Below are positions 1 to 64,000 of a stretch of 64,000 nt of DNA, piece by piece. Location: NCBI RefSeq assembly GCF_043641665.1, contig NC_092181.1, positions 5,742,921-5,806,920 on the forward strand, read 5' to 3'. A model generated the notes under the pieces. The model did no database searches. It was not told where the DNA came from and worked only from the letters and a program-made list of their open reading frames with translations. The stretch comes from Enoplosus armatus (taxonomy: Eukaryota > Chordata > Actinopteri > Centrarchiformes > Enoplosidae). Both the position numbers and the translations under genes were made by a program. Numbering within the stretch: the first letter of the stretch is position 1; every line of letters starts with the position of its first letter.

Positions 1-2517
1 ATAATAGTCGCCTACACAACCAGAAGACTCAGAGCAACATAAGCATTCATTAGTGTCGGGTTTCTGGCCACTTGAATTATAAATCCATTATTTCCTCTCC
101 TTTTTGCTCCGTTTTGGTCCACACCTGAGAAAAACACTGGAGTTTTTATCTTGCTAGTTGTTCAGTTTCTTCCATCAGCTAACTAGCTGAGATTTTCACT
201 AAAAGCACATGCTTGTTGCTGTGCAAGATGTAGTTAGGTTATTCAATGTTAATAAAAAAAAAAGTATGAATGAATGGAGCTTTCAATGATAATTTGTATG
301 ATTTAGATTATTATGCTTTTTCACCGAGTAAACCACCTGTTCAGTTGATTTTACACTAAATTACTGGACATTTAAAACCATTCCCTAATGAACATTAAAA
401 CAAGAATGATTATTTAATCATTACTCAATTATGTTTCGTAGTTGATGACTTTCTTCACTGTATCAGAAAACATCATGGAGCACCTCTATTGTACCACTTC
501 ATCTTGTCCTTTTTCAGCATAAACTGAAGGCCTATTTATGCCAGGCTGACTGCCAGGTCTCCTGAATGTGTTCGTGGCAGAGGTGGACATAAGCCACACA
601 GCAGTCACACTATGTCTTATACTGAGTCAGTTCAGAGTTTGAATGAATTAAGCCACGAGATGACCTCCAGAGGACAGTAGAGAGCCCTGCACAGAACTGG
701 AGCAGTGGACACATGAACATGTTTGCACATGCTGTATAGTTAGTTAGTTAGTTAGTTAGTTATTTGCCTGACAAACTTAAATGACTGAGGCCATGAGAGC
801 TGTGCAGGAGCTGTTGGAATTAGATTTAGATAAGAGTGATCACAAAGAAAGAAAGAAAGAAAGAAAGAAAAAAAAAAATCCAAAATGCACCATAATGACA
901 GCAGTCTCTCGTGCCACCACCATTATAAAGACGCTATGTTTGCGGCACCAAACAGGAAATCAGTCAAATATTCCTGCAGATTAGCCGATGATTCACAACG
1001 AAACAAAAGAGAATTACTGCGTGTATAATAGACACCCACATGTCAACGTACCCTCCCGCCCTGTGTCCACCTGTTGCGATTACAACTGGCTCTCTGACAG
1101 ACAGACAGACAGACAGACAGCTCTGCACATTGTGGACACACTGCGGCTCGGTGCAGAGTCCCTGCACAGAGAGGACCGTAATGACCGGATCACCTGGACA
1201 GTACAAGGTAAACAGCGTCTGAGATGTAAACTGTGGCCCGCAGCAGGTGTTTTTTGCGGGATGATGCGTGATTTGTCACAAGGCTGTATGTCTCCACAGA
1301 GAGAAATAAGAGCATTTATTTGTGGGGATTATACCCTCATTTGCGACATCAAATGTCCACTCATGTTGTGTTTAATGATCAATGTTAACAAACTGTTACT
1401 ATGTCGCCGTGCCATGGATTAAGTGAACTAATCTGGATTACAGTCTGCACCGCCTGGCGATAACTGCCGCACTGTCCTCATGTCTCCATGTTGGACTGGG
1501 AGTTGGACATGAGACACGGAAAAGGATGAGGCACATGTGAAATACACCCTATAATTTATACACAAGCGGTGGGAGAAGTAGACTATCACGCTCCTTTATT
1601 CATGTCCCAAAATGTTCAAATGCTCCTTTTTTAAGCAAAATGTTGTTACAGATGCAGTTAAAGTGTCAACAAATAGATGTGGCCATGTGCAATCTCAACG
1701 GGTGCTGACATAGTGTCCTAGTTCAGTATCCATGGACAGTGTCACTATAGTTCCGAGAGGAGAGGCCACTTAAACTCTGAGCAGAAATGATTTATATATT
1801 ATAGTATTTTCAGGGTGGACTTTCCCCTTTAATCATGCATCTTGGAAATGGCCAGCGTGAGCAGAGTCAGTGGAGTTCCTCATAATGAGCGCTGATGGGT
1901 CTAGTTTCAATTTGCATCAAAGTCACATAGTGTGGCGGCCCACAGTGTGTAAACTGGACACTGCACTCTCCAACAGAGTAGCTCTGCCTGTCATATACAG
2001 TTTCCTGGCTCTCTCCCTCCAAGGTGTCTTTGCCGTGGTCTCAGAAACATCATGTTCAGGATCTTCTTCACACTCATAACACTCACAAACTCATAAAACT
2101 GCACTTTCACGCAGCTACACTGGGTACAATATTTAGCACTTTGCACTGCTGTAGAAAAATGACAATTTTTTTTGTGTGTGTAAATTGGTTGACATATGTG
2201 TTTAATCCATCGAAGCCGCTTCACTAATGCTACTCAGTCCTGGGATCATCTGCTGCGTACAGGCGTGGAACAATTGTACTGTTACAGCCCTCTCCCTGAC
2301 ATCTGTTTTGTTTTTGTTCTGTATGTTAGAAACGTTAATCCAACAGAAACCTTTACTGCCCTGCACTTGCTGAAGGGAACTCCAAAAAAAACGGCTTAAA
2401 GAGGAATTAGAGGAACAGAAAACCAAAGAGAAAAAGAGAGAAGACAACACGTTTCTCGGAGGACTAAACCCATTGTGGAAGTAACTCTGTTGGAAACCTG
2501 GAGGAGGAGAGTGAAGC
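1..2517. other. Upstream non-coding region of slc43a3
   Basis: I see no coding region here that I can support; the open frames are short and have no recognisable family. The first 230 bases resemble a dispersed repeat found elsewhere in the window: the stretch around 150-175 matches, in reverse, 32822-32848, and the stretch around 28-75 resembles 2795-2845. There are short tetranucleotide tracts near 737-764 (TTAG), 845-870 (GAAA) and 1097-1120 (GACA). A donor-like AAG|GTAAAC near 1206 could end a non-coding first exon of slc43a3, but this is only a guess. About 120 bases of 5' untranslated sequence must lie directly before the ATG at 2518. Confidence 0.5.
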
Positions 2518-3859
2518 ATGCAGGGGTATGAGGTTGGTACCAGGCTCCGCTACAGGCTGACTCTGGCCTCTGGGATGCTGGAGTGTCTGTGCTTTGCCGG
2601 TATTGTGTTTGGTTTCGCCTCTTTGGTGTTTGTGCTGAAGGAGGATGGTTACTTCGGTCAGCTGTGTGTCAGCGTATCAGGAACCAACGACAGCCTGACC
2701 ACCACAGGTGAGCAACTCTGGAGTTCAGTTTGGCAAAAATGTACAAATACCATCAATTTAAGATACATGAGTAGATTTTTGGCCACTTGGGGGCATGAGA
2801 ACTCAGAGCAACATCATCATCCCATTGGAGTCAAGTTTCTGGCCTCCTGAAGAATTTAATTCCAATTTTTATTCTGCTTTTAGCGGACACATTTTGGCGT
2901 CCAGCACCAGTTTGCTCAATATCCCATAATGCCCCAAGCTTTCTCTCTGGTTCTCTGTCTTACAGACTGTAGCAGGCAGGATGAGCAGTTCTCTCTGGTC
3001 TTCACCATCGCCTCGTTCCTCAACAACTTCCTGAATCTAGTCAATGGCTACCTGTTTGATCGATTTGGCACCATGGTGACCAGGCTGCTGGGAATGTGAG
3101 TCCATCGTGTTTTTCTCTCTCCGACCACAAAACGAAAAAGAACATCTCAAGGCTGCAGTTGAAACTTTGACAAGCAGCGTTTCATTCATATGAAACAAAA
3201 GCTTAAGAGGTTCAGTCAGCAAAACAAGTAGCAGCTAGCAGTTTGAAATAAGTTATTATTTATATATATATAAGCTTAAATGTACATTTTAGCTTGCAGT
3301 TCAGTTCTTGCTACAGTTTATGGTTGTGATAAAGGGGGACCAGTGAGGGTTACAGAGATAAAGTAGGGAGTGTCTAACAGAGGCAGATAGATTACAGTCA
3401 AGCAGAGCCCACCTCATTTGACCCAAGACCCTATTTGACCCTCGTATTGGCAGTGTCAGTCTCATCACTTTATAATATTTACAACAAGTCGAACAAGAGT
3501 TCAGTCACAGGATGGACAGAGCCACTGAAGCTGAACCCTCAGACCCCAGACCTTTGTCCATAAATGGTACATTTCACTAAAAACATGTGCCTGCTGTTGT
3601 CTCATACATCTACATGCATGTTGGTAAGGAATGTTGATTTCTAGGGCTTTTGCGTTACACATTGACAGTTTAGTTTACTCATTTATTGTTCACGGTCACA
3701 GGTAATCAGGTTAAAGAGCCCACCCATGAAAAACACTTAGACGGAGAATGTGTTATTTTTAAAAGAAGCATAAATGTAATGTAAATGATTAAATTAAGTT
3801 GAAGCAAATCTTCAACTCATAAAATGCATCATGCATCACATTTCATCTGATGCCAGTCA

Positions 3860-3902
<43 letters not shown>

Positions 3903-6900
3903 CTTAGGTGGATAAATGGCAGAGACACTGCTGTGGCTGCTCTAAATTCAGTCATATTTCTCTCTCCAGATCTTTGTACACGACGGGAACCATTCTTGTG
4001 GCCTTCTCCAGTGCAGGTAGGTGCACACACACAAGCATACACAACATACGTCAAGCAATCAAGCAGTTCATTAAACGTATTCAACACCATTTTCAAGTAA
4101 ATCACCTCATTTTAATGTTACAGTTATTAGGCAACATGGATTCATCTTTCAGCTCGAAGTCATTATTCCTGTTTCCACTTTGTTTCTTCTTGCCATAATC
4201 CTTTCACAGGGGGACATATTTAGTATCCCTGTCACGTTGTGAGCGTGTAACATTGTGCCAGAAAGCAGGCTGACATGCCTTTCTCTATGCAAATTTAACC
4301 TACCTTGTTCCTATGGTGGCCATTTAAATGTATTGATTTCTTAACAGTTAAATGGTTTATATTGTGTGTGTGAACACGTACCACCACATAAACATGTTCA
4401 GCTGTTCATCAGTGCTTAAACACATCTAACTCTAACCAAGTGAAGGGGCAGGGCATAAGTTTACAATCATGTCATTAATACATAATCAAGGGAATTGTTT
4501 TTCTTCCACTGTCATGTAGCATTTTCAGAGCTGCTTTTTCCTGCCTTGTCCTGCATCGCTGTGGGAGGGATTCTACTCCTTCTAACTAACATGCAGGTGA
4601 ATTCTGATTTCTGCATGAATATGTTATGCATATAGAAACGTACTGTATGTCCAAAACAAATTATATTTCAAACACAACTCTCCAATAACCCATAACCATA
4701 CATATTGCTGAATTGTGTCTCTTTGTATCCGAAAGGTGGGCAACCTGTTCGCTGCTCATCGCTCCACCATCATCACCCTCTACAATGGTGCCTTTGACTC
4801 CTCTTCTGTCGTCTTTCTCATCATCAAGGTAAAGGGGTGCAGCCAGTCAGTTGAACCATTACGATGAAGTGTTCTGGCAGCATCTGAAATAATTTACTAG
4901 ATGGGCATATCAGGCACCATTCAGGGCATTCACATTACAACATTGTGGGTTGACCTTTCTCACAGGCGTCAGGCAGCTGGCTTCAAAGTGTCTGACACAA
5001 GATGGTGGACAACATAGTGAAAATCCAACTTTTTACTAGGTCTATGATGTGCAGTAGTTTCTCCACAGCAAAAAACACATGGCATCTGGTCTTTTTTACA
5101 TCAAATCCAGTTGAACTTGTGGTTTGAAAAGCAATAGAAATGCAGCATTTGAGGTCATGGTGGTCGGTGCTTCTTTGACGTCAAAGCAACATCCTACATC
5201 AACTTCTACAAAATTGCTTTACGCTATTCCTTGAAGTTTAAACAAGAGTTTTTCCTCTGCTCTCCAGGTACTGTATGAACAGGGAGTCTCTCTCCGCTCC
5301 TCCTTCCTTGTTTTGTCCTTCTGCAGCATCATACACCTGTTGAGGACCTTCCTGCTGATGCCCAGAACCCACATTCCCTACCCTCTGCCACAATACTACA
5401 CCTATGGGTGAGAACATTAGCTTGTCTTTGAAGCAGCTACTGCATGTAGGTCATGTAGATCCTCTTCACGGGTGAGACACGACATAGACATTTGCTTCTC
5501 CCGATGTGCAGATTGAAGTGCGGAAAGGCCAACACTTACAACGTGGAGCAGTTTGAGAGGATGAGGGATGGTGCTATGGCAGTCTCTCAAGAGTCCAGCG
5601 GGAGGGACAATGTGCCACCAGTACCTGAGGACGGGACCGAGGCCCAACACTCAGGAAAAGGTACTAACCCTCATTGTTGCAATCACCTCCACATTCACAT
5701 TGCCAGGTACAGATAACATGATTGATAAATAAAACTGCACACAAATCACTACATGTTTAAAGTGGGATATGGCATTCAAAAATGTAAAATTGCACCTCTC
5801 TATTTGCCTATCCAGAAATAAAAGAGAAACAAGATCAAACGACTAATAACCCTAATCATTGTGCAGTATTTTCTTTCTTATTTCCATAGTTTTCCACTCT
5901 TACACACACACACACACACACACTGTACATCAGCGACCAGTCTTCATCTAATCTAAAGTTCTGTCAGGTGTGTGTACGACCAGAGGTACAGCATAGAAGC
6001 CCATTGAGGAACTATATGATTTTTGGACCTTGCTACTATTTAACGGACATTAGGACTGTGACTATTTTCATTATCAATTAATCTGCTTATTATTTTCTCG
6101 ATTCATCTTTTATATCTGTCTATAAAATGTTGAAAAAATGTGAAAAAATGGCATTCACTATTTCTCTGAACCCACAGTGATGTCTTCAATTTGCTTGTTT
6201 TGTCTGGCCAACAGTCCAAAAGCAAAAGATTTTTGATTTACTGTCACATATGACAAAGAAAGGCAGCAAATTCCTCACATTCGAGAAAGGAATATTTGGC
6301 TTGAAGATTGACTGAAACAAGTAGTAGCAGTAGTAGATAATCAACTAATCGTTGCAGCTCTAACAGACGTTCTCTCCATCACTGTACTTTCAACTGGCAC
6401 GGAGTTATGGAAATGATGGCTGATTTAAAAAAAAAAACAAACACAAAACAAAATTTGTTCAAAACATCATGAGTAGATATTAGTAAATGTACTCAACTTT
6501 AAAGCACATTTCAGCGTGGACTCCATGTATTTAGTGCCGAGTTTCCGGAGCTGTGTGCTGTCCTGGTTCTTCCTGTGGCACCTGTTGTGGCTGTCCATAA
6601 TGCAGCTGAGGCACTACCTCTTCATCGGCACGCTCAACCCCATGCTCAACCGGCTGGCCAACAACAATCCCAACCTGGGTAACTCATTACGACAGTCACT
6701 GTCCCTCGTCGAAGCACATATTAACTGACTGTGATCTAAAGCTTTCTCCTTGTTCCCTCACTGACCTTTGCCCTCTTCTCATTATCACCATTCAACCCCA
6801 ACTCCTGTTGTTTTCTCCTTTGCTTCTCTCTGTGGCTGTTTCCCTCCCACCATGTCTCCCTCAGTGAGTCAGTACACCAATGCTTTTGCTATGACCCAGC

Positions 6901-8528
6901 TGTGTGGAGTGCTGTGTGCTCCCTGGAACGGACTCATCATGGACAGACACAAGGGAAAGCCTCTGGCTCCTGGTAAATCAATGGCTGGTGTTATAACTGC
7001 ATGTGTGTGTGTGTGCAGCAGAGCAACATTACTCATTCCTTCTCAATCACTTTTCCTCCTGTAAGGAGAAACAGAGCAGGAGGCAGACCTGCGCTCCTCC
7101 TCTCTGTCTCTGTTCCTGACCTCCCTGCAGTGCCTGCTGTTCTCTGTGTGCGCCTCCGTTCCTTTCCTCCCGCTGCAGTACCTCACCTTTGCTCTACAAG
7201 TCCTCAATCGCTCTTTCCTCTATGGGGGAAATGCAGCGTTCATTAGCATTGCGTGAGTAGCTGTCACACACACACACACACACATAGGGGATGGAGAAAA
7301 TGAAAAGAAGAAACACCATTATGCGACAGTTCTGCAGGAAATTCTTGTTGAAACTGACAGAGTCAAAGTCGACTTATGAGCAGTGTTTCTCTTTGATAAT
7401 GCAGTTTTCCTATGTTCGGCATACAGTATGTAACCATGATGTTCTCAACATTACACAATGTGTCAGCAGCGTTTGGGACTGTTACAGTTCTGGCAGCGAC
7501 TATCCGGTCTCTTTGCACCTCTTATACTCACTTATACTGTATGAATTGCAGTTTTTACACCAGTTTCACACCAAATAAGCAAAAGTGTGGATTTGGCGGT
7601 AGAATGTAAGATGAAGACCGAGTCATGAAACATTACCCATCCTACAAATCAGCTACGATGCTACTGGCTATGGGAATTGTAGGATACAGGGTTTTAGGGA
7701 GCTTAACCCATATTCGGAACTAAAAGTCAGCATATCTCGGCCTCTCGACCATTCTTCTTTTTTTTTTTTAATCTGTCTCTCACAAGAATTGCCCCTTTAA
7801 AGTAGTTGGTGCCTGAATTGCAAATTCATCAGCAGCAATCACTGCAAAATGATGTAATGTGGTAGGGGGGGGGTCAAAAACTGATAATAGATACCAAACA
7901 GAGAAAAAACGCATTGGCAAAGTGGTCAGAAGTCGACCGTCACAATCACTGACTGAAGGACACTTAATAGAATATGTGCTTAAAAACAGTCTAAAAAAAG
8001 CTACTGACTACTGATCAGAGATTTTATAATGACCTTTTGTAACACCGCACATTTTTTGGTTTATCATGACAGATGGACACCAAGTCATAGACATACAAAT
8101 AACATGCGTCTCTCTCAGTTTTCCAGCCTGTCACTTTGGGAAGCTGTACGGCCTGGTGATGTCCATGTCTGCTGTTGTCTCCCTGCTGCAGTACCCCTGC
8201 TTCGCCCTGGTCAAAGGAACTCTGGGTGGAGACCCCTTTTTTGTAAGTGCTCTAGAAAGTTTACAAAAGAACCACTCACTCAGGCACATGAATACATTAA
8301 CAAGGGTAGTGTGACACTGTAACTGACTTTAGACAAATTAATACCTATCGTTTTGACCTGTTACAGGTGGACATTGCTCTGACCCTCCTCACTCTGCTGG
8401 TGTTTATCCATCCCCTCTACGTCTTCACCCACTGCAGGAAGGTAGCCTGCCGCCACAGAGACCACAACGCCCACAACGCCCACACTGAGGTCGCTAATAG
8501 CTCCAAAATGGCTGACGCCAAGTTATAG
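2518..8528 (+). CDS. slc43a3: Solute carrier family 43 member 3 (equilibrative nucleobase/fatty-acid transporter type), 12 exons
   Basis: Multi-pass membrane transporter of the major facilitator superfamily. Known members are plasma-membrane proteins; mammalian SLC43A3 is described as a purine nucleobase transporter and has been linked to fatty-acid flux. Exons read from splice signals: 2518-2707, 2966-3095, 3970-4016, 4520-4596, 4736-4828, 5268-5407, 5512-5660, about 6505-6678, 6865-6972, 7066-7252, 8119-8242 and 8367-8528. All phases agree and give about 526 residues. Family-diagnostic stretches are visible: [18 protein letters not shown] in the first membrane helix, [14 protein letters not shown] in exon 5, [13 protein letters not shown] in exon 8, [16 protein letters not shown] in exon 9 and [20 protein letters not shown] in exon 11. 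Exon 7 encodes a hydrophilic central loop. The exon 8 acceptor is the least certain: AAAG|CACATTTC keeps frame, whereas the nearer CAG at 6512-6514 would not. A polyadenylation signal AATAAA lies at 8666-8671. Confidence 0.93.
6055..6365. repeat. Dispersed teleost repeat, copy in slc43a3 intron 7
   Basis: An AT-rich stretch ends in a run like ATCAACTAATCGTTGCAGCTCTAA. It contains a block about a gap of mismatched Ts, a remark-like TTTGTCTGGCCAACAGTCC and a TTCTCGATT motif. Related fragments occur at about 50826-50880 and 57015-57165 (TTTGGGTTTTGGACC...GATTGATTAATTGG). I recognise this from general experience as a common low-copy-identity fish repeat. No coding potential is visible. Confidence 0.55.
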
Positions 8529-8665
8529 TTATAAAGATAATCATACAAGTGCTTTAGTCTCTGTCAACTTCTAGACTTACTTTTCAGGCTGTCAAATGTT
8601 TTTCTTGTATAACTTTTGTTTTTTTATGCTTGTGAGAACAGATGTTAATGATGTGTTAATAGTTA

Positions 8666-8671
8666 AATAAA
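8666..8671 (+). terminator. Polyadenylation signal of slc43a3
   Basis: Canonical AATAAA lies 138 bases after the slc43a3 stop codon, in an AT-rich 3' untranslated region. A transcript ending about 15-25 bases later would end tail-to-tail with the minus-strand fusion gene, whose stop codon is at 9882. Confidence 0.7.
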
Positions 8672-8689
8672 AAACGTTATTAAATAACT

Positions 8690-9880
8690 GTTCATGAACA
8701 TGAATGTGACTGGGCAAAATCTTATTTGAGTGCTTTACTGAAATTTCTGAGCATTAATGTGCCATATACTGTATATATGTCCACATATATTTATATTAAT
8801 CACAGTACACAATGTACAGTACAAATAATACTACTGTACTGTGTGCTATTCTTATACACAGTATATTTTTCATGATTAAATTAGAATATGACCAGCTAAA
8901 TTATATTTCATTCTAAAAAAAAGCATGTGACTGGTATATTTACATTACATTAAGACATCAAAAACAAAACAGTTATTCTGCATGTACACGAATATGCAGA
9001 GTTCAAGACAGTCAGTCTAAGACAATACAGACATTGTGTTAACAGTGGACAATGTAGTGCAGAAAAAGTAATATTTTAGGTTTCACTTGACGCTTTCAAG
9101 ATCACTTGAACCAAAATTTCAGTTCAATTACTAATATACTGACAAAGAAGCAGCATTAAGTAAGCTAATATTCAGTCTTTGGAGTTTTCTTTCATAACGT
9201 ACTGATTCATAACACACACAGGAGGTAATGCAAAGGCACATGGTAGCTACCATGGAGGACTTCCACCTATGTTTCGACAATTTACACACTTGTTATCACA
9301 GTTTGTTGTAAATTAGCATCAAGGATAAAAAAATGGAAATCAGGATTAGAATACCTACCAATCTACTACAGTATATGATTGTATCCAAAAGGGGTAAGGC
9401 ACGAGGCGCTACGCGGTACTTAATACATACAGCAGTTACAACAGTTAAATGTAAATCAGAAGTATAACAGTACAAAACTGATTTTCTTTAGTCTCCAAGA
9501 CATAAAAATGAAAATATGACACCACTGCTACTTTTGGGGGGGGGAATCCATCTTTAAAGTTAGATTTTAAACTGTAATTATGCTGCACAAATAGGGGTGA
9601 ATAAAGATTTCAGTCAATGAAACTTTCAATTGTTGAAGGATCCTCAATCAAATATAAAGCCAGACATTCGATCCCAAAAAATGAATCTCTCTTCCTAATT
9701 GCACTTATCTTACACTTCCATATGACGTCTGTGTGTACTGCATCCAACCTCAGCATGCTGTTTGTGTTCTAGGTGGGCTGATTTTGTGTTAGGGCTTTGG
9801 TTTATGGTTTGAATCGGGTTTAAATGTGGCTGAGGGTACAATTCAGAGCTTGTGAAAAAGCAATGAATGCTGTTTGTGCG
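8690..9880. other. Convergent spacer between slc43a3 and the fusion gene
   Basis: About 1.2 kb of AT-rich sequence without a supported coding region. The right part must be 3' untranslated sequence of the minus-strand fusion gene. I found no canonical AATAAA for that gene on the minus strand here; variants such as AGTAAA are possible (reverse complement near 8733). Confidence 0.5.
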
Positions 9881-9881
9881 T

Positions 9882-12800
9882 TTACGGGACCTTTTCAATC
9901 CCACTGTTCTTGTCGTCATTCCTAACTGCTGTTTGCCCACTCTCGGTGGCAGGCATGTGGTTGTGGTGCAGAAACAAGATTGAGTCCAAACTTTCCGGTG
10001 GAATGTTGGCTCTCTTCCTATATGTGGCTCCCGCTCCTTCCTGCACAAAGTCCTGTGCAGCGTTACCTGCCACAGCCGGGGCAGCCAGGTAAGCCCGTGC
10101 CACTGTGGCCAACAGTGGAAACTGCACTGCCTTCGTCCTCCACCACTGCAGGGGTTCCACACCCAGCGAAGCCCCCTTGTCGGCTCTAAAAACAGACATC
10201 TCCATGTCTATAGACTCCTCCACAGAGCTCTGCCTGCTCTTGGGGGCAGAGCAGAACAAGTCTCCCAGGAGGAACTCCATACCAGAGAGCCCGCCCTGAG
10301 AGCCTGGATCTGCCAGCTCGCTCTCATCAGCCTCCCCTGCATCGCTCTCTTCATCTTCATCTTCGATCTCTTTGAAGTTGATTGGGCGGGATTCTTTGAG
10401 GCGCTTGCTCCTCCGCAGGAAGTCACTCTCTGACTCTGGGGACCCAGGTGAGGGGCTTCTCTTGCTCTGGCTTTGCTTCTTACCTTGGCTTCTCCTCCTG
10501 TCTTCCTTCACAATCCTGACAGCCTCTTTCTTAAGCCAGTCAAAAATCGCTGTCTGCTCCTTGAAAATAATTACAACAAAAAGATTTAGTTTGTGTTCCA
10601 GAGTGTCCTTCGCTTCATACATTATTACAACTATGATTGGGGATTAAATACTCAAGTACTGAGAGCTGGCATCAAACATGCCTGTTCAGATTCATAGTCT
10701 GGCTTACAGTACTTCTTTGATCGAATTCTTTGATCAGATGTTGCAGATTTTGACTCATTTCATTTAGGCAAAGTTCTTCTATGGCTGTTTATGTTGAGAC
10801 ATTTATCAGTTAAGAAGTTAGGCTTCTTTGTTAAATGTAAAAATGGTTTTGTAGAAAAACAAGTTTCTATTCTAGTAGGGTATCACAAAGTTTGGCATCG
10901 GTACTGAAACGTATTCGCACTAGAATCATAACATTTCAAACAATACCCGACCCTACCCCTAATCACAACCATTCTCTCAAAGTAAGCTGCAATCATTAGC
11001 ATGTCTGGCTAACTTGTTTACTTTTCTTTAAGAACGCCTTGTTCACAACTACCACGTCCACTGAGTAGTATTTCCTCAGTGTGTGAAAGCTGCTATCGGA
11101 GTTTAGGGTAACGTTAGCTTAATTCGCTAGTTAGCTGTAGCTGATAAAATGTGCTGGTCACAGTCGTCATTTCAGACGGAAACATCGGCAGTCGACGTCA
11201 AGAAAGGCTTTTGTCTACCTCTGTCTGAAAGGACCCATTATTTCAAAAATTCCGAAGACTTTCAACTAAATCTGCCACTGTTATCATTGTAAACTGCAAA
11301 TGTGCCACGCAAGTACAGAAGGCTTGACAGCTTGACAGTAACTAAGGGGGTAGGGTTTAGCAAATAGTCAAATTCCCTGCATTTTAACTTTACCGCTCAC
11401 CTTCTCCTCCATGAACCCCAGCCCATGGAACTGGGGGTCGAGGGAACATGCCACACAAAGAACCTTGTTGACAACAGGGTTGTCGTAACAGCTCGCCAAG
11501 TTCCGCCTCATCATCCTCTTTACTTCCTTCAGGATGGATGATGAATCTCCCGGCCTCGACATGAGATGGCGGGAGAGCAGACCGGTGAGAATGGGTTTAA
11601 TGAGGGACAGACGGGGGAATGCCTCCTTGGTAAGTGTTCGACACGCCACGTCCAGAGGTTTGAGGACCAAACACAGCTCCTCCAGAACCTTCCATTCAGA
11701 TCGCAAAATGGTAACGCTCGTTGAGGATGTGTTGGAGGTGGAGTTTGCGTGGCAGCTGCCAGATGAACTGGATTCTGAAAAAGTGTCTTCTTTAGACAAG
11801 CCCTCACCTTTAATCTCTTTTATCATATCACAGAAAAGGCTTTTATGTTTGATGAGCGTGCTCAGTAGAGGGAACAGCTTATTCCATGTTGGCCGGCTGT
11901 GAGCCCACGACTTCAGTTCTGCCTGTTCTTGTTTCGTCAGGGTCTGCAGCAGACTCTGGGCGTGGTGCTGATACAAGCCTTTGTTTTGAGCAAGCGGCAG
12001 GAACAGGGTTGAGAGAATACCCTGGAATTGGCTAAGGGTCTTGGAGATGACAGGGTGTGACATCACTTCCTCAATGCAGCCTTGCACAGCGCTGAAGAAA
12101 CATGGCACAGATGGTAGTCCTTCACTAGAATGGCCGTGGTCTGAGCCATGTGGTTCCTCAGGTGACACAGAGTCATCCCTCTCAAGAAATGTTGTTGAGT
12201 TCGGGTGAGGAAAGCTTCCTGCAGCCTCCCCACCTTTCTCACTCTTTATTGGCCTAAGCCTCATCTTGTTCCTTCCCTCCCCTCCCAGCAAGACTAGATT
12301 AGGCTGGGAGACTCCCCACTCCTGGGCCATCACTTTCACTTGAGCCTCTACTGCTCGAAGGCTGTTGTCTTTCACCCCACTCTCTGCCAGTCTTTGGGTT
12401 GCCAGAGCCAGGTTCTGAAAACTAAAATTACAGTCTATGTAATGTGCCCAGAGGGTGAGGTACCTCTCAGTGTTACCCTGCCAGTTGTGGAACCAAATAT
12501 CCACACTTAAAGTGACAAAATGAGGAACTTCCCTCTGATGGCTGGGAGGTCGCCCACGTCTCCTGGGCTCAAACTCGATGGGAGCAGTGTAGTCAGCTCT
12601 CTCCTCGTTTTCTCCGCTTCCCATTTTCCTCCTCAGCAGCTGAGCCAGGCTCGCCTTACCTTTGGTGTGGTGCTCTTTCAGGAGGTTCTCCAGCTGACAA
12701 GGTGAAGGCAGCTCCTTGTAGGAGGGCAGGAGGGTGTGGATCAGCTGTTTGAAGCCTTCCCCTTCTACCAGAGCTGGGGGCTGGAGATCCATGATGAGAA

Positions 12801-15800
12801 AGTTGGCAATGGCATCAGTCACATGAGCAGACAATACCAGGGGGAATGTACTGACCAGACCGCTGTTAACCATCGCTGGCTGTGAGCGTTGTTGACCTTT
12901 TGTGAAAAAGAACAAATCTTCAATCAGCAAATAAGCTTCAAAGGTTTGACAAAACATTTTTACAAAGCATGTTTAAGTTGCAGATCAATTTTGAACCACA
13001 CTAGATACCAGATTACTTGAAAAATAATTTGAAAGAGCTATCTGACTCACCACAGATTCTGAGCATTAGCAAAATTCAGGTTTTTACAACTTGGGTCTTA
13101 TTTTAAGCCATGTTAGTGGCGAGGCTCTATGACACTCTCTACAGCAGTGTTGGTTGGTCAGTTGGTTAGTTCACCACTTCAGAGTCCAGACTGAAATATC
13201 TCAACAACTGTTTTGTTGTCAACTGGATTGCTGTGACATTTTTAAAGACACTCATGGTCCCAAGAGAATGAATCCTACTGGCTTTGGCGATCCCAGCAGG
13301 TCAAATATTTCACTTATCCTGAGAAATACCTCAACATCTATTAGATGGACTGGCATCAAGTTTGGTGCACCCAATCATGATTACAAGAGGATGTATCCCA
13401 ATACCTTTGGTGATCCTGAAACGAATGACATTCCCATCAGCCTCAGGTGTACTTTCTGTGTAGTGCGAATTAGCAATCAACACATGCGCTCACCTTTAGA
13501 GAAGTTGAGATCATTTGGTTTGTTTACAACCTGTCTGACTGCTCCTTTCTTGGTTGGACTTTGTTGTAGAGATGTTACTCTAGTTCCCAGATATCAGCAA
13601 TTACATTGGTGAGTATAATGTTAACACAACTGATAGGACTGATGGTGAAATCTATTTAAGTTGTAATGACCCAGAACTGTCCTTTAACATTGTGACTTTG
13701 ATAAGCAAAGCGAACAGGGCGTAGACAGTAACAGTTACCTATTGTCAGAAGACTCCGATCCTTGTTACCGTCACGTGGTCTGATGTGGTGCTTGTTGGTC
13801 AGGTGGTTTTGAAGATCCACTGCTCCTCCCCCACAGCCTACATGTTCCCCACACAGCTTACACACCACAGTGCTCCGGTCCAGAGGCCGACCTGTTGGGT
13901 CCGGCTCAAACCCAAAAAAGTACCACGGGCTGTTCTGTGTGGCATTCGGGTTACCCAGCAGTTTCTCAGTTCCAGGCATAAAATCGTACTTTTCCAACAG
14001 ATGAGAGCTCGGGGACGGGAAGGAGATCATGGAGGAGGAGTGTAAGACAGTACCAGAAACCGTGCCTGAATCACTAGCTGTGTCCAAGTTTGACATTGTC
14101 GTCACGTCACTGATGACAAGCATGGGGCTCTGTGATTGGCTGTGGTCTGACCAAAGTGAAGAGCTGCTGGGCTCTGGGAGGGTGACCAATTGGATATCCT
14201 GCAGGAGGCGCAGAACTGTCTCCTTATCTCCAACTTCACATTTCACATTGTCACCTGTATCTCCCCACCAAAAACAAATGCATAGGATGTTGGCTAATTT
14301 TAGCAAGCTAAATGTGTACATTCAGATTAATAGTTACAATTAAATTTAATTCTACTGACAGTTGAAAATGAATGTGGAAGTGAAAAACTAATATGGATCT
14401 GCTAGTCTGCGTCTACCATGTGTCATTCCATGTGTCAGTGAGTGAACTCACCCATCCCGAGGCCCAGCAAGGTGGCATAATCCTTGCCGATCCAGACCCT
14501 GAGCTCTGCTCCCTCTGTGATGGGCTGGGAAACCCTGTAGTAGATGTGACGGTAAAACTGGAAGACGACCAGGTTGTGTTCCTCCTCACTGCTGGTGTAT
14601 GTTACATACCTGAAACATGGAGCAAATAAGTATAGTATGTTACTGTGACCAGGAAAGTAGGAGTATCAGACTGCATTATGAACAACATAAAAGCAGAAGG
14701 GAGAAAAGAAACTACTTTAACAGGGAAACATTACTTGAATCAGTAAGAACTGCCCACCTCATCCAGTTAGATTTGTTTTCATCAGCAGCATCGACGTAGA
14801 CAAAAGCAGCCTCATCCCTGATCTGGAGATGGGAGCAACGTGTATGTCAACTATCTTTATGCCCAGTTCTCTATGGAATTCCTGCTGGTTATCAACACAA
14901 GTCACGTTTCTGCCATAACTTGACTTTCAAACCTGTCTACTTACAGCCCAGGCGTATTTGAGGTTGGTTGGCATTTGTCCTCTGCACACTTCTCCTACAT
15001 ATGGCCCAAACATGACACCCTGCTGAAGTTGACACTTAGCGTACACCTTCATCTCTCCCATCTGCTCTTCACCAGAGGATCCAGGACCAGCCATCCCCGA
15101 CCCGACGTCCCCGCACAGGCACAGGCAGGAAGGCAGTGACAGCACCGCCCGGGAGGGGCCGCCGTGGAGCCACGGCTCTCCAGGTGGCAGCACAGCATCT
15201 GGGACATAGTTCTGGTTTGAAGCAGTCTGGAGAAACGGAACATCCTCGAATAATTCTTCATGGTTTAAATCCAATCCTGGGGAGATAAAAAAAAAATAGA
15301 GAGAAATAATTAGTCAAATGTGGGATTAAGGTGAGATCCAGAGGAGGAGGAGGCATGTTTACTGTTTCTTTTGTTATTTTTGGTAACTAAATGGAGTTAA
15401 GCAACACAGTAAATAGAGACAAGACCTTTAGAATGTGTTACTATACATTAGATATATTACATAGCAAAGACAGAAGCTTTGAGTTTGTTTTGATTCATTT
15501 TATTTGGTCCCCCACCAAGAAAAATATATGTTTCTTTAGCGCCTTGCATCCAGCATCACGTTTGTTCATTCTGACTTTCCGTAGACATTCATCTGAACAT
15601 TTAACCCGGACTGTAATTACTATGATAATGAATCCATTGCAGCAGTGCACAATGTGTGTGCTTGAGTGAACTTCTGTTAGGGGTGCCCACTTGTCTGGTG
15701 GCAGACCTGCAGGGCCAGCTGAACTGCTCTCTGGCAACATCTCACTCCGCTGGTTACGGCTCCCGAGGGATGGCGTGTGGTGACTCTGGAGGGAGCTTTC

Positions 15801-17004
15801 AGACCTGTTATAAAAATGATATTAAAGTCATTTCAGCAGGTGTAATGGGATACATGTAAATTAAGATGGCAAGAGGTGAATAAAACTCATCCTACCTGTG
15901 CGCACCGACAGGAATAATTTCTCTCCCCTCCAGTCCTGCGTCACACAGCTGGTGAAAGGGTGTGCTTCTGACGCAGTGATTGGTATAGATGACTGATGTG
16001 CCGGCTTCTTTACACATGCGAGCCAGCATTGAGCCCAGATAGTTGACTCCGAGTGGGACGTGGCTATACCACATTTCATCCGTTAGCTCCCTCTTAGGCT
16101 GCAAGTAAAGGGCGGCTGCATTGGACGGGAGCTTGCTGAGGTACTTCAAGAGGGAAGTAATGGGACAGAACTCGCTGCCTGGCTTCTCAAACATAGAGCA
16201 TCGGCCCTTCTCCACATGAAGTTTTGTCTCATCGCCAAAGGATAAAGTGCAGTATCTCAGTCCCCGCTCGTCTTTTCTGATTACAAATGAATCTGGCTTT
16301 AGATTCCGGTTAGCCTGCTTCCCTCTGCGGCCGAAATGCACCTGTATATCAAACCAGACTTTGTTCAGAAGTCCCCTTGGGGTGCTGGTGTCCATCGCAC
16401 GCGAGTGTCTGAGGATGCGGATATCATCAGGAGACAGCGCCTGATGGTGTGATGTTATGTCTCGACCGGACTTCCTAATTCTCTTGAGCACTCCCAAGAA
16501 CACCTTGTTGGCTGAGGTGAACTCAGCATCTCTCATTAAGCACACGGGGCGGCTGACAGGAGGCTCTTTGAAGTAACGGTTAAGTCCAGCTCTCAGTGCA
16601 ATGTAACTAGCGATCCCATACAGCTCACCTTTGCTGTTCCGTACCGAGCCATAGAAGTGTCTCAGCAGCCTGTTCAGCTCCGTCTTCTCCGCTGTGGTCA
16701 GGTCCACCTGAAGCCCCCGGGACTCCAACCAGCCAATGAAGCAATTCACAGCCCACGTCGTCTGTTTCTTTGTGACCTTACTTATTTCAGTCCTGCTGTC
16801 TTCAAGCTCGTCCAGTTCCAAGTCTGATACCATTGCATGTCTGGAAATGTCAGTGGTATTCACCCCACACTCTTCCTCTTCTTGTGACTCATCCTCTTCT
16901 TTCAGAGCGACCTCATCCTTAGTTGTCACATCAGGCTCAAACAAATCCACATGTTCACGAGACTCCCTCAGGTCTGCACACATAATGTTAGCTGGTAGCT
17001 CCAT
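9882..17004 (-). CDS. Fusion gene: Crypton tyrosine-recombinase-like + PR/SET + BED zinc finger + hAT transposase-derived protein, 8 exons
   Basis: I assemble eight coding exons (5' to 3'): 17004-15896, 15804-15707, 15276-14945, 14822-14758, 14609-14452, 14254-13739, 12896-11401 and 10559-9882. Phases match at every junction, the sum is 4,452 nt, and the reading frame is open for 1,483 residues. An in-frame stop precedes the ATG. Residues 1-110 are acidic. Residues about 110-402 are a DUF3504/Crypton recombinase-like domain (FGRRG, TNHCVRST). Residues about 430-590 are a PR/SET domain (FGPYVGEV, NWMRYV, ELRVWIGKDY). A BED finger follows (CKLC...HLTNKHH), then a hAT body (VTLSVDIW) and hAT C-terminal dimerisation region (WWRTKAVQFPLLATVARAYL). 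Likely a nuclear DNA-binding regulator, by inference. The weakest junction is the exon 2 donor, CAG|GTCTGC. If it is not used, exon 1-2 would be a separate Crypton-only gene and the rest a PR-BED-hAT gene with an unidentified start. I know no family member with exactly this order. Confidence 0.72.
11030..11370. repeat. Dispersed repeat copy in the last intron of the fusion gene
   Basis: The stretch with GCTGATAAAAT, CATTTCAG, GCTTTTGTCT, CTGTCTGAAA and GTAACTAAGGGGG follows the same order of short blocks as 47640-47890. The two are diverged copies of one element in the same orientation. No coding potential is visible. Confidence 0.6.
13140..13490. repeat. Dispersed repeat copy between BED and hAT exons
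   Basis: Sequence such as TCCAGACTGAAATATCTCAACAACT, TTGGTGATCCTGAA and CATTCCCATCAGCCTCAGGTGTACTTT is shared with 27120-27340 and, more weakly, 62240-62370. The copy holds a repeated inner block: two versions of CTCAACA(a/t)CT... about 130 bases apart. This family often ends in GTTAGCATGCTAACATT in fish genomes. It lies in the intron between the fusion gene's BED and hAT exons. Confidence 0.65.
14452..15276 (-). other. PR/SET domain of the fusion gene (three exons)
   Basis: Three exons (15276-14945, 14822-14758, 14609-14452) encode a PR/SET domain of the PRDM type, closest in feel to PRDM9/PRDM11. Landmarks are AVLSLPSC at the start, GVMFGPYVGEV, the split FVYVDAADENKSNWMRYV, EEEHNLVVFQFYRHIYYR and ELRVWIGKDY. 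In PRDM9 the last motif is VWYGDEY, and its first Tyr is needed for histone methylation; here Ile occupies that place. Methyltransferase activity is therefore doubtful. The domain is not followed by a C2H2 finger array, unlike most PRDM proteins, but by a BED finger. A zinc knuckle before the PR domain is not visible. Confidence 0.85.
15707..17004 (-). other. Crypton-derived tyrosine-recombinase-like module (exons 1-2 of the fusion gene)
   Basis: This part resembles the DUF3504 region of KIAA1958, ZMYM2-4 and QRICH1, which are known domesticated Crypton recombinases. Visible landmarks are LLNKVWFDIQVHFGRRG (position of the first catalytic Arg), LGVNYLGSMLARMCKEAG, then TNHCVRST (His-x-x-Arg) and GAHRS. 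After GAHRS, related proteins have a SLxSY stretch carrying the Tyr nucleophile; here exon 2 reads SLQSHHTPS, so His sits where Tyr is expected. The module is therefore probably unable to cut DNA and may serve in DNA or protein binding. The N-terminal 110 residues are rich in Glu and Asp. If exon 2 is not spliced at 15707, the frame continues to a stop at 15495-15497 with an AATAAA at 15499-15504, which would give a Crypton-only protein of about 437 residues. Confidence 0.75.
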
Positions 17005-20000
17005 CAGCTGTGTTTTGTCATAAAATGTGAGATGAAGAGAGCACAGGTGTTAGGTTTTGGCCATGTAAACAAAGCGGAGTGATACCGCTCAAGTAGTCAG
17101 GTCCCGGTGCTATACGGCGATTATACCACAGTCGTTATCAGCTCGTATTGAAGAGACGGGGTCAGTCTGTTTAGAAAGGGGATTTTAAACTGCTAAAGAT
17201 GGCGGCTCTGACTGGCAAATCATTGATTGCACCAACCGCATAACTGTCCTTATTTACGACATATCACACCAGCGGGACAACAGCGACATATCCCATTCCA
17301 AACTACATTTTCAATAACAGCATATTCCCGTACGTGTCTGCCAGCTCCTTACAACGGGCTGCGTGAATGACTGTTTAGGTGATACCATGGCAACGACCAG
17401 GGAACGGGACTGCCGTAAAACATGACTTCTAGCGCTTGGGTCGTGTTCTCTGTGCGCATGCGTACAAGCATCTCAGGTGGTTAGGCGAAAATTAACATTC
17501 TACGTTGTATAGAGTGCGATTCATCAGTGCTCCTAAATGTGACATGAAAATGACATTATGATTGGAAGAACGTGACATTAGATAACCCCCAATTTGAAGA
17601 AATGCACACCGTTTTGCTGAAAAACTTGCAGGCAGGTGTTACACAAACGACTCTTTACAGTAACGAATATTCTTCATTATACACTCTTTGAATGTGTTTG
17701 ACAATCACAATGCATGGTCGGAATTAAATGTTGCATTCATAGATGTGACAGACTAAATGCACTCACATCAGTCTGGGCTAGTCTTTAGTTAAAGTAAAAC
17801 ACATACCGTGTGGGTATGGCATACGTTGTGCTCTTAAGTGTGTTATAAATTACCAAAGAGTGTGCATATACAATAATAGCATCAGGGTCAGGGACTACTT
17901 TTGCATCTTTAACTGCTCCCCGTTGCAATGCAACTTCATAAAACCCAAAGAAGTGCCACTCTGCAATGGCATTTTGTCAGTTACGAGGGGAATAGGGTGA
18001 ATGCAGTTGTGGCAAGGGCGGTCAGTGCAATAGGACTCAAATTTGATGCACACCTCAGATTCACAATAATTGCAGTGAAAGCGCTGATTTTGGTGGTGAA
18101 TCACCTTGAGCCTCAAACAAAGCTCCAGAAGTCGAGGAAGAAGTGGTCTCGAAGAAATCTGCACGATGTCGACGCCTCAGATGACTTCTTAAATTCGTGG
18201 TATTTCCACCTTTTGCCAGCACTATTTTTCGGCATAGGCGACAAACGGCCTCGCCAGAGTTTAACGGTTGTCCCTTTTCGTCTGCTTTCAACCCGAAATA
18301 CAACCACACGATAGACTTGCTTCTGGGTTTGCTGATAAGATCCATGTTTCTGTGGCCCTCCTCTGCTGCTCTGCAGGCTGTCCGCTGGCTGCAGAACTGC
18401 TGCAAGAGGTACGGTGGATAGAAAGGACACCCCGTGGAAAATGACTTGTATTTTGTTGCACTATTTTAAATGCGTGCCACAGTATCACGTCAATGGTGAT
18501 GAGAACGCTCAAAGTGGAAAAAGTACATGAGACTCAAATTAATTTCATAATTACCAGCGCGTTTTATTGTGAACATATTTGAGTAAAACTACGAAATTAC
18601 AATAGAAACATACTCCATGTTGGTATTCAGTTCTACGTGCCAGTTTAATGCGCCAGTACTAACGCTGTAACAAAAAGCCCAAACGCTTCCAGTGGCTTTC
18701 ATAAAATAACACATAGGATGACTGCCATTGAATTGGTGGTGCACCTTCTACCTGCTCTGTTTCTATTTGTGGACCAACGTCAACACACTGCGACGAGTCA
18801 GGGTTGCCAGGTCCTGTTGTTAACAAATTTACAGTCCAGTTCAGTAAGTCCAAATATTATTAAAATGTGTACCTTGTGTACCAAATGTCTGAAAGGTTTT
18901 ATGTCCCCAAAATGACCCCCCCCCCCCCCCCCCAAAGTATTTGAAATAATTTCTGATTCACTTTCCTTTTTGTTGTGATTACAAAGTATGTAATACTTTG
19001 ACATGTGTTTAATCATGCTGGTTTTAAAAACAAAAAAAATAATTCTGAGTATTTCATTTTTGAACAGATCCCTACCAGCAACTTCAGTTTAAATAACAGT
19101 CTGCTCTGCTAACCTTGATGTTGTCCATTTTCTCTTTCTGTTGCCTCCTCTTTTATTGAATAATGGAATAAGTTATTAAAAGTTATTAAAATAACAGAAA
19201 CATAAACGGGCCTTATGAAAGGTAGCTCATTCTGTTGGGCAGAAAATACCAATCAGAATGGACTTCTAATTGTATGCGTTTGTTTTAAATAAATGTAAGC
19301 CCGAGGCTGGATTACCAAGCGGATGTGTAAGTCTTTCTGTCAGGTTAGAATTAGCTAACCAAACAGACATCCAGACGTGTAATGTGCTTTAAAGGGCAGC
19401 TAAGGAGGGAATGGGCAAAATTATGGTAGCAATGAGCAAAATGGTAGATCTTTTTGATGGATGTTCCCACCTAGAGATAAATTCAAATTGTCAGAATACT
19501 GGTCCTTCCTTCTCCCTAATAAAACTTGTCATTAAGCTCTTACACATATAAAAAAAAATATGACACCAGCCACTATGTGACAACAGAGACGCACGTCTCA
19601 TACCAGCGCTCCCCTTTTTAACTAATTTACGTGAAACTTTCTAATCTGGCAACAACGGGGTAACCACCACGCGGACTAAACGCAAATCATCCGCACCGAC
19701 TGCGCATGCTCCAGATGCCAGAATGATGTTTGTTTTGAGGAGAGACGAAGTACGTGAGGAAACTCGCCGTTACGCACATATATATTACGTCTCTGAAAGA
19801 ATATGAAGGCAGCCAAATGGCGTTGAACTCGTATGGGAGAGACCAAAATGCCTGCCGTCAAAGGCGGAAAGAGAGAAAGCTGAAAGGCAGGAGCGGCCAC
19901 AATGAATACAAACTAGCCACTACTACCGGCCATGGTGTGGCTTTGGAGTGGAGCTGGCGATTGTACATTTGTGTGGCATGAAATAATCCTGCGTTTTTTT

Positions 20001-21122
20001 GAGCCGTCACTGCATATGCATTACCAAGGTTGTTCACATAATTAAAGCATGTTCTAGTATGTGTTGCAGTGAGACTGAGGTGTTGCAAGCTGGAGTGGAT
20101 CTCTGCTCCTCTGCCTGGCCTGGAGAGCCATTCTCTCCCCCCCCCACACACACATGCTTTACTGCACGCAATAAACATTGCTGCCAGGAGGAAGCAAACT
20201 AGATTTGTGGTTGTTCTTTTTATTTTGCTCACTTGTTCTGAATAAATATTCTTTAGTGTGTTGAACTAAAGTGAGTGAGTGTTGAATACATGTTTCGGTT
20301 TTCAAAGATGACAGTTTTATTATGCGCTTAAAAGTATCACAGCATGTTGCAGATCCAAATCGACAACTTGTACTTCGATAGATCTCCTCTTACAACTGCC
20401 TCTTTCCAGGGTACACGTCCCCCATTTTCACTGAAGAAATATTTGAGGTTGTACCGGGTGTTGATTGCAGGCCGTGGTACTTGTGTTGCTTTGGATCGAG
20501 TTGGCAAACAACGTTATGGTGCATTACCGCCACCTACTGGAATGGAGCGTGGATCGTGAAAATGCGCATGCGTGGAGAGTCACGCAGACGGACGCGGACC
20601 CTCAATTGGTTTATACTGCCACCCACAGTTTGGCGTCAGCTATTATACCAAGTGAGTTTGACTCGTGCTGTCGGCTCGTACACATCCTGGGAAGCTGCAG
20701 TTGTTCCTAAATGTCTGCCACATATTTCAGGTAAGCGCCAAACCCGCTGAGGATGAGCCTCCAACATTCATATCTCTATATTTCATGGCAGAAGTCGCGA
20801 CAGGCTTTCTCGTAGGACTACACGTTCCTTCATGCGTTAAATGGGAAGGTCACCCGACTTCTCTGTTTATCTAAAGTTAGCTTTAGCTTAGCTTCTTGCG
20901 GTTAGTGGCAGTAATTGCTTGGTTGCACGCACTGACGATAGCGGCTAGCTTATGGGTAGCCACTGCTAACAACAACCTTCTGGCCTCGCCGACTTGCCGT
21001 AGCACGCCGTCTTCTTCGTGGTGGGACAGTTGTTGCCATGACGACCCCACTCGCAAGTTGTCGGTGGTGGAAACTGACTTGAGCTTAAAACTGCAGCTAC
21101 ACAGAAACTCACACGGATAAGA
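17005..21122. other. Intergenic region between the fusion gene and the coiled-coil gene
   Basis: Apart from the BED-finger fragment at 18061-18405 I see no supported gene. The first 450 bases before the fusion gene's ATG are richer in G+C and CpG (for example around 17100-17160 and 17330-17470) and probably hold its promoter and 5' untranslated exon. A C-tract lies at 18917-18933. The stretch around 20505-20545 (CATTACCGCCACCTACTGGAATGG) looks like part of a common fish mobile-element end. The last 400 bases before 21123 are the 5' region of the next gene. Confidence 0.5.
18061..18405 (-). pseudogene. hAT-transposon BED-finger fragment (ZBED1-like)
   Basis: The minus strand encodes a BED finger of the kind found at the start of ZBED1-like hAT transposases: KSIVWLYFGLKADEKGQPL, then CRLCRKIVLAKGG, NLRSHLRRRHR. 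The Cys-x2-Cys and His-x4-5-His spacing is intact. The frame stops about 35 residues after the finger, and no transposase body follows on the lower-coordinate side before the fusion gene begins at 17004. It is most simply a truncated hAT element. A donor-like AAG|GTGATT within the frame (near 18111) leaves a small chance that it is a first exon. It lies 1 kb upstream of, and on the same strand as, the fusion gene that also has a BED finger. Confidence 0.6.
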
Positions 21123-23339
21123 ATGGCTTCTTGCCTGGTCCCGGACTGCCCGGCCGTCATGGTCGCTCTGGAGCATTTAAAGGAACTGGACAAGCAGCTG
21201 AAAGAGGAGGGAATACCATTCTCGCCTGAAGCCAGCCTCCATCTGACAGAGATAACGGCTGCTATCACTGAACTGGAGTTGGACCGGCGTGCTGCCCATG
21301 AACATTTAGAAGTGGAGACCATAGAAAACAGCAAACTAAGACACCAAATCAACAATATAAGGGAAAGAATGAGCCAGGAAATCATGGCTGACGTAGCAGC
21401 AGCCCGGGCGTCTAATGCTGAGGAGATAGAGCAGCTGCACAAGGAACTCAACACAGTTTCTCAGCTACAAGAAGCCACTGTGAAGAGGCAGGAAGCCCTC
21501 TTCAGACAAAATGAAGCTCTGCACCCAGAGCGAGAGCAGATGAAGGCCGAACAGGAGGAGATCGTTGCTGTTCTGAATGATCAAATCACCTTAAAGTATG
21601 GCTTGCAGCTGCAGCTGGATCAGACACAGGAGCAGATAGAGGAGCTGAAGTCCTGCATTGCTGCAGTCGAACAGGACAAGATAACGCTGCAGCAAAACAT
21701 GGCACTGGAGAGAGAGGCCTTCACTGTGAAAAAAGACAACCTGTCCAGAGAGGTGGACCAGGCTGAGGGGGAAATTAAGCAGCAGAAGCAAGAGATCAGG
21801 AGGAACAGAAGAGGGTTGGACAGAGTTAATGACAAGAAACGAGAGACCCATGACCGTCTGGGCGAGCTCATGATCCACATGGCCAACCTGGAGAGCAGTG
21901 TACGAAGACTGACAGAATCTCGGTGCCAGTGTGAGAAACAGCAGGAGGGGGAGACACGGAAGCAAAAAGAATTGAAGCAACAGAGAGAAACGCTGAAGAA
22001 GGAGTTGTGTGACTTAGGGGAAGCCTTCAGTATTAATGTCCAGCGTCTTAAAGAGGAAATTGCCACAGTGGAAGGTAAAATAGAGGAGGGTCGAGCATCA
22101 AGGTTGCTCTGTCAAGACTCCCTGGCTCAAATCTGTGAGGTATTCAAGCGTCAGGGTGATGACGAAAGCGAAATGATGGCAGAGCACTTCCACGTCTCGC
22201 AGCAGCTGGAGCGGTCCAAGCTGCAGCTGGAGGAGCGCATTGCCTCCATAGTCAAACACAGCAAGGAGATCAAAGAGATGGACAAGCAGATCGTGGAACT
22301 CCTGGAAGTCGACACGATCAACAAGCGCGTGTTTGAGAGGAATCAGGAAGAGATGTGCGGTAGTGTAGATACAGAGAAGAAGAACATCAGCCATTTGGAG
22401 GAGGAGAAGAGGCAGCTAAGGGGGCTCTTGGAGGAGGCGAAGAGGAGGCAGGAGGAGCACGTGGCAAAGATGACCTCTGATATCAGCAACACCAGGGGGA
22501 GATACCTCGAGCTGCAACAAGAGGAGGCCGCACTCCAGCAGCGCCAGCCCGAGAGCGCAGATGCCGACTTGCTGATGAGCCACGTGACCCAGTGCGAGGT
22601 GGAGAACAGGCAAAAAGAGACCAAACGACATCAGGAGATGGAGCAGTGCACTGCAGAGACGGAGAGCATCATGAAGAGCAACGAGGAGAAGCAGAGGGAG
22701 GTGGATGAGAAAGAGGAGATGCTGCAGGAGGCGGAAGCGAAGTGGAATGAAGAGCAGTCCAGGCACCAGAGACTGAATACGCTGACCTCCGAGCTGAAGC
22801 GGAAGAGCAACGAACTGGAGCTGTCGATTCAGGGGCTGAAGGAGAAGACCAGCTCCCTGCTTCAGCCCAAAGAGGACATGAAGGCAGAGCTGGAGGAGCT
22901 GCGAGAAAGTTACCTGGACACGCTCGACAAGCGGGCCTCGCAGCTGAGAGCTGCAGAGGCGAGCATCTATAACAATAGCGTGAAACTGGAGCAGGTCGGC
23001 GTGGAGAACAGCAGGCTGCGTCTCTGTATCACACAGATGACAGAGGACGATGGCAGCGCCAGGCAGAACAAAGACAGATACTGGCAGGAGATCCACCGCT
23101 TCAAGCAGGGCACCAAGGCCTTGTTTGAGAGTTTACAGGAAGCATGGAGGGAGGACTTATTGGTAACTCAGGACTGTCAGAGCAGCGACGGTGTTCTGTT
23201 GGCATCGATGAGTGCCACGTTGCACCACCTGAAGACCAGGAGACAGCAGTTAGGGAATGTCAGCACACTCCTGCACCGACTCATGTTAGACTTCAGCAAA
23301 CGACTGGGAGATAAAACAACCATGGAACAGCAGAGTTGA
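21123..23339 (+). CDS. ccdc175: Long coiled-coil protein, probably coiled-coil domain-containing protein 175, intronless
   Basis: A single open frame of 738 residues with a stop codon (TGA) in frame upstream of the ATG, so the start is secure. Except for the first 50 residues the protein is predicted coiled coil: Glu, Lys and Gln make heptads throughout, for example ELKSCIAAVEQDKITLQQNM and EEKRQLRGLLEEAKRRQEEH. The beginning, VALEHLKELDKQLKEEGIPF...LELDRRAAHEHLEVETIENSKLR, resembles what I remember of CCDC175, a poorly studied protein with mainly testis expression in mammals. Other long coiled-coil families (CCDC178, outer-dense-fibre or ciliary proteins) are the alternatives. Human CCDC175 has many introns, whereas this copy has none in 2.2 kb, which points to a retrocopy or to intron loss. 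The frame is fully open, with no disabling change, so it is probably functional. AATAAA candidates are at 24298-24303 and 24868-24873. Confidence 0.68.
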   Translation: MASCLVPDCPAVMVALEHLKELDKQLKEEGIPFSPEASLHLTEITAAITELELDRRAAHEHLEVETIENSKLRHQINNIRERMSQEIMADVAAARASNAEEIEQLHKELNTVSQLQEATVKRQEALFRQNEALHPEREQMKAEQEEIVAVLNDQITLKYGLQLQLDQTQEQIEELKSCIAAVEQDKITLQQNMALEREAFTVKKDNLSREVDQAEGEIKQQKQEIRRNRRGLDRVNDKKRETHDRLGELMIHMANLESSVRRLTESRCQCEKQQEGETRKQKELKQQRETLKKELCDLGEAFSINVQRLKEEIATVEGKIEEGRASRLLCQDSLAQICEVFKRQGDDESEMMAEHFHVSQQLERSKLQLEERIASIVKHSKEIKEMDKQIVELLEVDTINKRVFERNQEEMCGSVDTEKKNISHLEEEKRQLRGLLEEAKRRQEEHVAKMTSDISNTRGRYLELQQEEAALQQRQPESADADLLMSHVTQCEVENRQKETKRHQEMEQCTAETESIMKSNEEKQREVDEKEEMLQEAEAKWNEEQSRHQRLNTLTSELKRKSNELELSIQGLKEKTSSLLQPKEDMKAELEELRESYLDTLDKRASQLRAAEASIYNNSVKLEQVGVENSRLRLCITQMTEDDGSARQNKDRYWQEIHRFKQGTKALFESLQEAWREDLLVTQDCQSSDGVLLASMSATLHHLKTRRQQLGNVSTLLHRLMLDFSKRLGDKTTMEQQS

Positions 23340-26300
23340 GTTGATAAGAGTCTCTAATTCTGTGACAAAAGGAGGTAAATGTCTGCTGACCTGTAGTGCC
23401 TATTTGAATTCAGATAAACTGCATGCGTGAAATACTCGAAGTTGATATTCATTTGTGATCAAATTAACTTTAAATACAGCTCACAGCAACAAGGTGATGA
23501 TGTGACGTAATGTCTGTTAATTTTATTGTTAATGCAGGGTCGTATACATAAAAATACTCCAAATCTTAACACAGCTCCCCTGAGTAGACTTCACTAAAAA
23601 GCATTCAAGACATGTTTGATTTCTATTCATATTGACATAGTAATGATGAAATATACACTGTAGTAGATGCTGTATTGGTTTGAGTATATACGAACTCATG
23701 TATATGTTATTAGTTCTAACCGTGCCTTTCCTACAATGACAAGTCAAACAGTCTGCTCTGAAGCCACTTATATAATCTGCGTTTTATTTTGTTAGATCTC
23801 AGTCAATTTTTAGGGATATAGAAATTGAACATTTAAGATGGTCAAAACTGGTTCAAGTGGAATTTCAATCATACATCATATTGTATGTATGTGTATGTTT
23901 TTTTTTTATCATTTGTACTTTTCCTTACCAAACAGGTCGTTTTCCCAGAAGACCTTTTGAAAAGTCACTGCAGGAAAAGCACAGGTATAAATAAGAAACT
24001 TAATGATGGCTGGATTCTATTTAGTTGATTCATTTTCAGGGTCCTGGCTAGGACGCTGAATAGAGCAGATCCGGTGTTAATGTTTTTGGTACCTCCTGTG
24101 CTTTTCCTACTGTGTAAATTCAAAATGTCTGCTATAAAAATAGCCTTTTTGATCATTTACCAATTCAGTCTATGCACAGTTAGCTTTGTATTATGAGCAC
24201 AAGAAATGCATAGTAAATCACAGTGCAGTTGAATAGCAATTAGCAGTATGTGTCAGCTTTGACCGATGTCTGATAATAAGGCAACATACAGAGATACAAT
24301 AAATTCATATTTTGGAATGGAGGCCTTACGTGGAATGTTTGTGTTGTGGCTCTCTCCTCCAGCACACTCACCTGAAAGTGTTGCTGTCCTCTTTGCAAAG
24401 TTAAATGTTCAGTTTCTGTGCAGTGGCTAAGCCAGTAAAACATTAGAAAAGTATTGAGTTACTATTGCCACTGTGACTTGTTTTACAGGTCCCTTACCAG
24501 GTCACAAATATAGTACTTTTCTCTGTAGCTAGATTTCTTATTAACACAGTGTTTGGTACATACAGCAGCTGTTGTCATCTTCCAACATGGAGGAAATACA
24601 GCAAACATTTGGTGAATAACCTCTTGAAATAATGGTTTAAAGTTACACAGGCTAACCACACTTAAAATACAGACGCATTATATGGAGCTATAAAATGTAC
24701 ATATACGGTGAGAGCAGCAGAGGACTCATCTGAACAGAAGACACATGACGTGCTTTTGTTTAATTTCATACCCTGTTGTTGTTGTTGTGACACCTCCATG
24801 TTAGTGGTGTGACAGTTTTTTGAAAAAACCTCTTGGCAACGTCATCGTCTTCTTCTTCCTGTACTGGAATAAAAAACGTAAAGAAAACTACAACTAAAGT
24901 CTCTCCTCTGGTTTCCTTTTATTAAGGAATCATCATTTTGTTCCAAATCTGTAAATGAGATCAGATATATCACCAACACTGTTTTTTTATTGTGATGCTC
25001 AATTAGTCAAAGGAAATACAGACTGTTATTCCTTTTATATGTTTTGTTACCAACTTACTGTTTGCTTCTTCTGTGTATCAGAGTAATTCCACAAATTTTC
25101 CACTAATTGTGAGTGCCAGCTGTCACCCACTGCAGGTTTTTTTCCTGTGTAAAGTATAATTTACTGATTAATGCTTTAATTTTTAAACAAAACCAAATGA
25201 TGGTGCCAAAATAAAATGAAAAATAAAATGATTAATTGGCAAGTTTGAAGACAGATTATTGTTAAAAATCAAAATGTGAGAAGTCACTTTTTTGTCTGCT
25301 GCCTGTCACATCTATCAGGTTTTATATAATTGAACCCAAGGAATAATGACCACCGACTCTCCTCTCTTTTCAGACCGTACTGTGTGAAGCTCGACACTGT
25401 GTGGCTCCTACCAGCAGATGGCAGAAGGGACCGGGTTTCTCTCTGCTGTGACCTTGCCCTGCAGCTAGAGGGTCAAGCAACCACCCACTTCCCTCTGAAC
25501 AAAAACACACACACATGCACCGAGAGGTACATTTCCTCCGTCTGTGTCAGGCACTATTAGGAGGACCACATAGAGGCAAAGAAAGCTAGCTGGAGAACAA
25601 GGCAGCAGGATCACAAGTGGAGCTGAAGGGAAACCAGCAGCTTATTCCAGTAAAGACGGTAAGTCTTCAGATAAACATGAAGTAAACTTTGCTCTGAACT
25701 ACAGAGTCTGTAGCTCTACAGTGTGTAAGTGACTGTGTCTGTGGCTGCTCTACTATATCAGTATTTTGTGTGTGTGTGTGTGTGTGTGTGATAGATGCCG
25801 CAACACAATTCAGTACATTTTGCTGTTGGTTGCCACTTGTGATCTTCAGCAGCAGCAGACACGTGCTGATGTTAAGTTGGAAAACGTCTTTGAATGATGT
25901 AATGTTTTATATTTTGCACACTCAGCTGAGATCAAAACATCTAATTTGTTGATATTTTGAAGACCTTTCACTGGATGGTGACCATTTTTAAACCAGTGCA
26001 GCAGCTTTTATATTGACGAGTAGTAAAGTCTTCTAAAGATAAGTCTTCTGAAGCATTTTACAGAGAAGACAGAGAAGAACTCCATTACAGTGACACAGCA
26101 CCGTGTGTCTCATGAATTTTAACAATGTCCACAGGATGTCTCCGTATTTTAAAGTGGCCCTCTGCTGATTTTCCCTGCAAGAATCTGTTTACTAGTAATG
26201 AGGAGCACTTCTCAGCCTGTGAAAACAGTTGTATATGTGCTAAACATTTTTGACAGAAAGCCTGCATTACAGGGTAGGAAGGGTCTAATAAAGGTTTTTG

Positions 26301-27109
26301 ACATTTTAGCTGAGGGACTAACTGTGGGAACTAATACATTTACATACTCACTCATTTATCTTCACCCCTTGCCAATATAAAAGGTTTTAAAGTTCTGCTG
26401 CTACTAAAGAATTGCCTGTGCCTGTTTGTTATGACATACACAGACCTTCGGCCTGCTAACTTTAATGTCACAGAGACAAAGACTACGAGGGCTCATGAAG
26501 ATGGCTGTGAACTGACAGCATTGTTGACACTGATATTCCCAAGACTGAATGTGTGAGTCAGCAAAGTCAAAGTCATGAAACATGCTTTTGCTTTTTTTTT
26601 TTTTCACATTTGAAACACCAATTGGGTCAAGTCTGAAGTCTACAGCTCTGATATATGATACTAAGTATATTTCCAGTGTATGAATGACCTTGCCATGTAC
26701 TTGAACTACTTTGTCACATAATGCATTCAGAGTGCTTCTGCCTAAAGTGATTCTTTCATTGCAGCTCATACTGTACGGTGAGCAGAGGCACAGAAACACG
26801 TTTCTGTTTGTTCCCAACTGAAAACAAGCTGCCGCCATCTTTACTGATACAACATGCACGTGTGGATTGAGTGGCTCTTTTATGATGTAGTTTATGTTTG
26901 CTCCGCCTTGCTGCCTGTCTAAAGGTCAAACGGTAAAGTAGCAATTCAATACCACAAACTAGATAACATGCATGATGCAAGATATCGCATACATCTGCAC
27001 GTGTTCACTCCCAGTCTTTATTTACTGTGTAAGTAAACAAAGTCACTCAGCAAAATAAAACTATTTACATAAACATGTATTTTTCATTCATTAGCAATCC
27101 TTGCAGCAA

Positions 27110-27480
27110 GGCCTGTTGGCCAATCCACAACTTTGGTCCAGACTGAAAAATGTCAACAACTATTAGATGGGCTACCATGTACATATAATCTTGTTCTCCT
27201 CAAGATGAATTGTAATGACTTTTGTGATCCCTTAACTTTTAATTTAGTGCCATCATCAGGTCAAATGTTTATTTTGTCCAATACTTTGGTTCATGACACT
27301 AAGGACATTTCCATCAGCCTCAGCTGTACTTTGCATTTAGGGTTAACGCGCTAAACTAAGATGGTGAACGTGGTAAACATTATACCTGCTGAACGTCAGC
27401 ATGTTATCATTGTCATTTTGAGTATGTTAGCATTCTAACATTAGCATTTAGCTCAACTGCGCTTCCGTACAGCCTCAGAG
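27110..27480. repeat. Dispersed repeat copy
   Basis: Shares ordered blocks with 13140-13490 and 62215-62520: TTTGGTCCAGACT, ATTGTAATGACTTTTGTGATCCC, TTTCCATCAGCCTCAGCTGTACTTT, CTAAACTAAGATGGTGAACGTGGTAAAC and AACATTAGCATTTAGCTC. This is a fairly complete copy, running from the shared start to the GCTAGCATGGCTGT-like end. Confidence 0.7.
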
Positions 27481-27882
27481 CCCCTAGCATGGCTGTTGAT
27501 TCTTGTTATAACCTTAAATCCCATTGAGATCTACTTTTCAAGTAGGCCTCGAGGACATAAATATATTCATAACTCCATAGAACTGCATAATTTAACATTT
27601 ACAATACAACAAGATGCCAGAAGACAATGTTGGATGTTTGAGCACAGAAAGAAGAAAAAGCAGCAGTATTGAATCTGTCAATTTATTCAAAAAGGAAAAG
27701 AGCAGTTTCTTCCGTTTCATGTACAGTCGTGGTACTTTAAGATCACAAATAGACAGCGATCGCAGTGAAATAGTTTCAGCTGCCGTGACACACACAAAAC
27801 CCACCCACATATTGTAATGTAATGAGGCAGCTGCCCTTCAATGTGGAAATGTCAATATGCCACTAAAGGATACAGTGACACA

Positions 27883-27919
<37 letters not shown>

Positions 27920-27955
27920 TGTCTCTCTCTCTGTCTCTCTCTCTCTCTCTCTCTC
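27883..27955. repeat. Interrupted (CT)n microsatellite
   Basis: About 73 bases of CT dinucleotides broken by single G changes at regular spacing (CTGTCT). On the minus strand it reads as GAGA, a polypurine run. It is most likely neutral low-complexity sequence. Confidence 0.9.
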
Positions 27956-28806
27956 ATATACACCCAATCACTCCACTGTAGTAAATTACAAGAGGTTGAG
28001 AACAGGGTATGAGACACACACACACACACAGACATACATTATCCACGAATGCTCATTCAAGGTGTTTGGACATCACTTGCTTGTGGTTCTCGTGGAAGCA
28101 GATCTTTTCCCCCTGCTGGTTAAAAAACAACCTCCGTGCTGTAGAAATCATGTATTTCAGTGTCATGCTGCCGTAATGTGTCGTGACTTGTAGTAAATGT
28201 GTAGAAACGATGCACATTCTGTGTCATGCGTCTGCAGACGTGAGTCACCGCTCGCATGTCAGCAGAGCGTTCAGTTTTATCTTTAGCGCCTCCCCTGTGC
28301 GCTGACACACTGACGTCACAGCAACCGTGGAAAATGAAACATTCACCTCTTGACTCCATTCTGTTGGATTAAGGGATCCAGATAGAGAAGGAATAATACG
28401 GCTTTGTGTCTGCTCATAAAACATCGGGATTATTTGGGTCACGGAGAGCAAAGAGCTGGAATTGGTCTTGTTTGTATTCATAGAGGAACAGGTGGATGTT
28501 TCACTCTGCAGAATGTTGATTTAGACCCAAACATTGTTTGCTGCCACTTTCACTTTTTGATTCAACATACTCGCACAAGATGATGGTTGATCAAGGAAAA
28601 CAAAATAAAAAGCTTTTTATTAGCCTTCAGTTGATCTACAAAAGACTCCCATCCAGACTTGACCAATGCTACACGCTGATAGCTGCCATTAAAACCAACA
28701 GAGTTTGCATACAATAACCTGTGAAGGTCAATGAAGGCAGACTGCACTCCACGTAACCCCGTCACACAGGTGGTGCACAACCTTCATGGCCTTTGATGCC
28801 TTAAAA

Positions 28807-29524
28807 CAGTGGTTCTCAACCTGGGGGTCAGGACTTTTCCGAGGGATCACAGGTGAAATCGGAGGGGATCGTGACATGATTAACGGAAAAAATTCAAAGT
28901 TTTAAAAAACACAAAGCTAAAATAATTCCTAAAAGCCTTCATTATCTGTACAACTGAATTCAAATAAACATAGCTGTGACTGCAAGCCGCACGCCAACAA
29001 GAGTCTACAATGACGCTCTTAACATGCTGATGTTTATCAGGTGCTGATACCATTTTAGTTTAGTGTTAGCATGCTAACATTTTCTAATTAGCTCTTAACA
29101 CAAAGCACAGCTGAGGCTGATGGGAATGTTTTTAGTTTTGCAGGTATTTGGTCATAAACGCTGAAATCTTGACCTGATGATGGCGCAGAAACGTTGAGGC
29201 ATCACCAGTGTTAATACAACGGTGTTAAGGGGAAAAAGAATTTCTGTATAAAGTTTCATGACAATCCACCCAATAGTTGTGAACAACACTTTCATTGGAA
29301 ACGCAAACACTTGTAGCTGAGGAGTAATATATCATTTGAATACATTTCACAGACCTGAAGACGTAAAACTATCTAATGTTTCACAAAAAAAGATTCAAGA
29401 ATAAAAACGGAATAAATAACTATAATCATGTGTCGCTGAAATGTCTTTTCTCAAATCTCATGACACCTCCCGTTTATGCCACGACCCCTTAGGGGAGCCT
29501 CCAACCACAGCTTGGGAACTGCTG
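28807..29524. mobile_element. Non-autonomous hAT-like DNA transposon with nested repeat
   Basis: The left end reads CAGTGGTTCTCAACCTGGGG. The right end, read in reverse complement, is CAGCAGTTCCCAAGCTGTGG. These imperfect terminal inverted repeats are of the hAT/Charlie type known from vertebrates. There is no transposase frame inside. Between about 29025 and 29290 lies an inverted copy of the dispersed repeat family (TTAGCATGCTAACATT, CAGCTGAGGCTGATGGGAATG, TTTCATGACAATCCACCCAATAGTTGT), so one element inserted into another. I could not find a convincing 8-base target duplication (CCTTAAAA left, CTTCATAC right). Confidence 0.65.
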
Positions 29525-29973
29525 CTTCATACTGTAGTTATACTGTCTCAATGAACAAATTAGATTCCAGCCCAAAATATTATTAAATTTAGTTTTAGTT
29601 TGGAAAAATACAATGTACTACATGGAAAATAACACTGAGGACTGGTGTAACGTTAGTGACGGTTCGCTGTTATCAAAGTGACCTGGGTGCTGTTACAACA
29701 TGCAGACTGAGGAAGTTATTATTGCAGAACACGCGCTCTCACACGCACACACTCAGCACATTTGTGCATGCCTGTGGTCATTGTTGTGCAGTTAATATTA
29801 GAAATCATTAACAAACTGTGAACTGTTGAAATGAACTTGTTGTCCACTCTGAGCCGGACATTTTTGGGTGTGTGTATTTGTGTGGGTGCGACTCTGTTTT
29901 CATGTCTTTGCTCAATGTTCCATATAAGTCAATACAATCTATCTGTCAGTAATATGTGTACCACACACTCAGC

Positions 29974-29974
<1 letters not shown>

Positions 29975-30032
<58 letters not shown>
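29975..30032. repeat. (TG)29 microsatellite upstream of noct
   Basis: An uninterrupted TG dinucleotide tract about 80 bases before the CRE-like site and about 155 bases before the TATA-like box of noct. Such tracts can form Z-DNA; whether this one affects noct is unknown. Confidence 0.95.
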
Positions 30033-30033
<1 letters not shown>

Positions 30034-30118
30034 CTGTGAGAGAGCAGCGGTTTGGATTGCGCAGTGTATCCCTCTCTCCCTCACCAGCACATGACCTGTA
30101 ATACTCCATATGGCCTGA

Positions 30119-30215
30119 TGACGTCTATATACTTCCTAATCTCTCTCTCTCTCTCTCTCTCCGTGTCTCTCTCCCTCCCCGAGGCTTTATAGGCAGCAGC
30201 GAGCAGCGGGAAGTC
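30119..30215 (+). promoter_or_regulatory. Candidate noct promoter: CRE-like site and TATA-like box
   Basis: TGACGTCT at 30119-30126 is one base from the palindromic cAMP-response element. A TTTATAG box lies at about 30185-30191, and a start of transcription near 30215 would leave a 5' leader of about 185 bases. Nocturnin is a clock gene, and CREB acting at a CRE-like element has been reported for the Xenopus gene, so the placement makes sense. Assignment is from sequence only. Confidence 0.5.
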
Positions 30216-30399
30216 AGATTTCTGCATTCACACAGAGACAAACACATCTGTCACCGTCTCCTGTTGCAGTGAAAACCCTTTGAGTGTAGCCAGGAAGCTT
30301 AAATCAGCTGACATAGAGTCATAGAGTGTCTGTTAGAGTGACGACTGTTAAAAGGAGGCGTTAAAGGACAATTTACTGTGGACATAGCTGTGGACTGTG

Positions 30400-34015
<3,616 letters not shown>

Positions 34016-34444
34016 GAGTAACGTTGAACCAGCTCACAGGAAGGGACGACACTGTGAAGAGACCGGCTCCTGGACTTCAGTCTACAGGACGGCGTGCAGA
34101 CGAGGCGCCACGCGTGAGCGAAACGGAGAAGACGAAGACAGGAGGCCGAGAAACCAGAGTGTGAAGTAGGTTATTGTGACTGGACTGAGAAGTCGGACAA
34201 CGTGTGGCACTGAAGTTGCAGTGCATCAACATAGTCTACCTCCCCGAAGTCTAACACTGTGCGAGTGTTTTCTGTGTCACGTTAGTGCCCTGCACCTTCA
34301 TCTGTACTCAACCTGCACAGTGACCTAATGGATGGGATTGGGCATGTTTTTATTGGGGAAAAATAATCCTAAAATCAATTTGTTTTATTGAAACTGAGGT
34401 AAATGTTGTGCTTTCCACTGCCAATGTACTACAGAGTGACTGAG

Positions 34445-34450
34445 AATAAA
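34445..34450 (+). terminator. Polyadenylation signal of noct
   Basis: AATAAA 430 bases after the noct stop codon, followed within 30 bases by a GT-rich stretch (AAAGTGTTTTTGCTGC). It is the first canonical signal downstream. Confidence 0.7.
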
Positions 34451-34469
34451 GTGTTTTTGCTGCACATGG

Positions 34470-36570
34470 GAGGTTTATGTTTGACTGTTGCTTTTGCAGT
34501 ATAGTATTATGTAGAGTTCCTGTCTCTGACTAGCTCTCGGTGGTTTGGGGCTTAAAAGGTGGTCTGATCCAAATGACCAAGTAGTATCTACAGATGACCG
34601 ATACGTACCAGGATATGTATTCTCTAATTTGGGTGAACTGAGCCTTTAAAGCTCATTTTGTCCACTCAGTCTGGATAACAGGGTCCTCTCAAGTACAGCT
34701 GACTGTGACACCGACAGCTCAAATATTCCGTTTCAGTGCTAAACAATTAGTATCAGTGATCCAACAAGCAGCCACAGACTGTAAATGTACAACAATCTTT
34801 TTTGTCACGTTACAGAATAATAATTAACTGAAGGTTCTCGCTACAGCACAACTGATCACCCCAATTTATCTTTGTACCTTATCAATGAAACAATAAGTTC
34901 TGTACACTCAAGCAACTGTGTGGCAGAACGTGCAAATAACCACAGAAACAGTCACACTGGAAAAATAGATGTTATTGCTACTTAAAAACCAGGTTACTGC
35001 CAATCAGATTTGGTTTTATAAGTAACATCCAAGCCTCAGTGTAAATAAATACATGACACCATGATGAAAACGACAGGTTTCAAATGTCTTTTTATATTTC
35101 AGTAAAATCTAATACACTTTGAAACAAGAGTACAGCAAAATAGAATATACTTCAAATGTTGAATATACAAACAGTTCAGTCTGAACACAAACTCTCTCTC
35201 TCTCCATCTTCCCTCTTTTTAGGTAAAAAATAATCATGAAATGTAGGGGCAGGGCCAAAGTGGCAGGAAAAACAAAAAGGATGCTGGCAAATTGAGCCTC
35301 TGTTTCAAGCGAGACGTAAAGTGACCAGGGATCCACAGTGGTTTGAGATTCCTCGCAGCCATTTTGCATAAACGTGTGACATGCCTCTTTTTTAATAATT
35401 AAAACTATTGCTTCATTTCATTCTTGACCTCCGAGTTTACATACATTCCTCTTTCTATTTGGATTCTGGCAGCATGCATCAGCTCAGAGTCACATTTCTT
35501 TGCATTTCCATGCAAACTGTGTGGGGTTGTGGAAAAGAGCAAACCTCTGTCAAAATGAAATTGGAGAAAAAGCCAAAATCCCTTTTGTCAATTAAGTCTG
35601 AAATTCAAGCCTAGAGATTTTCCTAGACGCTGGAGGGCACACTGCAAGCAATATGGCCACTGATCTACGACATGTTGCCGTTTCTCCTGTAAGATTTCAA
35701 CCTATGTGAGCGTTTAACAGCCTGATGGAGACAGAGGAACTAATAACAATACAAATATTAGTTCCCCTAGTTTCAATAATACTGTGCTTGGTACAAGGTA
35801 TCAAAACACAAAAACTAATTTCAGCTTACGGTTCAGACAATACATGAAAAAGAAAGTCAAAATTTAAATCTAAGGCTGTTAACTTTAGCTCCGTAAACTG
35901 TATAGTAGATAATATATATTCATATATGTACATACGTGATCATTTTCTGTCCGATATCGCTGCTTGTTAGAGCTTTCTCTTTCTCACTCCTATAGGACTC
36001 AAGTAGCACCACCCACACCTGATCTGCACAGTGATACAAGTAAAAAAAAAACAAAAAAAAGAAGTTGCTGGTTTTAATATCTGTAGAGGCAAAAATTATA
36101 AACAAATGGTCTCTACAAAAGCTTCATTACGCCCCCCACTTTGTCTTTTTTTTTTATTTGATAGTTCACATTTTGGTTAGTTGTAATTATTTGCCTGGTC
36201 TTGTAGTGTTTGTTTTGTATTTTCAGTGATAGCGATCCATTTAGAAGGCATACATTGTAGTGATCAAGGTTGGTCCCTTTACCTTTCCCACAGGTTCCTT
36301 TAAAGTCTGTGTGTATTCCTTTGTTGGAGTACAGTTTGACACTCGGAGGTTTTCAGTGTGGTTCTGAGGGAGACCCGGCTTAGTCCAGAAAGTTCTAGGC
36401 AGCAACGGGGAAGATGTGGAGACAGATTCAGGACAACAACAAAAAAAATAGGACTGCGGGAGTCTTTAAAGTCTCTCAGACTGCTGCTGGTTATTACAAG
36501 AGTAAAAATGACGTCAGACATGTACAAACTGACCCTCTCTGGCAGAGAAGGAGCAGATATTGGTAGATGT
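34470..36570. other. Convergent spacer and elf2 3' untranslated region
   Basis: No coding sequence supported. The right part is elf2 3' untranslated sequence: on the minus strand an AATAAA lies at 36153-36158, 420 bases after the elf2 stop, and further candidates lie nearer 35.4 kb. The noct and elf2 transcripts end tail-to-tail here. Confidence 0.5.
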
Positions 36571-36577
36571 GTGCATT

Positions 36578-45732
<9,155 letters not shown>

Positions 45733-46929
45733 GACTCATGCTCCTCAGGGATCAGCAGTCACAGTCACCTCCGTCTAGTGGCCTCCACCAGTTTGTTGAA
45801 CAAAGGCCCCTGGAGAGGGAAGACGTACTTGGTAAACAAAACTTTCTTTAACACAATAAAGTCAGTGATGATGATGATGATGATGGTAGTATTTGACCAG
45901 ATTTTGTCAAAAGTGAGTTTGATGATGACAGAAGTCCTGTGGGGATCCTTAATAAAATAGTTCAGTTTAATGAGCTTTAGAGATGCTGGTAGGTGGATTT
46001 TGTTACCTTAGGCCAGGGTAGCTATTTCCCTGTTTCCAGTCTTTATGCTAGGCTAAGTTAAATGGCTGCTGGCAGTAGCTTTATATTTACCATACAGACA
46101 TGAGAGTGGTATCAATCTCCTCATGTCATCATCTAACTTTCAGCAAGAAAGCAAAAAAACATATTTCCCAAGTGTCAGTGAAGTCCAGTTGCTTTACTAA
46201 AAAGACAAAGTTTGGCAGCTCACACTCAACAACTTCAACAACTCTTTGCAAAGTAAAAATCACCAGGCTGAAATGCAACTACGCCTTCCTCCATCTGTCC
46301 CAACTGTCTAACAAGGCCTTATTAAAAGGCAGAGATCTCTTGCATCTCTTCCATCTCTTTCCCTCTGGCTTTGGTCTCCATGAAGTGGCTGTCTGCTCTT
46401 ACAGGAAGCAATGCACTGACAGGAAGCCAAGTCAGTCCCTCAAACATGGACACAGAGTCCCGTGGAAGATCTAGGCAGGGCAGACTGGAGCCATGGTAAC
46501 AGTTGCCACAGGTTCCTGTTCTGTGCTGCTGTGTGGGGTGACAATAGGATGTAAGACAAAGGGAAGGCAGGAGCAGGGAGAGGCAACACATACACAAACT
46601 GCATGACAGCGTTTCAACTGATGCTCCACCTACTCTTACTTTACTCTGTTTTTAAAAGGCAGACTTGGCCACTGACCTACTGAGATTTGATGTAAGTGTA
46701 AGTGTTAAAAGTGAAAATACGAACTATAATGCATAAATCTAACCTGTCTCACTTGTCCAAGTATGTGAGCTAAGCAGCCTAAAAGTGTTAGGATTAAATA
46801 CAAGTCTTGTGTTTTTCCTTATCATATTTATAATACCAGGACTAACTACTTCTACGCTACAATACATGAACAGCGCTTCTTTATTTCCATGGATCAGCAA
46901 CTAGTGAGGATGTTGACTTTTGCCTGGGA

Positions 46930-47890
46930 CCAAGCACTAACCTGCGGGTCTGAAAAGTGAAGCCAATGCAGAAGTCCCTTAAACCTGCATTCTTTCTAAT
47001 GGCCTGCAGGGGGCGACTCCACTGGTTGCAAAAAGTCCGATTTTTTAGAAGTCTATGAGAAAATGACCTTAATTCTCACTTGATTTATTATTATTATTGT
47101 TTATTTATACCACATGATGTTCATTTTGTAAATTATGGTCCCATTTAGAGTAAAATAGACAATAAAGCAAGGCACGCTTAGGGCATGGCTACTTTGTGAT
47201 TGGCAAGTTGCTACCACGGCAACCTGTCAATCCGGATAGAGGCGTTCAATTATACTAAAAGACACGAGTCGGCTGTTCATTTTTTCCAGTAAATACATTT
47301 ACAACCTAACTTTGTGAGCAGCTACTTTGCACGCCATGGCCAGGAGCCAGGTGCAGCCAGGTTGCCGATATAGGTAGGCGTGCATATTGTTTTCTGGTTC
47401 TCAGATCCCCAGCTCCACCCTCTAGTCCAAATATGGCCACTTCCGGTTCCAAAAAACCAAGATGGCAACAGCCAAAAGGCCAAACTCGAGGCTTCAAAAC
47501 GGTAGTCCACAAACCAATTGGTGACGTCATATTGGCTACGTCCACTTCTTTTATACAGTCTATGCCTGGGACACACAGCTTTAGTCTCAGTCTTTTAGCC
47601 GTAAACAAGACAACTGGAAACAAAATTTTATTTTTAATCCACTTATGGAGCTAATATTAGATTAATTAGCTAGCTAGCTACAGCTGATAAAATCTACTAG
47701 TGACGGTTCTCATTTCAGCCAGCAAAAATCAACATTTGCCTGCTAGAAATGAGAAGCCTGCTTTTGTCTCTGTCTGAAATCAAGCACCAATTGTTTTGAA
47801 GAATTTCAATGGTAAACCTGCCACAAACTGCGCAAGCTAAACAGCCGTAGCAACAGTAACTAAGAGGGGGTGGGGCTTATATCACTTCAT
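46930..47890. repeat. Composite dispersed repeat in elf2 intron 1
   Basis: The left part (GAAGCCAATGCAGAAGTCCC, GGGGGCGACTCCACTGGTTGC, AGAAGTCTATGAGAAAATGACC) is of a type I recognise as very common in percomorph genomes. It runs to about 47570 (CTTTTATACAGTCTATGCC). The right part, 47640-47890, has the same ordered blocks as 11030-11370. I see no coding potential. Confidence 0.6.
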
Positions 47891-47899
47891 GCCTTAATT

Positions 47900-50181
47900 G
47901 GTCAGGAGTGCGGAGGTGATAAAGTGATAAATTGTCACTGCAAGCTCTCTTTTTTCAATCTCCACACAACTACTTCCATCGTTTTCACCTGGAAAACAAA
48001 ACGCGACACCACAAATGAGGAGAAACTGAAAGTGTGCATCTTAATTCCTATTTTTCCAATGCCTCGTGCCTCTGTCCTCTCTATGACAGGCAGGCTTTTC
48101 ACCCCGTGTGGCCATTCAAAACAGCAATGACAGTTTGTTTGGCGCTTTACTTTCAACATAAACACGGTCCCAAACAGAACAAACTCTATTATCGACAAAT
48201 GGACTTCACCCCACATCTACAGCCAAGGGAGCCCACCCTCTGCTTGAAGGTAATCAAATGCAAAATTCTTCAAATTCTTCTGTGCACACAAAGACATGGA
48301 TTAGAAATAACTCTTTCTCACCTACACTAATCTTTCCACAATTTTCAGTGCAAAATGTATTGACACATTTCAAAATAGCCAGAACACAATGTAAAATTCA
48401 TGAACAATCCAGGGCATTTTTAATTTTGTACAAACTACTGACCATACAACATCCCCTATCATAGTGCTGCTGTATAATGGATGAGCCATGCTGTGCTGGT
48501 GTTCCCTCCGCCACTGAGACCAACATGCTATCAGCTCGGATGGAAATCCTCTGTTCAATTATTCAGTAGCATTCAGCAGACACTCATCCACAGAGCCGTA
48601 TGCTCTGTTTTGGAAGGGGTTAGGTTAATTCAGATTTGCTGTAATCATGCTGGGGTATTGTTCAGCCACCATGTGACACATCCACAGGTCTCACAGAAGG
48701 GCATCTAACTGGCATGTGCTGCTCCTCAGTCCAGGATGTCAGGACAGAGTAGGCAGACACTTTAATTTTCTGATGTTAAAGTAAACTCCTTCCAATCTCT
48801 GTTTCTTGTAATCCTTCCGTTCTAACTTTGTAATATTTCATACTTCACCTGTTGTTGCATGCCTTTTGCTCTCTGGCACAGAAACAGCCTTACCAAAGGG
48901 AGGTGTATACACGTGGTACGATGTGCCATTAAACTGACAGAAGTTATGCAAGTCCATGGAAGAGTTGGACATTGTGACACACTTAGTTTTTGTGATCTAT
49001 CTAGCCCATCTAACTCCTTTCATTAGAAAACCAGAAAGAGGTTGCATGAAAGGGAGGGTCAGAGTCCTGTATGTGGTATCTGTATGTTTCCACTCAACAG
49101 AATGATCTGGCATTAAAATGACAGCGTGCGACAGTATGAATCAGCGTGGGCAATTACCTCTCATTGCAGAGCTGTGTATGTTATTTCTTTCTTGAATGAT
49201 ATTCCTTGAATGATATTGAGAACATCCTTCTAAGTGGACAAATACAGACCCTCCAACAACTGCACAATATAATGTGCAGGGTCATGTGGGTCACACACAC
49301 ACACACACACACACGCACACACGCACACACTGGTAGGAGTTGAGTCTCTCAAGCAGGACTTGCAGGTTGCACTGCCTCAAACAAGTGTTACAGGACCTGC
49401 TGGACGACTGCGAACACGTGGCTGCCTTGTCGCTTCTCAGGCTGCATTATTATTTGTTTCATTCAGAAACTACCGGTCACATTACAAGCAAAGGAATTAA
49501 TACTTTTAAAAAGGTCAAAAGCAGTCAGTCACTCCTTACAGTTAGCTACTAGTCATGTTGGCATTCCAGGAATTGAAAATATTTCTGCTGCAATGAAAGT
49601 CATTCTGAATAAGACCTACAGCTGCATGTCTCACATTCAGTTCACTTTTAACTTTTCATTACCAGGGTGCGAGCAGACGAGTAGCTTGACTCTTTTACAA
49701 CATGTTGTTCTGATTCTTGGTGAATCGGTAGCAGTCTCGAGACTTCACAAGATACAGCAGATTAATCAGGCCGACATTCTCACCGTAAAATCCAAACAAA
49801 CCCATCAAAACTATAAAAAGGAAAAAAGCCCACACTTGCCTTTCCACAGAAAAGTTGAAAAGCTTGCATCTTTACTTGGCTGCTGTTTACAAATCCACAA
49901 GGAGAAGATAAAGAAAGAATGAGAGTGGTGCGTTCTTGCCATGGTATGAGAAAGCAAAAGGACATTTTTTTTCTACATCTTTCTCTCTCTCTGCCTGTCT
50001 CTGACTCTCTCCCACACCTCTTCTCTGTCTGACATCCATCCATCCACCCGTCTGGCCGTCCATCTCCTCTCTCTGCCTGCATGCTCGCTCGTCTGCCTGT
50101 TCCCTGGGTGGAAGAAACCTCTCAGAGCGACTCAGCACTCCTCAGACCCTGCCCTGAGCTCAGATCACATGACAAGGGTGG

Positions 50182-50233
<52 letters not shown>

Positions 50234-50325
50234 CACATGATCTTTCAACAACAGAGCTTTTGTTCCAAGTAACTGGGGCTATTGGTAAAGATACAACGCC
50301 CTGCCTTGTGCCCTGCCCTCTACCA

Positions 50326-50366
<41 letters not shown>

Positions 50367-52640
50367 GATGACACAACGAGCAAATACATGGCAAGTATGA
50401 CCTCAGGATTTACTTGACATCCACCCAACCCCTACATATACATGCACACACAGGCAAGTTCCACTATAACTCAGTTGCATCAATGATATAGCCATGAAGT
50501 TGTGTTATGAATTCTGTACAGTGTTATATGTCACATTTAATCTGCTGTCACTCAATGTTTAGAAAAATAGTGAGTTGATATTTTTGGGCCTGAAACGTTC
50601 ATAGTTTGTGCTACAACACAAATTCTCTACATAGAAATATTAAAACATGGCGGGGGATTATGTCTTTAGACTTGATTATGAGATTATGAAGAATGATTGT
50701 CTTTAGACTTGGCATGTCAAGAGTCATTCAGGTAGCTACAAGTTAATAAAATAAGCAAAAAAAATTAGCCTTTTACATTACGTAAAAGGATCCAGCCTCT
50801 CAAATGTGTTCTCTGTTTTATATCATTGTAAATTGAATAATCTTTGGGTTTTGGACCGCTGGTCAGACAGACTGGTAAATCGTGATCAGTATGCGACAGA
50901 TTCAAGTTCAAATGGCGTCATGCAAAGTCAACACATTAACAAGCATTTGCTTTGCCTTTCCCTTTTCTGGTGGTGATTTGACTTTGCAATCATTTTACTA
51001 CTTATATTAGGAGCATATGTGGTTCAATATTCCTAAAACATGTTGTGAGGTTACCTTTTGTGAATGTTGTAAGGCTTGAAGGATATGATGATTACAGAGC
51101 TGATCTTCATATCTAAAACCCTAAGCAGAAATTCCAGTGGAAATCAGCTTGAGGCAGCCCTGGATGTCCAAATAAAGACATGAAACATGAAAATGACCAA
51201 GAATTTACATAAAATTATAATAAAATAATAAGGATGTGTTTGTCGGCAAATGGCCATCATCCTCACAGTGATTGCATTCCCTTCCACTCAACTCTAATAA
51301 CAAACACACACTGTAAGCCTGTAACATCTAAGCCCAGCATTTGCGTTTTTACCCGGTTCACCCCCCCATCACCCATCAATCTCTGTTTCTATTTTGGCCA
51401 TTTCTCACCAGGCTTCTCGTGATTTAACACTGGAGCATGACTGTGGCTGCCCAGCAGAAACCTTCAGACTGCAGGATATACTGGCTAAGCAAAAGGCCAG
51501 CTGTGCCAATCATTTGCCAGCACAAAGCATAGACACTTCAGTGCAGCAGCTCACGCTGGAGACTGCAGGTGCAGGCCTAAATAACACTACTTCACCACAC
51601 ACAATCACAAGTGCACATCCCAGCAGCCACTAAAGCAGTAACTTAAAATAGAATACTGTGCTAAGCTGCCACACTGGATGATGCTAATTTCATTCACGTC
51701 AAAGATAGCTACAGTGGCGGTGCTGAGGAAATTATAAGGGGTCACTATTAAATGTTTTGTGTTTTTTCATCCACCAAACACAAGTTGAAAGTTAAAATAC
51801 CCCAAAAGCATCAAAATAGAAAAATGTACTATATGTCGACTACATAAACAATTCTAAGACACTTTGAACTTTTTTATGGACACAAATATATAATTAAAAG
51901 TAGTTAAAACATCAACAAGAAAAAAAATCTATAGTCCCAAATATTTCAAATAAACTAAAGGATATTAATGTATGTCAAAAAGTAGTATAGGGGTTGTTAT
52001 TTGTGATAGTGATTATCATCTTTTCAAATAGTTCAACATGAGCGATGAGAAAAAGAGGGAAAAAAAGCTACTAACAAAGTCTTACCATGCTGACAACATG
52101 CCACCAGCATCAATGGCCTACTTATCACCACAATCATATTGCTGGGTTACAATACACTTGCTATCCTACAAAGCCAATATAGTGTTTGTCTGTGCTGATA
52201 CCCGTGTCACTTAAAAGCAGTGAGGTTAGACCCGAGATCAAAGTTAATTCAGATAACAAACCCCCGCCTACATCACACAGTTGACTGACCGCAGTTTATG
52301 TCAGACAGCGAGTCTTGGGAGTAATTCACTGTTGCAATGATCCCTTTGCAGCTAACCTTATCAATGAATTATTAGCCAGCTCTTGCATCATTTACATAGT
52401 TATTTTACATTAATACGCCGGTCATGAAATTGTGTGCTATAAACGCATTTCAACAACCGCAATTTTTTGAGAAGACGTCGCACACACGCTGAAAACCGAA
52501 TAGAAACAGAAACTGAATACTGACATTAACTTAGCTAACGTTAGCTAGATAAGTTAGCATCGTTACAAATACAAGCTGTCAGAAAAGAAACACAACAAGC
52601 CATGTGGCTAATGCTGGCTAATGTCAGGTCAGCTCACTTA
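47900..52640. other. elf2 first intron: no gene seen
   Basis: About 4.7 kb without supported coding sequence. It has CA-dinucleotide tracts at about 49292-49330, 50183-50231 and 50332-50364, and a fragment near 50826-50880 of the repeat found at 6055-6365 and 57015-57165. The short frames here have no recognisable family. Confidence 0.5.
50183..50231. repeat. (AC)n microsatellite
   Basis: About 49 bases of uninterrupted AC dinucleotides; a second tract of 33 bases lies at 50332-50364. Confidence 0.95.
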
Positions 52641-52641
52641 C

Positions 52642-52950
52642 CGTGAAATTCCTCTTTTCGCTCCTGGCTGGCGACCAACTTAATTTACAGGCAGCAACTT
52701 GGCGTTAGCTGGCTTGCTAATGAGAGTTTGCTGTGAGAGTGTGTGTGTGTGTGTGTGTGACATCCAGTAACCTCTCCTCCTCTCCGGACGGGCTCTCGTG
52801 CTCTGATCCCACTGCTGCTGTCGACTGTCAGGCTGAGCAGTCCCGCTGCTAACGACAACGCTAGCTAACCTAACGTTGACGTTAGCCGTTTGTATTAACG
52901 AAGAGGAGCCTCCGGACACACAGACCTCGGTGCCCTTGGTGTTTCATGCG
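52642..52950 (-). promoter_or_regulatory. elf2: Distal promoter and non-coding first exon of elf2
   Basis: On the minus strand a strong donor (CACG|GTAAGTGAG) ends a G+C-rich, CpG-containing stretch at 52642. The next usable acceptor is just before the elf2 ATG at 45732, so this is most likely the 5' untranslated exon of the long isoform, with an intron of about 6.9 kb. The exact transcription start cannot be seen; I place it between 52850 and 53060. It contains a short (TG)10 tract at 52740-52759. Confidence 0.55.
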
Positions 52951-52959
52951 GGGCAGTAA

Positions 52960-54416
52960 AAGAATAAAGGAGCGGGACAGGACAGGCTGTTCCTCAGCCT
53001 GCTAATGGAGAATGACTCGGTTGTCAGTTTACTCTCCGCTCGTTCAGGCAAATTACACTCGTGACGTCACGCCGTACGATAAACAACCAGAGCTCACCAG
53101 AATAAACTCATTCACTCACTCAGTATTATTTGTCTATTATCAAAAAAAATAATCATCAATCCCCTTCTTTCCCACCATAACCAGAGGATAAAAAATGTCA
53201 TTTTATTAGGATTTTTTTTTCTTGCTTCTATTTGCCTCAAGGCAACAAAGATGATGTCGTGATGGTCACAAGTTATTCCAAAAAAGTTCCTAAAAAGCTA
53301 ATATTCATAAGCTTAGGCAAATGATAAAACAACAGTTATCTGTCACCACCAAGTGGTCAGCGCACACTATATTCACTCTAGCACAGTGCATTGCCATGTC
53401 AAGTAATAACACACAAATAATTTCATGCGCAGCAAAACTGAGTTCAGTTGTTTACACACCACTTTATTTAAAGTGTCTATGTGAGCACATTATCATGACA
53501 ACAGAGACATCGCAATTAGCTAAATAAAAACGGGTACGTTAACTATTTAATATATTAATATAATATATAGTTAATATATGATTAGTGAGTTATGCAGTGC
53601 ACCTACGCATATATTTAAAACAAAGCAAGTTACATATCTTAGAGAAGTGGAGGCATGTTACTGTTGAATATAAAGATAAGAAAATAATAGTGAAAGGGTA
53701 TGATGATTTTATATGAGTTTAAACCTACACAGAATGTATCAATCCTTTGTTGTAGAAGGTATTGGTATCGGCTTTAAAAAGCAAATGTCAGCACTGGTGC
53801 AGTATTTTTCACCGGTATTTTTGTTATGTTGCCTTCTAGGTATGCATCACTTTCAAATTAGCAACACAATAAAAGTGTGATGGTCTTAAATACCTGAAGA
53901 TAGTCATGTCTGGGCCTACATTTGTACTAAACAAAAGTGACAAAAATGTATATCTTTATGCAATTACATCAGATGATATGAGACGTACTGTTATCACCTT
54001 GGAGAACATATGTGCAGCCCTGCTTAAAATTCTTGGTACAGTTTGTAGGTATTGTTAGGCTACTTAGGCAAAATCTATGTAAAGCAGTCTATCACCACAT
54101 TACACAACAAATCACTTCCACTGCCTACTAGAACACCATTAAAGAAACGTGTTCAGCTGGTCATGAAAAGCTTTGCAATAGTGGCACCTAGAGGACAAGA
54201 GACATGATGGGGATCATTTCATAAATACTAACAAAGATTGATCAGAAACTGAAAGGGAACATTTAACAAAAAAAAAAAAAAAAAACTGACAACATTTCAA
54301 GAAGGACACATTAGCTAGTGAAACGCGTGGCTAGTTCTCCACGTGTTGTTTTCATCAGTCGTCCGGGCTTGGCTGACAGATAAGCGAGTGTTGTGGAAGG
54401 CACACTGTCTGTCGTG
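52960..54416. other. Spacer between elf2 and mgarp: no gene seen
   Basis: AT-rich sequence with an A-tract at 54268-54286. The stretch just below 54417 would be 3' untranslated sequence of the long mgarp-type transcript. No clear AATAAA (plus-strand TTTATT) is found until about 53463 and 53201. Confidence 0.4.
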
Positions 54417-56677
54417 TCATGACTGGGCTGTCACCACCACCATAGTCTCTGTGGCTGCAACAAACAAGCACAACACCAGTTTGTATGGCAGAAATGCATA
54501 TGTTCAGTGTATGTGACTATTATTTTGCAACATACTTATCCTAGAGTTTAAATGAGTAGAATGGACATGGGCAGCAGGGTTTTTAATAGAGTGCAATAGA
54601 GCATTTAAAATGTGGCTATCTGAGAATAACACCTATCCTGAAGATGTCCATTCTACTGTCTCTAGTTCTACGAAGACGGCTGTGTTTATAGGCATGCTGC
54701 TTTTAACCGTTTACCTTCTTAACTGTACTATTACATCACTGAGCAGCTTTTTACAGTCCAGATAGACACCTTTGGCTCTGTGGACACAGGCAGAAATACA
54801 TCTGGTCAGAGCCGAACACAGAGAAGACTCAGATTATATTGTCTTTTAGCATCATTGTGAAATTGCTCAACCCAATTTGTGTAACATTTAACTACATATC
54901 CTTTTATTCTCATGACTCAAAATAGCAGGAAGTTGTAAACAAAACATGTAGACGTGTTTTACATTTTAACATATGCTGCAAGCTCAGTCTTATATACCTT
55001 TCTAATTAGGTTTGATGAGGTGGAGCTTTCCAATTGAAGAACCCTTTATCATAAAGATTGAGGTCTTTGCTGCAGCGGTCATCATTAAAGGCAGATGTCA
55101 GCGCACAACAAAGGAAACACATGTTGAAAGTCTCCACCTCCACCCTAATTTTGCCGTGTGAGTGAGCGAGAACCCTGACACTGGCACACTTTAATGGAAT
55201 GAAGTAATTATTGTTATTAGTCACATCTGTGTTTAACACGTCAGCTGTGTCTGCTGTGACAGAGATCTATAGTGCTGCCCACCGTGCCCACACCATGACG
55301 TGTGATGTCAGACTATTACTACTATTACTATTACTATTACTATAAACTACAAAGAATGGAAATCAGATCCTGCTTACCTTGGTCAATTATTATTATTAAT
55401 AGTCAATTAAGTATTGTCTTACAGGGAGACACATGCTGAAATTTTGGGTATAATTCATCTTTAAGGCTTCAAACAGGATTAATTAATAAATTATGTAAAT
55501 TCTTAATGCAGGTAGTGAATATAATACTAATACAAAAATTATCTGGGGAGGCAGAAAAGGGGGAGGGTATTGTAGCCTTTTACTGAAGGGAGGGTAGTAA
55601 AACCTTTTGGGGAGACCAGGGGAGGGTCCTTTTTAAGCCATGTTTTATCTTAATTCAGCCTCGGGGACTACGGAGAGGGTCCAAAGTTCTGTCATCATAT
55701 ACTACTATTTCCTTAGTGTAGCTATGATGGAGCATTATAGATCATGCTAAACTATGGGGTGTTCTTACTTTGTCCCTCCACCAGTGACACTGCCTCCTTG
55801 TCCTCAGCTCCCTCAATGGTCAGTTGCCCTCCCAAAGCAGCAGGTGGCGCCACCTCCTCTGCCGCTGATGGAGCAGAGTGGCAGGAGTGGCAGTGCTTGG
55901 CCTCATGTACTGGAGCCTCTGATGTAGATTCTGGTTCAGCAGCTGAAAGGACCTCCAGGTCTGACCCGGAGGAGGCTGCTGCCAGCTGAGTCGCCTCCAC
56001 AGCTGCTGCAGCTTCACTGTGTGTAGCTTCGAGTGCCTTTGCTGAGGCTTCAGCTGCCGCCTCCTCCACTGATGTCTCAGCAGCAGGCGTTGTCTCACCT
56101 GGTGATGTGTCATCCACTGGAGCGGCTTCAGCAGTGGTGGTGGCCTCCTCAGCTGGTGTAGCCTCCTCAGCTGGTGTAGCCTCCTCAGCGGGAGCACCAT
56201 CAGGTGAGGCCTCTGTAGAAGCGACAGCCTCCTCTGGAGCAGCTCCAGGGACCGGAGCCTGATCTTCAGCCTCAACCTCACCCACCTCCTCCACTGTCGG
56301 GGCTGAAGTTGCAGGTTCTTCAGGAAGAAGTGTAGCTGCCTCCTCCTCCTCTGCTGCTGCAGGAGAAGGTGTCTCCTCTTCAACCACCTCTTCAGCAGCT
56401 GGAGCTTCAGCATCATCAGCACCAGCCTCTGCAGACTTCAGCTCCTCCTCATTCACTACAACCGCCGCCTCTTCAGCTGCTTCTTTTTCTACCACCTCTG
56501 TGGTTTCCTCCAGGACTTCAGGCTCTACTACCTCCAGTGTGGACTCCAAACCTTTTCCATCTTCCTCTATTTTCTGGACAGCTTTCACCAGACTCGTCTC
56601 ACCAACAGAAGCAGCTGCAATCTCAACTGAAGAGCCGGCAAAGATCTTCACAGCTGTGAGCAGATCTGGCAAAGACT
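54417..56677 (-). CDS. Distal 3' exons of an mgarp-type Ala/Glu-rich protein (alternative end or duplicate)
   Basis: Two exons: 56677-55769 (acceptor CCTTCAG, donor CAAA|GTAAGA) and 54454-54417 (stop TGA at 54417-54419). They encode about 315 residues starting ESLPDLLTAVKIFAGSSVEI, then a low-complexity region rich in Ala, Glu, Thr and Pro with four AEEATP-like repeats, then HEAKHCHSCHSAPS, and end TTETMVVVTAQS. The incoming phase is 1, the same as the phase left by the mgarp exon 62746-62818, so this can splice to it by skipping the exon at 59408-59892. It could instead be a tandem duplicate with its own first exon; a short ATGAACTGGACAG|GTAGTC at about 57270-57285 would fit the phase. Composition resembles MGARP, but nothing in the sequence identifies a function. 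Confidence 0.6.
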
Positions 56678-57014
56678 CTGAAGGACAGGAGGACAGGAAG
56701 TAGTGGCTGAGAGGTTTGAAGTATAGTATACAATATAAGTTCACACATTCCAGCATCTCTTAATATCGGAGCTTCATGTGAAGTAAAAATGCTTTAACAT
56801 CAATGGCTTCAACTCTATTTGAAGCCATGTGAAACATGACTGTTGTATAATGTAAACTTAAATTGGTGTGTTGCATTTTTCTATGCACCATACTGTCCCC
56901 TTACAATTTAAAAAAAATAATCTGCAACTACTTCCATTTGTAAAAGTTAATCAATTAAAAATGCCAAATATTTACTTGTCATATGTGAGGTTTTGCTGCT
57001 TTTGTGTTTTAAAT

Positions 57015-57165
57015 AATTGGAAATTAAATATCTTTGGGTTTTGGACCATTGGATAGAAATTGGGCTCTGGAAACTTGACACTTTTTTTGACATTTCATGC
57101 ACTAAACGATTGATTAATTGGTCAAAACATAATTGCCAGATTAACCAATGATGAAAATAACCATT
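57015..57165. repeat. Dispersed repeat fragment
   Basis: TTTGGGTTTTGGACCATTGG, GGGCTCTGGAAACTTGA and AACGATTGATTAATTGGTC match the family seen at 6055-6365 and 50826-50880 in opposite or same sense. A few hundred bases on either side show nothing else. Confidence 0.6.
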
Positions 57166-58395
57166 TGTTTAAGCCCTTGCTGTTTTGTATAAGTTCCACT
57201 TACCTTGACCGGGCGTCTATCACTGGACGGTCTACAGTCATCACAGGTTCAGGAAGTACTCTAAAAGGAGACTACCTGTCCAGTTCATGCTCCTTCTGCT
57301 GGTGTTACCTTTTTAGAAAAAGTGTAAAACACGGAACTTGAAAAAGCAGTCAGGGTCTTTGATGAGGTGTGTGGTGAGCGCTCTTAACACCGGTTTGATC
57401 TCAATGCAAAAGCCTCAAGTCATGTTTTTTTTTAAGACATCGATTAAACCCTAGATGGACATTTTTATAAAGATAATATCCACATGACGTTAAAAGAATT
57501 TCATTACACGGCGCATGTGTTGTTGGATAGTAAACATTCCTGGGTTGCCACCAACAACGTCCCATGAGCCTGTCTGTCACCCCATCAGGACACCCTAAAA
57601 CAAGCATTGTAATCTAGGATTAGTCTTAACCTGTCTGAGACTGCACTTCTTACAATTAAGAATCTGTTGTTCAAATGTAAGGTAAATGTTTGGAAGAAAA
57701 AAAAAAAAACTGTTAATGTGACATGTCTGTCAAATGATGGCAGAATCTTTTCTTCCCCTTTCAACTCGTTGAGCAGGACCAGCCACAGCCATCTGACAGT
57801 TTCTTACTGAGTGCTTCCTGAATCTTTCCTACCCTTCGTATAACATTATGCAAATTATTTGTGACATTTAGGCTGATCAATATATTGCAGACACTTTGAG
57901 AGGGTAGGTTTTGAGGTCTCTAGCTCAGACTTTGAATTTCATGTTGCACACTAAAAATTATTTGATTGGTTATGGATTAGTTAGTTCTCCAGACTTTTCT
58001 TTTACTGTAAAGTCTTTGAGAAATGCTTGAGTGGTCACATGCTCACCCTTAGAGAACACTGTATCGAGGGCAAAAACCCATTTAGATCGTCTTTCAATCT
58101 TCAGCTTGAAGGCACAGGAGCATGAACATAGCACAGGGATTCTTCAGGAAAGGGGGCATTTCTCCAGGAAGTGGGCGTTTCTACACCTACATTACACATC
58201 ACAGTCTATATGCAAAAGCAACAAGCAGCTAAGAGTCGATGAATAAACTATAGGCCATAAATATACATACACACACACACAGAAGTTGATAAATGCAAAC
58301 CAAAAAGCTTCAATGATGCGTTCGAGTAAAAAAATGCAATCTAACAAAAAAACAAAAAGAGAAACGCCGTTTTTATGTAATCAATCCAGTGAAGA

Positions 58396-58401
58396 TTTAT
58401 T
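58396..58401 (-). terminator. mgarp: Polyadenylation signal of mgarp
   Basis: AATAAA on the minus strand (plus TTTATT), about 1 kb after the stop codon at 59408. It closes the transcript whose last coding exon is 59408-59892. Confidence 0.6.
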
Positions 58402-59407
58402 CTTGGAACACTTAACTGCATTAACCATAATGACAACTTGCTCAGAGACAAAAAGGTGAATGAAATGTCTGGAGTGTTACCTGAAAGGTTCAGAGAAGTT
58501 TCACATTTAAAGAGACAGAAGTGAGTTTAACACTAAAAACTTGTACAAGGCTGGTAAATTGTAATGATGTCAAAACAATGGACAGTTCGATAAAGCGGAT
58601 GCAGGTTGCTGTAGATGTAGCTAGAGAAATGGTAATGATGGAAATTAAAGTATTTTAACGTGAAAAAAAAAATGTTAGAGTAAAAAAGCAAAAAGGATTT
58701 TATGAGTCAAGAAAAACTAGAGCAGAGCTGCAGCCAGGAAAAGAGGAGCTGGTTTTTGGTCAAACTTCACATCGAGACAGTTACATACATCTCTCTACTG
58801 TAACCTAAGCAGAGATATAACTGAAGTAAGCATTTGCTGGGCAGAGGAAGAACAAGTGCAAACGTTGAAAGAGACAAAAACTACTCATCAAATGGGCTGC
58901 ATTCATTCACTATGCTGACATTTTTACAGAAGTAGGAAGGAAAGGCAGAGCGGTCGTGTTTTTAAGGGCACTTAGAATACTTTACAGAGAACATAAGTCA
59001 TCAACTCGTTTCTATCCCTCATATCACCTAGTTCAACACTCCTCTAACTGTACAGCAGCCAAACCATCATTTGGATTTGCTCTGGTGATAAAAAATTCCT
59101 ACAGAAACTGAATTTTCCAAACTGAATCTAATCTCAGCCTAATGCCAAATGTTCTGGTTTGGGTCTGAAGGATGGGGTAAGGGTAGGCAGGCACCTGAAA
59201 ACTGGACTGATGAACCCTTAACTGGTATTTATTAACCAACCCAAAGTGAAAACTAAATGCCCCCCCACCCCCACAACACACCACCCTCCTTTTAGCAAAA
59301 TAGGGGTTCATAAGTCCTTTTTTCCTGGGCCCAGAGAGGTGGGACACAGCACCAACTAACTGACTCCCAGCCCTCCTTTCTGGGCGAACTATGGGGCCAT
59401 CACAGCT

Positions 59408-62400
59408 TTATGCAGCCACCTCTGCAGCAGCGGTGGCCTCAGCCTCGGGGGCTGCAGAGACGGGCTCCGCCTCAGCAAGGGAAGCAGGGGGGACTTCATC
59501 TACTGCTTCCGTACCAGCGCTCTCTACTGCAGGGGCCTCTGCGGCAGCGACTTCCACAGTGACCGGAGCAGCTTCAGCAACCTCCTCTTCCACCACAGGT
59601 GGAGCAGCTTCTGCGACCGCTGGCTCAGCTGCAGCCTCAGCAACGACCACCTCAGAGGCCACGGCGGCTGCTTCCTCAGACACGGCCTCGACAACAGGTT
59701 CGGCAGCGGTCTCTGCCACTGGTTCTGCAAGAGCAGGGACGAGCTCTGCGACGACCTCAGTGGCCGGTGCTGCCTCCTCCACTGGGGCGGATTCAACTGC
59801 TGGAGCTCCTGCCTCTGGCTCTGCCGCTTCTGGTGCAGGTGCTGCTGCCTCTGGCTCAGCCACTTCTGGTGCAGGTGCTGCTGCCTCTGGCGCTGCCAAT
59901 TAAGAGGTTGCGAACAGAAATTATAGCAACCTTTCTGAACTTGTTTCTCTTCATTGCCATGTACATCAGGAAAAACTAATTTGAAAAAAAGAGTGCAATG
60001 TACTTCAGATTTCTAGGCCAGTGGCAAAAGATTTGGCCACATTTGCAACACAGCTACAGTCATCAGTCGTTAGGGTAAATATTTCCTTGAGCATACAATA
60101 TTCAACAGCACTGGGAACAATATTTGGTTTTAAAAAAAAAAAAAAAAAAAAACACGCATTGCTCTGCAGTAATGAGCTCTTGTTCCTCCAATCCTCTCAA
60201 CCACAACTAATCTTTCATGGCACTGGAAATCCAAAGAGAAAGTGCAGAAATCTAAAATTATGGCCACTTACAGGTTCACATAATCCAGTTGGGCAATAAA
60301 ATAAAAAAAAAAGTCAGATTTGAACTACTTGGCCTCAGACTCCTGTCAACAGGTAGCATAGGGTTGAAGGTCAAGAGCTTATGTCTGAGGTCTAAAAAAG
60401 GTGAAGCATATGATGAGTAAAGTGAAGGATAATCCTTAATCCCAACATGTCATCCTCGGGACAGAAATATAACCGCTGACCTCACTGAAGCTAGTAAGTA
60501 TTAAAACATTTGCCAAAGTTTAATAGCTCAAGCACAAAATCAAAGCTAAAAAGCAGAGCTAAAGTGTGGCTTTACAGATTCTCATTAATTGAAGTGTGCC
60601 ATTACTGAATATGCACTTACAGTCAAGCAGGCAAATATGTTTTTAAAAATGCTAAATAGGAGTCTGAAAGGAGTGCAGGAACTGATGATGACGCAACTAC
60701 AATACGTTGTATCAACTGTGACTTTGAACGCATAGAAAAAGTGAAACCTGACAATGTCAGCATGACTATACGACCATGTCGCTTGGTCTGCCCACCACTT
60801 TGATCTGGACTGTACAAAATGTATCGGCAATTCATCCAATAATTGAGATATTTCAGACATTCACGGTCCCCATTTAACTTCTACTGGTGCACAAGATAAG
60901 CGATTCAAAAGGTCGTCGGCTCGAGTCCCACCGGGGTTGTGCTTTTGAAAAGATGAAGCGGATGCAACAGTTATTCGAACACCTACGCGTGAACTAAGTC
61001 CATGTTTGTTAGGAGGAGAGTTGATCCCGCAGTGGAAACTGGGCAAATCCCTACAATTTATCTCACCCATACATAAAAATATAATAGTGCCAAGGTCTGC
61101 AAGTCAGGATGGAAAAGCAAAAGCCTCAGCATGCTAAAGGTTACTAGCTTTAGATAGGGAATGTATGATTTTGATGTTACTGGAAACTGTAGTTCTATTG
61201 AGCTACAGTGTTAAAAATATGTGACGTAAAACCAGGCTAAGATACTAAACTACACTTGAGAACTTCCCCAAAAATGTGACAAATTTTGCCCCGACAGTGA
61301 AGGTTATTACTGCAGTCCTGTGTCTAACAGAGTGCCTCAATCTAATGCCGTCTACACTGCAGCTCAATATCCATTAAGCACATTATGATAACATGTTTTC
61401 TTGAGCCTCATTTGGAAATTGTTGAGTTCCCACGTCAGAACATCAGAGTGACCGTTTTCACAAGCAGCCACATAAAGCAAACAACCCACCAAATTGCACT
61501 GTAGTGATACTCTGATGTGTCCTCAGATTGATGAGTCAGGACAATATGATCCTGGATCACAATCACTTTAATCACCATCACTATGTGCATCAAGATGTTT
61601 GTGTCTTTGTTTCCTGGACATTTTTGCTTGATTACATAATGAGATCACTGGCCAGTTTAAAGCCAAAGTAGTATAATCTCCAGCACTGTAGGGGGGCAGA
61701 GCTTCATGCTCCATTTATAACCAAAAACAACACTTCCAGGATGCATGTACACAAGCGAACCAGTGGCAGCCGCTGCTTATCCCCATTACAGACTAGTTAG
61801 CTGCTCTGGGCGCAGAGCCATGATCTCTCCGGGCTCAAACTGGCTGAATAGACAAATAATTTGCAGACAGAAATCAAAACAGACAGGCAAGATAAAGCTA
61901 TTGAGAGTGATCGTTCTACCGTGTTGGAAATTTGCGTGGTGAAGCCAGAGCCAACTCCGAAATGCATCAAAATTCTCTTTTTATCCACTTTTGTTTCTTT
62001 CAAACGGAAACATTTTGGTCCCTAAATCAGTGCCACATTACAAAACCCAATTAAAACCTGGCTGTGAACTTTGAGGTTGGCAGATTCAAAAGAGTATTAA
62101 GAAATAAAGACTGAGTGCAACTGCTGAGAAAAAAAAAAAGTTCCACTTTCTTCTGTGTGGTACCATTTATTTATGAGGTCTTAGTTTTTAGCCATGCTAG
62201 CAGTGTGGCTTTAGGGATGGCGACATCGGTCTACCGCTTTGGTCCAGACTTAATCTTAGAAACTATAATTTTATAATCAGATTGCCATGATGATACTCAT
62301 GGCCCCCCAAATTATAATTGTGATCCCTTAATTTTTCAAATACGCATCAGTTGTATTATGTATTTTGCGTTTAGTGCCAATTAACAAATGTGGGCATGCT

Positions 62401-62818
62401 AACATGCTAAACTGAGTTGGTGAACATGGTAAACGATATACCAGCTATGAGTCAGCAAGTTGGCGTTAATGTCATTGTGTGCATGTTAGCATTTAGCTCA
62501 AAGCCCCGCTGTGCCCCCTCCTCACAGAGCATGGCCGTATACTCTAGTACAAGTCTATATGCTGGGTCTGTAGTCTATTCATTTGCTGTGGACATGACAT
62601 TATACCAATATTTCAATTATGTAATTTACAAGAAATTATTTGGAAACGTAACGACAATTTCTTGCACTGAAAGCCTATGCAGGCAATACGGGTTGCCACA
62701 GAGTTATGCTCAGGAGTGTGTGTTTGGTGTGTGTCAGCAACTGACCCTTTGCTGCAGAACTCATGTTGGCGAGTCTGTCCTCATAGCGCTCAGTATCACC
62801 ATTGACGGTCTTGTAGGC
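59408..62818 (-). CDS. mgarp: Mitochondria-localised glutamic acid-rich protein (partial: 5' exons outside or unrecognised)
   Basis: Two exons are clear: 62818-62746 and 59892-59408. The first encodes AYKTVNGDTERYEDRLANMS, matching YTYKTVTSDQAKHTEHKTNL just after the membrane segment of human MGARP. The second, joined in phase 1, encodes about 161 residues of Ala/Glu/Pro/Val repeats (APEAAAPAPEVAEPEAA) ending at TAA. MGARP is a mitochondrial membrane protein linked to mitochondrial transport, hypoxia response and steroid synthesis; its C-terminal half is acidic and low in complexity, as here. The neighbour order noct-elf2-mgarp supports the call. The exons for the presequence and membrane segment should lie above 62818 on the plus scale; I did not find them before the window ends. 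Splicing to 56677 instead of 59892 would keep frame and give another C-terminus. Confidence 0.8.
59900..62740. other. mgarp intron
   Basis: No supported coding sequence. It holds an A-tract at about 60129-60152, a possible tRNA-like box at 60918-60932 and, from 62215, a dispersed-repeat copy. Confidence 0.5.
62215..62525. repeat. Dispersed repeat copy in mgarp intron
   Basis: TTTGGTCCAGACTTAATCTTAG, GCCATGATGATACTCATGG, GTGATCCCTTAA, GCTAACATGCTAAACTGAG, TTGGTGAACATGGTAAAC and CATGTTAGCATTTAGCTC match, in order, 27110-27480. Confidence 0.7.
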
Positions 62819-64000
62819 CTGAGAGAAAGAGGGCAGATATGCACTTGTTACATTCCAGCACACAACAAATGATAAGAGTATAAGACAGCGCAAGGGGGCA
62901 TTATGAAATAGTTAGACATTTTGTCCAACATGAGCCACCACAGCTGATACACACTTGCGCTTTGCCAAGAGCCTGACAGTAAACAGGAACAGCTATTGTC
63001 TGGGCAAAGAGCCGTCTGTGTCCCTTCCAGTGTCTGAGCTGTGGTGATGTCTGCGACACACAGACCAGTTTGTCCTGAGGCTGCATGTTAACTGGCTCCC
63101 AGTTTACACCAGCCAAGACGTCACACTGTAAAACTACAGAAGGACGATCGCAGGTAGCCAGTGCCGCTCTTCATGGTTTGGAATCAGAGGTGGAGGTCAG
63201 CCCTCACACTGGTGTTTAATGGATTCACACATCTTGTGTTCTTGTGGATGATGCCCACCTACATTTATAGTGTATGTGAAGTATTAATACATGCCAGTAG
63301 AGGACTTAGTGGCCCTTTCTGTTAAGTCTACCTGACATCAATTTCACATTTTTGCATCACAGGAAAGTCCAAAGATTTTCCTGCATAGTGTAGTGCCGTA
63401 ATGTTCCCATTTGTCACACCTGTCTTATGCAAATTAATACTTATTCGTGGGAAAGAAAGCCATCTTGAGCAATACATGGCCAGTGTGCAGGAGTTTTTAG
63501 TGTATTTTAAAGGTTTTTTTTTTCTTCAATTTATTTTGCTAACAAAAATCCTCTTTGTATTGCATTTTATCTAAATGGAAATTTCATTTGCATGCATGTG
63601 TATTAAGAAAAGTTACATTTTGCCAAATCTAATGGAAAATAAAGGTTTAAATTTAAATTTTTATATTTGCAGCCCTGGACTTCTATATTTTCAGCATATA
63701 CAGGAAGGAATGACCAAAATCTTTAAGTGCCTTGAGAACATAATGTCATTTACTATGCAAACTAAGGACAGAACCAAGTGATTACCCTTTCAAAGCATTC
63801 AAGCAATATTCCAAACTCTTTGGATCACTTTGAGCACTCACAGCTGATATTTATTTTGATTTTCAAGAGTTCTGGAGTTCAATACCACTCAAAGAAAGAA
63901 ATCACAGCGGAAGGACAGAAGGGTGTTAGTGCAGACTTGCAGGTCAACAACAAAACTGAAGGTGAAGCAGGAATGGAGAAATCTCAGATACTCACATAGA
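62819..64000. other. Right-hand flank: no gene recognised
   Basis: By position this should be an mgarp intron or hold its membrane-segment exon on the minus strand. I could not find a splice-flanked exon with a Gly-rich hydrophobic stretch. The short open frames have no recognisable family. Confidence 0.4.

Follow-up and report, generated by a model that had tools for sequence, protein, structure and literature searches.

A Crypton-derived domain as a probable alternative head of a BED-PR-BED-hAT gene in spiny-rayed fishes

The capture of single transposase domains by host genes is a known process; SETMAR, for example, carries one mariner transposase. The Crypton-derived protein QRICH1 is reportedly contained in the Zincore complex, which is said to have been described by Bianchi in 2025. 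Capture by insertion and splicing corresponds to the model of Cosby et al. 2021, as cited in PMC12062965. In KCTD1, a Crypton inserted upstream gave rise to a new transcript variant, which was dated to before sharks branched (PMC3212892), and for the predicted ATF7IP–Crypton fusion the same source reports no mRNA or EST. Among the matches listed by a literature search, the titles and beginnings of abstracts described no PR-Crypton or PR-BED-hAT gene.

The window analysed here, a stretch of 64,000 nucleotides from Enoplosus armatus, holds on its minus strand a gene model of eight exons (4,452 nt, 1,483 aa) with its sole stop at the very end (Table 1). All seven introns of this model are GT-AG and the phase is intact at every junction. 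The recomputed splicing agrees with a preliminary description of the locus, which had given the same exons, phases, and length of open frame, and the Crypton, PR/SET, BED, and hAT modules named there are all present at the locus (Pfam; inner BED finger below the cut-off). The frame of the first Crypton exon is stop-free over 369 codons, and its other two frames contain 19 and 27 stops. A ninth exon at about 13579–13494 was ruled out by hand from the sequence, as splicing to its acceptor would run straight into an in-frame stop. Overlooked in the preliminary description was a further first exon encoding a BED finger (BED1), whose junction with exon 3 keeps the phase and yields a BED1-PR-BED2-hAT protein of 1,161 aa. 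The Crypton exon pair is located within the intron between the BED1 exon and the PR exon, on the same strand, and exon 3 is the acceptor common to both heads.

Table 1. Coordinates of the exons and associated signals (window positions, read on the minus strand)
Feature	Positions	Strand	Evidence or remark
BED1 first exon, alternative head; ATG at 18345; 241 nt; phase 1 end	18105..18345	-	Pfam zf-BED 1.2e-10
Exon 1, Crypton head: acidic N-terminus and DUF3504 / tyrosine-recombinase-like domain	15896..17004	-	DUF3504, open frame
Exon 2, Crypton head	15707..15804	-	position of lost catalytic tyrosine, His here
Read-through extension of exon 2, alternative Crypton-only C-terminus	15495..15706	-	TGA stop 15497-15495; ORF 15495-15821
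AATAAA signal, putative end of Crypton-only transcript	15499..15504	-	use inferred
Exon 3: pre-SET part and start of PR domain; phase 1 acceptor	14945..15276	-	PRDM2_PR 5.8e-6
Exon 4, PR domain	14758..14822	-	
Exon 5, end of PR domain	14452..14609	-	PRDM2_PR 3.1e-15; PRDM9 PDB profile match
Exon 6, linker and BED2 finger	13739..14254	-	zf-BED 0.015, below Pfam cut-off
Exon 7, hAT-derived body	11401..12896	-	hAT kinship from neighbouring dimerisation region
Exon 8, acidic stretch and hAT C-terminal dimerisation region; stop at 9882	9882..10559	-	Dimer_Tnp_hAT 1e-7

The Crypton domain matched DUF3504 (Pfam, E = 9.8e-12), as expected of a domesticated Crypton. Its catalytic tyrosine is lost in 25 of 25 family members, with His at this position in the window, and is retained in all seven free Crypton relatives examined. 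The window reads HCVR, and the H and the second Arg are both retained in 21 of the 24 family members with letters there. With the tyrosine replaced by His and one close intact copy, the locus has neither the intact R-H-R-Y tetrad nor the several similar copies of an active Crypton. The intron position between exon 1 and exon 2 is common to free Crypton relatives. The predicted structure of the Crypton exon had a mean pLDDT of 59.5, and its core alone was used; the best fold match by E-value was QRICH1 in Zincore (2.2e-6), followed by Cre (1.5e-4), at low TM-scores of 0.33–0.40. QRICH1 was also the only PDB sequence match of the Crypton domain at E ≤ 0.01.

Both matching parts of the split PR domain hit PRDM2_PR in Pfam, the weaker one just below the curated cut-off, and the closest known structures (PDB profiles) were PRDM9 (1.9e-30) and PRDM11 (7.7e-25), the PR domain being the feature shared with the PRDM family. 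Downstream of it, the Pfam scan of the exons found only a BED-type finger and none of the C2H2 zinc-finger arrays that are usual, though not universal, in PRDM proteins. The position of PRDM9 Tyr357, whose role is taken from PMC9861158, holds Ile in 11 and Val in one of 12 homologues, and Ile in the window. The Tyr341 position is Tyr in 12/12 and the Tyr276 position is Tyr in the window and Phe in several homologues, so that the full set of Tyr276, Tyr341, and Tyr357 of a PRDM9-like methyltransferase is not present. The C-C-H-H pattern of BED2 is found in aligned homologues and is absent in Nerophis. The long hAT exon (exon 7) gave no match to a transposase family in Pfam. Exon 8 matched Hermes (0.0012) with Ala at position 572; E572 of Hermes is presumably a catalytic DDE residue, and the residue of an active hAT transposase is thus replaced here. 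As in other host-transposase fusions, a host domain and a transposase-derived domain share one frame, both in BED1-PR-BED2-hAT and in Crypton-PR-BED2-hAT.

Among the 120 listed homologues, BED1 (criterion: ≥45% identity across ≥45 aa close to the start) was found in 77 and Crypton-A (≥60% identity across ≥60 aa) in 16, with both in one protein only (P0004); BED1-PR-BED2-hAT was the commonest form. Some homologue models attach the Crypton at other positions. The BED1–exon 3 junction of the window was recovered in homologues, and the form with this head extends to salmon, pike, cod, and smelt. The Crypton head is distributed in percomorphs, and both heads are conserved among spiny-rayed fishes. 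From this sequence comparison, the BED1-PR-BED2-hAT form appears to be older than the Crypton-headed one, and we interpret the Crypton as an alternative head added to the older BED-PR-BED-hAT gene. Given the conservation of the two heads, the locus probably illustrates how a gene acquires new ends for binding DNA or proteins from transposons.

We consider it probable that this is a single-copy gene whose PR-BED2-hAT body can be joined in frame to either BED1 or the two-exon Crypton head, with alternative-first-exon isoforms being likely and the products predicted to be catalytically dead, chromatin-bound regulators. A BED-PR-BED-hAT gene would have predated the euteleost radiation, a teleost-family Crypton would have inserted into its first intron in the same orientation, ahead of the divergence of the main percomorph clades, and the second Crypton exon would have acquired a weak donor, so that Crypton transcripts could continue into the PR exon. 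The promoter used would determine whether the protein carries BED1 or the Crypton and, through this, which target it reaches, and the competition between the weak-looking exon-2 donor and the poly(A) signal at 15504 would set whether the fusion or a Crypton-only protein is made. This poly(A) signal and the conservation of the read-through tail in other fishes make a Crypton-only product likely. The isoforms would dimerise through the hAT C-terminal region. Lacking a counterpart of PRDM9 Tyr357, the PR domain is expected to serve in partner recruitment and not in methylation. For the Crypton domain, the expected targets are DNA or, as with QRICH1 in Zincore, zinc-finger proteins on DNA.

Alternatively, two genes may be present, i.e., an independent domesticated Crypton nested in the first intron of the BED-PR-BED-hAT gene, with the fused proteins being annotation chimeras; we regard this as rather unlikely. 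It is consistent with the annotation of the Crypton as a separate gene in five species (Seriola lalandi, Toxotes, Cebidichthys, Centropristis, and Parambassis), whose models carry the read-through tail in the first three and a diverged tail in Centropristis. Kin of the window's tail occur in P0121, P0123, P0125, and P0133, the last being a contig product with exon 1 and exon 2 spliced, and the tail resembles the C-terminus of a free Crypton. At 15504 the Crypton carries a poly(A) signal of its own, and the exon-2 donor (CAG/GTCTGC) fits the consensus in the preceding CAG and the +5 G but departs from it at +3 (C) and +4 (T). A junction search of the protein database (27 matches) recovered no fragment spanning Crypton and PR; the search had little power because BED1-PR contig fragments were likewise not recovered. 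The PR-hAT body was seen in spliced-looking contig proteins of other fishes and the Crypton-PR junction in annotated models, with the Crypton absent from all eight spliced-looking contig-derived proteins among the homologue matches.

Against two genes stands the identical, in-phase Crypton-PR junction in the models of 15 of the 120 listed homologues, one species each (Crypton domain whole in 11, partial in 4), which come from several annotation sources (NCBI LOC models, UniProt entries, and submitter annotations). NCBI lists several of them as numbered isoforms of a single gene, a status that usually requires transcript support. The Notolabrus gene LOC117815987 has isoforms with a partial Crypton-A and with another Crypton (Crypton-B), which is likewise joined to the same PR exon. 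The preliminary description had held that homologous halves on different chromosomes would speak against a single gene; this is not what was observed, as the Crypton and PR-hAT halves lie on contigs of equal length in four of the five species with separate models.

That description had proposed one gene with one main product, Crypton-PR-BED-hAT, and had named a separate first exon for the PR-BED-hAT part together with transcripts ending at about 15495 in every tissue as evidence to the contrary. The frame, the splice sites, and the full-length homologues fit its proposal, but both kinds of contrary evidence were found in part, as a BED1 exon of the same phase and as Crypton-only models. The fusion as the sole form of the gene was dropped because of the BED1 exon and its frequency as a head, and a single main product is highly improbable.

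The comparison of the assembled protein with fish proteins suggested in the preliminary description yielded annotated full-length homologues in other fishes at up to 93% identity, the best match, from Siniperca chuatsi, covering 100% of the query at 93% identity. Mean pairwise identities of 13 Crypton-PR-hAT proteins were 81.2% (Crypton), 86.1% (PR), 84.2% (BED2), 81.6% (hAT), and 63.0% (exon 2); conservation of the Crypton head is on a par with that of the hAT body. In the 580-Mb Enoplosus armatus genome, the PR-BED2-hAT body is single copy, and the window Crypton was the only close intact copy found among seven matches, of which the next-best by score was 33% identical and three had internal stops. 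The Crypton thus has the long-conserved, single-copy orthologues of a domesticated element. A functionless insertion, exonised by chance and decaying, would fit the loss of the catalytic tyrosine and the many listed models without a Crypton head, but it was already disfavoured and is hardly credible, given the retained open frame, the mean identity across percomorph families equal to that of the hAT body, and the mostly short or broken state of the other Crypton matches in the genome.

Besides BED1 and Crypton-A, there are signs that the PR exon is preceded by the distinct Crypton-B in wrasses, by other BED fingers in pipefishes, sole, and a wrasse, and by a pogo/Tc5-type HTH head in Monopterus. 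A Myb/SANT head in other pipefishes appears to bypass the PR domain and to join exon 6 instead of exon 3. The tree puts Crypton-B outside Crypton-A and most free relatives; the AU test did not reject the grouping of Crypton-A and Crypton-B (p = 0.145), and the two may stem from independent captures or from a single one. Tentatively, and with some doubt, the phase-1 acceptor of the PR exon may be a docking site that fish lineages reused for new, mostly transposon-type heads, the locus then being a modular factory that retargets a single PR-hAT body, possibly at the very transposons from which the heads came. In tunas, the PR exon appears to have a head of no recognised kind.

The locus brings the remains of two unrelated transposon classes together around a PR domain, the second having been added as an optional head. 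If the heads of other fishes are real, stepwise module swapping in one gene would be visible along dated lineages. A Crypton domestication in which the tyrosine is lost and the other tetrad residues are mostly kept is, moreover, a comparison case for QRICH1, its Zincore relative.

Compared with known systems, the locus resembles SETMAR and other host-transposase fusions in joining a host domain to a transposase-derived part; unlike SETMAR, it unites hAT and Crypton remains. It shares with the ZBED genes a BED finger and a hAT-derived body, and several homologues are named ZBED1-like, whereas it has a PR domain between two BED fingers and the alternative Crypton head. PRDM9 and PRDM11 have the closest PR domains of known structure; the window gene differs from them in having no detected C2H2 array and in the Ile or Val at the Tyr357 equivalent. 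With QRICH1, ZMYM2-4, and KIAA1958 it shares a domesticated Crypton domain. The human DUF3504 genes have lost both the tyrosine and the second arginine (PMC3212892), whereas the window family has lost the tyrosine and mostly keeps the second arginine; the window gene keeps it and is therefore not one of the human DUF3504 genes. The ATF7IP intron of birds likewise holds a conserved Crypton frame with a predicted fusion (PMC3212892), but has no PR or hAT part. In KCTD1, a Crypton-derived DUF3504 head is placed on a host domain in the long isoform and is missing from the short one; the host part is BTB/POZ, PMC3212892 names no PR domain and no second transposon class, and DUF3504 lies in one exon, in contrast to two exons in the window gene (PMC3212892). 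The preliminary description, which saw no precedent for such a combination, overstated this lack, as the alternative Crypton head is already known from KCTD1; new are the combination of modules and the signs of other heads in other fishes.

The eight minus-strand exons of the preliminary description, in phase over 4,452 nt, were rebuilt from the window with seven GT-AG introns, yielding a 1,483-aa protein; the sole stop of the spliced model was at 9882. Against Pfam, the Crypton domain (DUF3504, E-value 9.8e-12) and the hAT dimerisation region (1e-7) were recovered, the PR domain was split over two exons, and the inner BED finger (BED2, on exon 6) was weak (0.015). A search of ~5.8 billion proteins gave at least 125 homologues at E ≤ 0.001 among 7,994 scored candidates, 120 of which were listed; the closest among these, from Siniperca chuatsi, matched at full length with 93% identity. 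The observation is confirmed: the Crypton-PR-BED-hAT frame is a real feature.

A further BED-finger exon (BED1; zf-BED, Pfam 1.2e-10), missing from the preliminary description, was found upstream. It ends in phase 1, as required by exon 3, and splicing the two gave an uninterrupted frame of 1,161 aa, BED1-PR-BED2-hAT; this junction is used in homologues (FEAQ|GLDLNHEE and similar). With heads called at ≥45% identity over ≥45 aa near the start (BED1) or ≥60% over ≥60 aa (Crypton-A, the head on exons 1 and 2), the 120 homologues listed showed BED1 in 77, Crypton-A in 16, both in 1, and neither in 28. As BED1 lies upstream, uses the same junction, and is more frequent, the two Crypton exons fall within intron 1 of a different and more common gene form. 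The PR-BED-hAT part has its own first exon; of the one-gene, one-protein reading, the modules at the locus stood, but not their being the only form, since the BED1 first exon and Crypton-only models exist.

Features of the locus and its neighbourhood (window positions)
Feature	Position	Strand	Remark
BED1 exon	18345-18105	-	alternative first exon
Exon 1	17004-15896	-	Crypton head
Exon 2	15804-15707	-	Crypton head
AATAAA	15504-15499	-	
Exon 3	15276-14945	-	PR exon, acceptor of both heads
753-codon open frame	21078-23336	+	coiled-coil-like by eye; no Pfam match
Perfect GT microsatellite	31319-31446		64 copies
Exo_endo_phos exons	33017-34012	+	Pfam
Ets-domain piece	36581-38381	-	3e-5, just under cut-off
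Ala/Glu-rich open frames, short tandem repeats	55755-56759, 59411-59899	-	no Pfam match

Crypton exon 2 was joined to exon 3 at the identical residue in 15 protein models from 15 species (P0001-P0011, P0014, P0016, P0022, and P0036). The Crypton domain was whole in 11 (P0001-P0011) and partial in four: P0014 lacks the start, P0016 and P0036 skip the core, and P0022 places BED1 ahead of the Crypton's final stretch. Models from Labrus mixtus, Dissostichus, Eleginops, Tautogolabrus, and Lycodopsis held pieces or different joins. By eye, P0028 (Cyclopterus) and P0013 (Lycodopsis) seemingly read exon 2 in another frame, with a downstream donor before exon 3.

Crypton-only genes were annotated in five species. 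In four of them (Toxotes, Cebidichthys, Centropristis, and Parambassis), these and the PR-hAT genes were on contigs of identical size, so both halves most likely share one contig rather than lying on different chromosomes, which the preliminary description had considered evidence against the fusion. Among the Crypton-only products, four (P0121, P0123, P0125, and P0133) have related read-through tails (LPPDKWAPLTE... and similar), whose end resembles by eye that of P0137, a free Crypton protein; the tail of P0130 has diverged, and P0134 terminates earlier. In the 1,629-base contig behind P0133, exons 1 and 2 are already spliced. Eight proteins (986-1,196 aa) from the lgn source, which we take to be assembled public reads, derive from 3.4-4.9 kb contigs, less than a gene of this kind (8.5 kb here) would need in unspliced form, so other fishes probably transcribe and splice the body (PR-BED2-hAT); the Crypton head was absent from all eight. 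A junction-targeted protein search (27 matches) returned no bridging Crypton|PR fragment, a weak negative, as most matches were single unspliced exons. Both a Crypton-only product and the fusion are likely, the fusion being less certain than the body.

Across 13 Crypton-PR-hAT proteins (the window's and 12 others), mean pairwise identity was 81.2% for Crypton, 86.1% for PR, 84.2% for BED2, 81.6% for hAT, and 63.0% for exon 2. The head had seven matches in its own 580-Mb genome, namely itself, a 33% relative with a 603-aa open frame (presumably KCTD1), and five short pieces, with stops inside three of the seven; a free Crypton protein gave 11, eight with stops, including the window's own match extended into its intron. 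By both inventories, a single close intact Crypton copy persists among remnants. Broken remnants lie elsewhere in this genome (G000) on C17, C38, C25, and C11 (matches L004, L018, L003, L019, L021, and L022).

Of the Crypton R-H-R-Y tetrad (PMC3212892), the Tyr position held His, Pro, Val, Gln, or Leu in 25/25 family members and Tyr in none; Tyr was present in 7/7 free relatives examined and in Crypton-B, the distinct wrasse Crypton (P0026). His and the second Arg were both retained in 21 of 24 sequences with letters there, and the first Arg in 19/19. The PR domain was closest to PRDM9, then PRDM11; the three active-site tyrosines of PRDM9 named in PMC9861158 map, counting along the PRDM9 alignment, to GPY, FYR, and WYG, the second kept and the third replaced by Ile or Val in 12/12 homologues. 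Ala aligned opposite Hermes position 572 (Glu). Given these three losses, the Crypton, PR, and hAT enzymes are all predicted to be dead.

Other heads were found. A different Crypton head is present in Notolabrus and Labrus bergylta (64% identical between them, remainder 80%), P0015's copy being 36% identical to the window's. A BED head in three pipefish genera is 80-83% identical among them and 26-33% to BED1. A Myb/SANT head in three other syngnathid genera (P0116 Phycodurus, P0119 Syngnathoides, and P0120 Stigmatopora; 75, 61, and 52% versus 77, 60, and 55% for the remainder) sits on a hAT body without PR domain, continuing in P0116 and P0119 directly into exon-6 sequence. For the pipefish and wrasse heads, conservation in more than one genus speaks for their being real; heads seen in one species only may reflect chimeric annotation. 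Further heads occur in sole, a Halichoeres isoform, Monopterus, and tunas (the last without a Pfam domain). The tree favours separate captures of Crypton-A and Crypton-B; a single group was not rejected by the AU test (p = 0.145). Cyprinids and loaches have a separate DUF3504 gene that also carries PF15794 (zgc:174877 and relatives; 19 rows, 51-57% identical to the window's Crypton), possibly another domestication.

The BED1-headed body occurs in smelt (Hypomesus, Stomiati), salmon, pike, and cod, which would date it to the euteleost ancestor or earlier; no homologue outside the euteleosts was among the matches listed, absence elsewhere being unproven. Crypton-A, found in Eupercaria (Siniperca), Carangaria (Seriola), and Ovalentaria (Parambassis, a Crypton-only model), formed one clade of 17 rows (100/100) in the tree, most simply explained by one insertion before these groups diverged and losses thereafter. 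As exon 1 and the free relatives P0138 and P0149 break off at a common VSGHR point, the intron between exons 1 and 2 was probably the Crypton's own.

By E-value, the predicted Crypton core was structurally closest to QRICH1 of the Zincore-ZFP91-DNA structure (2.2e-6), followed by Cre (1.5e-4), the TM-scores being low (0.33-0.40); by sequence, too, QRICH1 alone matched in the PDB at E ≤ 0.01. We infer that the Crypton head may confer binding to DNA or zinc-finger proteins, while the PR domain would recruit partners and the hAT region dimerise. Which head is used would depend on the promoter, and competition between the exon-2 donor (CAG|GTCTGC, departing from consensus at +3 and +4) and the AATAAA poly(A) signal would decide between Crypton-only protein and fusion.

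In the neighbourhood, we take the Exo_endo_phos exons to be nocturnin-like, the Ets piece ELF-like, and the Ala/Glu-rich frames MGARP-like; this neighbourhood presumably resembles human 4q31.

The locus is a host-transposase fusion, new in combination, and the earlier interpretation is partly supported; among the matches listed, a literature search returned no description of this fusion gene. The Crypton head has its precedent in KCTD1, and a SET-type/transposase fusion has one in SETMAR. Human DUF3504 genes have lost both the Tyr and the second Arg (PMC3212892), whereas here the Tyr is gone and the second Arg mostly kept.
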